The position numbers and the translations under genes were made by a program. A DNA stretch of 34,805 bases from an uncultured Anaeromyxobacter sp. (lineage in GTDB: Bacteria; Myxococcota; Myxococcia; Myxococcales; Anaeromyxobacteraceae): the NCBI GenBank assembly GCA_903904005.1, contig CAIVAR010000032.1, positions 1-34,805 of the forward strand. Direction: 5' to 3'. Shown piece by piece: positions 1-34,805 of the stretch. A model generated the notes under the pieces. It saw only the letters and a program-made list of their open reading frames with translations. It was not told the origin of the DNA and made no database searches. Position 1 is the stretch's first letter; each line of letters opens with the position of its first letter.

Positions 1-365
1 CGAAAGGGTCGTCGCGCTGTAGTAGGCATCGCTCGGCCCGGTCGGACCCGTCGGTCCAGTTTGCCCGGTCGTACCCTGCAGCCCCTGCAGCCCCTGGTTT
101 CCCTGGTTTCCCTGGATGCCCTGGATGCCCTGATCGCCTTTCGGACCGGTCGGTCCCGTAGGTCCGGTCGCGCCCTGAAGGCCCTGCAGCCCCTGGATTC
201 CCTGGATGCCTTGCAGCCCCTGGATGCCCTGATCGCCCGTCGGTCCCGTCGGTCCCGTCGGCCCGGTCGGACCGGTCGGTCCGGTCGCGCCCTGGAGACC
301 CTGGTTCCCCTGGAATCCCTGGATACCCTGGATTCCCTGGTCACCCTTCGGTCCCTGGATGCCCT
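1..365 (-). repeat. Collagen-like Gly-X-Y coding repeats
   Basis: On the minus strand almost every third codon here is GGN. 9-nt units encode G-P-T, and others encode G-I-Q, G-L-Q and G-N-Q. On the plus strand this reads as repeated 'ggtcggtcc' and 'ccctggatg' type blocks. The near-identical units are prone to slippage, so the copy number may vary between strains. They are coding repeats and not a CRISPR: there are no unique spacers. Confidence 0.9.
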
Positions 366-708
366 GCGTGCCATGCGCGGCGAGGAGTTGCCAGTCGCTG
401 GACGGAGGCGGGTTCGCGGTCGTCTGCGCGAGCGCCACCCAGGATTGCCCCTGGTACGCCACCCCGTCGTCGATCGCGTAGGTCGTCGTCGGGCTCCACG
501 TGCCCGTCCAGTTGATGCCCCTCGCGCCGGTCGGACCCTGCGGTCCGTCGAGCCCCATCGCACCCGTGGGACCCCTCGCCCCCGCGCCCCCCGTCGCGCC
601 CGTGGGTCCCATGGGCCCGCTGGATCCCTGGGGCCCCGCCGGATTGGAACACCCTGCGAGGAGGAGCAGTCCTGCGAAAAGGGCAACCGGAGCCTGCCTG
701 TCGAACAT
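1..708 (-). CDS. Collagen-like repeat lipoprotein with carbohydrate-binding-like module (partial, 3' end outside window)
   Basis: The frame is open from an ATG at 708 to the left edge (236 codons). GAGGAG lies about 6 nt upstream of the ATG. The N-terminus is a lipoprotein signal peptide with lipobox LAGC, so the protein is predicted to be lipid-anchored and exported. A first short Gly-X-Y stretch (residues about 30-62) is followed by a Trp/Tyr-rich module (about 64-110; [20 protein letters not shown], then a W-Q-L-L end). That module resembles CBM5/12-type chitin-binding domains. After it comes a long collagen-like array alternating GPT/GAT blocks with GIQ/GLQ/GNQ/GDQ blocks to the edge. Such proteins are usually surface fibres or stalks; a C-terminal head or trimerisation domain would lie outside the window. 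The CBM assignment is by residue pattern only. Confidence 0.85.
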
Positions 709-935
709 CTGGATCTCCTCGTCGCGCGAAAAGGGGTTCACCGGACGTGCGCGTGGACCGGCGACGCCCCGGATCCTCGCATCCACCCGGAGCGGAATTC
801 GACTCCCCTGCTGGGGCACGCCTCGACTGGTCTCTCGGGGAACCCGGACGTGGTCCTCCCAGAGGATGAACCCGGGAAGGGCGTGCCGCGGATGCCAGAA
901 CCGGATCGGCTGGGATATGTTGGCGCCTCCCCACC

Positions 936-1961
936 ATGCCCATCGGATCCAGGACCCCCGGCAGGATCGACCCCATCTTCTCGGGGCTGAAGGCCGTCCT
1001 CGATCACCACCGCGAGCGGGACACGCTGCCGCCGCTCACCGAGGCCGATCGCCTCGACGGGAAGACCTGCCTCGTCACGGGCCCGAGCGCGGGGCTGGGG
1101 CGGGCCATCGCGCCGGAGCTGGCGCGGCGCGGAGGGCGCGTCATCCTCGCCTGCCGCGCCGGTCACGAGGGGCTGGCCGAGGAGATCCGGCGCGAGACCG
1201 GCAACCCGGAGGTCTCCCAGCGCACCCTCGACCTGGCCGACCTCGCCAGCGTGACCTCGCTCTGCGACGGGCTGGCGCGCGACGGGGTGAGGCTCGATCT
1301 CGTCGTCAGCAATGCCGGCGTCGCGCCCCTGGGCAACCGGCTCACGCGCGATGGGTTGCCCGAGCTCTTCCAGGTGAACTTCCTGGGCAGCTTCCTCCTC
1401 GTGAACCGGCTCCTCTCCGACGGCGTGCTGCCCAGCGAGCCCTTCGGCGGCCGGGGCCCCACGACGCCGCGCCTGGTGATCACCTCCTCCGAGACCCACC
1501 GGACCTGCCCGCCCATCGACTTCGATCGGTTCGGCCAGTTCCCGGACTTCGGCCTCATGGAGGGCACGACCTGGTACGGCCAGAGCAAGCTGTACGTGCA
1601 GACCTTCGCCTGCGAGCTGGGCCGGCGGCTCGTGAAGGCGGACGGCACGCCCGACGTCTCGGTCTACTCGTACTGTCCGGGCGCCGTGCGGACCAGCATC
1701 TCCCGCGAGGGCGGGTTCATGGGGAAGCTCATGACCGCCTACTTCATCCATCCCCGGGTCTCGATGTGGCCGGCCATCTACTGCGCCGCCAGCCGGACGT
1801 TCGAGGGACGGAGCCGTCTCTACCTCTACCTCCGCCACGTCGCCGAGACCGACGCACGGTCCTCCGACCCGCGAAATGGCGAACGGCTCTGGCGGCAGAG
1901 CCTCGAGGTGCTCGCCGGGCGCGGCATCCCGCTCCCGCCGTGGCCTTCGCCTCGACCCTGA
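936..1961 (+). CDS. Short-chain dehydrogenase/reductase (SDR family)
   Basis: 341 residues. The classical SDR layout is visible: cofactor motif TGPSAGLG (residues 48-55), NAG (about 124-126), a Ser in ITSS, and the catalytic pair in WYGQSKLY (Tyr about 214, Lys about 218). It should catalyse an NAD(P)-dependent oxidation or reduction of an alcohol or ketone. The length and the inserted segment before the active-site Tyr resemble retinol dehydrogenase/protochlorophyllide-reductase-like SDRs, but the substrate cannot be read from sequence. No Shine-Dalgarno sequence precedes the chosen ATG. The 40-residue leader before the Rossmann fold makes an internal start possible, though no better one is evident. 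It is followed 13 nt later by the DapB-like gene, so the two are probably co-transcribed and act on the same substrate class. Confidence 0.88.
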
Positions 1962-1974
1962 ACCTGGAAGGAGA

Positions 1975-3180
1975 ATGAACGTGCTCGAAGGCCTTCGTTC
2001 GTGGAAGACCCGCGTGCTGGACCGCCAGGCGCAACTCCTCGGCTTCCTGCTGCTGCTCAAGTCCGGGAAGGGCTTCAAGGGTGGCCGCGAGAGGCTGCTC
2101 GTCGGCGACGGGAAGCGCTTCAAGGTGATCGTGTGGGGAACCGGCTTCGTGGGGCGGCAGGTGGTCCGGATGCTGCTCGACCACCCCCGCTTCGAGCTGG
2201 TGGGCGTCATCGTGCACTCCGCCGAGAAGGACGGCATGGACGTGGGCACGCTCTGCGGGGTCGCTCCGGTGGGGCTCGCGGCGTCGCGCGACGCTCGCGC
2301 GGTGCTCTCACGGGAGGCGCACGCCGTCGCCTACTTCGGGCCGACGGCGCAGTACCTGGCCGAGAACCTCTCGAACCTCACGCTCTGCATGGAGATGGGC
2401 AAGGACGTCGTCTCCACGTCGATGACGCCGCTCGTCTACCCGAAGGAGTGCCCGACCGCCATCGCCGGGACCCTGCAGGAGGTCTGCCAGCGCACCGGCC
2501 GCACCTGCTTCACGACCGGGATCGATCCCGGCTTCGCCAACGACCTCTTCCCGATGACGCTCATGGGCGTCTGTGGCCGGGTCGATCGCCTGCGGATCCA
2601 GGAGATCCTCGACTACTCGTCCTACGCCGGCGACTACAAGCCGATGGGGCTGGGGCAGCCCATGGAGTACCGCGCCATCCTCGAGGAGCCCGAGGTGCTG
2701 CAGTTCGGGTGGGGCATGACGATCCCGATGGTGGCCGACGCCCTGGGGGTCCGGCTCGAGAAGATCGACTCGGTCTGGGAGAAGTGGGCCACCCCGGTGG
2801 AGATCCGCTACGAGCACGGCGTGATCCCCGCGGGCTGCTGCGCCGCCATCCGCTTCGAGATCCGGGGCTGGGTCGCCGGCGAGCCGAAGATCGTCATCGA
2901 GCACTGCAACCGGGTGACGAAGGCGGTGGCGCCCCATTGGCCGAAGGGGAAGATGTACGAGCACGACGTCTACCGGGTGATCGTCGAGGGGGAGCCGTGC
3001 ATCGAGCAGGAGACCGCGCTGCGCGACGCCGCCACCCGGGACGCGAACCGCGCCGGGTGCCTCGCCACCGGGATGCGGGCCGTCCACGCCATCCCGGCGG
3101 TCTGCGCCGCGGCGCCCGGGCTCATCTCCGCGCTCGACCTGCCGCTCATCCCCGGGTTCGGGAACATGCGGGATCCGTGA
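1975..3180 (+). CDS. DapB-like NAD(P)-binding oxidoreductase (2,4-diaminopentanoate dehydrogenase-like family)
   Basis: 401 residues from the ATG at 1975, chosen because GGAAGGAG sits just upstream; the frame stays open further 5' into the preceding gene. An N-terminal hydrophobic stretch (FLLLL, about 24-28) precedes a Rossmann domain, VIVWGTGFVGRQVVRML (GxGxxG at 55-60). The rest resembles the dihydrodipicolinate reductase N-terminal superfamily and the amine/2,4-diaminopentanoate dehydrogenase group (GIDPGFANDLFP, then the C-terminal catalytic half). A true DapB is shorter (about 250-270 residues), so lysine biosynthesis is unlikely. An NAD(P)-dependent amine or imine redox reaction is the better guess. 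It lies 13 nt after the SDR gene. Confidence 0.8.
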   Translation: MNVLEGLRSWKTRVLDRQAQLLGFLLLLKSGKGFKGGRERLLVGDGKRFKVIVWGTGFVGRQVVRMLLDHPRFELVGVIVHSAEKDGMDVGTLCGVAPVGLAASRDARAVLSREAHAVAYFGPTAQYLAENLSNLTLCMEMGKDVVSTSMTPLVYPKECPTAIAGTLQEVCQRTGRTCFTTGIDPGFANDLFPMTLMGVCGRVDRLRIQEILDYSSYAGDYKPMGLGQPMEYRAILEEPEVLQFGWGMTIPMVADALGVRLEKIDSVWEKWATPVEIRYEHGVIPAGCCAAIRFEIRGWVAGEPKIVIEHCNRVTKAVAPHWPKGKMYEHDVYRVIVEGEPCIEQETALRDAATRDANRAGCLATGMRAVHAIPAVCAAAPGLISALDLPLIPGFGNMRDP

Positions 3181-3222
3181 GGATGACCGGCGGGCGCCGA
3201 CTTCCGGGCCCCCTCGATCTGG

Positions 3223-3228
3223 TACGCT
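3223..3228 (+). promoter_or_regulatory. Putative -10 element TACGCT, near-leaderless start
   Basis: TACGCT lies 7 nt before the ATG at 3236, and no Shine-Dalgarno sequence fits between them. A transcript from this -10 would begin at or next to the start codon. No convincing -35 hexamer is visible. Confidence 0.35.
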
Positions 3229-3235
3229 GCGGCGC

Positions 3236-3796
3236 ATGAGGACGATGACCGCACTCCCGGTGCTTCTCGCGCTGGCCCTTCCCGCCGTTGCCATGTCCCA
3301 CCCGTGCGAGGCCGAGGTCGCACAGATGAACAAGGACCTGGATGCGATCCGCGGGGCGGTCGCCACCTTCGAGCGCCTGCGGCCGAACGACACCCAGCGC
3401 CAGATGCTCGCGGCGGCGAAGGAGAAGTACGACCTCGAGCTGAACCGGACGAAGGAGGCACAGGACCGGTGCGAGAAGCTGGTCCGGGCGGAGAACCCGG
3501 GCGCCAGGACGTCGCCGGCTCCCGCTCCCGCGCCAACCCCCGCTCCGGTTCCTGCACCGGCACCTGCGCCTCCCCCTCCGCCGGTCCCTCCAGCGGCGGC
3601 ACCGGCCCCTGCGCCACCGGCACCGGTTCTCGCGGCTCCTGCCGCAGTTCCTCCGCCGGCCGCCGTCGCCCCGATCGCGACGCCGCCGATGCCCGCGACG
3701 CCGGCAACCCCCTGTCTGACCGGCTGCGGCAAGGACACCGACTGCAAGGGTGTCCGCATCTGCGTGAACGGTGCGTGCCAGGATCCGCCCAGGTAG
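3236..3796 (+). CDS. Secreted protein with Pro/Ala linker and Dickkopf-like Cys motif
   Basis: 186 residues. A signal peptide (TALPVLLALALPAVAMS) is followed by a charged, probably helical segment with two Cys (about 20-85). Then comes a 70-residue Ala/Pro-rich linker and a compact C-terminal Cys motif, CLTGCGKDTDCKGVRICVNG, ending GACQDPPR. Short repeats of the type C-x-x-D-x-D-C-x(4)-x-C-x-x-G-x-C are common in secreted myxobacterial proteins and resemble the N-terminal Cys-rich region of Dickkopf. The four C-terminal-most Cys probably form two disulfides. The linker suggests an extended surface or periplasmic protein. Function unknown. It stands alone between the oxidoreductase pair and the convergent envelope operon. 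Confidence 0.82.
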   Translation: MRTMTALPVLLALALPAVAMSHPCEAEVAQMNKDLDAIRGAVATFERLRPNDTQRQMLAAAKEKYDLELNRTKEAQDRCEKLVRAENPGARTSPAPAPAPTPAPVPAPAPAPPPPPVPPAAAPAPAPPAPVLAAPAAVPPPAAVAPIATPPMPATPATPCLTGCGKDTDCKGVRICVNGACQDPPR

Positions 3797-3992
3797 CTCT
3801 GTCCCGCGAAGCGGAGATCGTCTCATGGTGAGGTGCGCGCGTTTCCCGTCCCTCCTCGTCACCCTCCTCTCCGGAAGGATGCTGGGCAACGTCGTCGTGG
3901 CGGGGGCCCCTTCGCGCAACACGGCGGGGCTGGTCTCCCGGTGGACGCGGGCCGACGCGGCCAGCTTCGACTGCTCGTGAAGGCCGGGAGGG

Positions 3993-6026
3993 TCAGAGCC
4001 GGATGCCCAGCGTGAAGCTGAGGAGCTCGTTGGCCCCGAAGGGATTGGCGTTCCAGGCGATGGTCGGGCCGTCGACGAGAAGCTCGATGAAGCCGAGGCG
4101 CAGCGCCAGCCCCGCACGCGACCCGGCGAGGAAGTAGTACTCCTTCCCCGGCGGGCCGTGCACCCCGATGGCCGTGTCGACCTCGTCCTTCCCGCGGATC
4201 TTCGGCCCCGACTCGGCGCGGACGGCCGTGACCGAGAGGCCGAGAGGCCCGAGGAAGTACCAGCGGGCGCCGAGGGCGACCGTGCCGGTGAGGTAGGACG
4301 AATCGCCCGAGGTGTTTCGGATGCCGGCCGAGAACGCGACGGTCGGCGTGAAGGCGTGGTGGCCGCCCCAGGCATCCTGGTCCCATTCCATCTCGGCGCC
4401 CAGCATCCCGAGGCCGTAGCTGCGCCCGGCGATCGCGTTGGCAGGCGGCGAGGCCGCGGTGATGCCCGCGAGGATGGCGACGGTGGTCTTCCGCCCCTGG
4501 AGCCAGCCGTAGGGTGCCGGCGGCGGCACCCAGTCGGCGTCCTCCCGTGCCACCTTGTCCTCGTGGTGGAGCAGGGTGTTGCCCCCGACGACGCGCGGAG
4601 CCTCGAGCCCGTAGCTCAACCCGACGCCGAGCGCCCAGTGGACGGCGGGCTGCACCCAGTTCACCACGATCGGTCCCTCGACCGAGATCGCCCACCTGTC
4701 GCCCAGGGGATAGTCGAGCCGGAGAAGCCGCGTGAGCAACTCGAAGGCCCCCCCGGAGCGCCCGAAGATGAAGCGCATCTCCGCGGCCGTGAACCCGAGG
4801 TCCGTCCGGAACCCCAGGGGCACGACGAGCCCAACCCCGAGCCCCACGTAGCCGGCACTTCCACCGTCCAGCTGGTACTGGTACCCGAGACTCGCGTTCA
4901 CCAGGCTCTCGAAGGGGTTCAGACCCTCGGCGTAGCGCAGGACCGAACCGCGCGCCTCGACCTCGAACGTCCCCGGGGTCACGAAGCGGGAGTCCACGCC
5001 GAGGTAGGCGTAGTCACCCGGGACGAGATCGGGCGGCTGGCGGGTCGCGCACTCGTCGCCAGCGCAGGGGTGGACCGACGTGAACCACTTCGCCCGGTAG
5101 GCGAGCCACTCCGGCGAGGTTTCTGGCCGGGTGTCGGTCCCGGGAGGCGCGGCCTGGTGGGCGGCGCGCAGGTCCCGGATCAGGACGAGGAGCTCGACCA
5201 CCGCCTGCCGGGCGCGCTCGCCCTCGACGGACAGGCAGTCGTAGGGAACGTCGTACGGATGGTCGGATCGCTCCTCGCACCGCTCCTTGCTCCCCTCGAC
5301 GACGAAGGTCTTGTCCCGATGGTCGTCCCACTCGTGGAAGACGCCAGGGGGGATCTTCCTGGCCCGCTCGGTCGGGATCGCGGCGATCATCTCGATCGGC
5401 TTCCAGACCCGGAGGTAGTCGACCCGCTCCCCGTCCGGCGTCCGTTCCGTGTGGGCGTAGGAGAAGGAGTCCTCCACGGAGTGCATCAGCTCGTAGAGCC
5501 CGAACCCGCTCTGCCGGGCGCCGGGACCGCCGTCGACGACCACCTGCCGCATCAGGATGTCGAGGAGGTCGTTGCAACGGACCACGGCACTCGTGCCGAG
5601 TTCCCGGGGGATGGAGGTTCCGGGGAACGGATCGGAAAGGCTGTCGCCGATCGTCCCCATGTAGTGGAAGCACTGTCCGGAGTCGCTGAACTGGCGACGG
5701 AAGAAGGCATCCGGTCGATCGGACCTCGGCTCGGGCCAGCAAAGAAGCGGATTCCGGGCCGGCGCGGCCAGGCACTCGGCCGAGAGCTCGTCCGCACTCC
5801 CGAAGCAAACCGGGGCCTCGAGCGCCCCGTCGTTGATCAGGTCGCGGAGGACGTCGGGGCGGGGGGACTGGCCCCCGTATCCCTCCACCAGCGCCCGGTA
5901 GGCCAGGGCCTCGATGACGCTGTGCCCCCTGCTGTCGAAGGCGAATGCCGGTCCGGCGACGCCGATGGTCGCGAATGTCACCAGCAGGACGGTGACGACC
6001 GTCGTGTGCGATCGCGGGGCTCCCAT
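3993..6026 (-). CDS. Exported S1/P1-nuclease / phospholipase-C-like protein with beta-barrel-like C-terminus
   Basis: 677 residues. The signal peptide ends near AFA (about 29), and the mature protein begins FDSRGHSVIEALAYRAL. This resembles the N-terminal zinc-ligand region W-x-x-x-G-H of S1/P1 nucleases and bacterial phospholipase C, with Phe where Trp is usual. Further likely ligand segments are FHYMG (about 120) and LMHSVEDSFSYAHTER (about 180-195, the H-x(3)-D-x-x-x-x-x-H type). From about residue 345 on, the sequence becomes alternating aromatic/Gly strands with short turns, ending LLSFTLGIRL, like an outer-membrane beta-barrel. A hydrolase domain with a barrel on the same chain would place the enzyme at the outer membrane. 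It starts 9 nt after the stop of the upstream membrane-protein gene and is last in the operon. The enzyme class is inferred from spacing of His/Asp only. Confidence 0.7.
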   Translation of the reverse strand: MGAPRSHTTVVTVLLVTFATIGVAGPAFAFDSRGHSVIEALAYRALVEGYGGQSPRPDVLRDLINDGALEAPVCFGSADELSAECLAAPARNPLLCWPEPRSDRPDAFFRRQFSDSGQCFHYMGTIGDSLSDPFPGTSIPRELGTSAVVRCNDLLDILMRQVVVDGGPGARQSGFGLYELMHSVEDSFSYAHTERTPDGERVDYLRVWKPIEMIAAIPTERARKIPPGVFHEWDDHRDKTFVVEGSKERCEERSDHPYDVPYDCLSVEGERARQAVVELLVLIRDLRAAHQAAPPGTDTRPETSPEWLAYRAKWFTSVHPCAGDECATRQPPDLVPGDYAYLGVDSRFVTPGTFEVEARGSVLRYAEGLNPFESLVNASLGYQYQLDGGSAGYVGLGVGLVVPLGFRTDLGFTAAEMRFIFGRSGGAFELLTRLLRLDYPLGDRWAISVEGPIVVNWVQPAVHWALGVGLSYGLEAPRVVGGNTLLHHEDKVAREDADWVPPPAPYGWLQGRKTTVAILAGITAASPPANAIAGRSYGLGMLGAEMEWDQDAWGGHHAFTPTVAFSAGIRNTSGDSSYLTGTVALGARWYFLGPLGLSVTAVRAESGPKIRGKDEVDTAIGVHGPPGKEYYFLAGSRAGLALRLGFIELLVDGPTIAWNANPFGANELLSFTLGIRL

Positions 6027-6035
6027 CTGGGACGG

Positions 6036-7037
6036 TCAGGCCTCCCCGCCGGCGTCGTCGTCGTCGGCCTGGAGCGCCGGCTGCACCGAGCCCCGCAGGA
6101 CGCCCACGGCGAGCCATCCCACGACGGCCAGCCCGGCCAGCATCAGCGCCCCGAGGGCCCAGCCGTCGCCGGAGAGAACCTCCCAGCGACGGTAGGTTTC
6201 CCCGCTGATCGAGGAGCGACGGCTCTCGCCCGCTCCCGCCACCGCCATACCCAGGATCACCACCTCGCCGAGCAGGACGACCCAGGCGAGCGGACGGACG
6301 AGCCAGACGATGGAGAGCGCGAAGCAGAGGAGGATCCAGGGCGCGAGGAGCCCGTACCCGAAGGTGTCGCGGGCCGCGAAGACCGGGAGCATGGCGATGA
6401 CGACCACGGCGGTCCGGAGCAGGTAGGCTCCGAGCGGGGAACTGCGCGCCGCGCGCTCCGCAGACCCGTGGACGGACATGTGCGCCCGGACGGCGGCAAC
6501 CGTCTCGTCGTAACCCGCCGGGGTGCAGTACACCCGCAGCAGCGTCCGCCAGCCGTTCCGGAAGGCGATGGTCCGGGTGGCGGGCTCCGGGATGGCCCGG
6601 AAGGCGCCACTCCACCTCAACCCCTGGTGCTCCTGGGTGGCGGCGAGGAGGCCGCTGCCCGCGGTGGAGCCGCTTCCGAGGACGACCCCGAGGAGGATGG
6701 CGCCTCGCGATGTCGCCCGCGCCACCCGGTCCACGACCTCGAGGCGGGCCCCCTCCCCGTCCACCGTGAACCGGGTTCGCGTCCGGTTCCGGAACGGGAA
6801 GGCCATGAGGAGCAGTCCGAGGAGGAAGAGCGCCCCCGAGATCGCGAGCAGCATCCCCGCCAGCGGCAGGACCGCCCTCCACTCGCCCTGCACGCCCAGT
6901 CCCAGCGTGACCAGCGCGACCACCAGGACGCCCGACCCGATCATGGCCTTCGCGAAGCCGCCCAGGAAGTACCGGTTGGTGAGCAGCGGGACGTCGAACT
7001 CCCACTCGATGGGCGCGGGGCGGGGGGTGTCGGGCAT
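6036..7037 (-). CDS. Multi-pass membrane protein of unknown function
   Basis: 333 residues from the ATG at 7037 (MPDTPRPAPIEWEFDVPLL). There are two hydrophobic helices at about 25-80, then a soluble middle (about 85-190) with a stretch resembling a membrane-associated beta domain (TRTRFTVDGEGARLEVVDRV). Two or three more helices follow (about 195-255), then a last one (about 285-310) and an acidic tail (DDDDAGGEA). I do not recognise the family. It begins 8 nt after the stop of the giant PKD protein gene and ends 9 nt before the nuclease/phospholipase-like gene, so it is clearly an operon member. It might anchor or help export its neighbours. The stop codon of the upstream gene is embedded in a TAGGCT hexamer 5 nt before this ATG. 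Confidence 0.78.
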   Translation of the reverse strand: MPDTPRPAPIEWEFDVPLLTNRYFLGGFAKAMIGSGVLVVALVTLGLGVQGEWRAVLPLAGMLLAISGALFLLGLLLMAFPFRNRTRTRFTVDGEGARLEVVDRVARATSRGAILLGVVLGSGSTAGSGLLAATQEHQGLRWSGAFRAIPEPATRTIAFRNGWRTLLRVYCTPAGYDETVAAVRAHMSVHGSAERAARSSPLGAYLLRTAVVVIAMLPVFAARDTFGYGLLAPWILLCFALSIVWLVRPLAWVVLLGEVVILGMAVAGAGESRRSSISGETYRRWEVLSGDGWALGALMLAGLAVVGWLAVGVLRGSVQPALQADDDDAGGEA

Positions 7038-7045
7038 GATCGAGC

Positions 7046-10000
7046 CTACCGCAGTCCAGTCGTGATGATCAGTTGCTCGGGCTCGTCGTAGATGACGACC
7101 GGCACGCGGCTTGGCGAATCCGGATCGCCGTTCCAGGCCTTGCGGACCCGCACGATGCCGTCGCGCCCCGCGTTGAATGTGATCGAGCCGCTGGCCGGGA
7201 TCTCGACCTGCACGCGCCGCATCTCGCCCGCCGAGAATCGGTTGCCGGGTCCGAAGGTCTGCCCGGACGGGAAGACGTGCACCGGCTTGCTCGAGCGGTT
7301 GGTGATCTCGGCCATCACGCGGGCCGGTGCGGACGCCTTGGCCGGGGGCGCCTGGGGCGGCGGAGCAGGGGAGCCGGCCAGGGGGAGTCCCTCGACCCGG
7401 GTGTGACCGCTGCCCTGCGAGCCGCCGTTCTGGGACCAGGAGGCCGGATTCGAGTCGACCACCGTGTACGTGCCCGCAGGCAGATCGACGTCGGGAGAGA
7501 CGATCCAGTTGGCGTTGGGAACGCCACCCTGGCCGGCCGTGCCTCGCGCCTGCCAGGGGCCGTAGGTGCGGCCACCCGGTCCCTGCAGCGCGATCGTGCC
7601 CGGGGACGTGGCGCCACGACCATCGTTCCAGTGGTAGGTGCGGATCATCGTGATGCGGTGGGAGGAACCGAGCGTGAAGGCCGTGGGCCGGCTGGGCTTG
7701 TTGTAGACACCGCCCGTGTTGCAGTTGTCGAACACCGGGCCGGCCGCGGCCGCGGCAGGTACCGGTACCGGTACCGGTACCGGTACCGGTGCCGGGGCCG
7801 GGGCCGGGGCCGCACCGGTCGCCTCGGGGGCTCCGACCATCTTCCACTCCGCGTCGCCACCACCCCTCCAGCCCGAGCCATCCGGTGGGCGAGCCCCACC
7901 GAGCGGCCACAGGCGGAAGCGCACGATCTGGAAGACGGTCGGCGACTTGAACTTCAGCTCGACCTCCATGTTGTTGCCGCAGCAGTATCCGGCGACGTCG
8001 GGCAGCACGCCACGCCAGGTGTTGCCCTCGGCGCGCTTCACGGTGCCGCTGCCGTAGTAGGCGCCGCGGCTCTTCGGGGGCTCGGGTTCCCCCCCTTGCC
8101 ACTGGTCGACCTTCATCGACGTGCCCGACAGCGAGGACAGGCGGAAGGTCTGCGAGCCATTCACCCGGTAGGCGCCGACCTGGGGCGTGACGGGTCCGGA
8201 ACCCGCTGGCGCCTGGGCCTGCTGCGCCTGGTTCATCCGCGCCACGATGAGCTCGCGCCAGCGCTTGAACTGCGCGTTCTCGGGCTGCAGGCCGATGGCT
8301 TCGTCGCAGTTCCCCAGGGCCGGCGTCAGGACGTGCAACTGGGCGTAGTAGGGCTCCCGGTTCTCGGCTGCGTCGCGGACGTGCCCGACGATCGCCTCCA
8401 GCCGACGCTGCCGCTCGAACGCGTCGTTGCGCAGCTTCGCCGCCTCCCGGTACTCGGGCTCGGAGCCGTTGAACGTGATCTGCGAGTTCGCGAAGGCCTC
8501 CTCGTAGGTCTTCAGGGCGCCGGCGTAGTCGTGCTGCGCCACCTTGTCGGCGGCAACCCGCATGAGGCCGATCTGCTGGTCCTTCTGCGCCGCCCACTTG
8601 CGCGCCCACTCCTCCTGCTGCGAGAGCTCCTTGTCGGCGTAGGCGTCGAGGCGGGTCGACTGACGCCAGGCCTGTGCGATCTCGAGCGCGCGACGGAACT
8701 CCTTCTGCGCGCTGGCCTGGCGCACCTCGTCGAGCTTCGCTTGGACCGTCTTGCCGTAGCCCTGCTGGACCTCGGCCACGTTCACCGCGATCTCGACGAC
8801 CGTGCTCGCGGTGGCCGTGCGCCCTTGCCCGTCGGTCACGACGACCGTCACCGTCTGTCGACCGGCGCGCGCCGACGCGATGCGCGCCTGCGCCCCCTGC
8901 CCGTCGGCGCCCTGCCACGCGTAGCGATAGGGCGGCTTGCCCGACGAGGCCTCGGCGCTGAAGGTGACCGGCTGGCCGGCGTCAACGCGGGCCCCGGAGG
9001 CCGTCAGGCGGACGACCGGATCCACCGGTGCCGGTGGCTTGTCCGAGACCTCGATGACGTTCACGGCGACGTCGGCGGTTCCCAGGAGCACGCCCTCGCC
9101 GTCGCGCGCCTCGACACGGGCCTCGATGCTCCCCGGACCGCTGCGGGAGACCGTGGGCGTCTGCGACACGTTGCTCGAGATCGTGCTGCCCTCGTTGACG
9201 GTCCAGTTCCAGCGCACGACCGCCGGCGCGGCTCCCTGCACCTCGGCCCGCAGCGAGACCCGCTCGTGCGTCGCGTACTGCCCCTTGGGTACCGGGACGA
9301 GGCCGACCTTGGCCGGGTCCCACATCATCGGGCGGTTCCCGGGCTCGACCACCTTGGCGCTCACGGTCCAGCCCAGGCCGGTGTAGGTCGCGGAGACCTC
9401 GGCGATCGTGTCACCGTGATGCGGCACCCGCGCGATGGTCTTGAGCACGAGGGGGCGGCCATCCTTCACCGTGAAGGCGATCTCCCGGGCGTTGGGGGTG
9501 AGCTCGGAGCGGTTGGAGGTGCCCGGCTCCTGCCAGCGGAAGTCGACGATCGGGTCGGGGATGGGCGGATCGCTGTTCACGCGCAGGCGAACCTCCTGGC
9601 CCAGCCGTCCCTGCCCCTCCGGCGGCGTGAACTGGACGCTGAACCTCGGCGCCACGACCTGCACGGTCTGCTGCTCGCACTCGCCCACCGTGTGGAACAC
9701 GCCCTCGATCTCCTTCTGAATCTCGCACCAGAGCTTGACCGGCCCCATGCGGCTGTAGATCACCTTCGTGCGGCCGTCGGCGCTCGTGGGCGGCGCGAAG
9801 GTCACCACCGGATCGGACTGCCAGACGACCCGCTTCGGCGCCGAGCCCTTGGCGGCCGCCGGAGCCGGCGCAGGCGGCGACGCAGCGGGCGGCGGCCCGG
9901 AGGGCGGGATCGCGGTTGGCAGGACCACCGCCTTCTGGTTCGCGGTGGACACGCTCTTCGTGATCGTGACCGGGCCGCAGTCGTCGAAGGGGGTGCGCCG

Positions 10001-13000
10001 CCTGGAGGGGTCGGCACAGTCGTCCACGGGCGGAGGGGGTGCCGGCGTCGGGTCCGGAGGCGGCGGATCCTGGCCGGGCAAGGACAGCGTCGCCTGGTTG
10101 CCGTAATAGACCCGGGCCTCGACCCCCTGCATGCGCACCTTCTCCGGCGCCACGCGCAGCGTGGCCTGGCCTTTTCCGGTGCGACCGTCGGCATCGGTGG
10201 CGCCCACGGTCACGGTCCACTCGCCCGCCCACTGCGGCTGGACGGCGGCGCGGGCGCCGGTGGCTCCCGTGGACCAGGAGAACGCATGCGGCGCTCGCCC
10301 GCCCTGCGCCCTCGCGTTCAGCGTGACGGACGTCCCGAAGGGCACGGCGCCGGTGGGTGCGTCGATGACCACCTTGAAGTCGGCCGGGGCGTCGGGCTTG
10401 GGGACGGGAGGCGTCGTGGGCGGCGGCGGCACCGGCGGCTTGACCACTCCACCGGCCGGCTTCAGGCGCACGGTCAACGTGGGGGCCTTGTCGAGGGCCC
10501 GCCCCAGCAGGACATCCCGCACATCGTCCTCGTAGCCCGGGGCCTTCACGGTCAGGCGGTAGCGCGCGCTCGGCACGCCGAAGACCATCGGGTTTCCGGC
10601 CGCCTGGGCCGGCTTCCCGACCCCCTCGTTGGGACGCAGGTCGCCGGTGGCCCCGTTCACGCCCTTCTTTGGGTCGGTCGCGTCGACCACCGCGACGGTG
10701 AGTTGCACCGGAGCGAGCTTCCTCAGGCTGTTGCGGTAGTCGTCGAGCTCGGCCTTTCGTCGGGCGGTGTGGAACACCGCGCGGTCCATCAGGGCCGGGT
10801 CGGGGCGGGAGGAGCCCGCATCGCGGAAGGGGCGAATCCACAGGTCGTGCGTGAACACCCGCTCGACGACGGGCAGATCGTCGGCATCGAGATCCGCCTT
10901 CGGCAGGAACTCCCGCTTGATCGCCAGCACCGCGTCGGCGCTGGCCTTGCGGGAGGCCGCGGTTTGCTGGGCCCAGGCCGAGGCGGCCTTGGTGTCGGCG
11001 TCCGGTCGGCCGACCAGGAAGAGGGTACCGGTCAGGTAGCGCTGGTTGCCGTCGCGCGCGCCAGCCGCGGGCAGGGAGGCGGCGAGGTCGTCGCGGGTCT
11101 TCAGCACCCCGCGGTAGGCGTCCAGGTACTTCTTGACCACCTGGGCGGCACGCAGGGTCTCGCTCTCCTTGGGTGCCTGGCCGAGGGCATTGCGCTTCGC
11201 GTCCCAGAGCCAGCCGATGAGCTGCTTCAGGTTGTTGGTGTCGACGTCGGCGTCGAGCGAGCGCAGAACCTGCGGCTCGATCTCGAGCGAGGCCGCGGCC
11301 TGCCTCAATTCCTGGAAGAGTTCGGGCAGCATGCCCGAGCCCAGGGCCTGCTCGGCCTGCTTGCGGGCCTCCAGCCGGTCGACGAGCTCGGTGAGGAAGG
11401 CGAGCTTGACCTCCTGCCAGCGCAAGGCGCGCTGCTGGCCGTAGCGCTCCATCAGGCGCGGGCCGACCGCCGGGTTGCTGGCCATCTCGTCGATGAGCGC
11501 GATGACCGGGTCCGCCGCCTCGAGGTTGCGCGCCAGGATGGCGTCCTGGGCCTCCCAGTCGGTCAACCCCGCCGCAGCGCTCCGGAAGGCGGCCATGTCG
11601 ATGCCGCCCCCGTCCCTCCGGGGGGTCTTCAGGCGCCGGTTCAGGTCGGCGATCTCGTCCTGACGCCGCTTCACGAACTCCGACAGGTCGACCCGCTTGC
11701 CCGTCCGCGGATGCTTCACGCTGACGAGCCGGTACACGCCGACCTTGGTCGTGGCCGTGGTCTCGACCTCGACGAGCTCGAACTTCGCGCCGTCGTAGGT
11801 GGTGTCGATGAAGAGCGACAGCTGCTCGCTCCAGTACAACGAGTACCCCGCCGAGTAGGCGGCCTTGGCCATGCCGTACGCGGCCTCGGGCAGGCCGGCG
11901 GGCGGGAAGATCGTCGTGACGACATCCCAGCCGGCCCGGAGCGTGTTCCCCATCATCGCGTTCTCGACCGCCGATCCGCCGGGGATGCGCCGGCGGAAGA
12001 GCTCGGTCGCGAAGCCCTCCCAGCCCTGCTGCGACCAGGCATCCCGGTAGGCCAGCATCTCGTCGGCGAGCCCGGTCACCGCCATGAGCTTCATGCCCTG
12101 CCGCGCGACCGCCACGGACTGCAGCTTCGTGTTCACCACCTGGTTGGCGGTCCGGATCCCCCGGGCCAGCTTCTCCTTCATCACGTTCAGGCGCTGCGTC
12201 TTCGCCACCGAGCTGCCCTTCACCAGGCTCTTGACCTCGGTCTCGAACTCGGCGAACTCGCCGTCGCCCCGGAGCTCGGAGAGGAGCGCGCCGTCGATGG
12301 TGTCGAGGATCTGGTTGGTTCCGTCGACGCCCTTCATCGTCTTCTCGGCGGCGCGGGCCGCCCGATCCATCACGTAGGCCTTGACCATCTGCAGCCGGGT
12401 CGGGTCGGGGTGGGCGCGCTGCGCGGCGAGCAGCTCCTCGACGAACTTCTTGTCCTTGAGGTCGTCCGCGCTCAGCGCCTTCACGCCGAAGCCCTTGCTC
12501 AACGACTGCAGCAGGCTTCGCACCTTGGCATTGTTGGTCCGGACGGACGTCGGGACGGGCATCGAGGTGCCGATGGCCTTCGTCTCGGCCTCGACCATGT
12601 CGATGAGGTCGACCATGTCCTGCCGCAGGACCTCGGCGTCCGCGTCGACCGGCTCTCCGCGGCGCTGCCGCTCGGCCAGTTCCCCCATCCTCCGGTCCAT
12701 CTCCTCGGTGCGAAGGCGGGAGCCTCGCTCCGCCGAATCCCACATCTCCCGACGAGCCTGGTCGTGGAAGGCCTTCACCGCAGCAGGGCTCACGGTGAGG
12801 CGCAGACGCTTGGATCCCGCGTCCCAGACCGTGGTCGGCGTGGCGCCCAGCGCCGAGGCGATCTCCCGGATCATCGCGTCGCGGCTCGCCTGGCTCTGCG
12901 GCTTGGCGTTGGCCAGCTCGGTGATGGTCCGGGCGAAGGCCGCCAGCTTGGGCGGCTTGTCGGGCGCTCCGATGCTCTCGACCTCCGCGGTGTAGCTGCG

Positions 13001-14287
13001 GTCGAGGTACTTCGCCGCCTTCACGATCGAGGTGGAGGCGTCGAAGATTCCCGACTTCGCGATGTCGTGGTCGAAGTGGCGGACCATCTCCATCGACAGG
13101 CCGGGCTGGGCCTGCCGCACCGGCTTGATGGTCTCCACGCCACGCGAATCGAGCAGGTCGCGCTCCTCGGAAAGGATGCGGGTCACTTCCTCGAAGGAGG
13201 CCGACCTCCGCGTGCCGCTGACCAGGTCGACGACCTCGTTGACCTTCATGTTCTTCTCGGCGTAGGCCATGCCGTGGCGACCGATGTAGACGTCGAGGCC
13301 GGCCTTGCCGTGCTGCGTGCTGACGGCATCCAGCGCCTTCTGGTCCAGGCCCGCCCGGCCTCGGATGATCTCCAGGTAGGCCTCCCGGAGCTCCTTCGAC
13401 AGCGCCTGGTCGTTGCAGACGAAGCTGAAGTCGATGTCGCCCGGAAACGTCAGCGCACGCGAGTCCTGCGTCGCCCACTTGCCGACGTGCGCGACGATCA
13501 GCTTCACGCCCTCGGCCGGCACCCGGCCCGAGAAGCGCTTCAGCGTCTCGTCGATGGCCGCCAGCGTCTGCTCCTTGCGCCACACGAGCAGGCGCTGCTC
13601 GACCAGCGTCCCGCCCTCGGGATAGGTCGCACCCAGGACCTTGCGCGCCAGGCCGGGCTCGGCGGCCTGGACCAGCGTCGACCGGACCTGGATCACCTCC
13701 GTCATCGAGCCCTTCATGGCGCCCAGCTCGGCGTAGAACTGGGACGCCGACCGGGTCCCGGTGCCCACCTCGTGGAGCATCGTTGCGATGCGGGCCTGGC
13801 GCTCGTTCATGCCCGCCTTGCGCAGCGAGTCGGTCACGTCGGCGAGTCCGGACCGGTTCAGCGGTGGGTTCCCGGGCCCGGGGTCCCCCGGTGGCGGCGC
13901 GTCGGCCGACCGCCTGGCGGTGAAGGGGGAGCTCTTCCCGGTCTTCGAGTCCTGGAAGGTCCCCTGGACGACCACGTTCCCGCCCGAGAGGTCCGGCCTG
14001 CCCTTCCAGACCTGCTTGTGGCTCTCGGAGGTGATCCCGCTCCGGATCAGGAAGAACTCGTCGACGCTGACACTGCCGGTGAATCGCCCCCTGTCGGAGG
14101 CCGTCTTTCCGACGAATTCGCCCTGGATGTTCCCGTCGGGCGTGGCCGTGTCGATGCGGAACTTCCCGCCCGCCTTCCCCTGCCCCTTCCATTCCCACTC
14201 TCCGGAGACCAGCGTCTGGAGATTGACCGGGTCCGCCGCCATCGCCGCGGCGGGGAGCAGGAACGCGAGCAGGAGCGCCCGCATCAC
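7046..14287 (-). CDS. Giant secreted multidomain protein with PKD/Ig-like repeats
   Basis: 2413 residues. There is a signal peptide (MMRALLLAFLLPAAAMA), then a beta-rich N-terminal domain (about 20-126). A long mostly helical region (about 145-1200) contains HVGKWATQDSRALTFPGDID (about 267-286) and LDVYI (331-335), which together look like a nucleotidyltransferase-type Asp triad. A carboxypeptidase-regulatory-like beta domain and Pro-rich linker (about 1210-1300) follow. PKD/Ig-like domains lie at about 1305-1380, 1545-1620, 1665-1740 and 1750-1832. Next are a helical repeat region resembling TPR (about 1835-2015), a Pro-Val linker (about 2165-2180) and a terminal beta domain (about 2184-2300) containing ITMIRTYHWNDGRG and VDLPAGTYTVVDS. 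A C-terminal beta domain ends the chain. The start ATG overlaps the stop of the upstream lipoprotein gene (ATGA), implying translational coupling. It probably acts as a surface or periplasmic scaffold; the true activity is unknown. Confidence 0.88.
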   Translation of the reverse strand: MMRALLLAFLLPAAAMAADPVNLQTLVSGEWEWKGQGKAGGKFRIDTATPDGNIQGEFVGKTASDRGRFTGSVSVDEFFLIRSGITSESHKQVWKGRPDLSGGNVVVQGTFQDSKTGKSSPFTARRSADAPPPGDPGPGNPPLNRSGLADVTDSLRKAGMNERQARIATMLHEVGTGTRSASQFYAELGAMKGSMTEVIQVRSTLVQAAEPGLARKVLGATYPEGGTLVEQRLLVWRKEQTLAAIDETLKRFSGRVPAEGVKLIVAHVGKWATQDSRALTFPGDIDFSFVCNDQALSKELREAYLEIIRGRAGLDQKALDAVSTQHGKAGLDVYIGRHGMAYAEKNMKVNEVVDLVSGTRRSASFEEVTRILSEERDLLDSRGVETIKPVRQAQPGLSMEMVRHFDHDIAKSGIFDASTSIVKAAKYLDRSYTAEVESIGAPDKPPKLAAFARTITELANAKPQSQASRDAMIREIASALGATPTTVWDAGSKRLRLTVSPAAVKAFHDQARREMWDSAERGSRLRTEEMDRRMGELAERQRRGEPVDADAEVLRQDMVDLIDMVEAETKAIGTSMPVPTSVRTNNAKVRSLLQSLSKGFGVKALSADDLKDKKFVEELLAAQRAHPDPTRLQMVKAYVMDRAARAAEKTMKGVDGTNQILDTIDGALLSELRGDGEFAEFETEVKSLVKGSSVAKTQRLNVMKEKLARGIRTANQVVNTKLQSVAVARQGMKLMAVTGLADEMLAYRDAWSQQGWEGFATELFRRRIPGGSAVENAMMGNTLRAGWDVVTTIFPPAGLPEAAYGMAKAAYSAGYSLYWSEQLSLFIDTTYDGAKFELVEVETTATTKVGVYRLVSVKHPRTGKRVDLSEFVKRRQDEIADLNRRLKTPRRDGGGIDMAAFRSAAAGLTDWEAQDAILARNLEAADPVIALIDEMASNPAVGPRLMERYGQQRALRWQEVKLAFLTELVDRLEARKQAEQALGSGMLPELFQELRQAAASLEIEPQVLRSLDADVDTNNLKQLIGWLWDAKRNALGQAPKESETLRAAQVVKKYLDAYRGVLKTRDDLAASLPAAGARDGNQRYLTGTLFLVGRPDADTKAASAWAQQTAASRKASADAVLAIKREFLPKADLDADDLPVVERVFTHDLWIRPFRDAGSSRPDPALMDRAVFHTARRKAELDDYRNSLRKLAPVQLTVAVVDATDPKKGVNGATGDLRPNEGVGKPAQAAGNPMVFGVPSARYRLTVKAPGYEDDVRDVLLGRALDKAPTLTVRLKPAGGVVKPPVPPPPTTPPVPKPDAPADFKVVIDAPTGAVPFGTSVTLNARAQGGRAPHAFSWSTGATGARAAVQPQWAGEWTVTVGATDADGRTGKGQATLRVAPEKVRMQGVEARVYYGNQATLSLPGQDPPPPDPTPAPPPPVDDCADPSRRRTPFDDCGPVTITKSVSTANQKAVVLPTAIPPSGPPPAASPPAPAPAAAKGSAPKRVVWQSDPVVTFAPPTSADGRTKVIYSRMGPVKLWCEIQKEIEGVFHTVGECEQQTVQVVAPRFSVQFTPPEGQGRLGQEVRLRVNSDPPIPDPIVDFRWQEPGTSNRSELTPNAREIAFTVKDGRPLVLKTIARVPHHGDTIAEVSATYTGLGWTVSAKVVEPGNRPMMWDPAKVGLVPVPKGQYATHERVSLRAEVQGAAPAVVRWNWTVNEGSTISSNVSQTPTVSRSGPGSIEARVEARDGEGVLLGTADVAVNVIEVSDKPPAPVDPVVRLTASGARVDAGQPVTFSAEASSGKPPYRYAWQGADGQGAQARIASARAGRQTVTVVVTDGQGRTATASTVVEIAVNVAEVQQGYGKTVQAKLDEVRQASAQKEFRRALEIAQAWRQSTRLDAYADKELSQQEEWARKWAAQKDQQIGLMRVAADKVAQHDYAGALKTYEEAFANSQITFNGSEPEYREAAKLRNDAFERQRRLEAIVGHVRDAAENREPYYAQLHVLTPALGNCDEAIGLQPENAQFKRWRELIVARMNQAQQAQAPAGSGPVTPQVGAYRVNGSQTFRLSSLSGTSMKVDQWQGGEPEPPKSRGAYYGSGTVKRAEGNTWRGVLPDVAGYCCGNNMEVELKFKSPTVFQIVRFRLWPLGGARPPDGSGWRGGGDAEWKMVGAPEATGAAPAPAPAPVPVPVPVPVPAAAAAGPVFDNCNTGGVYNKPSRPTAFTLGSSHRITMIRTYHWNDGRGATSPGTIALQGPGGRTYGPWQARGTAGQGGVPNANWIVSPDVDLPAGTYTVVDSNPASWSQNGGSQGSGHTRVEGLPLAGSPAPPPQAPPAKASAPARVMAEITNRSSKPVHVFPSGQTFGPGNRFSAGEMRRVQVEIPASGSITFNAGRDGIVRVRKAWNGDPDSPSRVPVVIYDEPEQLIITTGLR
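7758..7811 (-). repeat. GGTACC hexamer array (coding)
   Basis: Five exact tandem copies of the self-complementary hexamer GGTACC (7758-7787) are followed by GGTGCC and three GGGGCC units. In the gene they encode a Pro-Val then Pro-Ala linker. The repeat length keeps frame, so slippage would only change linker length. Confidence 0.95.
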
Positions 14288-15507
14288 AGAACCGTCCGGA
14301 CCTGGAGGTAGGTTCGCTTGCCCGCCTTCACGACCACGTCCTTCAGGGTCTCCTTGGACACGACCCGGCCGGCGGAATCCATGTGGACGACCTCGATCTG
14401 CTGCTTCCCGGCGGGCACGTGGGCGTGTCCGATCCGGATCTGGGAGGCGATGGTGTTCCAGGCACGCGTATCGGTCTCGCCGGCCCCGGCGTCCCCGCCG
14501 TTCAGGTACCGGACCGTGGCCCGTGCGAGGGCCCGTTGCCGGAGCGAACCGGACGGATCCTCGAGGAGCGCCTTCGCGAGGGACGACATGTCCATTGCCA
14601 GCTGCACGGGAGACTCCTTGCCCTTCACGACGAGGCGGGAGGCGACGATCCGGTGCGGGTCCTGCGCGAACGTCGGGCGGGCGTAGGAGATGGTGTCGGT
14701 CCGCCTGCCCGCGGCCGAGGCGGCTGCCACCTGTGCCCAGACCGGCTCTCCGCCCACCGCCTGCACGGCGGCCACGGCCTCGGCCCAGGAGGCCTGGCGC
14801 GCTTGCGCTTCCACGCGCGGGGCGGGGCCGTTGTAGTGGATCAGGACGATCTCTCCCTCCCCCTTCTTCATGGGCGTGGCGAGGGCCTTCGGATCCACCT
14901 GCTGCGCCTTCGCGGGATCCTTGGCGGCCACGGACCTGGCCTGCTTCGCCGCTGCAGCGGCGTCGGCCGTCAGTCCGGCGTCCTCGTTCACGAGTTGCTG
15001 GAGGACGGCCACGAGGAGTTCTCCCTGCATCGGCATGGCGGCGGTGCCCCCCTGGAGCGCCTTCAGGTAGGTCCCGGCCTTGCGGGCCTCGACCACGGCG
15101 ACCTCGGGCTGGCTCAGGAACAGGTCGTTGACCGCGCGGAGGAGGTGGATGAGGAGTCGCTCGTAGGCGGGGCCGGAGTACTCCAGGGAGGCCGGCGTCG
15201 AACCCGCCGGGGCGCCCGCCACCTTCGTCCGCGGGATGACCTCCTTCATCCTCGCCTCGGCCTGCGAGAGCGTCGCGTTGCTCTCGGAGTACTGGCTCGC
15301 GAAGTGGAGGGACGCGCCCTTGTCGAGGAGGACCAGCACCTGACCCGACCTGGCGTACTCGGCGTCCATGTCCCTCTCGAGCCCCTCGAGTGGGGACGCC
15401 GCGTCACCGCTCGCGACGGTGTCGCTCCGGTCCTTCTTCTGGTCGGCGGAGGAGGTCGCGCACGCCGTGGAGAGGACCATCAGGACGACGAGTGAGCGCT
15501 TCACCAT
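14284..15507 (-). CDS. COG3014-like outer-membrane lipoprotein
   Basis: 407 residues from the ATG at 15507, chosen for the GGAGG 6 nt upstream and the lipoprotein signal MVKRSLVVLMVLSTAC (lipobox STAC, Cys16). The first half contains helical TPR-like segments. YSGPAYERLLIHLLRAVNDL followed by VVEARKAGTYL matches the signature of the COG3014 family (pYeG.pyErvl.h..kAlnyL...d...A.VEaRra). The C-terminal half is a beta-rich domain of about 170 residues with SQIRIGHAHVPAGKQQIEVV. COG3014 proteins are uncharacterised and often sit with lipoproteins of the LpoB/CsgG type. The stop codon overlaps the ATG of the giant PKD protein (ATGA), so the two are translationally coupled. They may form one envelope complex (inference). 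Confidence 0.82.
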   Translation of the reverse strand: MVKRSLVVLMVLSTACATSSADQKKDRSDTVASGDAASPLEGLERDMDAEYARSGQVLVLLDKGASLHFASQYSESNATLSQAEARMKEVIPRTKVAGAPAGSTPASLEYSGPAYERLLIHLLRAVNDLFLSQPEVAVVEARKAGTYLKALQGGTAAMPMQGELLVAVLQQLVNEDAGLTADAAAAAKQARSVAAKDPAKAQQVDPKALATPMKKGEGEIVLIHYNGPAPRVEAQARQASWAEAVAAVQAVGGEPVWAQVAAASAAGRRTDTISYARPTFAQDPHRIVASRLVVKGKESPVQLAMDMSSLAKALLEDPSGSLRQRALARATVRYLNGGDAGAGETDTRAWNTIASQIRIGHAHVPAGKQQIEVVHMDSAGRVVSKETLKDVVVKAGKRTYLQVRTVL

Positions 15508-15599
15508 CGTGCGCCTCCGGTCCGGCGGGCGAGTCGTTCTGCGCGCTGGAGCGTCGCCCCCACGCGCTCCTTCTTCAAGGCTCTCGGATTCTAGAGTGA

Positions 15600-15619
15600 T
15601 CCGGCCTGAAGTTGCCGGA
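15600..15619 (-). terminator. Stem-loop directly after a stop codon (possible weak terminator)
   Basis: Arms TCCGGC and GCCGGA are separated by 8 nt, placed right behind the TAG of the 205-residue secreted-protein gene. No T-run follows, so it may be an RNA-processing or stabilising hairpin rather than an intrinsic terminator. Confidence 0.35.
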
Positions 15620-16237
15620 CTATGCCCCGAACGGGGCGCAACGCTCCGACTTCCCCGGGAGTCGCCTCGCGAAGACGTCCACCCGGGGCTCCTGGAAATC
15701 GTTCGCGATGCCCGTCCTCGGGGGTCGCGGCAAGGACACGGCGACGATCCGCAGGCACCAGCGCACCTTGCCGTCGCGAAGGACCGTCGCCCCTCCGGCC
15801 GGGAGGCGCGCGATCTCCTTGCCGCGCTGCAGGATCGGAAGCCGAGGCGCACCCGCCGGATCGGCCGCTGGCGTGCCGAGAGACGCCCCCGCGACGAGAA
15901 GGGCTCCCGGCCGGAAGTTCGTGCCGAGGACCCACCGTGCCGGCCCCTCCTCGGGGCCGATCTCGATCCGGCGGGAGGGCCCCTCCGGATGCAGGCGAAC
16001 CGTCGCCGTGAGCGACATGCCCTCCAGTTCCGGTGGACCGGCCGGGTCCGGCCACCGCGCGATGCGGATCTCCGCGGAATCCAGGACGAGGGTGACCTCC
16101 TTGCCGGCCGTGACCTGCCTCCTCACCGTGCCGGTCGCACCGGAGACGGGTACGCCGGTCGTCTCGAGCGGGCCACCTCCTGGACCGGGGCCCGCCGCGT
16201 CGGCGATCAGGAGCGCGGCGAGGAGAGCCGCCTTCAC
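15620..16237 (-). CDS. Small secreted protein of unknown function
   Basis: 205 residues from a GTG at 16237 that overlaps the TGA of the metalloprotease gene (GTGA), a typical coupling arrangement. The N-terminus VKAALLAALLIADAAG is a signal peptide. The mature part appears all-beta (VRRQVTAGKEVTLVLDSAEI; SLTATVRLHPEG; RIEIGPEEGPARWVLG), with a conserved-looking Cys in VRWCLRIVAV and another near the C-terminus (ERCAPFGA), possibly one disulfide. I do not recognise a family. The coupling to the zincin gene suggests a partner, inhibitor or co-exported factor of that protease, but this is inference. Confidence 0.75.
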   Translation of the reverse strand: MKAALLAALLIADAAGPGPGGGPLETTGVPVSGATGTVRRQVTAGKEVTLVLDSAEIRIARWPDPAGPPELEGMSLTATVRLHPEGPSRRIEIGPEEGPARWVLGTNFRPGALLVAGASLGTPAADPAGAPRLPILQRGKEIARLPAGGATVLRDGKVRWCLRIVAVSLPRPPRTGIANDFQEPRVDVFARRLPGKSERCAPFGA

Positions 16238-18330
16238 CGGGCCCCGTTCCCCTGCCGCAGGGCCTCGAAGTAGCTCGGCGGCGGAGCTTCCTCCTTGATC
16301 CTCCGGAGCGTGTGGTCGGCGAAGGGGGCCAGCGGTGACCGCATCGCGGCGGTCGGCTCCGAGCGGATGAAGCCCTCCACCCAGTTCTTCTCGCCCTGGA
16401 AGGGGAACTTGAGGTTCGCCCAGTCGTTGTAGTCCTTCAGCACGAAGTACACGTTGCGGACGGGCCGCGCCCTCATGGGCGCGAGGACGAGCGAGTTGCC
16501 GTCGTCGAGCCTCCCGTTGTCGTTGAAGTCGACCCATCGCCCGCGTCGACCGAGCCCACCGGTCTCGCTCACACTCGCCTCGTTGATGGACGCACCCGTC
16601 CCGTCCGAGAAGTCCATCCGGAAGACGCGCGGGTCGTCGCACGGCCCGGCCTCGAGCAGGCAGTCGTCCGTGGGCTTGTCGAAGTTCCAGTACGCGAAGC
16701 GGTCGCCGGCCGTCGCCGTCGCCGGGTTGGAAAGCCCCTGGAGCTGGTACAGGTAGTTCATGATCGAGAAGTAGTTGGGCTTGTAGTTGAGCGGCTCGTT
16801 CCCGCCGTGCTCCAGCCCGAGGTTGTGCCCGAACTCGTGCATGAGGGTGGCGGCCTGGGAGTTCACCAGCTTGTTCAGCATGGCTGCGGGCTCCGTGCGA
16901 AAGCCCCATCCTCCCAGCGAGACGAGCAGGCTCGGCCCCACGAGGTCCGCCAGGCCCGAGGAGCCATCGGCGCCGCTGGGGTTCTGCGTGCTCCCGAAGA
17001 GCACATAGTGGAAGATGCCGCGCCGCCGGACCTCCATGTACCGTGCCTTGTAGGCGAGGAGGTCCCCCTCGCACCCTTCCTCCCGCGGGAAGGTGATGCA
17101 CCTCGAGAAGGGGACCGTAGCGTCCCGCTGGCCCAGGTCGTAGCTGCCCGGGAAGCGGTCCCCGGCGTCGAAGTGCAGGTGGATCTGGCGCCCCTTGAAC
17201 TTGGCGACGACGATGTCCAGCGCTTCCTTCCTCGGGATGATCCCGGGGTCGGTGCTGGCCATCGCGTCGAGTTCGAGGAAGACGTCTTTCTGGCCGGTCC
17301 GTGCCCCCATCGCCCAGAGGTCCATTCCGGCGAAGGTCCCGCCCCGCGTCTCGGCCGAGTCGGGAATGCCGTCACCGTCGGCGTCCACGGCCCCGGGCTC
17401 GACGTCGTTCGGCCCACCGGGCGTGGAGAACTCCACCTGCCGCCAGTCCGCCGCCGTGCGGGTGACGGCCTGGTTCGGGCGCCTGGCCAGCGCGACGTTG
17501 TAGACCGGCATGGCGACGGGGAACGATGGGGCGTTGAGTCCGTTCCACCATCCCGTCGTGGTCGGGACGATGTCGCTGGACCCGAAACGGACGAAGTCGA
17601 CCGTGGCGCCGGACTTGACCAGCTCGACGAACCCGGAGCCCTTCCAGTAGGGCACGTTCCCGTTCGCGTCGGCCACGTGGACGAGCATGCGACCGTCATA
17701 GTTGGGGCTCCCCGGGACCTTCCCGGCGACGACCGCATACGCGCCGGCCGGGATCCTCAGGAACGGAAGCGGGAAGTTGCCCCAGATGAGCGTGTTGCCC
17801 GTGGCGGCATCGACCGCGGGCGCCCGGAGAACGTAGGCGGAGAGGTCAACCTCGGCCGCCGTGCCGTTGTAGATCTCCACCCAGGCGGGATAGTCCACCT
17901 TGTTCCAGCTCCCCACCTCGCTGATGACCAGGTCGGCCATGGCCACGAGCGGCTTGCAGTCCACGGTCGGGTGCTGGAAGAGGAGTCGCGCCCCGCCGAC
18001 GGTGGCGCTCACCGTCTTCACCTCGGCGACCGTCGAGGTGAGGTCGGACGTCGCGATGCCGCTCGCGTCCGTCACCGCGCTCGAGGGGGTCAGGGTGTTC
18101 CCTTCGCCCGAGGCCTGGAAGACCACCGCGACCCCTGGCACCGGCGCGCCGTTCCCGTCACGGACCGTGACCGTCAACGGTTCGACCGAGTAGCCGTCCG
18201 CGAGGGAGAGCCCGTCGTCGACATCCAGGGTCGAGGTGAAGGCCGAGGGCGAGGTGCTGCTGCCCCCTCCGCATGCGGTGGCGAGGGCGATCAGGAGAAC
18301 CAGGTGCCGCAAGCTCGATGGTTGGGCCAT
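16234..18330 (-). CDS. Zincin-type metalloprotease lipoprotein with Big-1 and lamin-tail domains
   Basis: 698 residues from the ATG at 18330, the start that gives a lipoprotein signal (LVLLIALATAC). After the lipobox comes a Ser-rich linker, then a Big-1-like Ig domain (about 33-115; TVTVRDGNGAPVPGVAVVF). A lamin-tail (LTD) domain follows (about 130-275; DLVISEVG, then AWVEIYNGT, then VDLSAYVLR). A calcium-loop-like segment, DADGDGIPDSAE, lies near residue 315. The catalytic part has HEFGHNLGLEH, i.e. H498, E499, H502 and H508 with G505. A likely Met-turn, SIMNY (M524), makes this a metzincin-like zinc protease tethered to the envelope. It is first in the minus-strand operon, and its stop overlaps the next gene's GTG. 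LTD and Ig domains usually provide adhesion to substrate or partner. Confidence 0.88.
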   Translation of the reverse strand: MAQPSSLRHLVLLIALATACGGGSSTSPSAFTSTLDVDDGLSLADGYSVEPLTVTVRDGNGAPVPGVAVVFQASGEGNTLTPSSAVTDASGIATSDLTSTVAEVKTVSATVGGARLLFQHPTVDCKPLVAMADLVISEVGSWNKVDYPAWVEIYNGTAAEVDLSAYVLRAPAVDAATGNTLIWGNFPLPFLRIPAGAYAVVAGKVPGSPNYDGRMLVHVADANGNVPYWKGSGFVELVKSGATVDFVRFGSSDIVPTTTGWWNGLNAPSFPVAMPVYNVALARRPNQAVTRTAADWRQVEFSTPGGPNDVEPGAVDADGDGIPDSAETRGGTFAGMDLWAMGARTGQKDVFLELDAMASTDPGIIPRKEALDIVVAKFKGRQIHLHFDAGDRFPGSYDLGQRDATVPFSRCITFPREEGCEGDLLAYKARYMEVRRRGIFHYVLFGSTQNPSGADGSSGLADLVGPSLLVSLGGWGFRTEPAAMLNKLVNSQAATLMHEFGHNLGLEHGGNEPLNYKPNYFSIMNYLYQLQGLSNPATATAGDRFAYWNFDKPTDDCLLEAGPCDDPRVFRMDFSDGTGASINEASVSETGGLGRRGRWVDFNDNGRLDDGNSLVLAPMRARPVRNVYFVLKDYNDWANLKFPFQGEKNWVEGFIRSEPTAAMRSPLAPFADHTLRRIKEEAPPPSYFEALRQGNGAR

Positions 18331-18335
18331 GAACC

Positions 18336-18341
18336 AGCCTA
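18336..18341 (-). promoter_or_regulatory. Putative -10 element TAGGCT 5 nt before the metalloprotease ATG
   Basis: Minus-strand TAGGCT ends 5 nt before the ATG at 18330, and no Shine-Dalgarno sequence is present. The same hexamer sits 8 nt before the glycosyltransferase ATG at 29033 and 5 nt before the membrane-protein ATG at 7037. This fits short-leader or leaderless initiation. Confidence 0.35.
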
Positions 18342-18434
18342 GCCACTTCGTGGCCCGCTGGACGGCGCCCGCTCGGGTATCCACCGAGGACAGACCCTTC
18401 CGGGCCAGCGCACGAAGGTGCCGCAGGTGAGGGA

Positions 18435-18458
18435 GGGTGTCCGTGTCGTGCGACACCC
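18435..18458. promoter_or_regulatory. Nested palindrome, operator-like
   Basis: The perfect palindrome GTGTCG-TG-CGACAC (18443-18456) lies inside a wider pair, GGGTGTC (18435-18441) and GACACCC (18452-18458). The two right-hand arms overlap, so they are alternative pairings. Position between divergent genes and the dyad symmetry suggest a repressor or activator site. No T-run supports a terminator. Confidence 0.45.
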
Positions 18459-18633
18459 CGACATGCCCGCCGTTTGCGGGACACGGCGCGGGTCTGAAGG
18501 TGTTCGGCTCACACACTCGTGGTCTGTGTTGGCACGACCCTCGATCCAACGTGGGCCGGTCGCGGGGCTATCTGCGACCTGCGGTCGGCCGCCAGGATGG
18601 GCAAGGCGACGGGCGAGACAGCGAGGGTTCACG

Positions 18634-19440
18634 GTGCGCGAAGGACGGGCGATACGGGTGACGAGAGCGGGCGCGGCGGCCATCGGGGCCGCCCTCGCAC
18701 TGCTCCCGTCGTCCATCGGCCGCCACGACGGACCCTCCCCTCCCCGCCCCCCCCCGGCACGACCTGCCCGCGTCGACCCGCTGGCCACCCTGATCCTCGC
18801 CCGGATGCCATCGGCGACCATCGAGCTGGCCGGAACCATCGCGAGCACGGTCCGGGCCGGAGCCCACAGGGGCCAGCTCGACCCGTTGCTCGTCCTGGCG
18901 GTCATCGAGGTCGAATCGGAGTGGGAGGCCGACGCCGTCTCCGGACATGGCGCTCGCGGGCTCATGCAACTGCGGAAGGCGGCGCTGGCAGATTCGGAGC
19001 GCGCTGCGGGGGTGCCGCCCGGCGACGTCCACGACGCGGTCCACAACGTCCGCATGGGCATCCGCTACCTGGCCCGCATGGTGGAGAAGTTCGGCGACGT
19101 GGACCTGGGCCTGATGGCGTACAACGCGGGCCCCTCCCGGCTTCTTTCCTACCAGGCGGCCGCGGAGGTCCCGGACTCGGTCCGGTCGTACGTCCGGAAG
19201 GTGCGGCGCGAGGAGCACAAGCTCCGGGGAGAGCTGCCGAGGAACCTGGAGGGCGGGAAGATCGTCCAGGCGCGCTGCCTCACCTCACATCGACCGCCCC
19301 TGGCTGGCATCGCGTTCGCCACGTCCACCGCGGCGCGAATGCCGGCACAGTGGGAACCGCTCGAGTGGTCGAGGGTACCGGTGGCTGCGGTCCGGCGGCG
19401 GGCCTGGGGCCCGACCCGCCTCGCTTCCCGGGCGGCGTGA
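18634..19440 (+). CDS. Lytic transglycosylase (SLT family, goose-lysozyme-like fold)
   Basis: 268 residues from a GTG at 18634, preceded by GAGGG with 6 nt spacing. A second GTG at 18658, with AAGGAC upstream, is an alternative. A basic start and hydrophobic segment (TRAGAAAIGAALALLPSS) forms a signal anchor. A Pro-rich linker leads to the SLT domain: VIEVESEWEADAVSGHGARG then LMQL (catalytic Glu about 94 in V-E-S-E-W), and AYNAGPSRLLSYQ near residue 165. These motifs define enzymes that cleave the MurNAc-GlcNAc bond of peptidoglycan in the periplasm. The C-terminal 70 residues (Arg-rich, low complexity) are unlike the family and may be a frame-extended tail. It is divergent from the metalloprotease operon. 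Confidence 0.85.
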   Translation: MREGRAIRVTRAGAAAIGAALALLPSSIGRHDGPSPPRPPPARPARVDPLATLILARMPSATIELAGTIASTVRAGAHRGQLDPLLVLAVIEVESEWEADAVSGHGARGLMQLRKAALADSERAAGVPPGDVHDAVHNVRMGIRYLARMVEKFGDVDLGLMAYNAGPSRLLSYQAAAEVPDSVRSYVRKVRREEHKLRGELPRNLEGGKIVQARCLTSHRPPLAGIAFATSTAARMPAQWEPLEWSRVPVAAVRRRAWGPTRLASRAA

Positions 19441-19460
19441 ACGCCACCCGGTGCTCTTCT

Positions 19461-19796
19461 TCAGCGGGCCTTCGAGCGGGTTCCCCGACTCTGGACCGGC
19501 ACGCTCGCCTTGGCGAACGCTTTCCGGGGCTGCCTCGGCGCCTTGCGGGGGCGCGACTTCCGGAATGCCTCGCTGGCCGCCTGGATGTCCGACGCCAGAG
19601 ACTCCCGGGTCAGTTCGCAGCGGTCGAGGAGGGCTCGCACCCCGGAGCGAAGCTCGCTCCGGAAGACCTTGCGGGCCTCGTCGCCGGCCGTCGTGCGCGC
19701 CAGCCGCTCCGCCTGGAACTTGCCGAGCATCGCCGTGATCTCGTGGCCGAGGGCTTCCATGTTCCTGGGAGTGAAGCTGGTGAACTGGCTCTTCAT
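19461..19796 (-). CDS. Small helical basic-tailed protein encoded after gvpA
   Basis: 111 residues from the ATG at 19796, which has GAGGG about 8 nt upstream. Residues about 8-78 are predicted helical with charged heptads (GHEITAMLGKFQAERLA; VFRSELRSGVRALLDR; TRESLASDIQAASEAFRK). The last 30 residues are strongly basic (SRPRKAPRQPRKAFAK and onward). I do not recognise a family. The pattern R-x-E-L-x(6)-L-x(4)-x-T-R-x-x-L-x(4)-x-A-x-x-A-F faintly recalls the helical repeats of the gas-vesicle coat protein GvpC, and it sits 96 nt downstream of gvpA on the same strand. A role in binding the GvpA shell is therefore possible but unproven. Confidence 0.7.
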   Translation of the reverse strand: MKSQFTSFTPRNMEALGHEITAMLGKFQAERLARTTAGDEARKVFRSELRSGVRALLDRCELTRESLASDIQAASEAFRKSRPRKAPRQPRKAFAKASVPVQSRGTRSKAR

Positions 19797-19832
19797 GGCG
19801 GGGCCCTCGTTCCTTGCCGATGGCGACGAACA

Positions 19833-19864
19833 GGCCCGTTCCCCAGGCTCGCTGCGAGCGGGCC
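19833..19864 (-). terminator. GC-rich stem-loops between gvpA and the downstream gene
   Basis: GCTCG-CTG-CGAGC (19847-19859) lies inside a wider possible pair GGCCCG (19833-19838) / CGGGCC (19859-19864). The two stems share base 19859 and compete. No T-run is present. It could act as an attenuator or mRNA-processing hairpin that lets gvpA mRNA exceed that of the downstream gene. Confidence 0.35.
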
Positions 19865-19892
19865 CGGGGAGCGGGACCATCGTCGGGTGCTG

Positions 19893-20114
19893 CTACGCGT
19901 TCGGAGCGGCGGCGGTGGCGGTCAGGCCAATCGCCTCGGCGTACTTGAGGTAGGTCTCGACGGAGGCGATGACGACGCGCGCCTCGATGGAGAGCAGCTC
20001 GATGCCGACCAGCGAGACCTTCGCCCAGGCGTCGATCACGATGCCCTTGTCGAGGATCCGGTCCACCACTTCTGCGAGACTCGACGAGTCCGTCGACTTC
20101 ATGACCTTTGCCAT
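19893..20114 (-). CDS. gvpA: Gas vesicle major structural protein GvpA
   Basis: 73 residues from the ATG at 20114, with GGAGG 5 nt upstream. The sequence is a near-consensus Gvp[19 protein letters not shown], then [18 protein letters not shown], then [14 protein letters not shown]. GvpA is a small amphipathic helix-strand-strand-helix protein that polymerises into the hollow, gas-permeable protein shell of gas vesicles used for buoyancy. Its length is normal and all core segments are intact. No assembly genes (gvpN, F/L, G, J, K) are in the window, so this copy is isolated; the rest may lie elsewhere in the genome. The single downstream gene encodes a small basic helical protein. Upstream lie a -24/-12 promoter match and an inverted repeat. 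Confidence 0.95.
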
Positions 20115-20170
20115 TGAAACCTCCAGCTGCATGTTCGAGTCGCTCGATTGCGACCTCTCGCTCGGGAAGG

Positions 20171-20187
20171 AGCATCCGCCGTGCCAG
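20171..20187 (-). promoter_or_regulatory. Sigma-54 (-24/-12) promoter of gvpA
   Basis: The minus strand reads CTGGCACGGCGGATGCT. Compared with the consensus YTGGCACGrNNNTTGCW, the full -24 half (CTGGCACG) matches. The invariant GG and GC are separated by exactly 10 nt. The only clear departure is A for the first T of TTGC. The predicted transcript start is near 20161, giving a leader of about 45 nt that includes the strong gvpA ribosome binding site. Confidence 0.7.
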
Positions 20188-20242
20188 GAGGTTCGTGGCC
20201 AGGCGCCGTGGCTGGGTGGCGGGATTGCAGGGGTTTCGCGCG

Positions 20243-20279
20243 CTCCCGGGAACGCGGACGGGCACGACCCTCCCGGGAG
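20243..20279. promoter_or_regulatory. Inverted repeat at enhancer distance upstream of gvpA
   Basis: CTCCCGGGA (20243-20251) and TCCCGGGAG (20271-20279) are perfect inverted copies, with centres 28 nt apart. They lie about 80-120 nt upstream of the predicted transcript start, where enhancer-binding activators of sigma-54 usually bind. Another small dyad, GGGGA-N6-TCCCC, is at 20312-20327. The remainder of 20115-20414 shows no supported gene. Confidence 0.5.
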
Positions 20280-20414
20280 GGAGCCGACTCCCACGATCCC
20301 TACCCAGGAATGGGGAGTTCGGTCCCCGACGCTCCCTCGGGCTACCAGCCGGGGCCGATGCAGTCCTGGCAGACCAGCGTCGGCGTCCCGGTGCCGTCGG
20401 GAAAGGACCTCTCC

Positions 20415-21407
20415 CTACTTTGCGCTGGCCAGGCTGGCGACGATCTCCTGGACCGCCTTCTGCGCCTCGGCACGGGCCTGGGCGTTGAACGCGATGGTCG
20501 TGCCGCGCTCCACGCAGGGATCGTCGTAGGTGAAGGCCTTCCCTGTCTGACCGTTGACGATACGTCCGCCCTCGACCTCTCGAAGCTGGCAGTGGCGGAC
20601 GGTCTGGGCCTTCTCCAGCTTCACCGGCACCTTTCGCGTGGCCCCGTCGAACGCGTGGTGGGCATCCGCGTACTCGGTCAGGACGACGTCCTTGCCCGCC
20701 TTTCGCAGGCGCTCGGCGTAGGCGCGGCACGGCGCCACCGGACTCCAGTCGTCCGCGATGCCGTGGAACATCCGGATGGGCTTGCTCGCGACGTCATCGT
20801 CGTCGATGTACGTCGTCATGCAGTCTGCGTAGAAGGGAACGTACACGGCGAATGCCGCATCCGCCGGCCCGTGCATGCGCTGGAAGCGCTTCACGCTGGC
20901 GTAGAGCGCGGCCTGCCCTCCCCTGGAGAAACCCATGACCGCGATCCGACGGGGATCGATCCTGGGGTGCTTCGCCAGCAGTTCGAGGGCTCGATAGACG
21001 TCGACGACTCCTGCCAGGCGGCCGAGCTGTGACTGGTCGTTCCGCACGTCCACCAGGCCGCGCCCCGAAAAGCTGTCGACGACGAAGGTGGCCACTCCCG
21101 CCCCGTTCAGCAGCGGGACCCAGTCCTCCACGCTCGCTCCGATGCCGCCGGAGCCGTGGGCGAGCACGACGGCAGGCACGCGCGCGGTTCCCGGCGTCGG
21201 TATCCGCAGTTCACCCGCGATGGTCGCGGCCTTCCCATCGCGTTTCCCGACCAGGAACTCCTGGTCCGTCAGGGTCGTCGTCTGGAACGGGATCACCTCC
21301 ATTCGCGCAACCTGCGCGAGGACCGCCGCCGGGGCCACCGCCGCGAGCGACAGGAAGGTCGGGAGGAGCAGCCAGCGAACACGCAACGGCCAGGCATGAA
21401 TCCACAT
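20415..21407 (-). CDS. Exported dienelactone-hydrolase-like alpha/beta hydrolase
   Basis: 330 residues from the ATG at 21407, with GGGAGG upstream. A signal peptide (LLLPTFLSLAAVAPAAVLAQ) precedes the hydrolase fold. Visible are the oxyanion region VVLAHGSGGIGA, the nucleophile elbow MGFSRGGQAAL (Ser161), the acid in GIADDWSPV and the base His in DAHHAFDG. This order and spacing match the dienelactone hydrolase/prolyl-oligopeptidase-like group of esterases. Family relatives act on lactones, esters or peptides in the periplasm; the substrate is unknown. The C-terminus contains two extra Cys (RHCQLRE; DDPCVERG) typical of secreted members. It lies 89 nt downstream of the DUF3574 gene. Confidence 0.87.
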   Translation of the reverse strand: MWIHAWPLRVRWLLLPTFLSLAAVAPAAVLAQVARMEVIPFQTTTLTDQEFLVGKRDGKAATIAGELRIPTPGTARVPAVVLAHGSGGIGASVEDWVPLLNGAGVATFVVDSFSGRGLVDVRNDQSQLGRLAGVVDVYRALELLAKHPRIDPRRIAVMGFSRGGQAALYASVKRFQRMHGPADAAFAVYVPFYADCMTTYIDDDDVASKPIRMFHGIADDWSPVAPCRAYAERLRKAGKDVVLTEYADAHHAFDGATRKVPVKLEKAQTVRHCQLREVEGGRIVNGQTGKAFTYDDPCVERGTTIAFNAQARAEAQKAVQEIVASLASAK

Positions 21408-21496
21408 GGCTACCTCCCGCTCGAGGTCTTCCGCGATCTCGCCATCGCCCGGTCGGCGCTTGCCGAGGCGGGCGTGAGGGCGGGAAAGCCCACGGG

Positions 21497-21826
21497 TCAG
21501 TCGGGGTAGAACTCCACCTGGACCGTGGAACGCAGCTTCATCACCTGCGCGTTCTGGAAACGGTCGCGGTAGGCCTGGATGACCTCGTGGATGCGCTTGT
21601 CGGTGCCCTTGCCGGGCGGGTGTACGAGCACGATGACCCGGCTCGGCTGCTTCTCGATGCGGCCGTCCCGGTGCTGCATCTGCCCGTAGGCCTCGAGCAC
21701 GGTCATGCCCTCCGGGAACCGAGGCGTGATGACCTCGGAGAGGAAGGCTTGCCACGCCTTCGGGCTGACGTGCTTCCTGCCGGGCTCGTCCTCGCCGAAG
21801 TAGATCTCGGTCTTGATGGCTTTCAT
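21497..21826 (-). CDS. DUF3574 family protein
   Basis: 109 residues from the ATG at 21826; an in-frame TTG at 21838 is an alternative start. The pattern TEIYFGEDEPG, AWQAFLSEVITPRFPEGMTV, YGQMQ, VIVLVHP and YRDRFQNAQVM matches the DUF3574 family, a small alpha/beta domain of unknown function. Unlike many members, there is no signal peptide or lipobox at this start. It lies 93 nt after the HTH-M15-hemerythrin gene. A possible -24/-12 promoter stands in the gap. Confidence 0.8.
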   Translation of the reverse strand: MKAIKTEIYFGEDEPGRKHVSPKAWQAFLSEVITPRFPEGMTVLEAYGQMQHRDGRIEKQPSRVIVLVHPPGKGTDKRIHEVIQAYRDRFQNAQVMKLRSTVQVEFYPD

Positions 21827-21882
21827 GGGTCGAGCCAACCACCCCCGGAGCGGGAGCGCAAGGGGGTACGGCCATCCAGCGA

Positions 21883-21899
21883 GGCCACCTCCCTGCCAG
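21883..21899 (-). promoter_or_regulatory. Possible sigma-54 promoter upstream of the DUF3574 gene
   Basis: The minus strand reads CTGGCAGGGAGGTGGCC. GG and GC are 10 nt apart and most of the -24 half matches, but the -12 half is TGGC instead of TTGC. It is weaker than the gvpA site. Confidence 0.3.
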
Positions 21900-21919
21900 G
21901 GTCAAGCACCGGGCCATTC

Positions 21920-23143
21920 TCAGGGATCGGCGGGAGGCTTCCCTTCTCTGCAGCGGCGGACATGGTCGCCCAGGAGCTGGTCCAGGTGGCCGAAATGGTC
22001 TCGAAGCCACCTGTCCAGGAAGCCCGTCAGGGCGAGGACGAAGGCGGGTGAGTCCCCCTCCGACCCCCAGTGCACCGTCACCGATTCGAGGGTCCTCCGC
22101 AACCCCTCATGATCCTCGACCTGTTCGGCGATGCCGGGGAAGTTCACCTCGCGCATGAGTGCCTCCTCGGCGTCGAAGTGTCTCCGCATGTACCCCGCCA
22201 GGAAGTCGAACAGGGCTTCCACTTCGCCACTGGCCAGGCCTTCCCGGAGGCTCGTGTTGAGGGCGCTGACTGCTTCGAGTAGGGCAACGTGCTGGTCGTC
22301 GATCTCGGGGACGCCGATCGCGAGCAACGTGTCCATCGCGCGCCTGCCCCTCCGAACCTTCTTCCCAGGCGGCTTCACGGTGACGTCCTGCGGCTGGGCG
22401 CGTGCTCGCGACCCGGACGGACGGTATCGATCTGGAATGACCACGAGCCCGCGCGCAGGTTGCCCTTCGGGTGCCGCCTGAAGATGAAGCCACCCCGAAT
22501 CCGCGACGGTGGCGAGGTCGAGCAGGGACAGTTGCCCTTGTCTTCTGGCGTCCGCGATCAGCTGGGCCGCCGCAGGGATGCTGAGGCCCAGAGGCTGGAT
22601 ATCCGCAGCGACTGCGCGGGTGTGCTCCGAGGACCACGAACCCTCCCGAACCGTACAGACATCGCACTCCGCGGAGCGGTAGCCCACCTTCACGAGGACG
22701 TCCCCGCCGAGAATCTCTCGCACGGGCTCGAAGACGTCCTTCGCGAAGCGGCGTGCCTGCTCCTTCAGTCGGGGGGCGTCCGTCCAGGTCTGCCGATTCG
22801 CCTCCTTCCAGCGTGGCTGCGGAACTTCCAGGAAGTCCAGCACCGCCAGGTTCGGGCTGAGCCGTTCTTCCTCCAGCACCTGCCCGCTCGCACCTTCGAG
22901 GGGGAGCTCGGCAGCGGGAATCCGGTATAGCTTCGCGAGGGCTCCGAGCAATGCTCTCCCCGGGAGTTCCCGGCCGTGCTCGAGCCGATGGACGATGCCT
23001 TCGGGGATTCCGACCAGGTGCGCGACCTGCCTGGTGCTGAGGCCGAGCCCGAGCCGAGCGGCACGCGCCCTTCGAGCGAACGACGTCAGGGTCTGGGAAG
23101 GGAGGGTTGGCATCCGGTCACCGGTGTCGGCCGGACCTTCCAC
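21920..23143 (-). CDS. XRE-type HTH / M15-like peptidase / hemerythrin fusion protein
   Basis: 407 residues from a GTG at 23143, with AGGGG upstream; an ATG at 23113 is an alternative start. There are three domains. (1) An XRE/Cro-type helix-turn-helix, about 20-75 (LSTRQVAHLVGIPEGIVHRL). (2) A peptidase M15A/D-Ala-D-Ala carboxypeptidase-like domain, about 120-225 (VGYRSAE; SSEHTRAVAADIQPLG; DSGWLHLQ), with zinc ligands H174, D181 and H220 all in place. (3) A bacteriohemerythrin domain, about 272-395, with ligands H285, H322, E326, H345, H383 and D388; the seventh position, normally His, is Gln341. No signal peptide is present, so it is predicted cytoplasmic. It starts 11 nt after the GAF-PAS kinase stop, so it is co-transcribed with two sensor kinases. 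An internal ATG at 22336, with GGAGG 12 nt upstream, could produce the hemerythrin domain alone. Its role may be oxygen- or redox-linked regulation (inference). Confidence 0.83.
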   Translation of the reverse strand: MEGPADTGDRMPTLPSQTLTSFARRARAARLGLGLSTRQVAHLVGIPEGIVHRLEHGRELPGRALLGALAKLYRIPAAELPLEGASGQVLEEERLSPNLAVLDFLEVPQPRWKEANRQTWTDAPRLKEQARRFAKDVFEPVREILGGDVLVKVGYRSAECDVCTVREGSWSSEHTRAVAADIQPLGLSIPAAAQLIADARRQGQLSLLDLATVADSGWLHLQAAPEGQPARGLVVIPDRYRPSGSRARAQPQDVTVKPPGKKVRRGRRAMDTLLAIGVPEIDDQHVALLEAVSALNTSLREGLASGEVEALFDFLAGYMRRHFDAEEALMREVNFPGIAEQVEDHEGLRRTLESVTVHWGSEGDSPAFVLALTGFLDRWLRDHFGHLDQLLGDHVRRCREGKPPADP

Positions 23144-23154
23144 ATTTTAGACCC

Positions 23155-25620
23155 CTACGGGCTCCGGCTGGTCCGTGGACACACTTCTTCACCTGCCAGG
23201 TCCCCCGGCACGGGCTCCGCAGACGCGGCCGGCAGTTCCAGCCGGAACGTCGATCCCTTCCCGACCAGGCTCTCCACGGTGAGCGCCCCACCGTGTGCCG
23301 TCACGATGGCGTGGCAGATGGCGAGGCCGAGCCCCGTGCCCTTGCCCTCGACCCGGGTCGTGAAGAACGGGTCGAAGACGTGCTCCATGATCTCGGGCGT
23401 CATGCCGGCGCCGTCGTCGGTGACCTCGAGCCGGACCCTTCCCTCGGTCCCGGGACCGGTCCGGATCGTGATCTCCCCGCGCCGCCCCTCGGGGATGGCG
23501 TGCGCGGCGTTCGTCACCAGATTCACGACGACCTGCTCCAGTTGCCCCGCCGAGGCCAGCACGTCGGGCGCCGCCGAGGACTCCATGCGGGTGATCGCGA
23601 CGTCTCCCACCGACACGCGCAACCACCGCATCGCCGACTTCACGACGTCGGAGAGTTGCACCAGGCCGAGCTTCGAATCCGGGCGCCCGAAGGTGGACAG
23701 GTCTTTCACGATCTGTGCGACCTTGTTCACGTCGGCCTCGGCGCGGCCGAGCATCTCCATCACCTCGTCCGCGAAGCGGGCCAGGACTTCGCGGTCGAGC
23801 GGGTCGCCTCGGCGAAGGAGTTCGGCGAACTTCTGGACCTCCTGGAACGCTATCGACCGGCATGCCATCTCTCCGGCGAGGGGATTCCGGATCTCGTGGG
23901 CCACCCCCGCGACCAGCGTCCCCATGGCCGCAAGGCGTGCCGAGAAGGCGAGTTGCGCCTGGAGATTCAGGCGAGCTTCCTCTGCCACCTTCCGGTCCGT
24001 CACGTCCTGGATCGTGCCCACCAGTCGAACGGGCGTTCCGTCCGCGCCCCGTTCGAGCTCGCCGATACCGTGTACCCACTTGACCCGCTGGGTGGCCTGA
24101 TCGACCACCCGATACTCGTTGTCGAACCGCGAGCCGCCCGACAGCAGGTCCTCCAGGTACCGCCTCATGGTCGGGCGGTCGTCGGGATGGACGATGCGGA
24201 GCCAGTCGGCGCCCGTGCGCGGGAAGCCCGGGTCGATCCCGAAGATTTCGTTCAGCGCCGTCGAGCTGCTCCAGTGGTCCTTCCGGACGTCGAACACGTA
24301 GTTCCCGAGCCTGGCGATGCCCTGGCTCATCCGCAGCCAGCCCTCGCTCTCCCGGAGGTCGTCCATCGCCTGATGGCGTTCGCTGATGTCCTGGCAGAAA
24401 GCCACGTACCTGTCTTCCGCGATCATCACGGCCCCCAGGGCGACCCAGAAGTGGCTCCCGTCCTTCCTCCGCAGACGGAAGTCCTGGTCCAGCCGTCCCG
24501 TCGCGACGAGCGCGCCGAACTGGGCCAGCGCCGCGGGCCTGTCGACCTCGTCCACGAGGTCGGAGATGTTCATGCGCCGAAGCGTGGGACCGTCGACGCC
24601 GATCATCTCCAAAGCCGCTGGATTGCAATCCTGGTAGTTCCCTCGGCCGTCCACCACGAAGATTCCGAGAGGTGCAGCATCGACGTATGTCTGGAACCGC
24701 TCCTCGCTCGCCTTCAGGGCTCGGCCCGTGGCGACGAGATCCACCTCCTGGCGCTCCCGGGCTCCGCGTTGCCGGATGGCACCCACGCCGAACGCCACGT
24801 CGTCGGTGAGCCTCTTGAGGTAGGCAAGCTCATCGCCTGAGAACGCGGCGACATCGCCCGAATACATGACGATGGCGCCAAGGACCGTGCCCTCCAGGAT
24901 GATCGGGAGCGAGGTCACGGAACGATAACCGCGCTTGAGCGCCTCTTCCCTCCAGGGCACCATCAAGGGATCGGTGGAGAAGATCTGTCCCACCACCATT
25001 CTCTTCTCCCGGATGGAAGTTCCCGTCGGGCCTCTTCCCCGGGGTTCGTCCGCCCAGACGATGTCCACGAGCCCGAGGTAGCCGTCCTCGTGCCCGGCAT
25101 GGGCCACCGGACGAACCGTCCTCCGCTCGTCCCGCTCCGCGAGCCCAACCCAGCACATGGGGTAACCGCCCTCGTCCACGATGACCTTGCAGATGTCGGC
25201 GTAGATCTCCTCCTCGGTGGTTTCCCGCAGGATCGCCTGGTTGCAGCGGGTGGTCATGGCGAGTGTTCTGCGAGCCGCGCTCTCTTGCGACCGGATGCGC
25301 CGCAGGACCTCGAGGGTTACTCCGATGGCCACGCCGCTCACCACGAACAAGGTGAGCTCGACTTGATCCCGGTGTCTCGGAACGAGGAACGTCCTCACGG
25401 GTTCCGTCTGGAAGTAGAGCTCCTCCAGGAGGCCCACCGCCGTCGCCACGGCTGCGGGACCGAGGCCGCCCAGGGCTCCTGCAATGGCCACGGCCAGGAG
25501 CAGGAGATCAGGCTCGGGCTCCCCCGTGTTCCCGAGGAGGGCGTTGCGGATGAGGACCGCGACGCCGATCAGGATCGGAGCCGCGACATAAGCCCTTACC
25601 TGATGCGAGCGGGGCTTCAT
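23155..25620 (-). CDS. Membrane GAF-PAS-PAS sensor histidine kinase
   Basis: 821 residues from the ATG at 25620, chosen because GAAGG lies just upstream. An ATG 12 nt earlier, in frame, has no ribosome binding site. Three or four N-terminal transmembrane helices (about 10-30, 38-65, 88-106) resemble a DUF4118/MASE-like anchor. A GAF domain follows (about 120-285; YPMCWVGLAE, YRSVTSLPI, LGAIVMYS). Then come two PAS domains (about 305-420 and 425-560), HisKA with VAHEIRNPL (phospho-acceptor His about 585), and HATPase with NLVTNAAHA, DDGAGM and GKGTGLGL. All catalytic boxes are intact. It lacks a receiver domain, and no response regulator lies nearby. It is the middle gene of the signalling operon, 33 nt after the HTH-PAS kinase stop. 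Confidence 0.9.
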   Translation of the reverse strand: MKPRSHQVRAYVAAPILIGVAVLIRNALLGNTGEPEPDLLLLAVAIAGALGGLGPAAVATAVGLLEELYFQTEPVRTFLVPRHRDQVELTLFVVSGVAIGVTLEVLRRIRSQESAARRTLAMTTRCNQAILRETTEEEIYADICKVIVDEGGYPMCWVGLAERDERRTVRPVAHAGHEDGYLGLVDIVWADEPRGRGPTGTSIREKRMVVGQIFSTDPLMVPWREEALKRGYRSVTSLPIILEGTVLGAIVMYSGDVAAFSGDELAYLKRLTDDVAFGVGAIRQRGARERQEVDLVATGRALKASEERFQTYVDAAPLGIFVVDGRGNYQDCNPAALEMIGVDGPTLRRMNISDLVDEVDRPAALAQFGALVATGRLDQDFRLRRKDGSHFWVALGAVMIAEDRYVAFCQDISERHQAMDDLRESEGWLRMSQGIARLGNYVFDVRKDHWSSSTALNEIFGIDPGFPRTGADWLRIVHPDDRPTMRRYLEDLLSGGSRFDNEYRVVDQATQRVKWVHGIGELERGADGTPVRLVGTIQDVTDRKVAEEARLNLQAQLAFSARLAAMGTLVAGVAHEIRNPLAGEMACRSIAFQEVQKFAELLRRGDPLDREVLARFADEVMEMLGRAEADVNKVAQIVKDLSTFGRPDSKLGLVQLSDVVKSAMRWLRVSVGDVAITRMESSAAPDVLASAGQLEQVVVNLVTNAAHAIPEGRRGEITIRTGPGTEGRVRLEVTDDGAGMTPEIMEHVFDPFFTTRVEGKGTGLGLAICHAIVTAHGGALTVESLVGKGSTFRLELPAASAEPVPGDLAGEEVCPRTSRSP

Positions 25621-25653
25621 CTCGCCTTCCATGTGGCGCTACTCGAGAGGAAC

Positions 25654-28053
25654 TTACAAGCCGGTGGCGACGGCGGTCCCTTCCTCCGAAGGAGCGGCAG
25701 GCAACTCCACCCGGAACGTCGAGCCCTTGCCGACCTCGCTCTCGACGGTGATGGTCCCGCCGTGGGCAGTGACGATGGCGTGGCTGACGGGGAGTCCGAG
25801 CCCGGTGCCTTCCCCGGCGGGGCGCGTCGTGAAGAACGGGTCGAAGACCCGCTCGATCACATCCGGGGCCATGCCCACCCCGCTGTCGATCACCTCGATG
25901 CGGGCCATACCCGGGTCTCCCGGACCCAGCCGAACGACGACCTCACCCTTCCTGTCGCGGGGCGTGGCCTTGGCGGCGTTCGTGATCAGATTCACGAGCA
26001 CCTGTCCGATCTGGCCGAACGACGCCATGACGTCGGGCGCCCCGCCGTCCTCCACCTGGAGGGTCACCGCCGCCCCCACCGACCCGGGCAGCCAGCGCCT
26101 GGCCTGATCGACGATCTCGATGATCGGAACCCGCGCTCGCTGCGGGTTGGGGCGTGCGAAGAGGGCGAGGTCCTTGACGATCTGCGCGATGCGCTGCCCC
26201 CCGTGCTGGCTGTCCTGGAGGGAGTCCACGACCTTGTCGAGGAGTCCGGCCAGTTCGTCCCGCCCCTCGGTGGCACCCTCCGTGACAAGGCGGCGCGCAT
26301 CCTCGGCGAGTTCCAGTGCGATCCCCCCACCCGCGAGGATGCCGGAGAGCGGGTTGTTGATCTCGTGGGCGACGCCCGCCACCAGCGTCCCCATGGCGGC
26401 AAGGCGTGACGCCACCGCGAGCTGATCCTCCATCTTGCGGATCTCGGTGACGTTCCTGGCGACACCCACGATGCCGATGACGCGCCCCTCGGCGTCTCGC
26501 AAGGGAGCCTTCGACGAGAGGTACGTCCCGAGTCCGGTCGGTCCGGGGACCTTCTCCTCGAAGGTCCTGGGCACCCCCGACTCCAGGATCTCGAGGTCGT
26601 TGAGGACCAGCGCCCGTGCCGGCTGCAGGCTCCCGAAGATCTCCGCATCCGTCTTGCCCAGCACCTCCTCCGACGGCTTTCCGACGACCTGGAGCACCGC
26701 CGCGTTCACGAACGTCCATCTCCCCTCCAGGTCCTTCGCGAAGATGGAGTCGGGGCTGGAGTTGGCGATGGCGAGCAGGAGGGCCCTGCCGTTCCTGATG
26801 GCCTCCTCGGCCTGCTTCCGTTCGGTGATGTCGTGGATGATGGAGTGCAGCAGGTCCTTCCCCTTGAACTTGACCTTGTTGCTGTAGACCTCCACGTCCC
26901 GGGCGGAGCCGTCGGCCCGGCGGTGACGGAACTCGAAGTGCGTTCGCTTCTGGCTCCTGGCCAACTCCATCTCCTCCGCGATCTTCTCCGCCGGAAGCGT
27001 GTTGAGGTCCTGGACGCGCATCTGCCGCAGACGATCCACGGGCCACCCGTAGAAGCTCGCAGCCGCGGGATTGGCATCGATGATCCTGCCGGTGTCCGGG
27101 TCGACGACGAGCTTGACGGCCGAGTGGTTCTCGAACAGTCCCCTGAAGAATGTCTCGCTGTCGTGGAGTTCCCGTTCGATCCGCTTCCGCTCGGAGATGT
27201 CGGTCAGCGCGACTCGCGCCTCGGACTCCTGGTCGCTCCCGTGGATGAACCAGCAGGTCACCTGGGCGTCGAACACCGTTCCGTCGCCTCTGCGGATCCG
27301 GAGGTCGCCGACCTGCTTCTCCTCCCCTTGCCGGGCACGGGAGAAGAGGCCCTGCCAGGCCAAAGCGTGCCCGGGGGCGACGAGGAACGCGAAGCGATTC
27401 CCCCGGAGCTGCCCCCGGGAGATGCCGAGAAGCGTGGCGGCGGTGAGGTTCGCCCCCGTGATGGATCCAGCCGCATCGAGGGTGACGTAGCCGTCCGGCG
27501 CGAACTCGAACAGGTCGACGTAACGGCTCCCGGCCTCCTCGGCCGCGTCCCGGAGGCGCCGGAGTTCCTCATTCTGCATCTCCAGCTCGACCCCTCGAAC
27601 CTCGAGTTCGTGCAGGAGCGCCGACCGCGCCGCCCCGGCCATCGACGTGCCAGCTCGGGGGGCACCCTTGTCGACCTGGGCCTCCGCAGCTCCCCGAAAC
27701 TTCTCGAGATCGTTGCTGCCGGGGTCCGCCATCCCGCCGTGGGGACTCCGCTTGGCGCCGAGCGGGTCCTCCGGACGGTGGTCCGGATCGAGGAGGTCGT
27801 GGACCCGGACCCCGTAGACCTTGGCCAGCGTCGAGAGCATCTCGATGGTCGGGAAGCGGCTGCCGCGCTCCACCCTGGAGAGGCCACCCGGGTCGATCCC
27901 GGTGCGGACCTTCACGTCCGGCCCCGTGAGGCCCGACGCGATCCGTACCTCACGCAGGCGCCGGCCCAGCGCGATCGCGTCGGGGTCGGGAGCGTCCTCG
28001 CTGGTGGATCCCGGCACGATGCCAGGCGGGTGTTCGCTCACGGTCGGCGCCAT
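25654..28053 (-). CDS. XRE-type HTH fused to a triple-PAS histidine kinase
   Basis: 799 residues. An XRE/Cro-type HTH occupies about 27-90 (LGRRLREVRIASGLTGPDV; GGLSRVERGSRFPTIEMLST). A linker and a coiled coil follow (about 145-175). Then come PAS1 (about 176-288), PAS2 (about 300-413) and PAS3 (about 423-538). HisKA carries VAHEINNPL (His563), and the HATPase has NLITNAAKA, DSGVGM and GEGTGLGL. There is no transmembrane segment, so it should be a cytoplasmic kinase that can itself bind DNA. The ATG is directly abutted by AGGAG with no spacer; a GTG 12 nt inside is a possible alternative start. It is the first signalling gene, 58 nt after the glycosyltransferase stop. One-chain HTH-plus-kinase proteins are unusual, because transmitters normally signal to separate regulators. 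Confidence 0.88.
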   Translation of the reverse strand: MAPTVSEHPPGIVPGSTSEDAPDPDAIALGRRLREVRIASGLTGPDVKVRTGIDPGGLSRVERGSRFPTIEMLSTLAKVYGVRVHDLLDPDHRPEDPLGAKRSPHGGMADPGSNDLEKFRGAAEAQVDKGAPRAGTSMAGAARSALLHELEVRGVELEMQNEELRRLRDAAEEAGSRYVDLFEFAPDGYVTLDAAGSITGANLTAATLLGISRGQLRGNRFAFLVAPGHALAWQGLFSRARQGEEKQVGDLRIRRGDGTVFDAQVTCWFIHGSDQESEARVALTDISERKRIERELHDSETFFRGLFENHSAVKLVVDPDTGRIIDANPAAASFYGWPVDRLRQMRVQDLNTLPAEKIAEEMELARSQKRTHFEFRHRRADGSARDVEVYSNKVKFKGKDLLHSIIHDITERKQAEEAIRNGRALLLAIANSSPDSIFAKDLEGRWTFVNAAVLQVVGKPSEEVLGKTDAEIFGSLQPARALVLNDLEILESGVPRTFEEKVPGPTGLGTYLSSKAPLRDAEGRVIGIVGVARNVTEIRKMEDQLAVASRLAAMGTLVAGVAHEINNPLSGILAGGGIALELAEDARRLVTEGATEGRDELAGLLDKVVDSLQDSQHGGQRIAQIVKDLALFARPNPQRARVPIIEIVDQARRWLPGSVGAAVTLQVEDGGAPDVMASFGQIGQVLVNLITNAAKATPRDRKGEVVVRLGPGDPGMARIEVIDSGVGMAPDVIERVFDPFFTTRPAGEGTGLGLPVSHAIVTAHGGTITVESEVGKGSTFRVELPAAPSEEGTAVATGL

Positions 28054-28111
28054 CTCCTAGGGGCCATCAAGGTACTCGGTGCTGGGTGAAGGCGTCCACC
28101 ATCAACGGCCT

Positions 28112-28957
28112 CTACGACTCGCGCCTCTCCTCGTCTCCCCCGGCGGGTCCTGCCGGGCGGCGGGCGAGCCCGTTCACGCACCGGACCTGCGCCGCCTCCC
28201 GCTTCCGCCGGAGGATCTCCCGACCGACGGCCACGTCGTCGCGGGAGTAGTTGGCCGGGTGGTGCAGGTGGTAGACGACCGCGCGGTGCTTCACGCTCGC
28301 GAGCGTCACGCCGGTGGCGAGGAGCCGCCACTCCACGTCGACGTCCTCGCCGACCCCGGCGGTCCGGAAGTCCTCGTCGTAGCCGTTGATGGACTCCAGA
28401 TCCGAACGGTTCACGCCCCAGTTGCAGCCCCAGATCCCCCTCGGGCGGCCGCCCTTCGCGGAGAACGGGATGCGGAGCGCCTCCTCGATCCGCTTGCTGT
28501 CGGAGCGAAGCAGCCGCAGGAGGGAGGGCGGCATGCGGGCCCGGCCGCTCAGAACACTTTCGGTGAATGCCGGCCCGAGCATCACGCGCCGCCCCACCAG
28601 GGCCTGGCCCGGCGTGGCCGCGCGCCGGTAGGCCGCCACGAGGCCGGGATGGGGAACACAGTCTCCGTCGAGGAAGACGACGTAGGGGTGGTGGCTGGCG
28701 CGGAGCGCAGCGTTCAGGATCCGGGTCTTCCCGAAGCCGTCGTGGGGCTGGCTCACGTGGATCAGCCGGTGGCCGAAACCCCCGCGGAATCCCTCCACGG
28801 TCCGGGCCATCGCCTCGAGCTGGTGGTCCTCGGCGACCACCACCTCGAAGCCGTCGTCGGTCTGGCCGGAGAGCCCCTCCAGCACCAACCGGAGCTGGTC
28901 GGTGCGGGTGTAGACCGAGACGATCACGGTCACGAGGGGACGCGGGTCCGGGTGCAC
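28112..28957 (-). CDS. GT2-family glycosyltransferase
   Basis: 281 residues from a GTG at 28957. GT-A fold features: the N-terminal VTVIVSVYTRTDQLRLVLEG, a divalent-metal DxD motif in VVFLDGDCV (D97, D99), and a Glyco_transf_7C-like second half (WGCNWGVNRSDLESINGYDE; GEDVDVEWRL). It should transfer a sugar from a nucleotide donor to a glycan in the cytoplasm. No Shine-Dalgarno sequence is evident. A -10-like TACCGT lies 6 nt before the GTG, in a 75-nt divergent gap shared with the next glycosyltransferase. Donor and acceptor are unknown. Confidence 0.88.
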   Translation of the reverse strand: MHPDPRPLVTVIVSVYTRTDQLRLVLEGLSGQTDDGFEVVVAEDHQLEAMARTVEGFRGGFGHRLIHVSQPHDGFGKTRILNAALRASHHPYVVFLDGDCVPHPGLVAAYRRAATPGQALVGRRVMLGPAFTESVLSGRARMPPSLLRLLRSDSKRIEEALRIPFSAKGGRPRGIWGCNWGVNRSDLESINGYDEDFRTAGVGEDVDVEWRLLATGVTLASVKHRAVVYHLHHPANYSRDDVAVGREILRRKREAAQVRCVNGLARRPAGPAGGDEERRES

Positions 28958-29018
28958 AGCACCACGGTAGCCAGATTCCGCGCGGCGGCAAGCCGCCGGT
29001 CCCGCCGAACGAGCGTGC

Positions 29019-29024
29019 TAGGCT
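29019..29024 (+). promoter_or_regulatory. Putative -10 element TAGGCT, short-leader promoter
   Basis: TAGGCT lies 8 nt before the ATG at 29033, in the divergent gap 28958-29032, and there is no clear ribosome binding site. It is the same hexamer, at similar distance, as before the metalloprotease and membrane-protein starts. Confidence 0.35.
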
Positions 29025-29032
29025 GGTCCGGC

Positions 29033-29953
29033 ATGTTGCGACGCCACGCCCTGCTCGACACCCGGGCGCCCCCCATCGGGTTCTTTCCGACGTCCCGTCC
29101 CGTCCCCGGGGCCCGCTTCACCGTGGTCATCCCGTCGTGGAACAACCTCCCGTACCTGCGACTCTGCGTCGACTCGATCCGGCGCAACTCCGCCTTTCCC
29201 CACCAGGTGGTCGTCCACGTGAACGAGGGCTCCGACGGCTCCCTCGCATGGGTCCGCTCGGAGGGGCTCGACCACACCTGGAGCGCGACCAACGCCGGGG
29301 TCTGCTTCGCGGTGAACGCCGCGGCGACGCTCGCCCGCACCGACCTCATCACGTACATGAACGACGACATGTACGCGTGCCCGGGTTGGGACGCCGCGCT
29401 GGCCGGAGCGATCGACCGGATCGGCCACGATCGATTCATGCTCTCGGGAACGATGATCGAGCCGGGCGGCAAGACGCCGGGGAGCCTCGTCCCGCACGAC
29501 TACGGCAGCGACCCGGCCACCTTCCGGGAGCGCGACCTGCTCGCCGACCTCGACGGCCTCGTCCGCCCCGACTGGTGGGGGGCGACCTCGCCCCCGACCC
29601 TGGTGCACCGGCGGATGTGGGAACTCGTGGGGGGTTACAGCGTCGAGTTCCACCCGGGAATCGGATCCGATCCCGACCTCTCGATGAAGCTCTGGCTCGC
29701 CGGCGTCCGCGAGTTCCGGGGCGTGGGGACGAGCCGGGTGTACCACTTCCGTCACCGGACCCTGGAGCGGGGCATCCCGTTGAACTACGGGGCGAAGCTC
29801 TTCGCGCTGAAGTATGGCCTGCCCGTCAGCTACTTCCTCCGGGAGCAGCTCCGCTGGGGCCAGGAGTGCCGGGGACCGCTTCCCGAGCCACCGCACGACG
29901 CACGCTGGCGCTGGGCGCGGCTTCGCGCCTTCCACTACCGGCTCCGGCCGTAG
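29033..29953 (+). CDS. GT2-family glycosyltransferase
   Basis: 306 residues from the ATG at 29033; the open frame extends further upstream but without coding character. The GT-A signature is clear: FTVVIPSWNNLPYLRLCVDS near the N-terminus, then VHVNEGSDGS. The metal-binding region is YMNDDMYACPGW (D111, D112), and the acceptor-side segment is GIGSDPDLSMKLWLAG. The tail from about 260 is basic (FHYRLRP end) with no transmembrane helix. It probably builds a surface polysaccharide or protein glycan with the next gene, which starts 8 nt after its stop. Confidence 0.88.
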   Translation: MLRRHALLDTRAPPIGFFPTSRPVPGARFTVVIPSWNNLPYLRLCVDSIRRNSAFPHQVVVHVNEGSDGSLAWVRSEGLDHTWSATNAGVCFAVNAAATLARTDLITYMNDDMYACPGWDAALAGAIDRIGHDRFMLSGTMIEPGGKTPGSLVPHDYGSDPATFRERDLLADLDGLVRPDWWGATSPPTLVHRRMWELVGGYSVEFHPGIGSDPDLSMKLWLAGVREFRGVGTSRVYHFRHRTLERGIPLNYGAKLFALKYGLPVSYFLREQLRWGQECRGPLPEPPHDARWRWARLRAFHYRLRP

Positions 29954-29960
29954 CGGCCCG

Positions 29961-30818
29961 ATGGAGCCACCGACGGGACCCATGTCCGCTCCCAGGACCA
30001 TGTTCGTCATGCCGGTGTTCAACCAGTTGCACTACACCCGCCAGTGCCTGGAGAGCCTGGCCGGTGTCGGGATCCCGAGTGGAGACGTGGTGGTCGTGGA
30101 CAACGCCTCCAGCGACGGCACCCGGGACTTCCTCGCGTCCACCCCCGGGCTCCGCGTCGTCTCCAATGACACCAACCGGGGGTGCAGCAGCGCCTGGAAC
30201 CAGGGGGTCGAGACCGCCCTGGCGGCCGCCGCGGACTGGATCGTCGTCATCAACAACGACGTGCTCGTGGGGCAGGGATTCCTGGGCGGACTCCTCGGCT
30301 TCGCAACGCGAAACGGCGCCGACATCGTCCACCCCGCGACGGCGGAGGGGGAGCAGGACTACGACTTCCCATCTCTTGCGGCCGGGTTCGTGGAGAAGAT
30401 GAGCGGGTTCTCCCGTCCCGACGACGGCGGAGGGGACTGTTTCCTGGTCAGCCGACGGGTCTTCGAGTCGGTGGGGCTCTTCGACACCTCCTTCGGCCTC
30501 GCCGGCTTCGAGGATGTCGACTTCTTCCGCAGGGCCCGGAAGGCGGGTTTCCACCGGGCGATCACCGGCGCCGCCTTCCTGCATCACTTCGGTTCGGTGA
30601 CGCAGAGGGCAGTCAAGGCGAGCGCGGGCATCGCCCGCCACGCCAGGCTCGCTGACCAGAATGCCTACCGGAGGAAGCACGGCCTGAACTGGTTCCGGCG
30701 CCGCGTGGAGAAGCTCCAGGGGGCGATCCGAACCTCGACCTGCATCCGGGAGGAGTCCCGAACCACCGGGTGGTCGCTCCGCATGCGGCGAGCGGGCGGC
30801 CTGTGGGAGCTGAGGTGA
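29961..30818 (+). CDS. GT2-family glycosyltransferase (rhamnosyltransferase-like)
   Basis: 285 residues from the ATG at 29961; in-frame ATGs at 29982 and 30000 are alternatives and none has a strong ribosome binding site. Features: MFVMPVFNQLHYTRQCLESL, VVVVDNASSDGT, RGCSSAWNQGVE, the metal motif VVINNDVLV (98-100) and FEDVDFFRRARKAGF in the acceptor half. This is the GT2 subgroup that includes many rhamnosyl- and O-antigen-type transferases. It is 8 nt after the preceding transferase and convergent with the next gene (11-nt gap). Confidence 0.87.
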   Translation: MEPPTGPMSAPRTMFVMPVFNQLHYTRQCLESLAGVGIPSGDVVVVDNASSDGTRDFLASTPGLRVVSNDTNRGCSSAWNQGVETALAAAADWIVVINNDVLVGQGFLGGLLGFATRNGADIVHPATAEGEQDYDFPSLAAGFVEKMSGFSRPDDGGGDCFLVSRRVFESVGLFDTSFGLAGFEDVDFFRRARKAGFHRAITGAAFLHHFGSVTQRAVKASAGIARHARLADQNAYRRKHGLNWFRRRVEKLQGAIRTSTCIREESRTTGWSLRMRRAGGLWELR

Positions 30819-30829
30819 TCGGGAGTCGC

Positions 30830-31645
30830 TCAGGGACCGGCAGGCCGTCGCCGGCCCGATGAGAGCCGCTTCGCGATGGACCAGCGGAGCCGGCTCGTCT
30901 GGCTCAGCTGTCCGCGCCGGGTGGTGAAGGCGAACCGCGGCCCGGGGCGCCCTCGGTACTCCTCCGGAGGGAACCGGTTCTCGTAGTGCCACGCCGGACC
31001 GTACCGGACCGGGCTCGTGTCGAGGCTCAGGTGGCGCCCCGTCCCGGAGAGCACCCAGGCCTCGGCGTCGTACCGCGCGTCCCACTCCTGGCCAGGAACC
31101 TGGGGGGCGTATCTCACCTCGGAAGGGCGCCTGAGGCGAAGGAGCGTCCGGACGTAGGACGCGCGCGCCCACCAGAAGTTCCCCACGTAGTGGGGCCAGG
31201 GGCGGAACCGGAAGTTCACGCCGCAGGAGTCGCGCCCCGCCTCGAGCGCCGCGACGCAGTCCCTCCACCGCTCCACGGTCCAGTACTCCATGAAGCGGGC
31301 CCAGTCCCGCACGGCCGGATCGTCCGGCCGGGTGACCCCCTTCATGTGGAAGTAGGCGATCGCCGTCTCGGCGTCGGCCGTATCCGCGAGCGACGGGAGG
31401 GAGGCGATGCTCGGCACCTCCGCCTCGCGGGGTTCCGCGCGCGGGTCGAAGGTCCAGCGAACGTTTCCGCGTCCGGCGAGGCGGCGCCGCAGGCCATCGA
31501 AGGAGCGCTCGTCGTAGTGGGCGAGGAAGTGGGCCTCGTCGAGCGCGTCGAGAAGCCCCGAACTCTCGAGGAGCCCGACCTGCCGGTCGGCGATGCCCTC
31601 CCATCCGGGGAGGTCGACGAGGTGGTAGACGAGGAGAAGCTTCAC
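30830..31645 (-). CDS. Conserved glycan-cluster protein with YFHMKG and GNFWWA motifs
   Basis: 271 residues from a GTG at 31645, preceded by CAGGTGC. The start VKLLLVYHLVDLPGW resembles the first strand of a nucleotide-sugar-binding fold. Two signatures stand out: AYFHMKGV (97-104) and HYVGNFWWARASYVRTL (152-168), flanking WARFMEYWTVERWRDCVAAL and CGVNF. Proteins with this pair of motifs occur in polysaccharide loci of bacteria and in giant viruses, and they look like divergent glycosyltransferases. No DxD motif is obvious. It is convergent with the GT2 pair. Confidence 0.72.
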   Translation of the reverse strand: MKLLLVYHLVDLPGWEGIADRQVGLLESSGLLDALDEAHFLAHYDERSFDGLRRRLAGRGNVRWTFDPRAEPREAEVPSIASLPSLADTADAETAIAYFHMKGVTRPDDPAVRDWARFMEYWTVERWRDCVAALEAGRDSCGVNFRFRPWPHYVGNFWWARASYVRTLLRLRRPSEVRYAPQVPGQEWDARYDAEAWVLSGTGRHLSLDTSPVRYGPAWHYENRFPPEEYRGRPGPRFAFTTRRGQLSQTSRLRWSIAKRLSSGRRRPAGP

Positions 31646-31823
31646 GCACCTGGCCTTGCCAATCGACTTGTCGCTTCGGCGATGAACCTCGGGATGATGT
31701 CCCCCCGATGTCACCATCCTATTCCAGGAACTTCAACGTGCCTTCCACTGATCCTGCAACTCCACGAGATGCTCGGCGCTGCGGAGAACGGCCCGCGCAC
31801 CGGCTCGTCGGATCGACGCGGCG
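31646..31823. other. Intergenic gap between the YFHMKG protein and radical SAM genes
   Basis: About 180 nt with no supported gene, clear terminator or strong promoter. Both flanking genes are on the minus strand. Confidence 0.6.
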
Positions 31824-33149
31824 TCAGGCACCCATCGAGGTGTACGACCGGCGGCTCTTCATGGCCTCGGCGATCCGGTTGCGCACCACCATCTTCACGT
31901 AGGTCGCCACGAGGGAGCGCTCCCGGGGCGCCCAGCGGGCGATGGTCCGGCTCATGTTGACGACGTTGAAGAAGGCGTCGAGGACCTTCTTCCTTCCCGC
32001 CACCGCCTCGACGTGCGTGAAGTTCTTGAACTGGATGGAGGGGAGATCCTTGCGCACCTCGTCCCAGTTCCGGTTGACGCGTCCCTCCTTCTCGAGTGCG
32101 GCGAAGAAGGGCGTACCGGGCCACGCCGTGGCGAAGAAGACGCGGGGAAAGTCGGCCTTGCACCGGCGCAGCGCGGCGATGAGCTTGTCGGGATAGTCGC
32201 AGCCGTGGGAGTCGAGCCCGTAGATCGTGGAGGCGATCACCGCCAGCTTGTGCTCGTGAAGCCGGGCCACCACCTGCTCGTAGTCGAGCCCGATGTTGTG
32301 CCCCTTGTTGATCTGGGCCAGCCCCTCGTCGTCGATGGCCTCGAAGCCGAGGAATACGGCCCGGCACCCGGCCCGGTACATGAGGTCCATGAGCTCGGGC
32401 TCGCTGGCCAGCTTCGTGGAGGCCTGGCACCCCCAGTAGAACCCGTACCTCCGCCGGATCATGCGCTCGAGGAGGGCCTTCCGGTCCTCCACGTCGGCCT
32501 CGGTGTAGCCGATGAAGTTCTCGTCGGTGACGATGACGATGCCCGGGTCGCGAAGGGAGTCGAGATCCCAGAGCACGGTGTCGTGCGGAATGGTGCGGTA
32601 CTTCCGGTTCGGGAAGACGGTGAGGTAGCAGAAGGAGCAGCCGTGGGGACAGCCGCGCGACGTCATCACCGAGGGGTACTGGTAGTTGGGGTGGATGAGG
32701 TCCCGGCGCGGCGTGCGCAGCCCGTCGAGGGAAACGTCCATCCGGCCCCGGTAGACGGGCTGGATGCTCCCGCGCTCGAAGTCCTGCAGGAACTCCCTCC
32801 AGGGCCCCTCGCCCTCGCCCACGCAGACCGAGTCGAAGTGCTGGAGCGCCTCGTCGGGCAGGGCCGAGACGTGGGCGCCCCCGACGATGGTCCTGATGCC
32901 GCGGCGACGGAGCCGGTCGGCGATGGCGTAGGCGCGGGTGATACCCGGGGTGATGGCCGAGACGGCCACGACGTCGGCGTGGACGCGGTCGGGGTCGAAG
33001 TCGGCGCCCACGTACTCGTCGTACGCGGAGACCCGGTACTGCGGGGGAGTGTGACGGGCCAGGTAGGCGAGCGCGAGCGGGCTGTACAGGAGTTCCTCGC
33101 CCGTCGTCTCCTTCACCCGGGAGGGGTAGACCATGGCGAGATCGATCAT
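31824..33149 (-). CDS. B12-binding-domain radical SAM enzyme
   Basis: 441 residues. An N-terminal cobalamin-binding-like Rossmann domain (about 1-130; YSPLALAYLARHTP, VVAVSAITPGI, IVGGAHVSALPDE, VCVGEGEGP) precedes a radical SAM barrel. Its 4Fe-4S motif is RGCPHGCSFC (C167, C171, C174). GFYWGCQASTKLA and FLGFEAIDDEGL follow. This architecture is typical of methyltransferases and ring or chain-modifying enzymes such as the BchE/HpnP/MiaB-like B12-radical SAM set. The C-terminal 80 residues are helical and basic. The location next to glycosyltransferase genes suggests modification of a glycan or lipid, but the substrate is unknown. The start has only AAGGTG 12 nt upstream. Confidence 0.88.
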   Translation of the reverse strand: MIDLAMVYPSRVKETTGEELLYSPLALAYLARHTPPQYRVSAYDEYVGADFDPDRVHADVVAVSAITPGITRAYAIADRLRRRGIRTIVGGAHVSALPDEALQHFDSVCVGEGEGPWREFLQDFERGSIQPVYRGRMDVSLDGLRTPRRDLIHPNYQYPSVMTSRGCPHGCSFCYLTVFPNRKYRTIPHDTVLWDLDSLRDPGIVIVTDENFIGYTEADVEDRKALLERMIRRRYGFYWGCQASTKLASEPELMDLMYRAGCRAVFLGFEAIDDEGLAQINKGHNIGLDYEQVVARLHEHKLAVIASTIYGLDSHGCDYPDKLIAALRRCKADFPRVFFATAWPGTPFFAALEKEGRVNRNWDEVRKDLPSIQFKNFTHVEAVAGRKKVLDAFFNVVNMSRTIARWAPRERSLVATYVKMVVRNRIAEAMKSRRSYTSMGA

Positions 33150-33212
33150 GCGCGTCGCGCACCTTGACAGTCCGGGGGTATCGACACGAGAAGAATCGGT
33201 TTACCTGATGGA

Positions 33213-34419
33213 TCACGGCGCTTTGCAGATCACATCCTGGTCCGGCTCACCCGTCGTGCGGCCTAGGCGCACGATGGCGTGGCAGATGGCGAGGCCGAGT
33301 CCCGTCCCGCGCGCATCACCCGCCGGCCGGGTCGTGAAGAACGGGTCGAAGATGCGGGACAGGACCTCCGGCGCAATCCCCGCGCCCTGGTCGATGACCT
33401 CCAGGATGGCCCAGCCCGCCTTCCCGGAACGGATGCGGACCACGATCTTGCCCGTCGTGCCTGGCCGCGTGGCCCTGGCCGCGTTCGTGACGAGGTTCGA
33501 CACCACCTGGGCGATCTGACCTCCCGCGGCCATGACCTCCGGTACTCCAAGGTCTTCCACCTCGACGGTCGCGGTGGCGAACAGGACCATGTCCCGGACG
33601 ATTTTGGCGACGCGCTGCCCAGCCTCCTGCGCGTCCTCCAGAGCGTCGATTGCCTCGTTGATGTCCCGCAACTTGGCCGCGGGATCGACCTGGGCCCCCT
33701 CCTGGAGTTGCCTCTTGAACTCCCGGGCCACCTCCAGGGCAACCCCTTGCCCGGAAAGTTCCACGGCAAGCGGGTTGTTGATCTCGTGGGCCACGCCCCC
33801 CACGAGCGTGCCCATCGTGGCGAGTCGCGACGACACGGCGAGTTGCTCCTCGAGCTTGCGCAGTTCGGTGACGTCCTTCGCGACCCCCACGATTCCGACG
33901 ACCTGACCCTGCGCATCGCGCAGGGGAGCCTTCGACGAAAGGTACGTCCGGATCCCGGTCGGGACGGAGACCTTCTCCTCGAAGGTTTGCCCCACGCCCG
34001 ACTCCATGACCTTGCGATCATGGCTCCTCAACTCCTGCGCACCCGTGGGGTTCGCCAGGATCTCGGCGTCCGACCGGCCCAGCAACTCCTCGGAACGCTT
34101 TCCCGTGATGCGGAGGGCAGCCGCGTTCGCAAACGTCCAGCGACCCTCTCGGTCCTTTGCGAAGATGGCGTCGGGGCTGGAATCGGTGACGGCGCGCAGG
34201 AGTGCCTGGCGGAGTTCTCGCCGCTCGACGCCGAGCAGCGATGCGGCGGTCAGGTTCGCATCCTGGATCAGGCCGGATGCCCCAATGGTCAGGTATCCGA
34301 CCGGGGCAAAGTCGTACAGGTCGACCAGTCGCTCGTGGGCCACCGCCAGTTCGATCTGGTCGCGACTCCGCCTCTTCTCGCATCCCCTTGGGATCGTCCA
34401 AGAGGGACTTCTTGGCCAC
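33213..34419 (-). pseudogene. Degenerate PAS sensor histidine kinase (paralogue of the 25654-28053 kinase)
   Basis: A strong AGGAGG precedes a GTG at 34419 (VAKKSLLDDPKGMREEAES), but that frame does not continue into the kinase. The kinase frame (RSRDQIELAVAHERLVDLYD onward) is shifted, placing a frameshift near 34355-34385. PAS1 stops after LLGVERRELR and joins directly to a PAS3-like start (LLRAVTDSSPDAIFAKDREG), so most of PAS1 and all of PAS2 of the intact relative are missing. HisKA (VAHEINNPL) and most of the HATPase (NLVTNAARA, DQGAGI, GTGLGLAICHAIV) survive. The frame then runs into RLGRTTGEPDQDVICKAP in place of the last conserved strand-helix (TAHGG...GKGSTFRVELPA). Three independent lesions argue for decay. 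Confidence 0.72.
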
Positions 34420-34603
34420 CGGACCTCCTGCGCAGGCTCGTTGCTGGGCTGCACAGTCGCATCCCGGCCTTCGAATGCAAAGGTTCGGCGTCAGCCCAGA
34501 ACGCTTCTCGAGCATCCCTCAGGATGGATGGAAGCGATCCCTCGCGCGAAGAGGCGGCTTTCGCCGCCCCTCGTCACTGCGATCCTGAAGGGAGATCCTC
34601 GAG
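34420..34603. other. Intergenic region upstream of the broken kinase
   Basis: About 180 nt. It contains the AGGAGG ribosome binding site at 34424-34429 for the degenerate kinase. I found no -24/-12 match and no convincing -35/-10 pair. Confidence 0.5.
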
Positions 34604-34805
34604 CTACGCCTTGCGCTTCTCGTCGACTTCCTTGGCGAGCTCGGCGAGCTTCGGGTCTTCGACCTTCTCGCCCTCGGCCGCCTTCTCGTCGGTGGCCTTG
34701 CCGGTCATGTACGCGGCGCCGGGCGCCCAGCCCGGGGTGACCGTCGCGGCCAGGTCCTTCGCCGACCGGTGGAACACGCCCGTCACTCCGCCGACGACCG
34801 TCTTC
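34604..34805 (-). CDS. C-terminal end of an unrecognised protein (5' part outside window)
   Basis: The frame is open from the right edge to a TAG at 34604-34606. It encodes about 66 residues: KTVVGGVTGVFHRSAKDLAA, then a Gly/Ala segment and a charged helical tail (DEKAAEGEKVEDPKLAELAK, ending EKRKA). A GTG at 34786 could start a 60-residue peptide, but continuation to the edge makes a longer protein more likely. No family is recognisable from this fragment. Confidence 0.55.
   Translation of the reverse strand, partial: KTVVGGVTGVFHRSAKDLAATVTPGWAPGAAYMTGKATDEKAAEGEKVEDPKLAELAKEVDEKRKA

Follow-up and report, generated by a model that had tools for sequence, protein, structure and literature searches.

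XRE regulators that are fused with or paired to peptidases are familiar from ImmA/IrrE (M78) and from CI and LexA (S24), in which, as in the gene described here, an HTH is linked to a peptidase-type domain. The Peptidase_M15_3 phage endolysins (PHROG 894) and the Zn DD-peptidase of Streptomyces albus G (1lbu) have the fold and the zinc triad found here; the endolysins are annotated as lytic, carry a conserved Glu in nearly all cases and have no HTH. Hemerythrins are also known to be coupled to signaling proteins (PMC10101095), a recognized pattern seen in chimeric hemerythrin sensors such as DcrH, Vibrio cholerae Bhr-DGC and PG_0686. A survey of bacterial hemerythrins found 26% of them in chimeric proteins; among prokaryotic hemerythrin sequences, about one in five departs from the canonical motif (PMC2556348), PG_0686 being a studied example of such a non-canonical protein (PMC10101095).

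Here we describe a gene that encodes an XRE-type HTH, an M15 domain and a hemerythrin domain in a single protein, within a window of 34,805 nucleotides (the whole stretch of DNA analyzed) from an uncultured Anaeromyxobacter sp. The host genome (G000; 98% complete, 186 contigs) was compared with three congeners (G001, G002 and G003). The protein differs from ImmA/IrrE and CI/LexA in its peptidase fold and in the loss of the conserved Glu, from the phage endolysins in being cytoplasmic as judged by sequence, and from the chimeric hemerythrin sensors in its XRE HTH and M15 partner, a combination with hemerythrin for which we found no paper in the literature searched. We suggest, with a probability of roughly one half, that it arose as a lineage-specific stop-loss fusion of an XRE-M15 regulator gene and a bacteriohemerythrin gene, and that it acts as a one-component regulator with a non-catalytic M15 domain. 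The features, with residues numbered from the GTG at 23143, are as follows.

21920..23143 (-), whole fused gene, 407 aa, GTG start
22904..23080 (-), XRE-type HTH (HTH_31), residues 22-80, Pfam E 6.6e-08
22439..22888 (-), M15 domain (Peptidase_M15_3, phage-endolysin type), residues 86-235, by Pfam, PHROG 894 and model
22622..22624 (-), H174, zinc ligand 1, invariant alignment column
22601..22603 (-), D181, zinc ligand 2, invariant alignment column
22502..22504 (-), A214, at the Glu position of the D-x-x-I/V-x-E motif, by alignments of relatives
22484..22486 (-), H220, zinc ligand 3, invariant alignment column
22337..22438 (-), basic linker, residues 236-269, weak codon score
22334..22336 (-), Met270, aligned with the start codon of the congeners' free-standing hemerythrins
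21944..22336 (-), bacteriohemerythrin-type domain, residues 270-400, by Pfam and NCBIfam
22121..22123 (-), Q341, at an iron-ligand His position, by a 49-row alignment of relatives
23155..25632 (-), upstream kinase, DUF4118-GAF-PAS-PAS-HisKA-HATPase, by Pfam domains
25654..28053 (-), the kinase before that, XRE HTH-PAS-PAS-PAS-HisKA-HATPase, by Pfam domains

The single uninterrupted frame of the original prediction is open over all 407 codons with no internal stop. AGGGG lies 8 bases 5' of the GTG, and an alternative ATG start is found at 23113 (residue 11). A domain search recovered the three predicted domains in the predicted order, each above its Pfam cut-off: HTH_31 at residues 22-80 (33.2 bits against 27), Peptidase_M15_3 at residues 133-204 (E 9.9e-06, 26.1 bits against 23.2) and Hemerythrin at residues 278-390 (E 1.4e-10, 42.1 bits against 25.3). 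These matches far exceed chance. The HTH_3 score of 23.2, against a gathering score of 23, also places the protein within the XRE/Cro-CI HTH profile, and M78 (PF06114, ImmA/IrrE) gave no Pfam match at E ≤ 1. The two sensor kinases said to precede the gene are indeed directly upstream on the same strand, with 21 bases between the stop of the first and the start of the second and 11 bases between the stop of the second and the GTG, and the three genes form an apparent operon. No signal peptide or membrane helix is obvious, the highest 19-residue Kyte-Doolittle mean being 1.22. With its XRE HTH at the front, no obvious export signal and an apparent operon with kinases, the protein is plausibly a one-component DNA-binding regulator. 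A role in anti-phage defense was considered and rejected, as the PADLOC matches were solely at the level of the HTH (RmrA, HTH_VI).

AlphaFold gave a poor model of the whole protein (pLDDT 49.7, pTM 0.31), which was set aside, and a pLDDT of 82.5 for residues 85-262, modeled from 16 sequences. The latter model matched 1lbu at Z 12.0 over 124 aligned residues (2.8 Å), the rows that followed in the structure search standing at Z 6.5 and being mostly hedgehog domains, and a profile search also matched 1lbu (E 1.8e-09). The domain further matches the PHROG 894 endolysin (E 8.4e-06), and phage tblastn places phage endolysins among its best sequence relatives. Alignment confirms the intact H-D-H zinc site: H174, D181 and H220, in the arrangement H-x6-D ... 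H, are unchanged in every aligned M15 homolog. The Glu of the D-x-x-I/V-x-E (DQxIxE) motif that precedes W-x-H, which we presume from the M15 and hedgehog folds to be the general base, is replaced by Ala214; this column holds Glu in both congeners, in the prophage paralog and in all aligned phage homologs but one (Tyr). Because the conserved Glu is missing, peptidase activity, and with it the proposed cleavage of a D-amino-acid peptide, is poorly supported, and we file the domain as an M15-fold domain rather than an active peptidase. Its closest relative in the genome is an M15 endolysin-type gene in a prophage-like region (L155, G000:C183:24000-40707) that also holds tail fiber, glycosyltransferase and integrase genes. 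Residues 160-174 (window 22622-22666, minus strand) include an insert of two residues and, directly ahead of H174, a C-x-x-C motif (CDVC); the XRE-M15 homolog of G001 has an insert of the same length but lacks these cysteines.

The hemerythrin domain is recognized by NCBIfam hemeryth_dom (TIGR02481; E 1.1e-21, 77.2 against a cut-off of 51.75) as well as by Pfam, and falls below the cut-off of the NF033749 subfamily model (68.4 bits against 84). The domain as predicted therefore stands, but its diiron site is incomplete. Six of the seven ligands are kept, the positions being H285, H322, E326, Q341, H345, H383 and D388, which amounts to four His, one Gln and two carboxylates where the motif H...HxxxE...HxxxH...HxxxxD expects five His. 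The column of Q341 holds His in 45 of 49 alignment rows and Gln in three, two of which are the fused protein itself. With one His ligand missing, there is little to support the predicted oxygen binding at a canonical diiron site. The original prediction, in which DNA binding is coupled to peptidase activity and to oxygen binding by the hemerythrin, could draw on the complete zinc triad, on the six kept ligands and on the precedent of hemerythrin-coupled signaling proteins (PMC10101095), but the conserved Glu and a His ligand are both gone and the architecture has no match in any relative searched, and we regard it as highly improbable.

The whole-protein search of 99 relatives found no second three-part protein, and an XRE-M15 profile run over 195 genomes of the phylum found the three-part architecture nowhere else. 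For the three-part protein this is the outcome that the original prediction had named as refuting it. What the relatives share is the XRE-M15 half, common to two congeners: whole-length profile matches among the 195 genomes were confined to the host, G001 and G003. The G001 protein (L010:1477-2169) has 230 aa and ends just past M15, and that of G003 (L012:1450-2208) has 252 aa; neither has a hemerythrin. Both resemble the fusion in placing an XRE HTH before an M15 domain with the zinc triad (35-41% identity), and differ from it in retaining the Glu and in ending after M15. A low-sensitivity scan of 84,980 GTDB species by two short peptide patterns recovered XRE-M15 only in these congeners. IMG/VR yielded no relatives with either the whole protein or the G001 M15 part as query, plasmids gave hemerythrin matches only and no fusion, and phage records matched the M15 part only, with no place reaching 80% coverage of the XRE-M15 query. 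Among other M15_3 proteins of the phylum, several show by eye an N terminus that resembles a Tat or lipoprotein signal, and a scan of ten detected no HTH. As the three-part gene occurs in no second genome, there is no sign that selection keeps the fusion; and because it is found nowhere else and both of its metal sites are one key residue short, the gene is more likely to encode a regulator fused in this single instance, or to be fading, than to encode a functional enzyme and oxygen sensor.

The junction offers evidence on how the gene arose. The fused hemerythrin is closest to stand-alone genes of G001 and G002 (grouping support 99/98 in the tree), whose start, MLSWDPSLAIGVPEID, aligns with Met270 (MDTLLAIGVPEID in the fused protein). 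Between M15 and Met270, residues 236-269 are basic and of low complexity, with an in-frame codon score of -0.22, a value as low as which occurs in only 0.6% of 1003 equal-size coding windows from the window's genes (the codon statistics being built on six to seven of these). The first half of this spacer scores higher in another frame, which meets a stop 13-14 codons before Met270, and GGAGG stands at 22349-22353, 12 bases 5' of Met270. Since the spacer thus has non-coding codon statistics, and since the parts exist as separate genes in congeners, one may ask whether two genes, one for an XRE-M15 protein and one for a bacteriohemerythrin, have been run together in the contig alone because the 34-codon spacer was wrongly assembled or its consensus miscalled, or whether the hemerythrin is translated alone from Met270. 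We think this unlikely. The halves share one frame and are read through without a frameshift, though the open spacer is by itself weak evidence, a 34-codon stretch at 70% GC having about an even chance of being open. In addition, divergence and the loss of a ligand set the fused hemerythrin apart, as would be expected of a copy under changed constraint: the G001 and G002 proteins are 76% identical to each other, and either is 43-47% identical to the fused domain (47% for G001).

A gene in decay, formed by stop loss and now losing its function, would also account for some of these observations, and we consider it a minority possibility, somewhat doubtful rather than far-fetched. Both substitutions, Ala for Glu in the M15 site and Gln for His in the hemerythrin, would be expected under it, as would the long branch of the fused hemerythrin (0.93 against 0.075 and 0.20 for the G001 and G002 genes) and the reduced codon bias of the gene (GC3 0.79 against 0.84-0.93 for its window neighbors and 0.87-0.93 for congener homologs). 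Against it, no stop has appeared in the 407 codons, the zinc triad is intact, six of seven diiron ligands persist and the hemerythrin part has a good coding score (0.43). The low coding signal of the spacer together with the GC3 would fit a spacer recently turned linker, relaxed selection or a consensus error.

We place a real lineage-specific fusion first because it needs no frameshift, its halves lie in one frame and its hemerythrin has evolved unlike the free-standing relatives. The non-coding look of the linker counts against it, as does the absence of shared synteny among the two-part genes: these share none with each other or with the fused locus. The G003 kinase that is 84% identical to a window kinase sits at a contig end, and the DUF3574 neighbor, 87% identical in G002, has a beta-lactamase-like gene upstream there instead.

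By this fusion, loss of a stop would have joined the gene of a cytoplasmic XRE-M15_3 regulator to a bacteriohemerythrin gene, the start of the latter becoming Met270. The product may bind DNA as a one-component regulator, probably as a dimer that represses either its own kinase operon or genes of the cell envelope. Its M15 domain would hold zinc and might also bind, but not cleave, a muropeptide in the cytoplasm or a ligand resembling D-Ala-D-Ala, while the hemerythrin tail, probably a recent addition, could serve as a non-canonical iron/redox module or as a helical bundle aiding oligomerization. In a more elaborate version, a functional cytoplasmic regulator would use a domesticated, Glu-less endolysin domain to detect muropeptides inside the cell, or products of phage lysis, and redox state or iron would control its response through a four-His hemerythrin; this seems to us quite improbable.

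The three-part protein is a singleton, ordinary in its parts and unusual in their combination, and defines no new class. The more lasting novelty is the small two-part XRE-M15 family, apparently cytoplasmic and present in three of the four genomes compared from one Anaeromyxobacteraceae genus. If its members sense cell-wall fragments or lysin substrates, the family would be a case of a phage part turned into a peptidoglycan-responsive regulator. In the XRE-M15 proteins of the two congeners the HTH shares 51-56% identity with that of the XRE-PAS kinases in the genus, and so one HTH type precedes a kinase in some proteins and a lysin-type domain in others; the HTH of the fusion is 33-46% identical to the HTHs of these same two groups. 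The G001 XRE-M15 gene is divergent from a histidine kinase gene (L010:111-1640, minus strand), much as the window gene adjoins kinases, and the G003 copy (neighbor L012:161-1425, minus strand) has genes for a sigma factor and a zinc-finger anti-sigma-like protein nearby.

Soluble histidine kinases with an N-terminal XRE HTH, three PAS domains, HisKA and HATPase occur in the window (25654-28053, minus strand), elsewhere in the same genome (G000:C46, L008) and in G002 (C238, L044). With at least three near copies in the genus, whose HTHs are 86-88% identical, they may form a DNA-binding kinase family worth a separate survey. The second kinase of the window has several relatives in G003 (C15, C119 and C103; 76-84% identical), one of them ending where its contig ends, a pattern suggestive of recent duplication among kinases in that genome, which also breaks assemblies. 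Elsewhere in the window, two open frames of 2400 codons overlap on opposite strands (7046-14287, minus; 7073-14311, plus), and the one domain match in this pair (PKD) falls in the minus frame.
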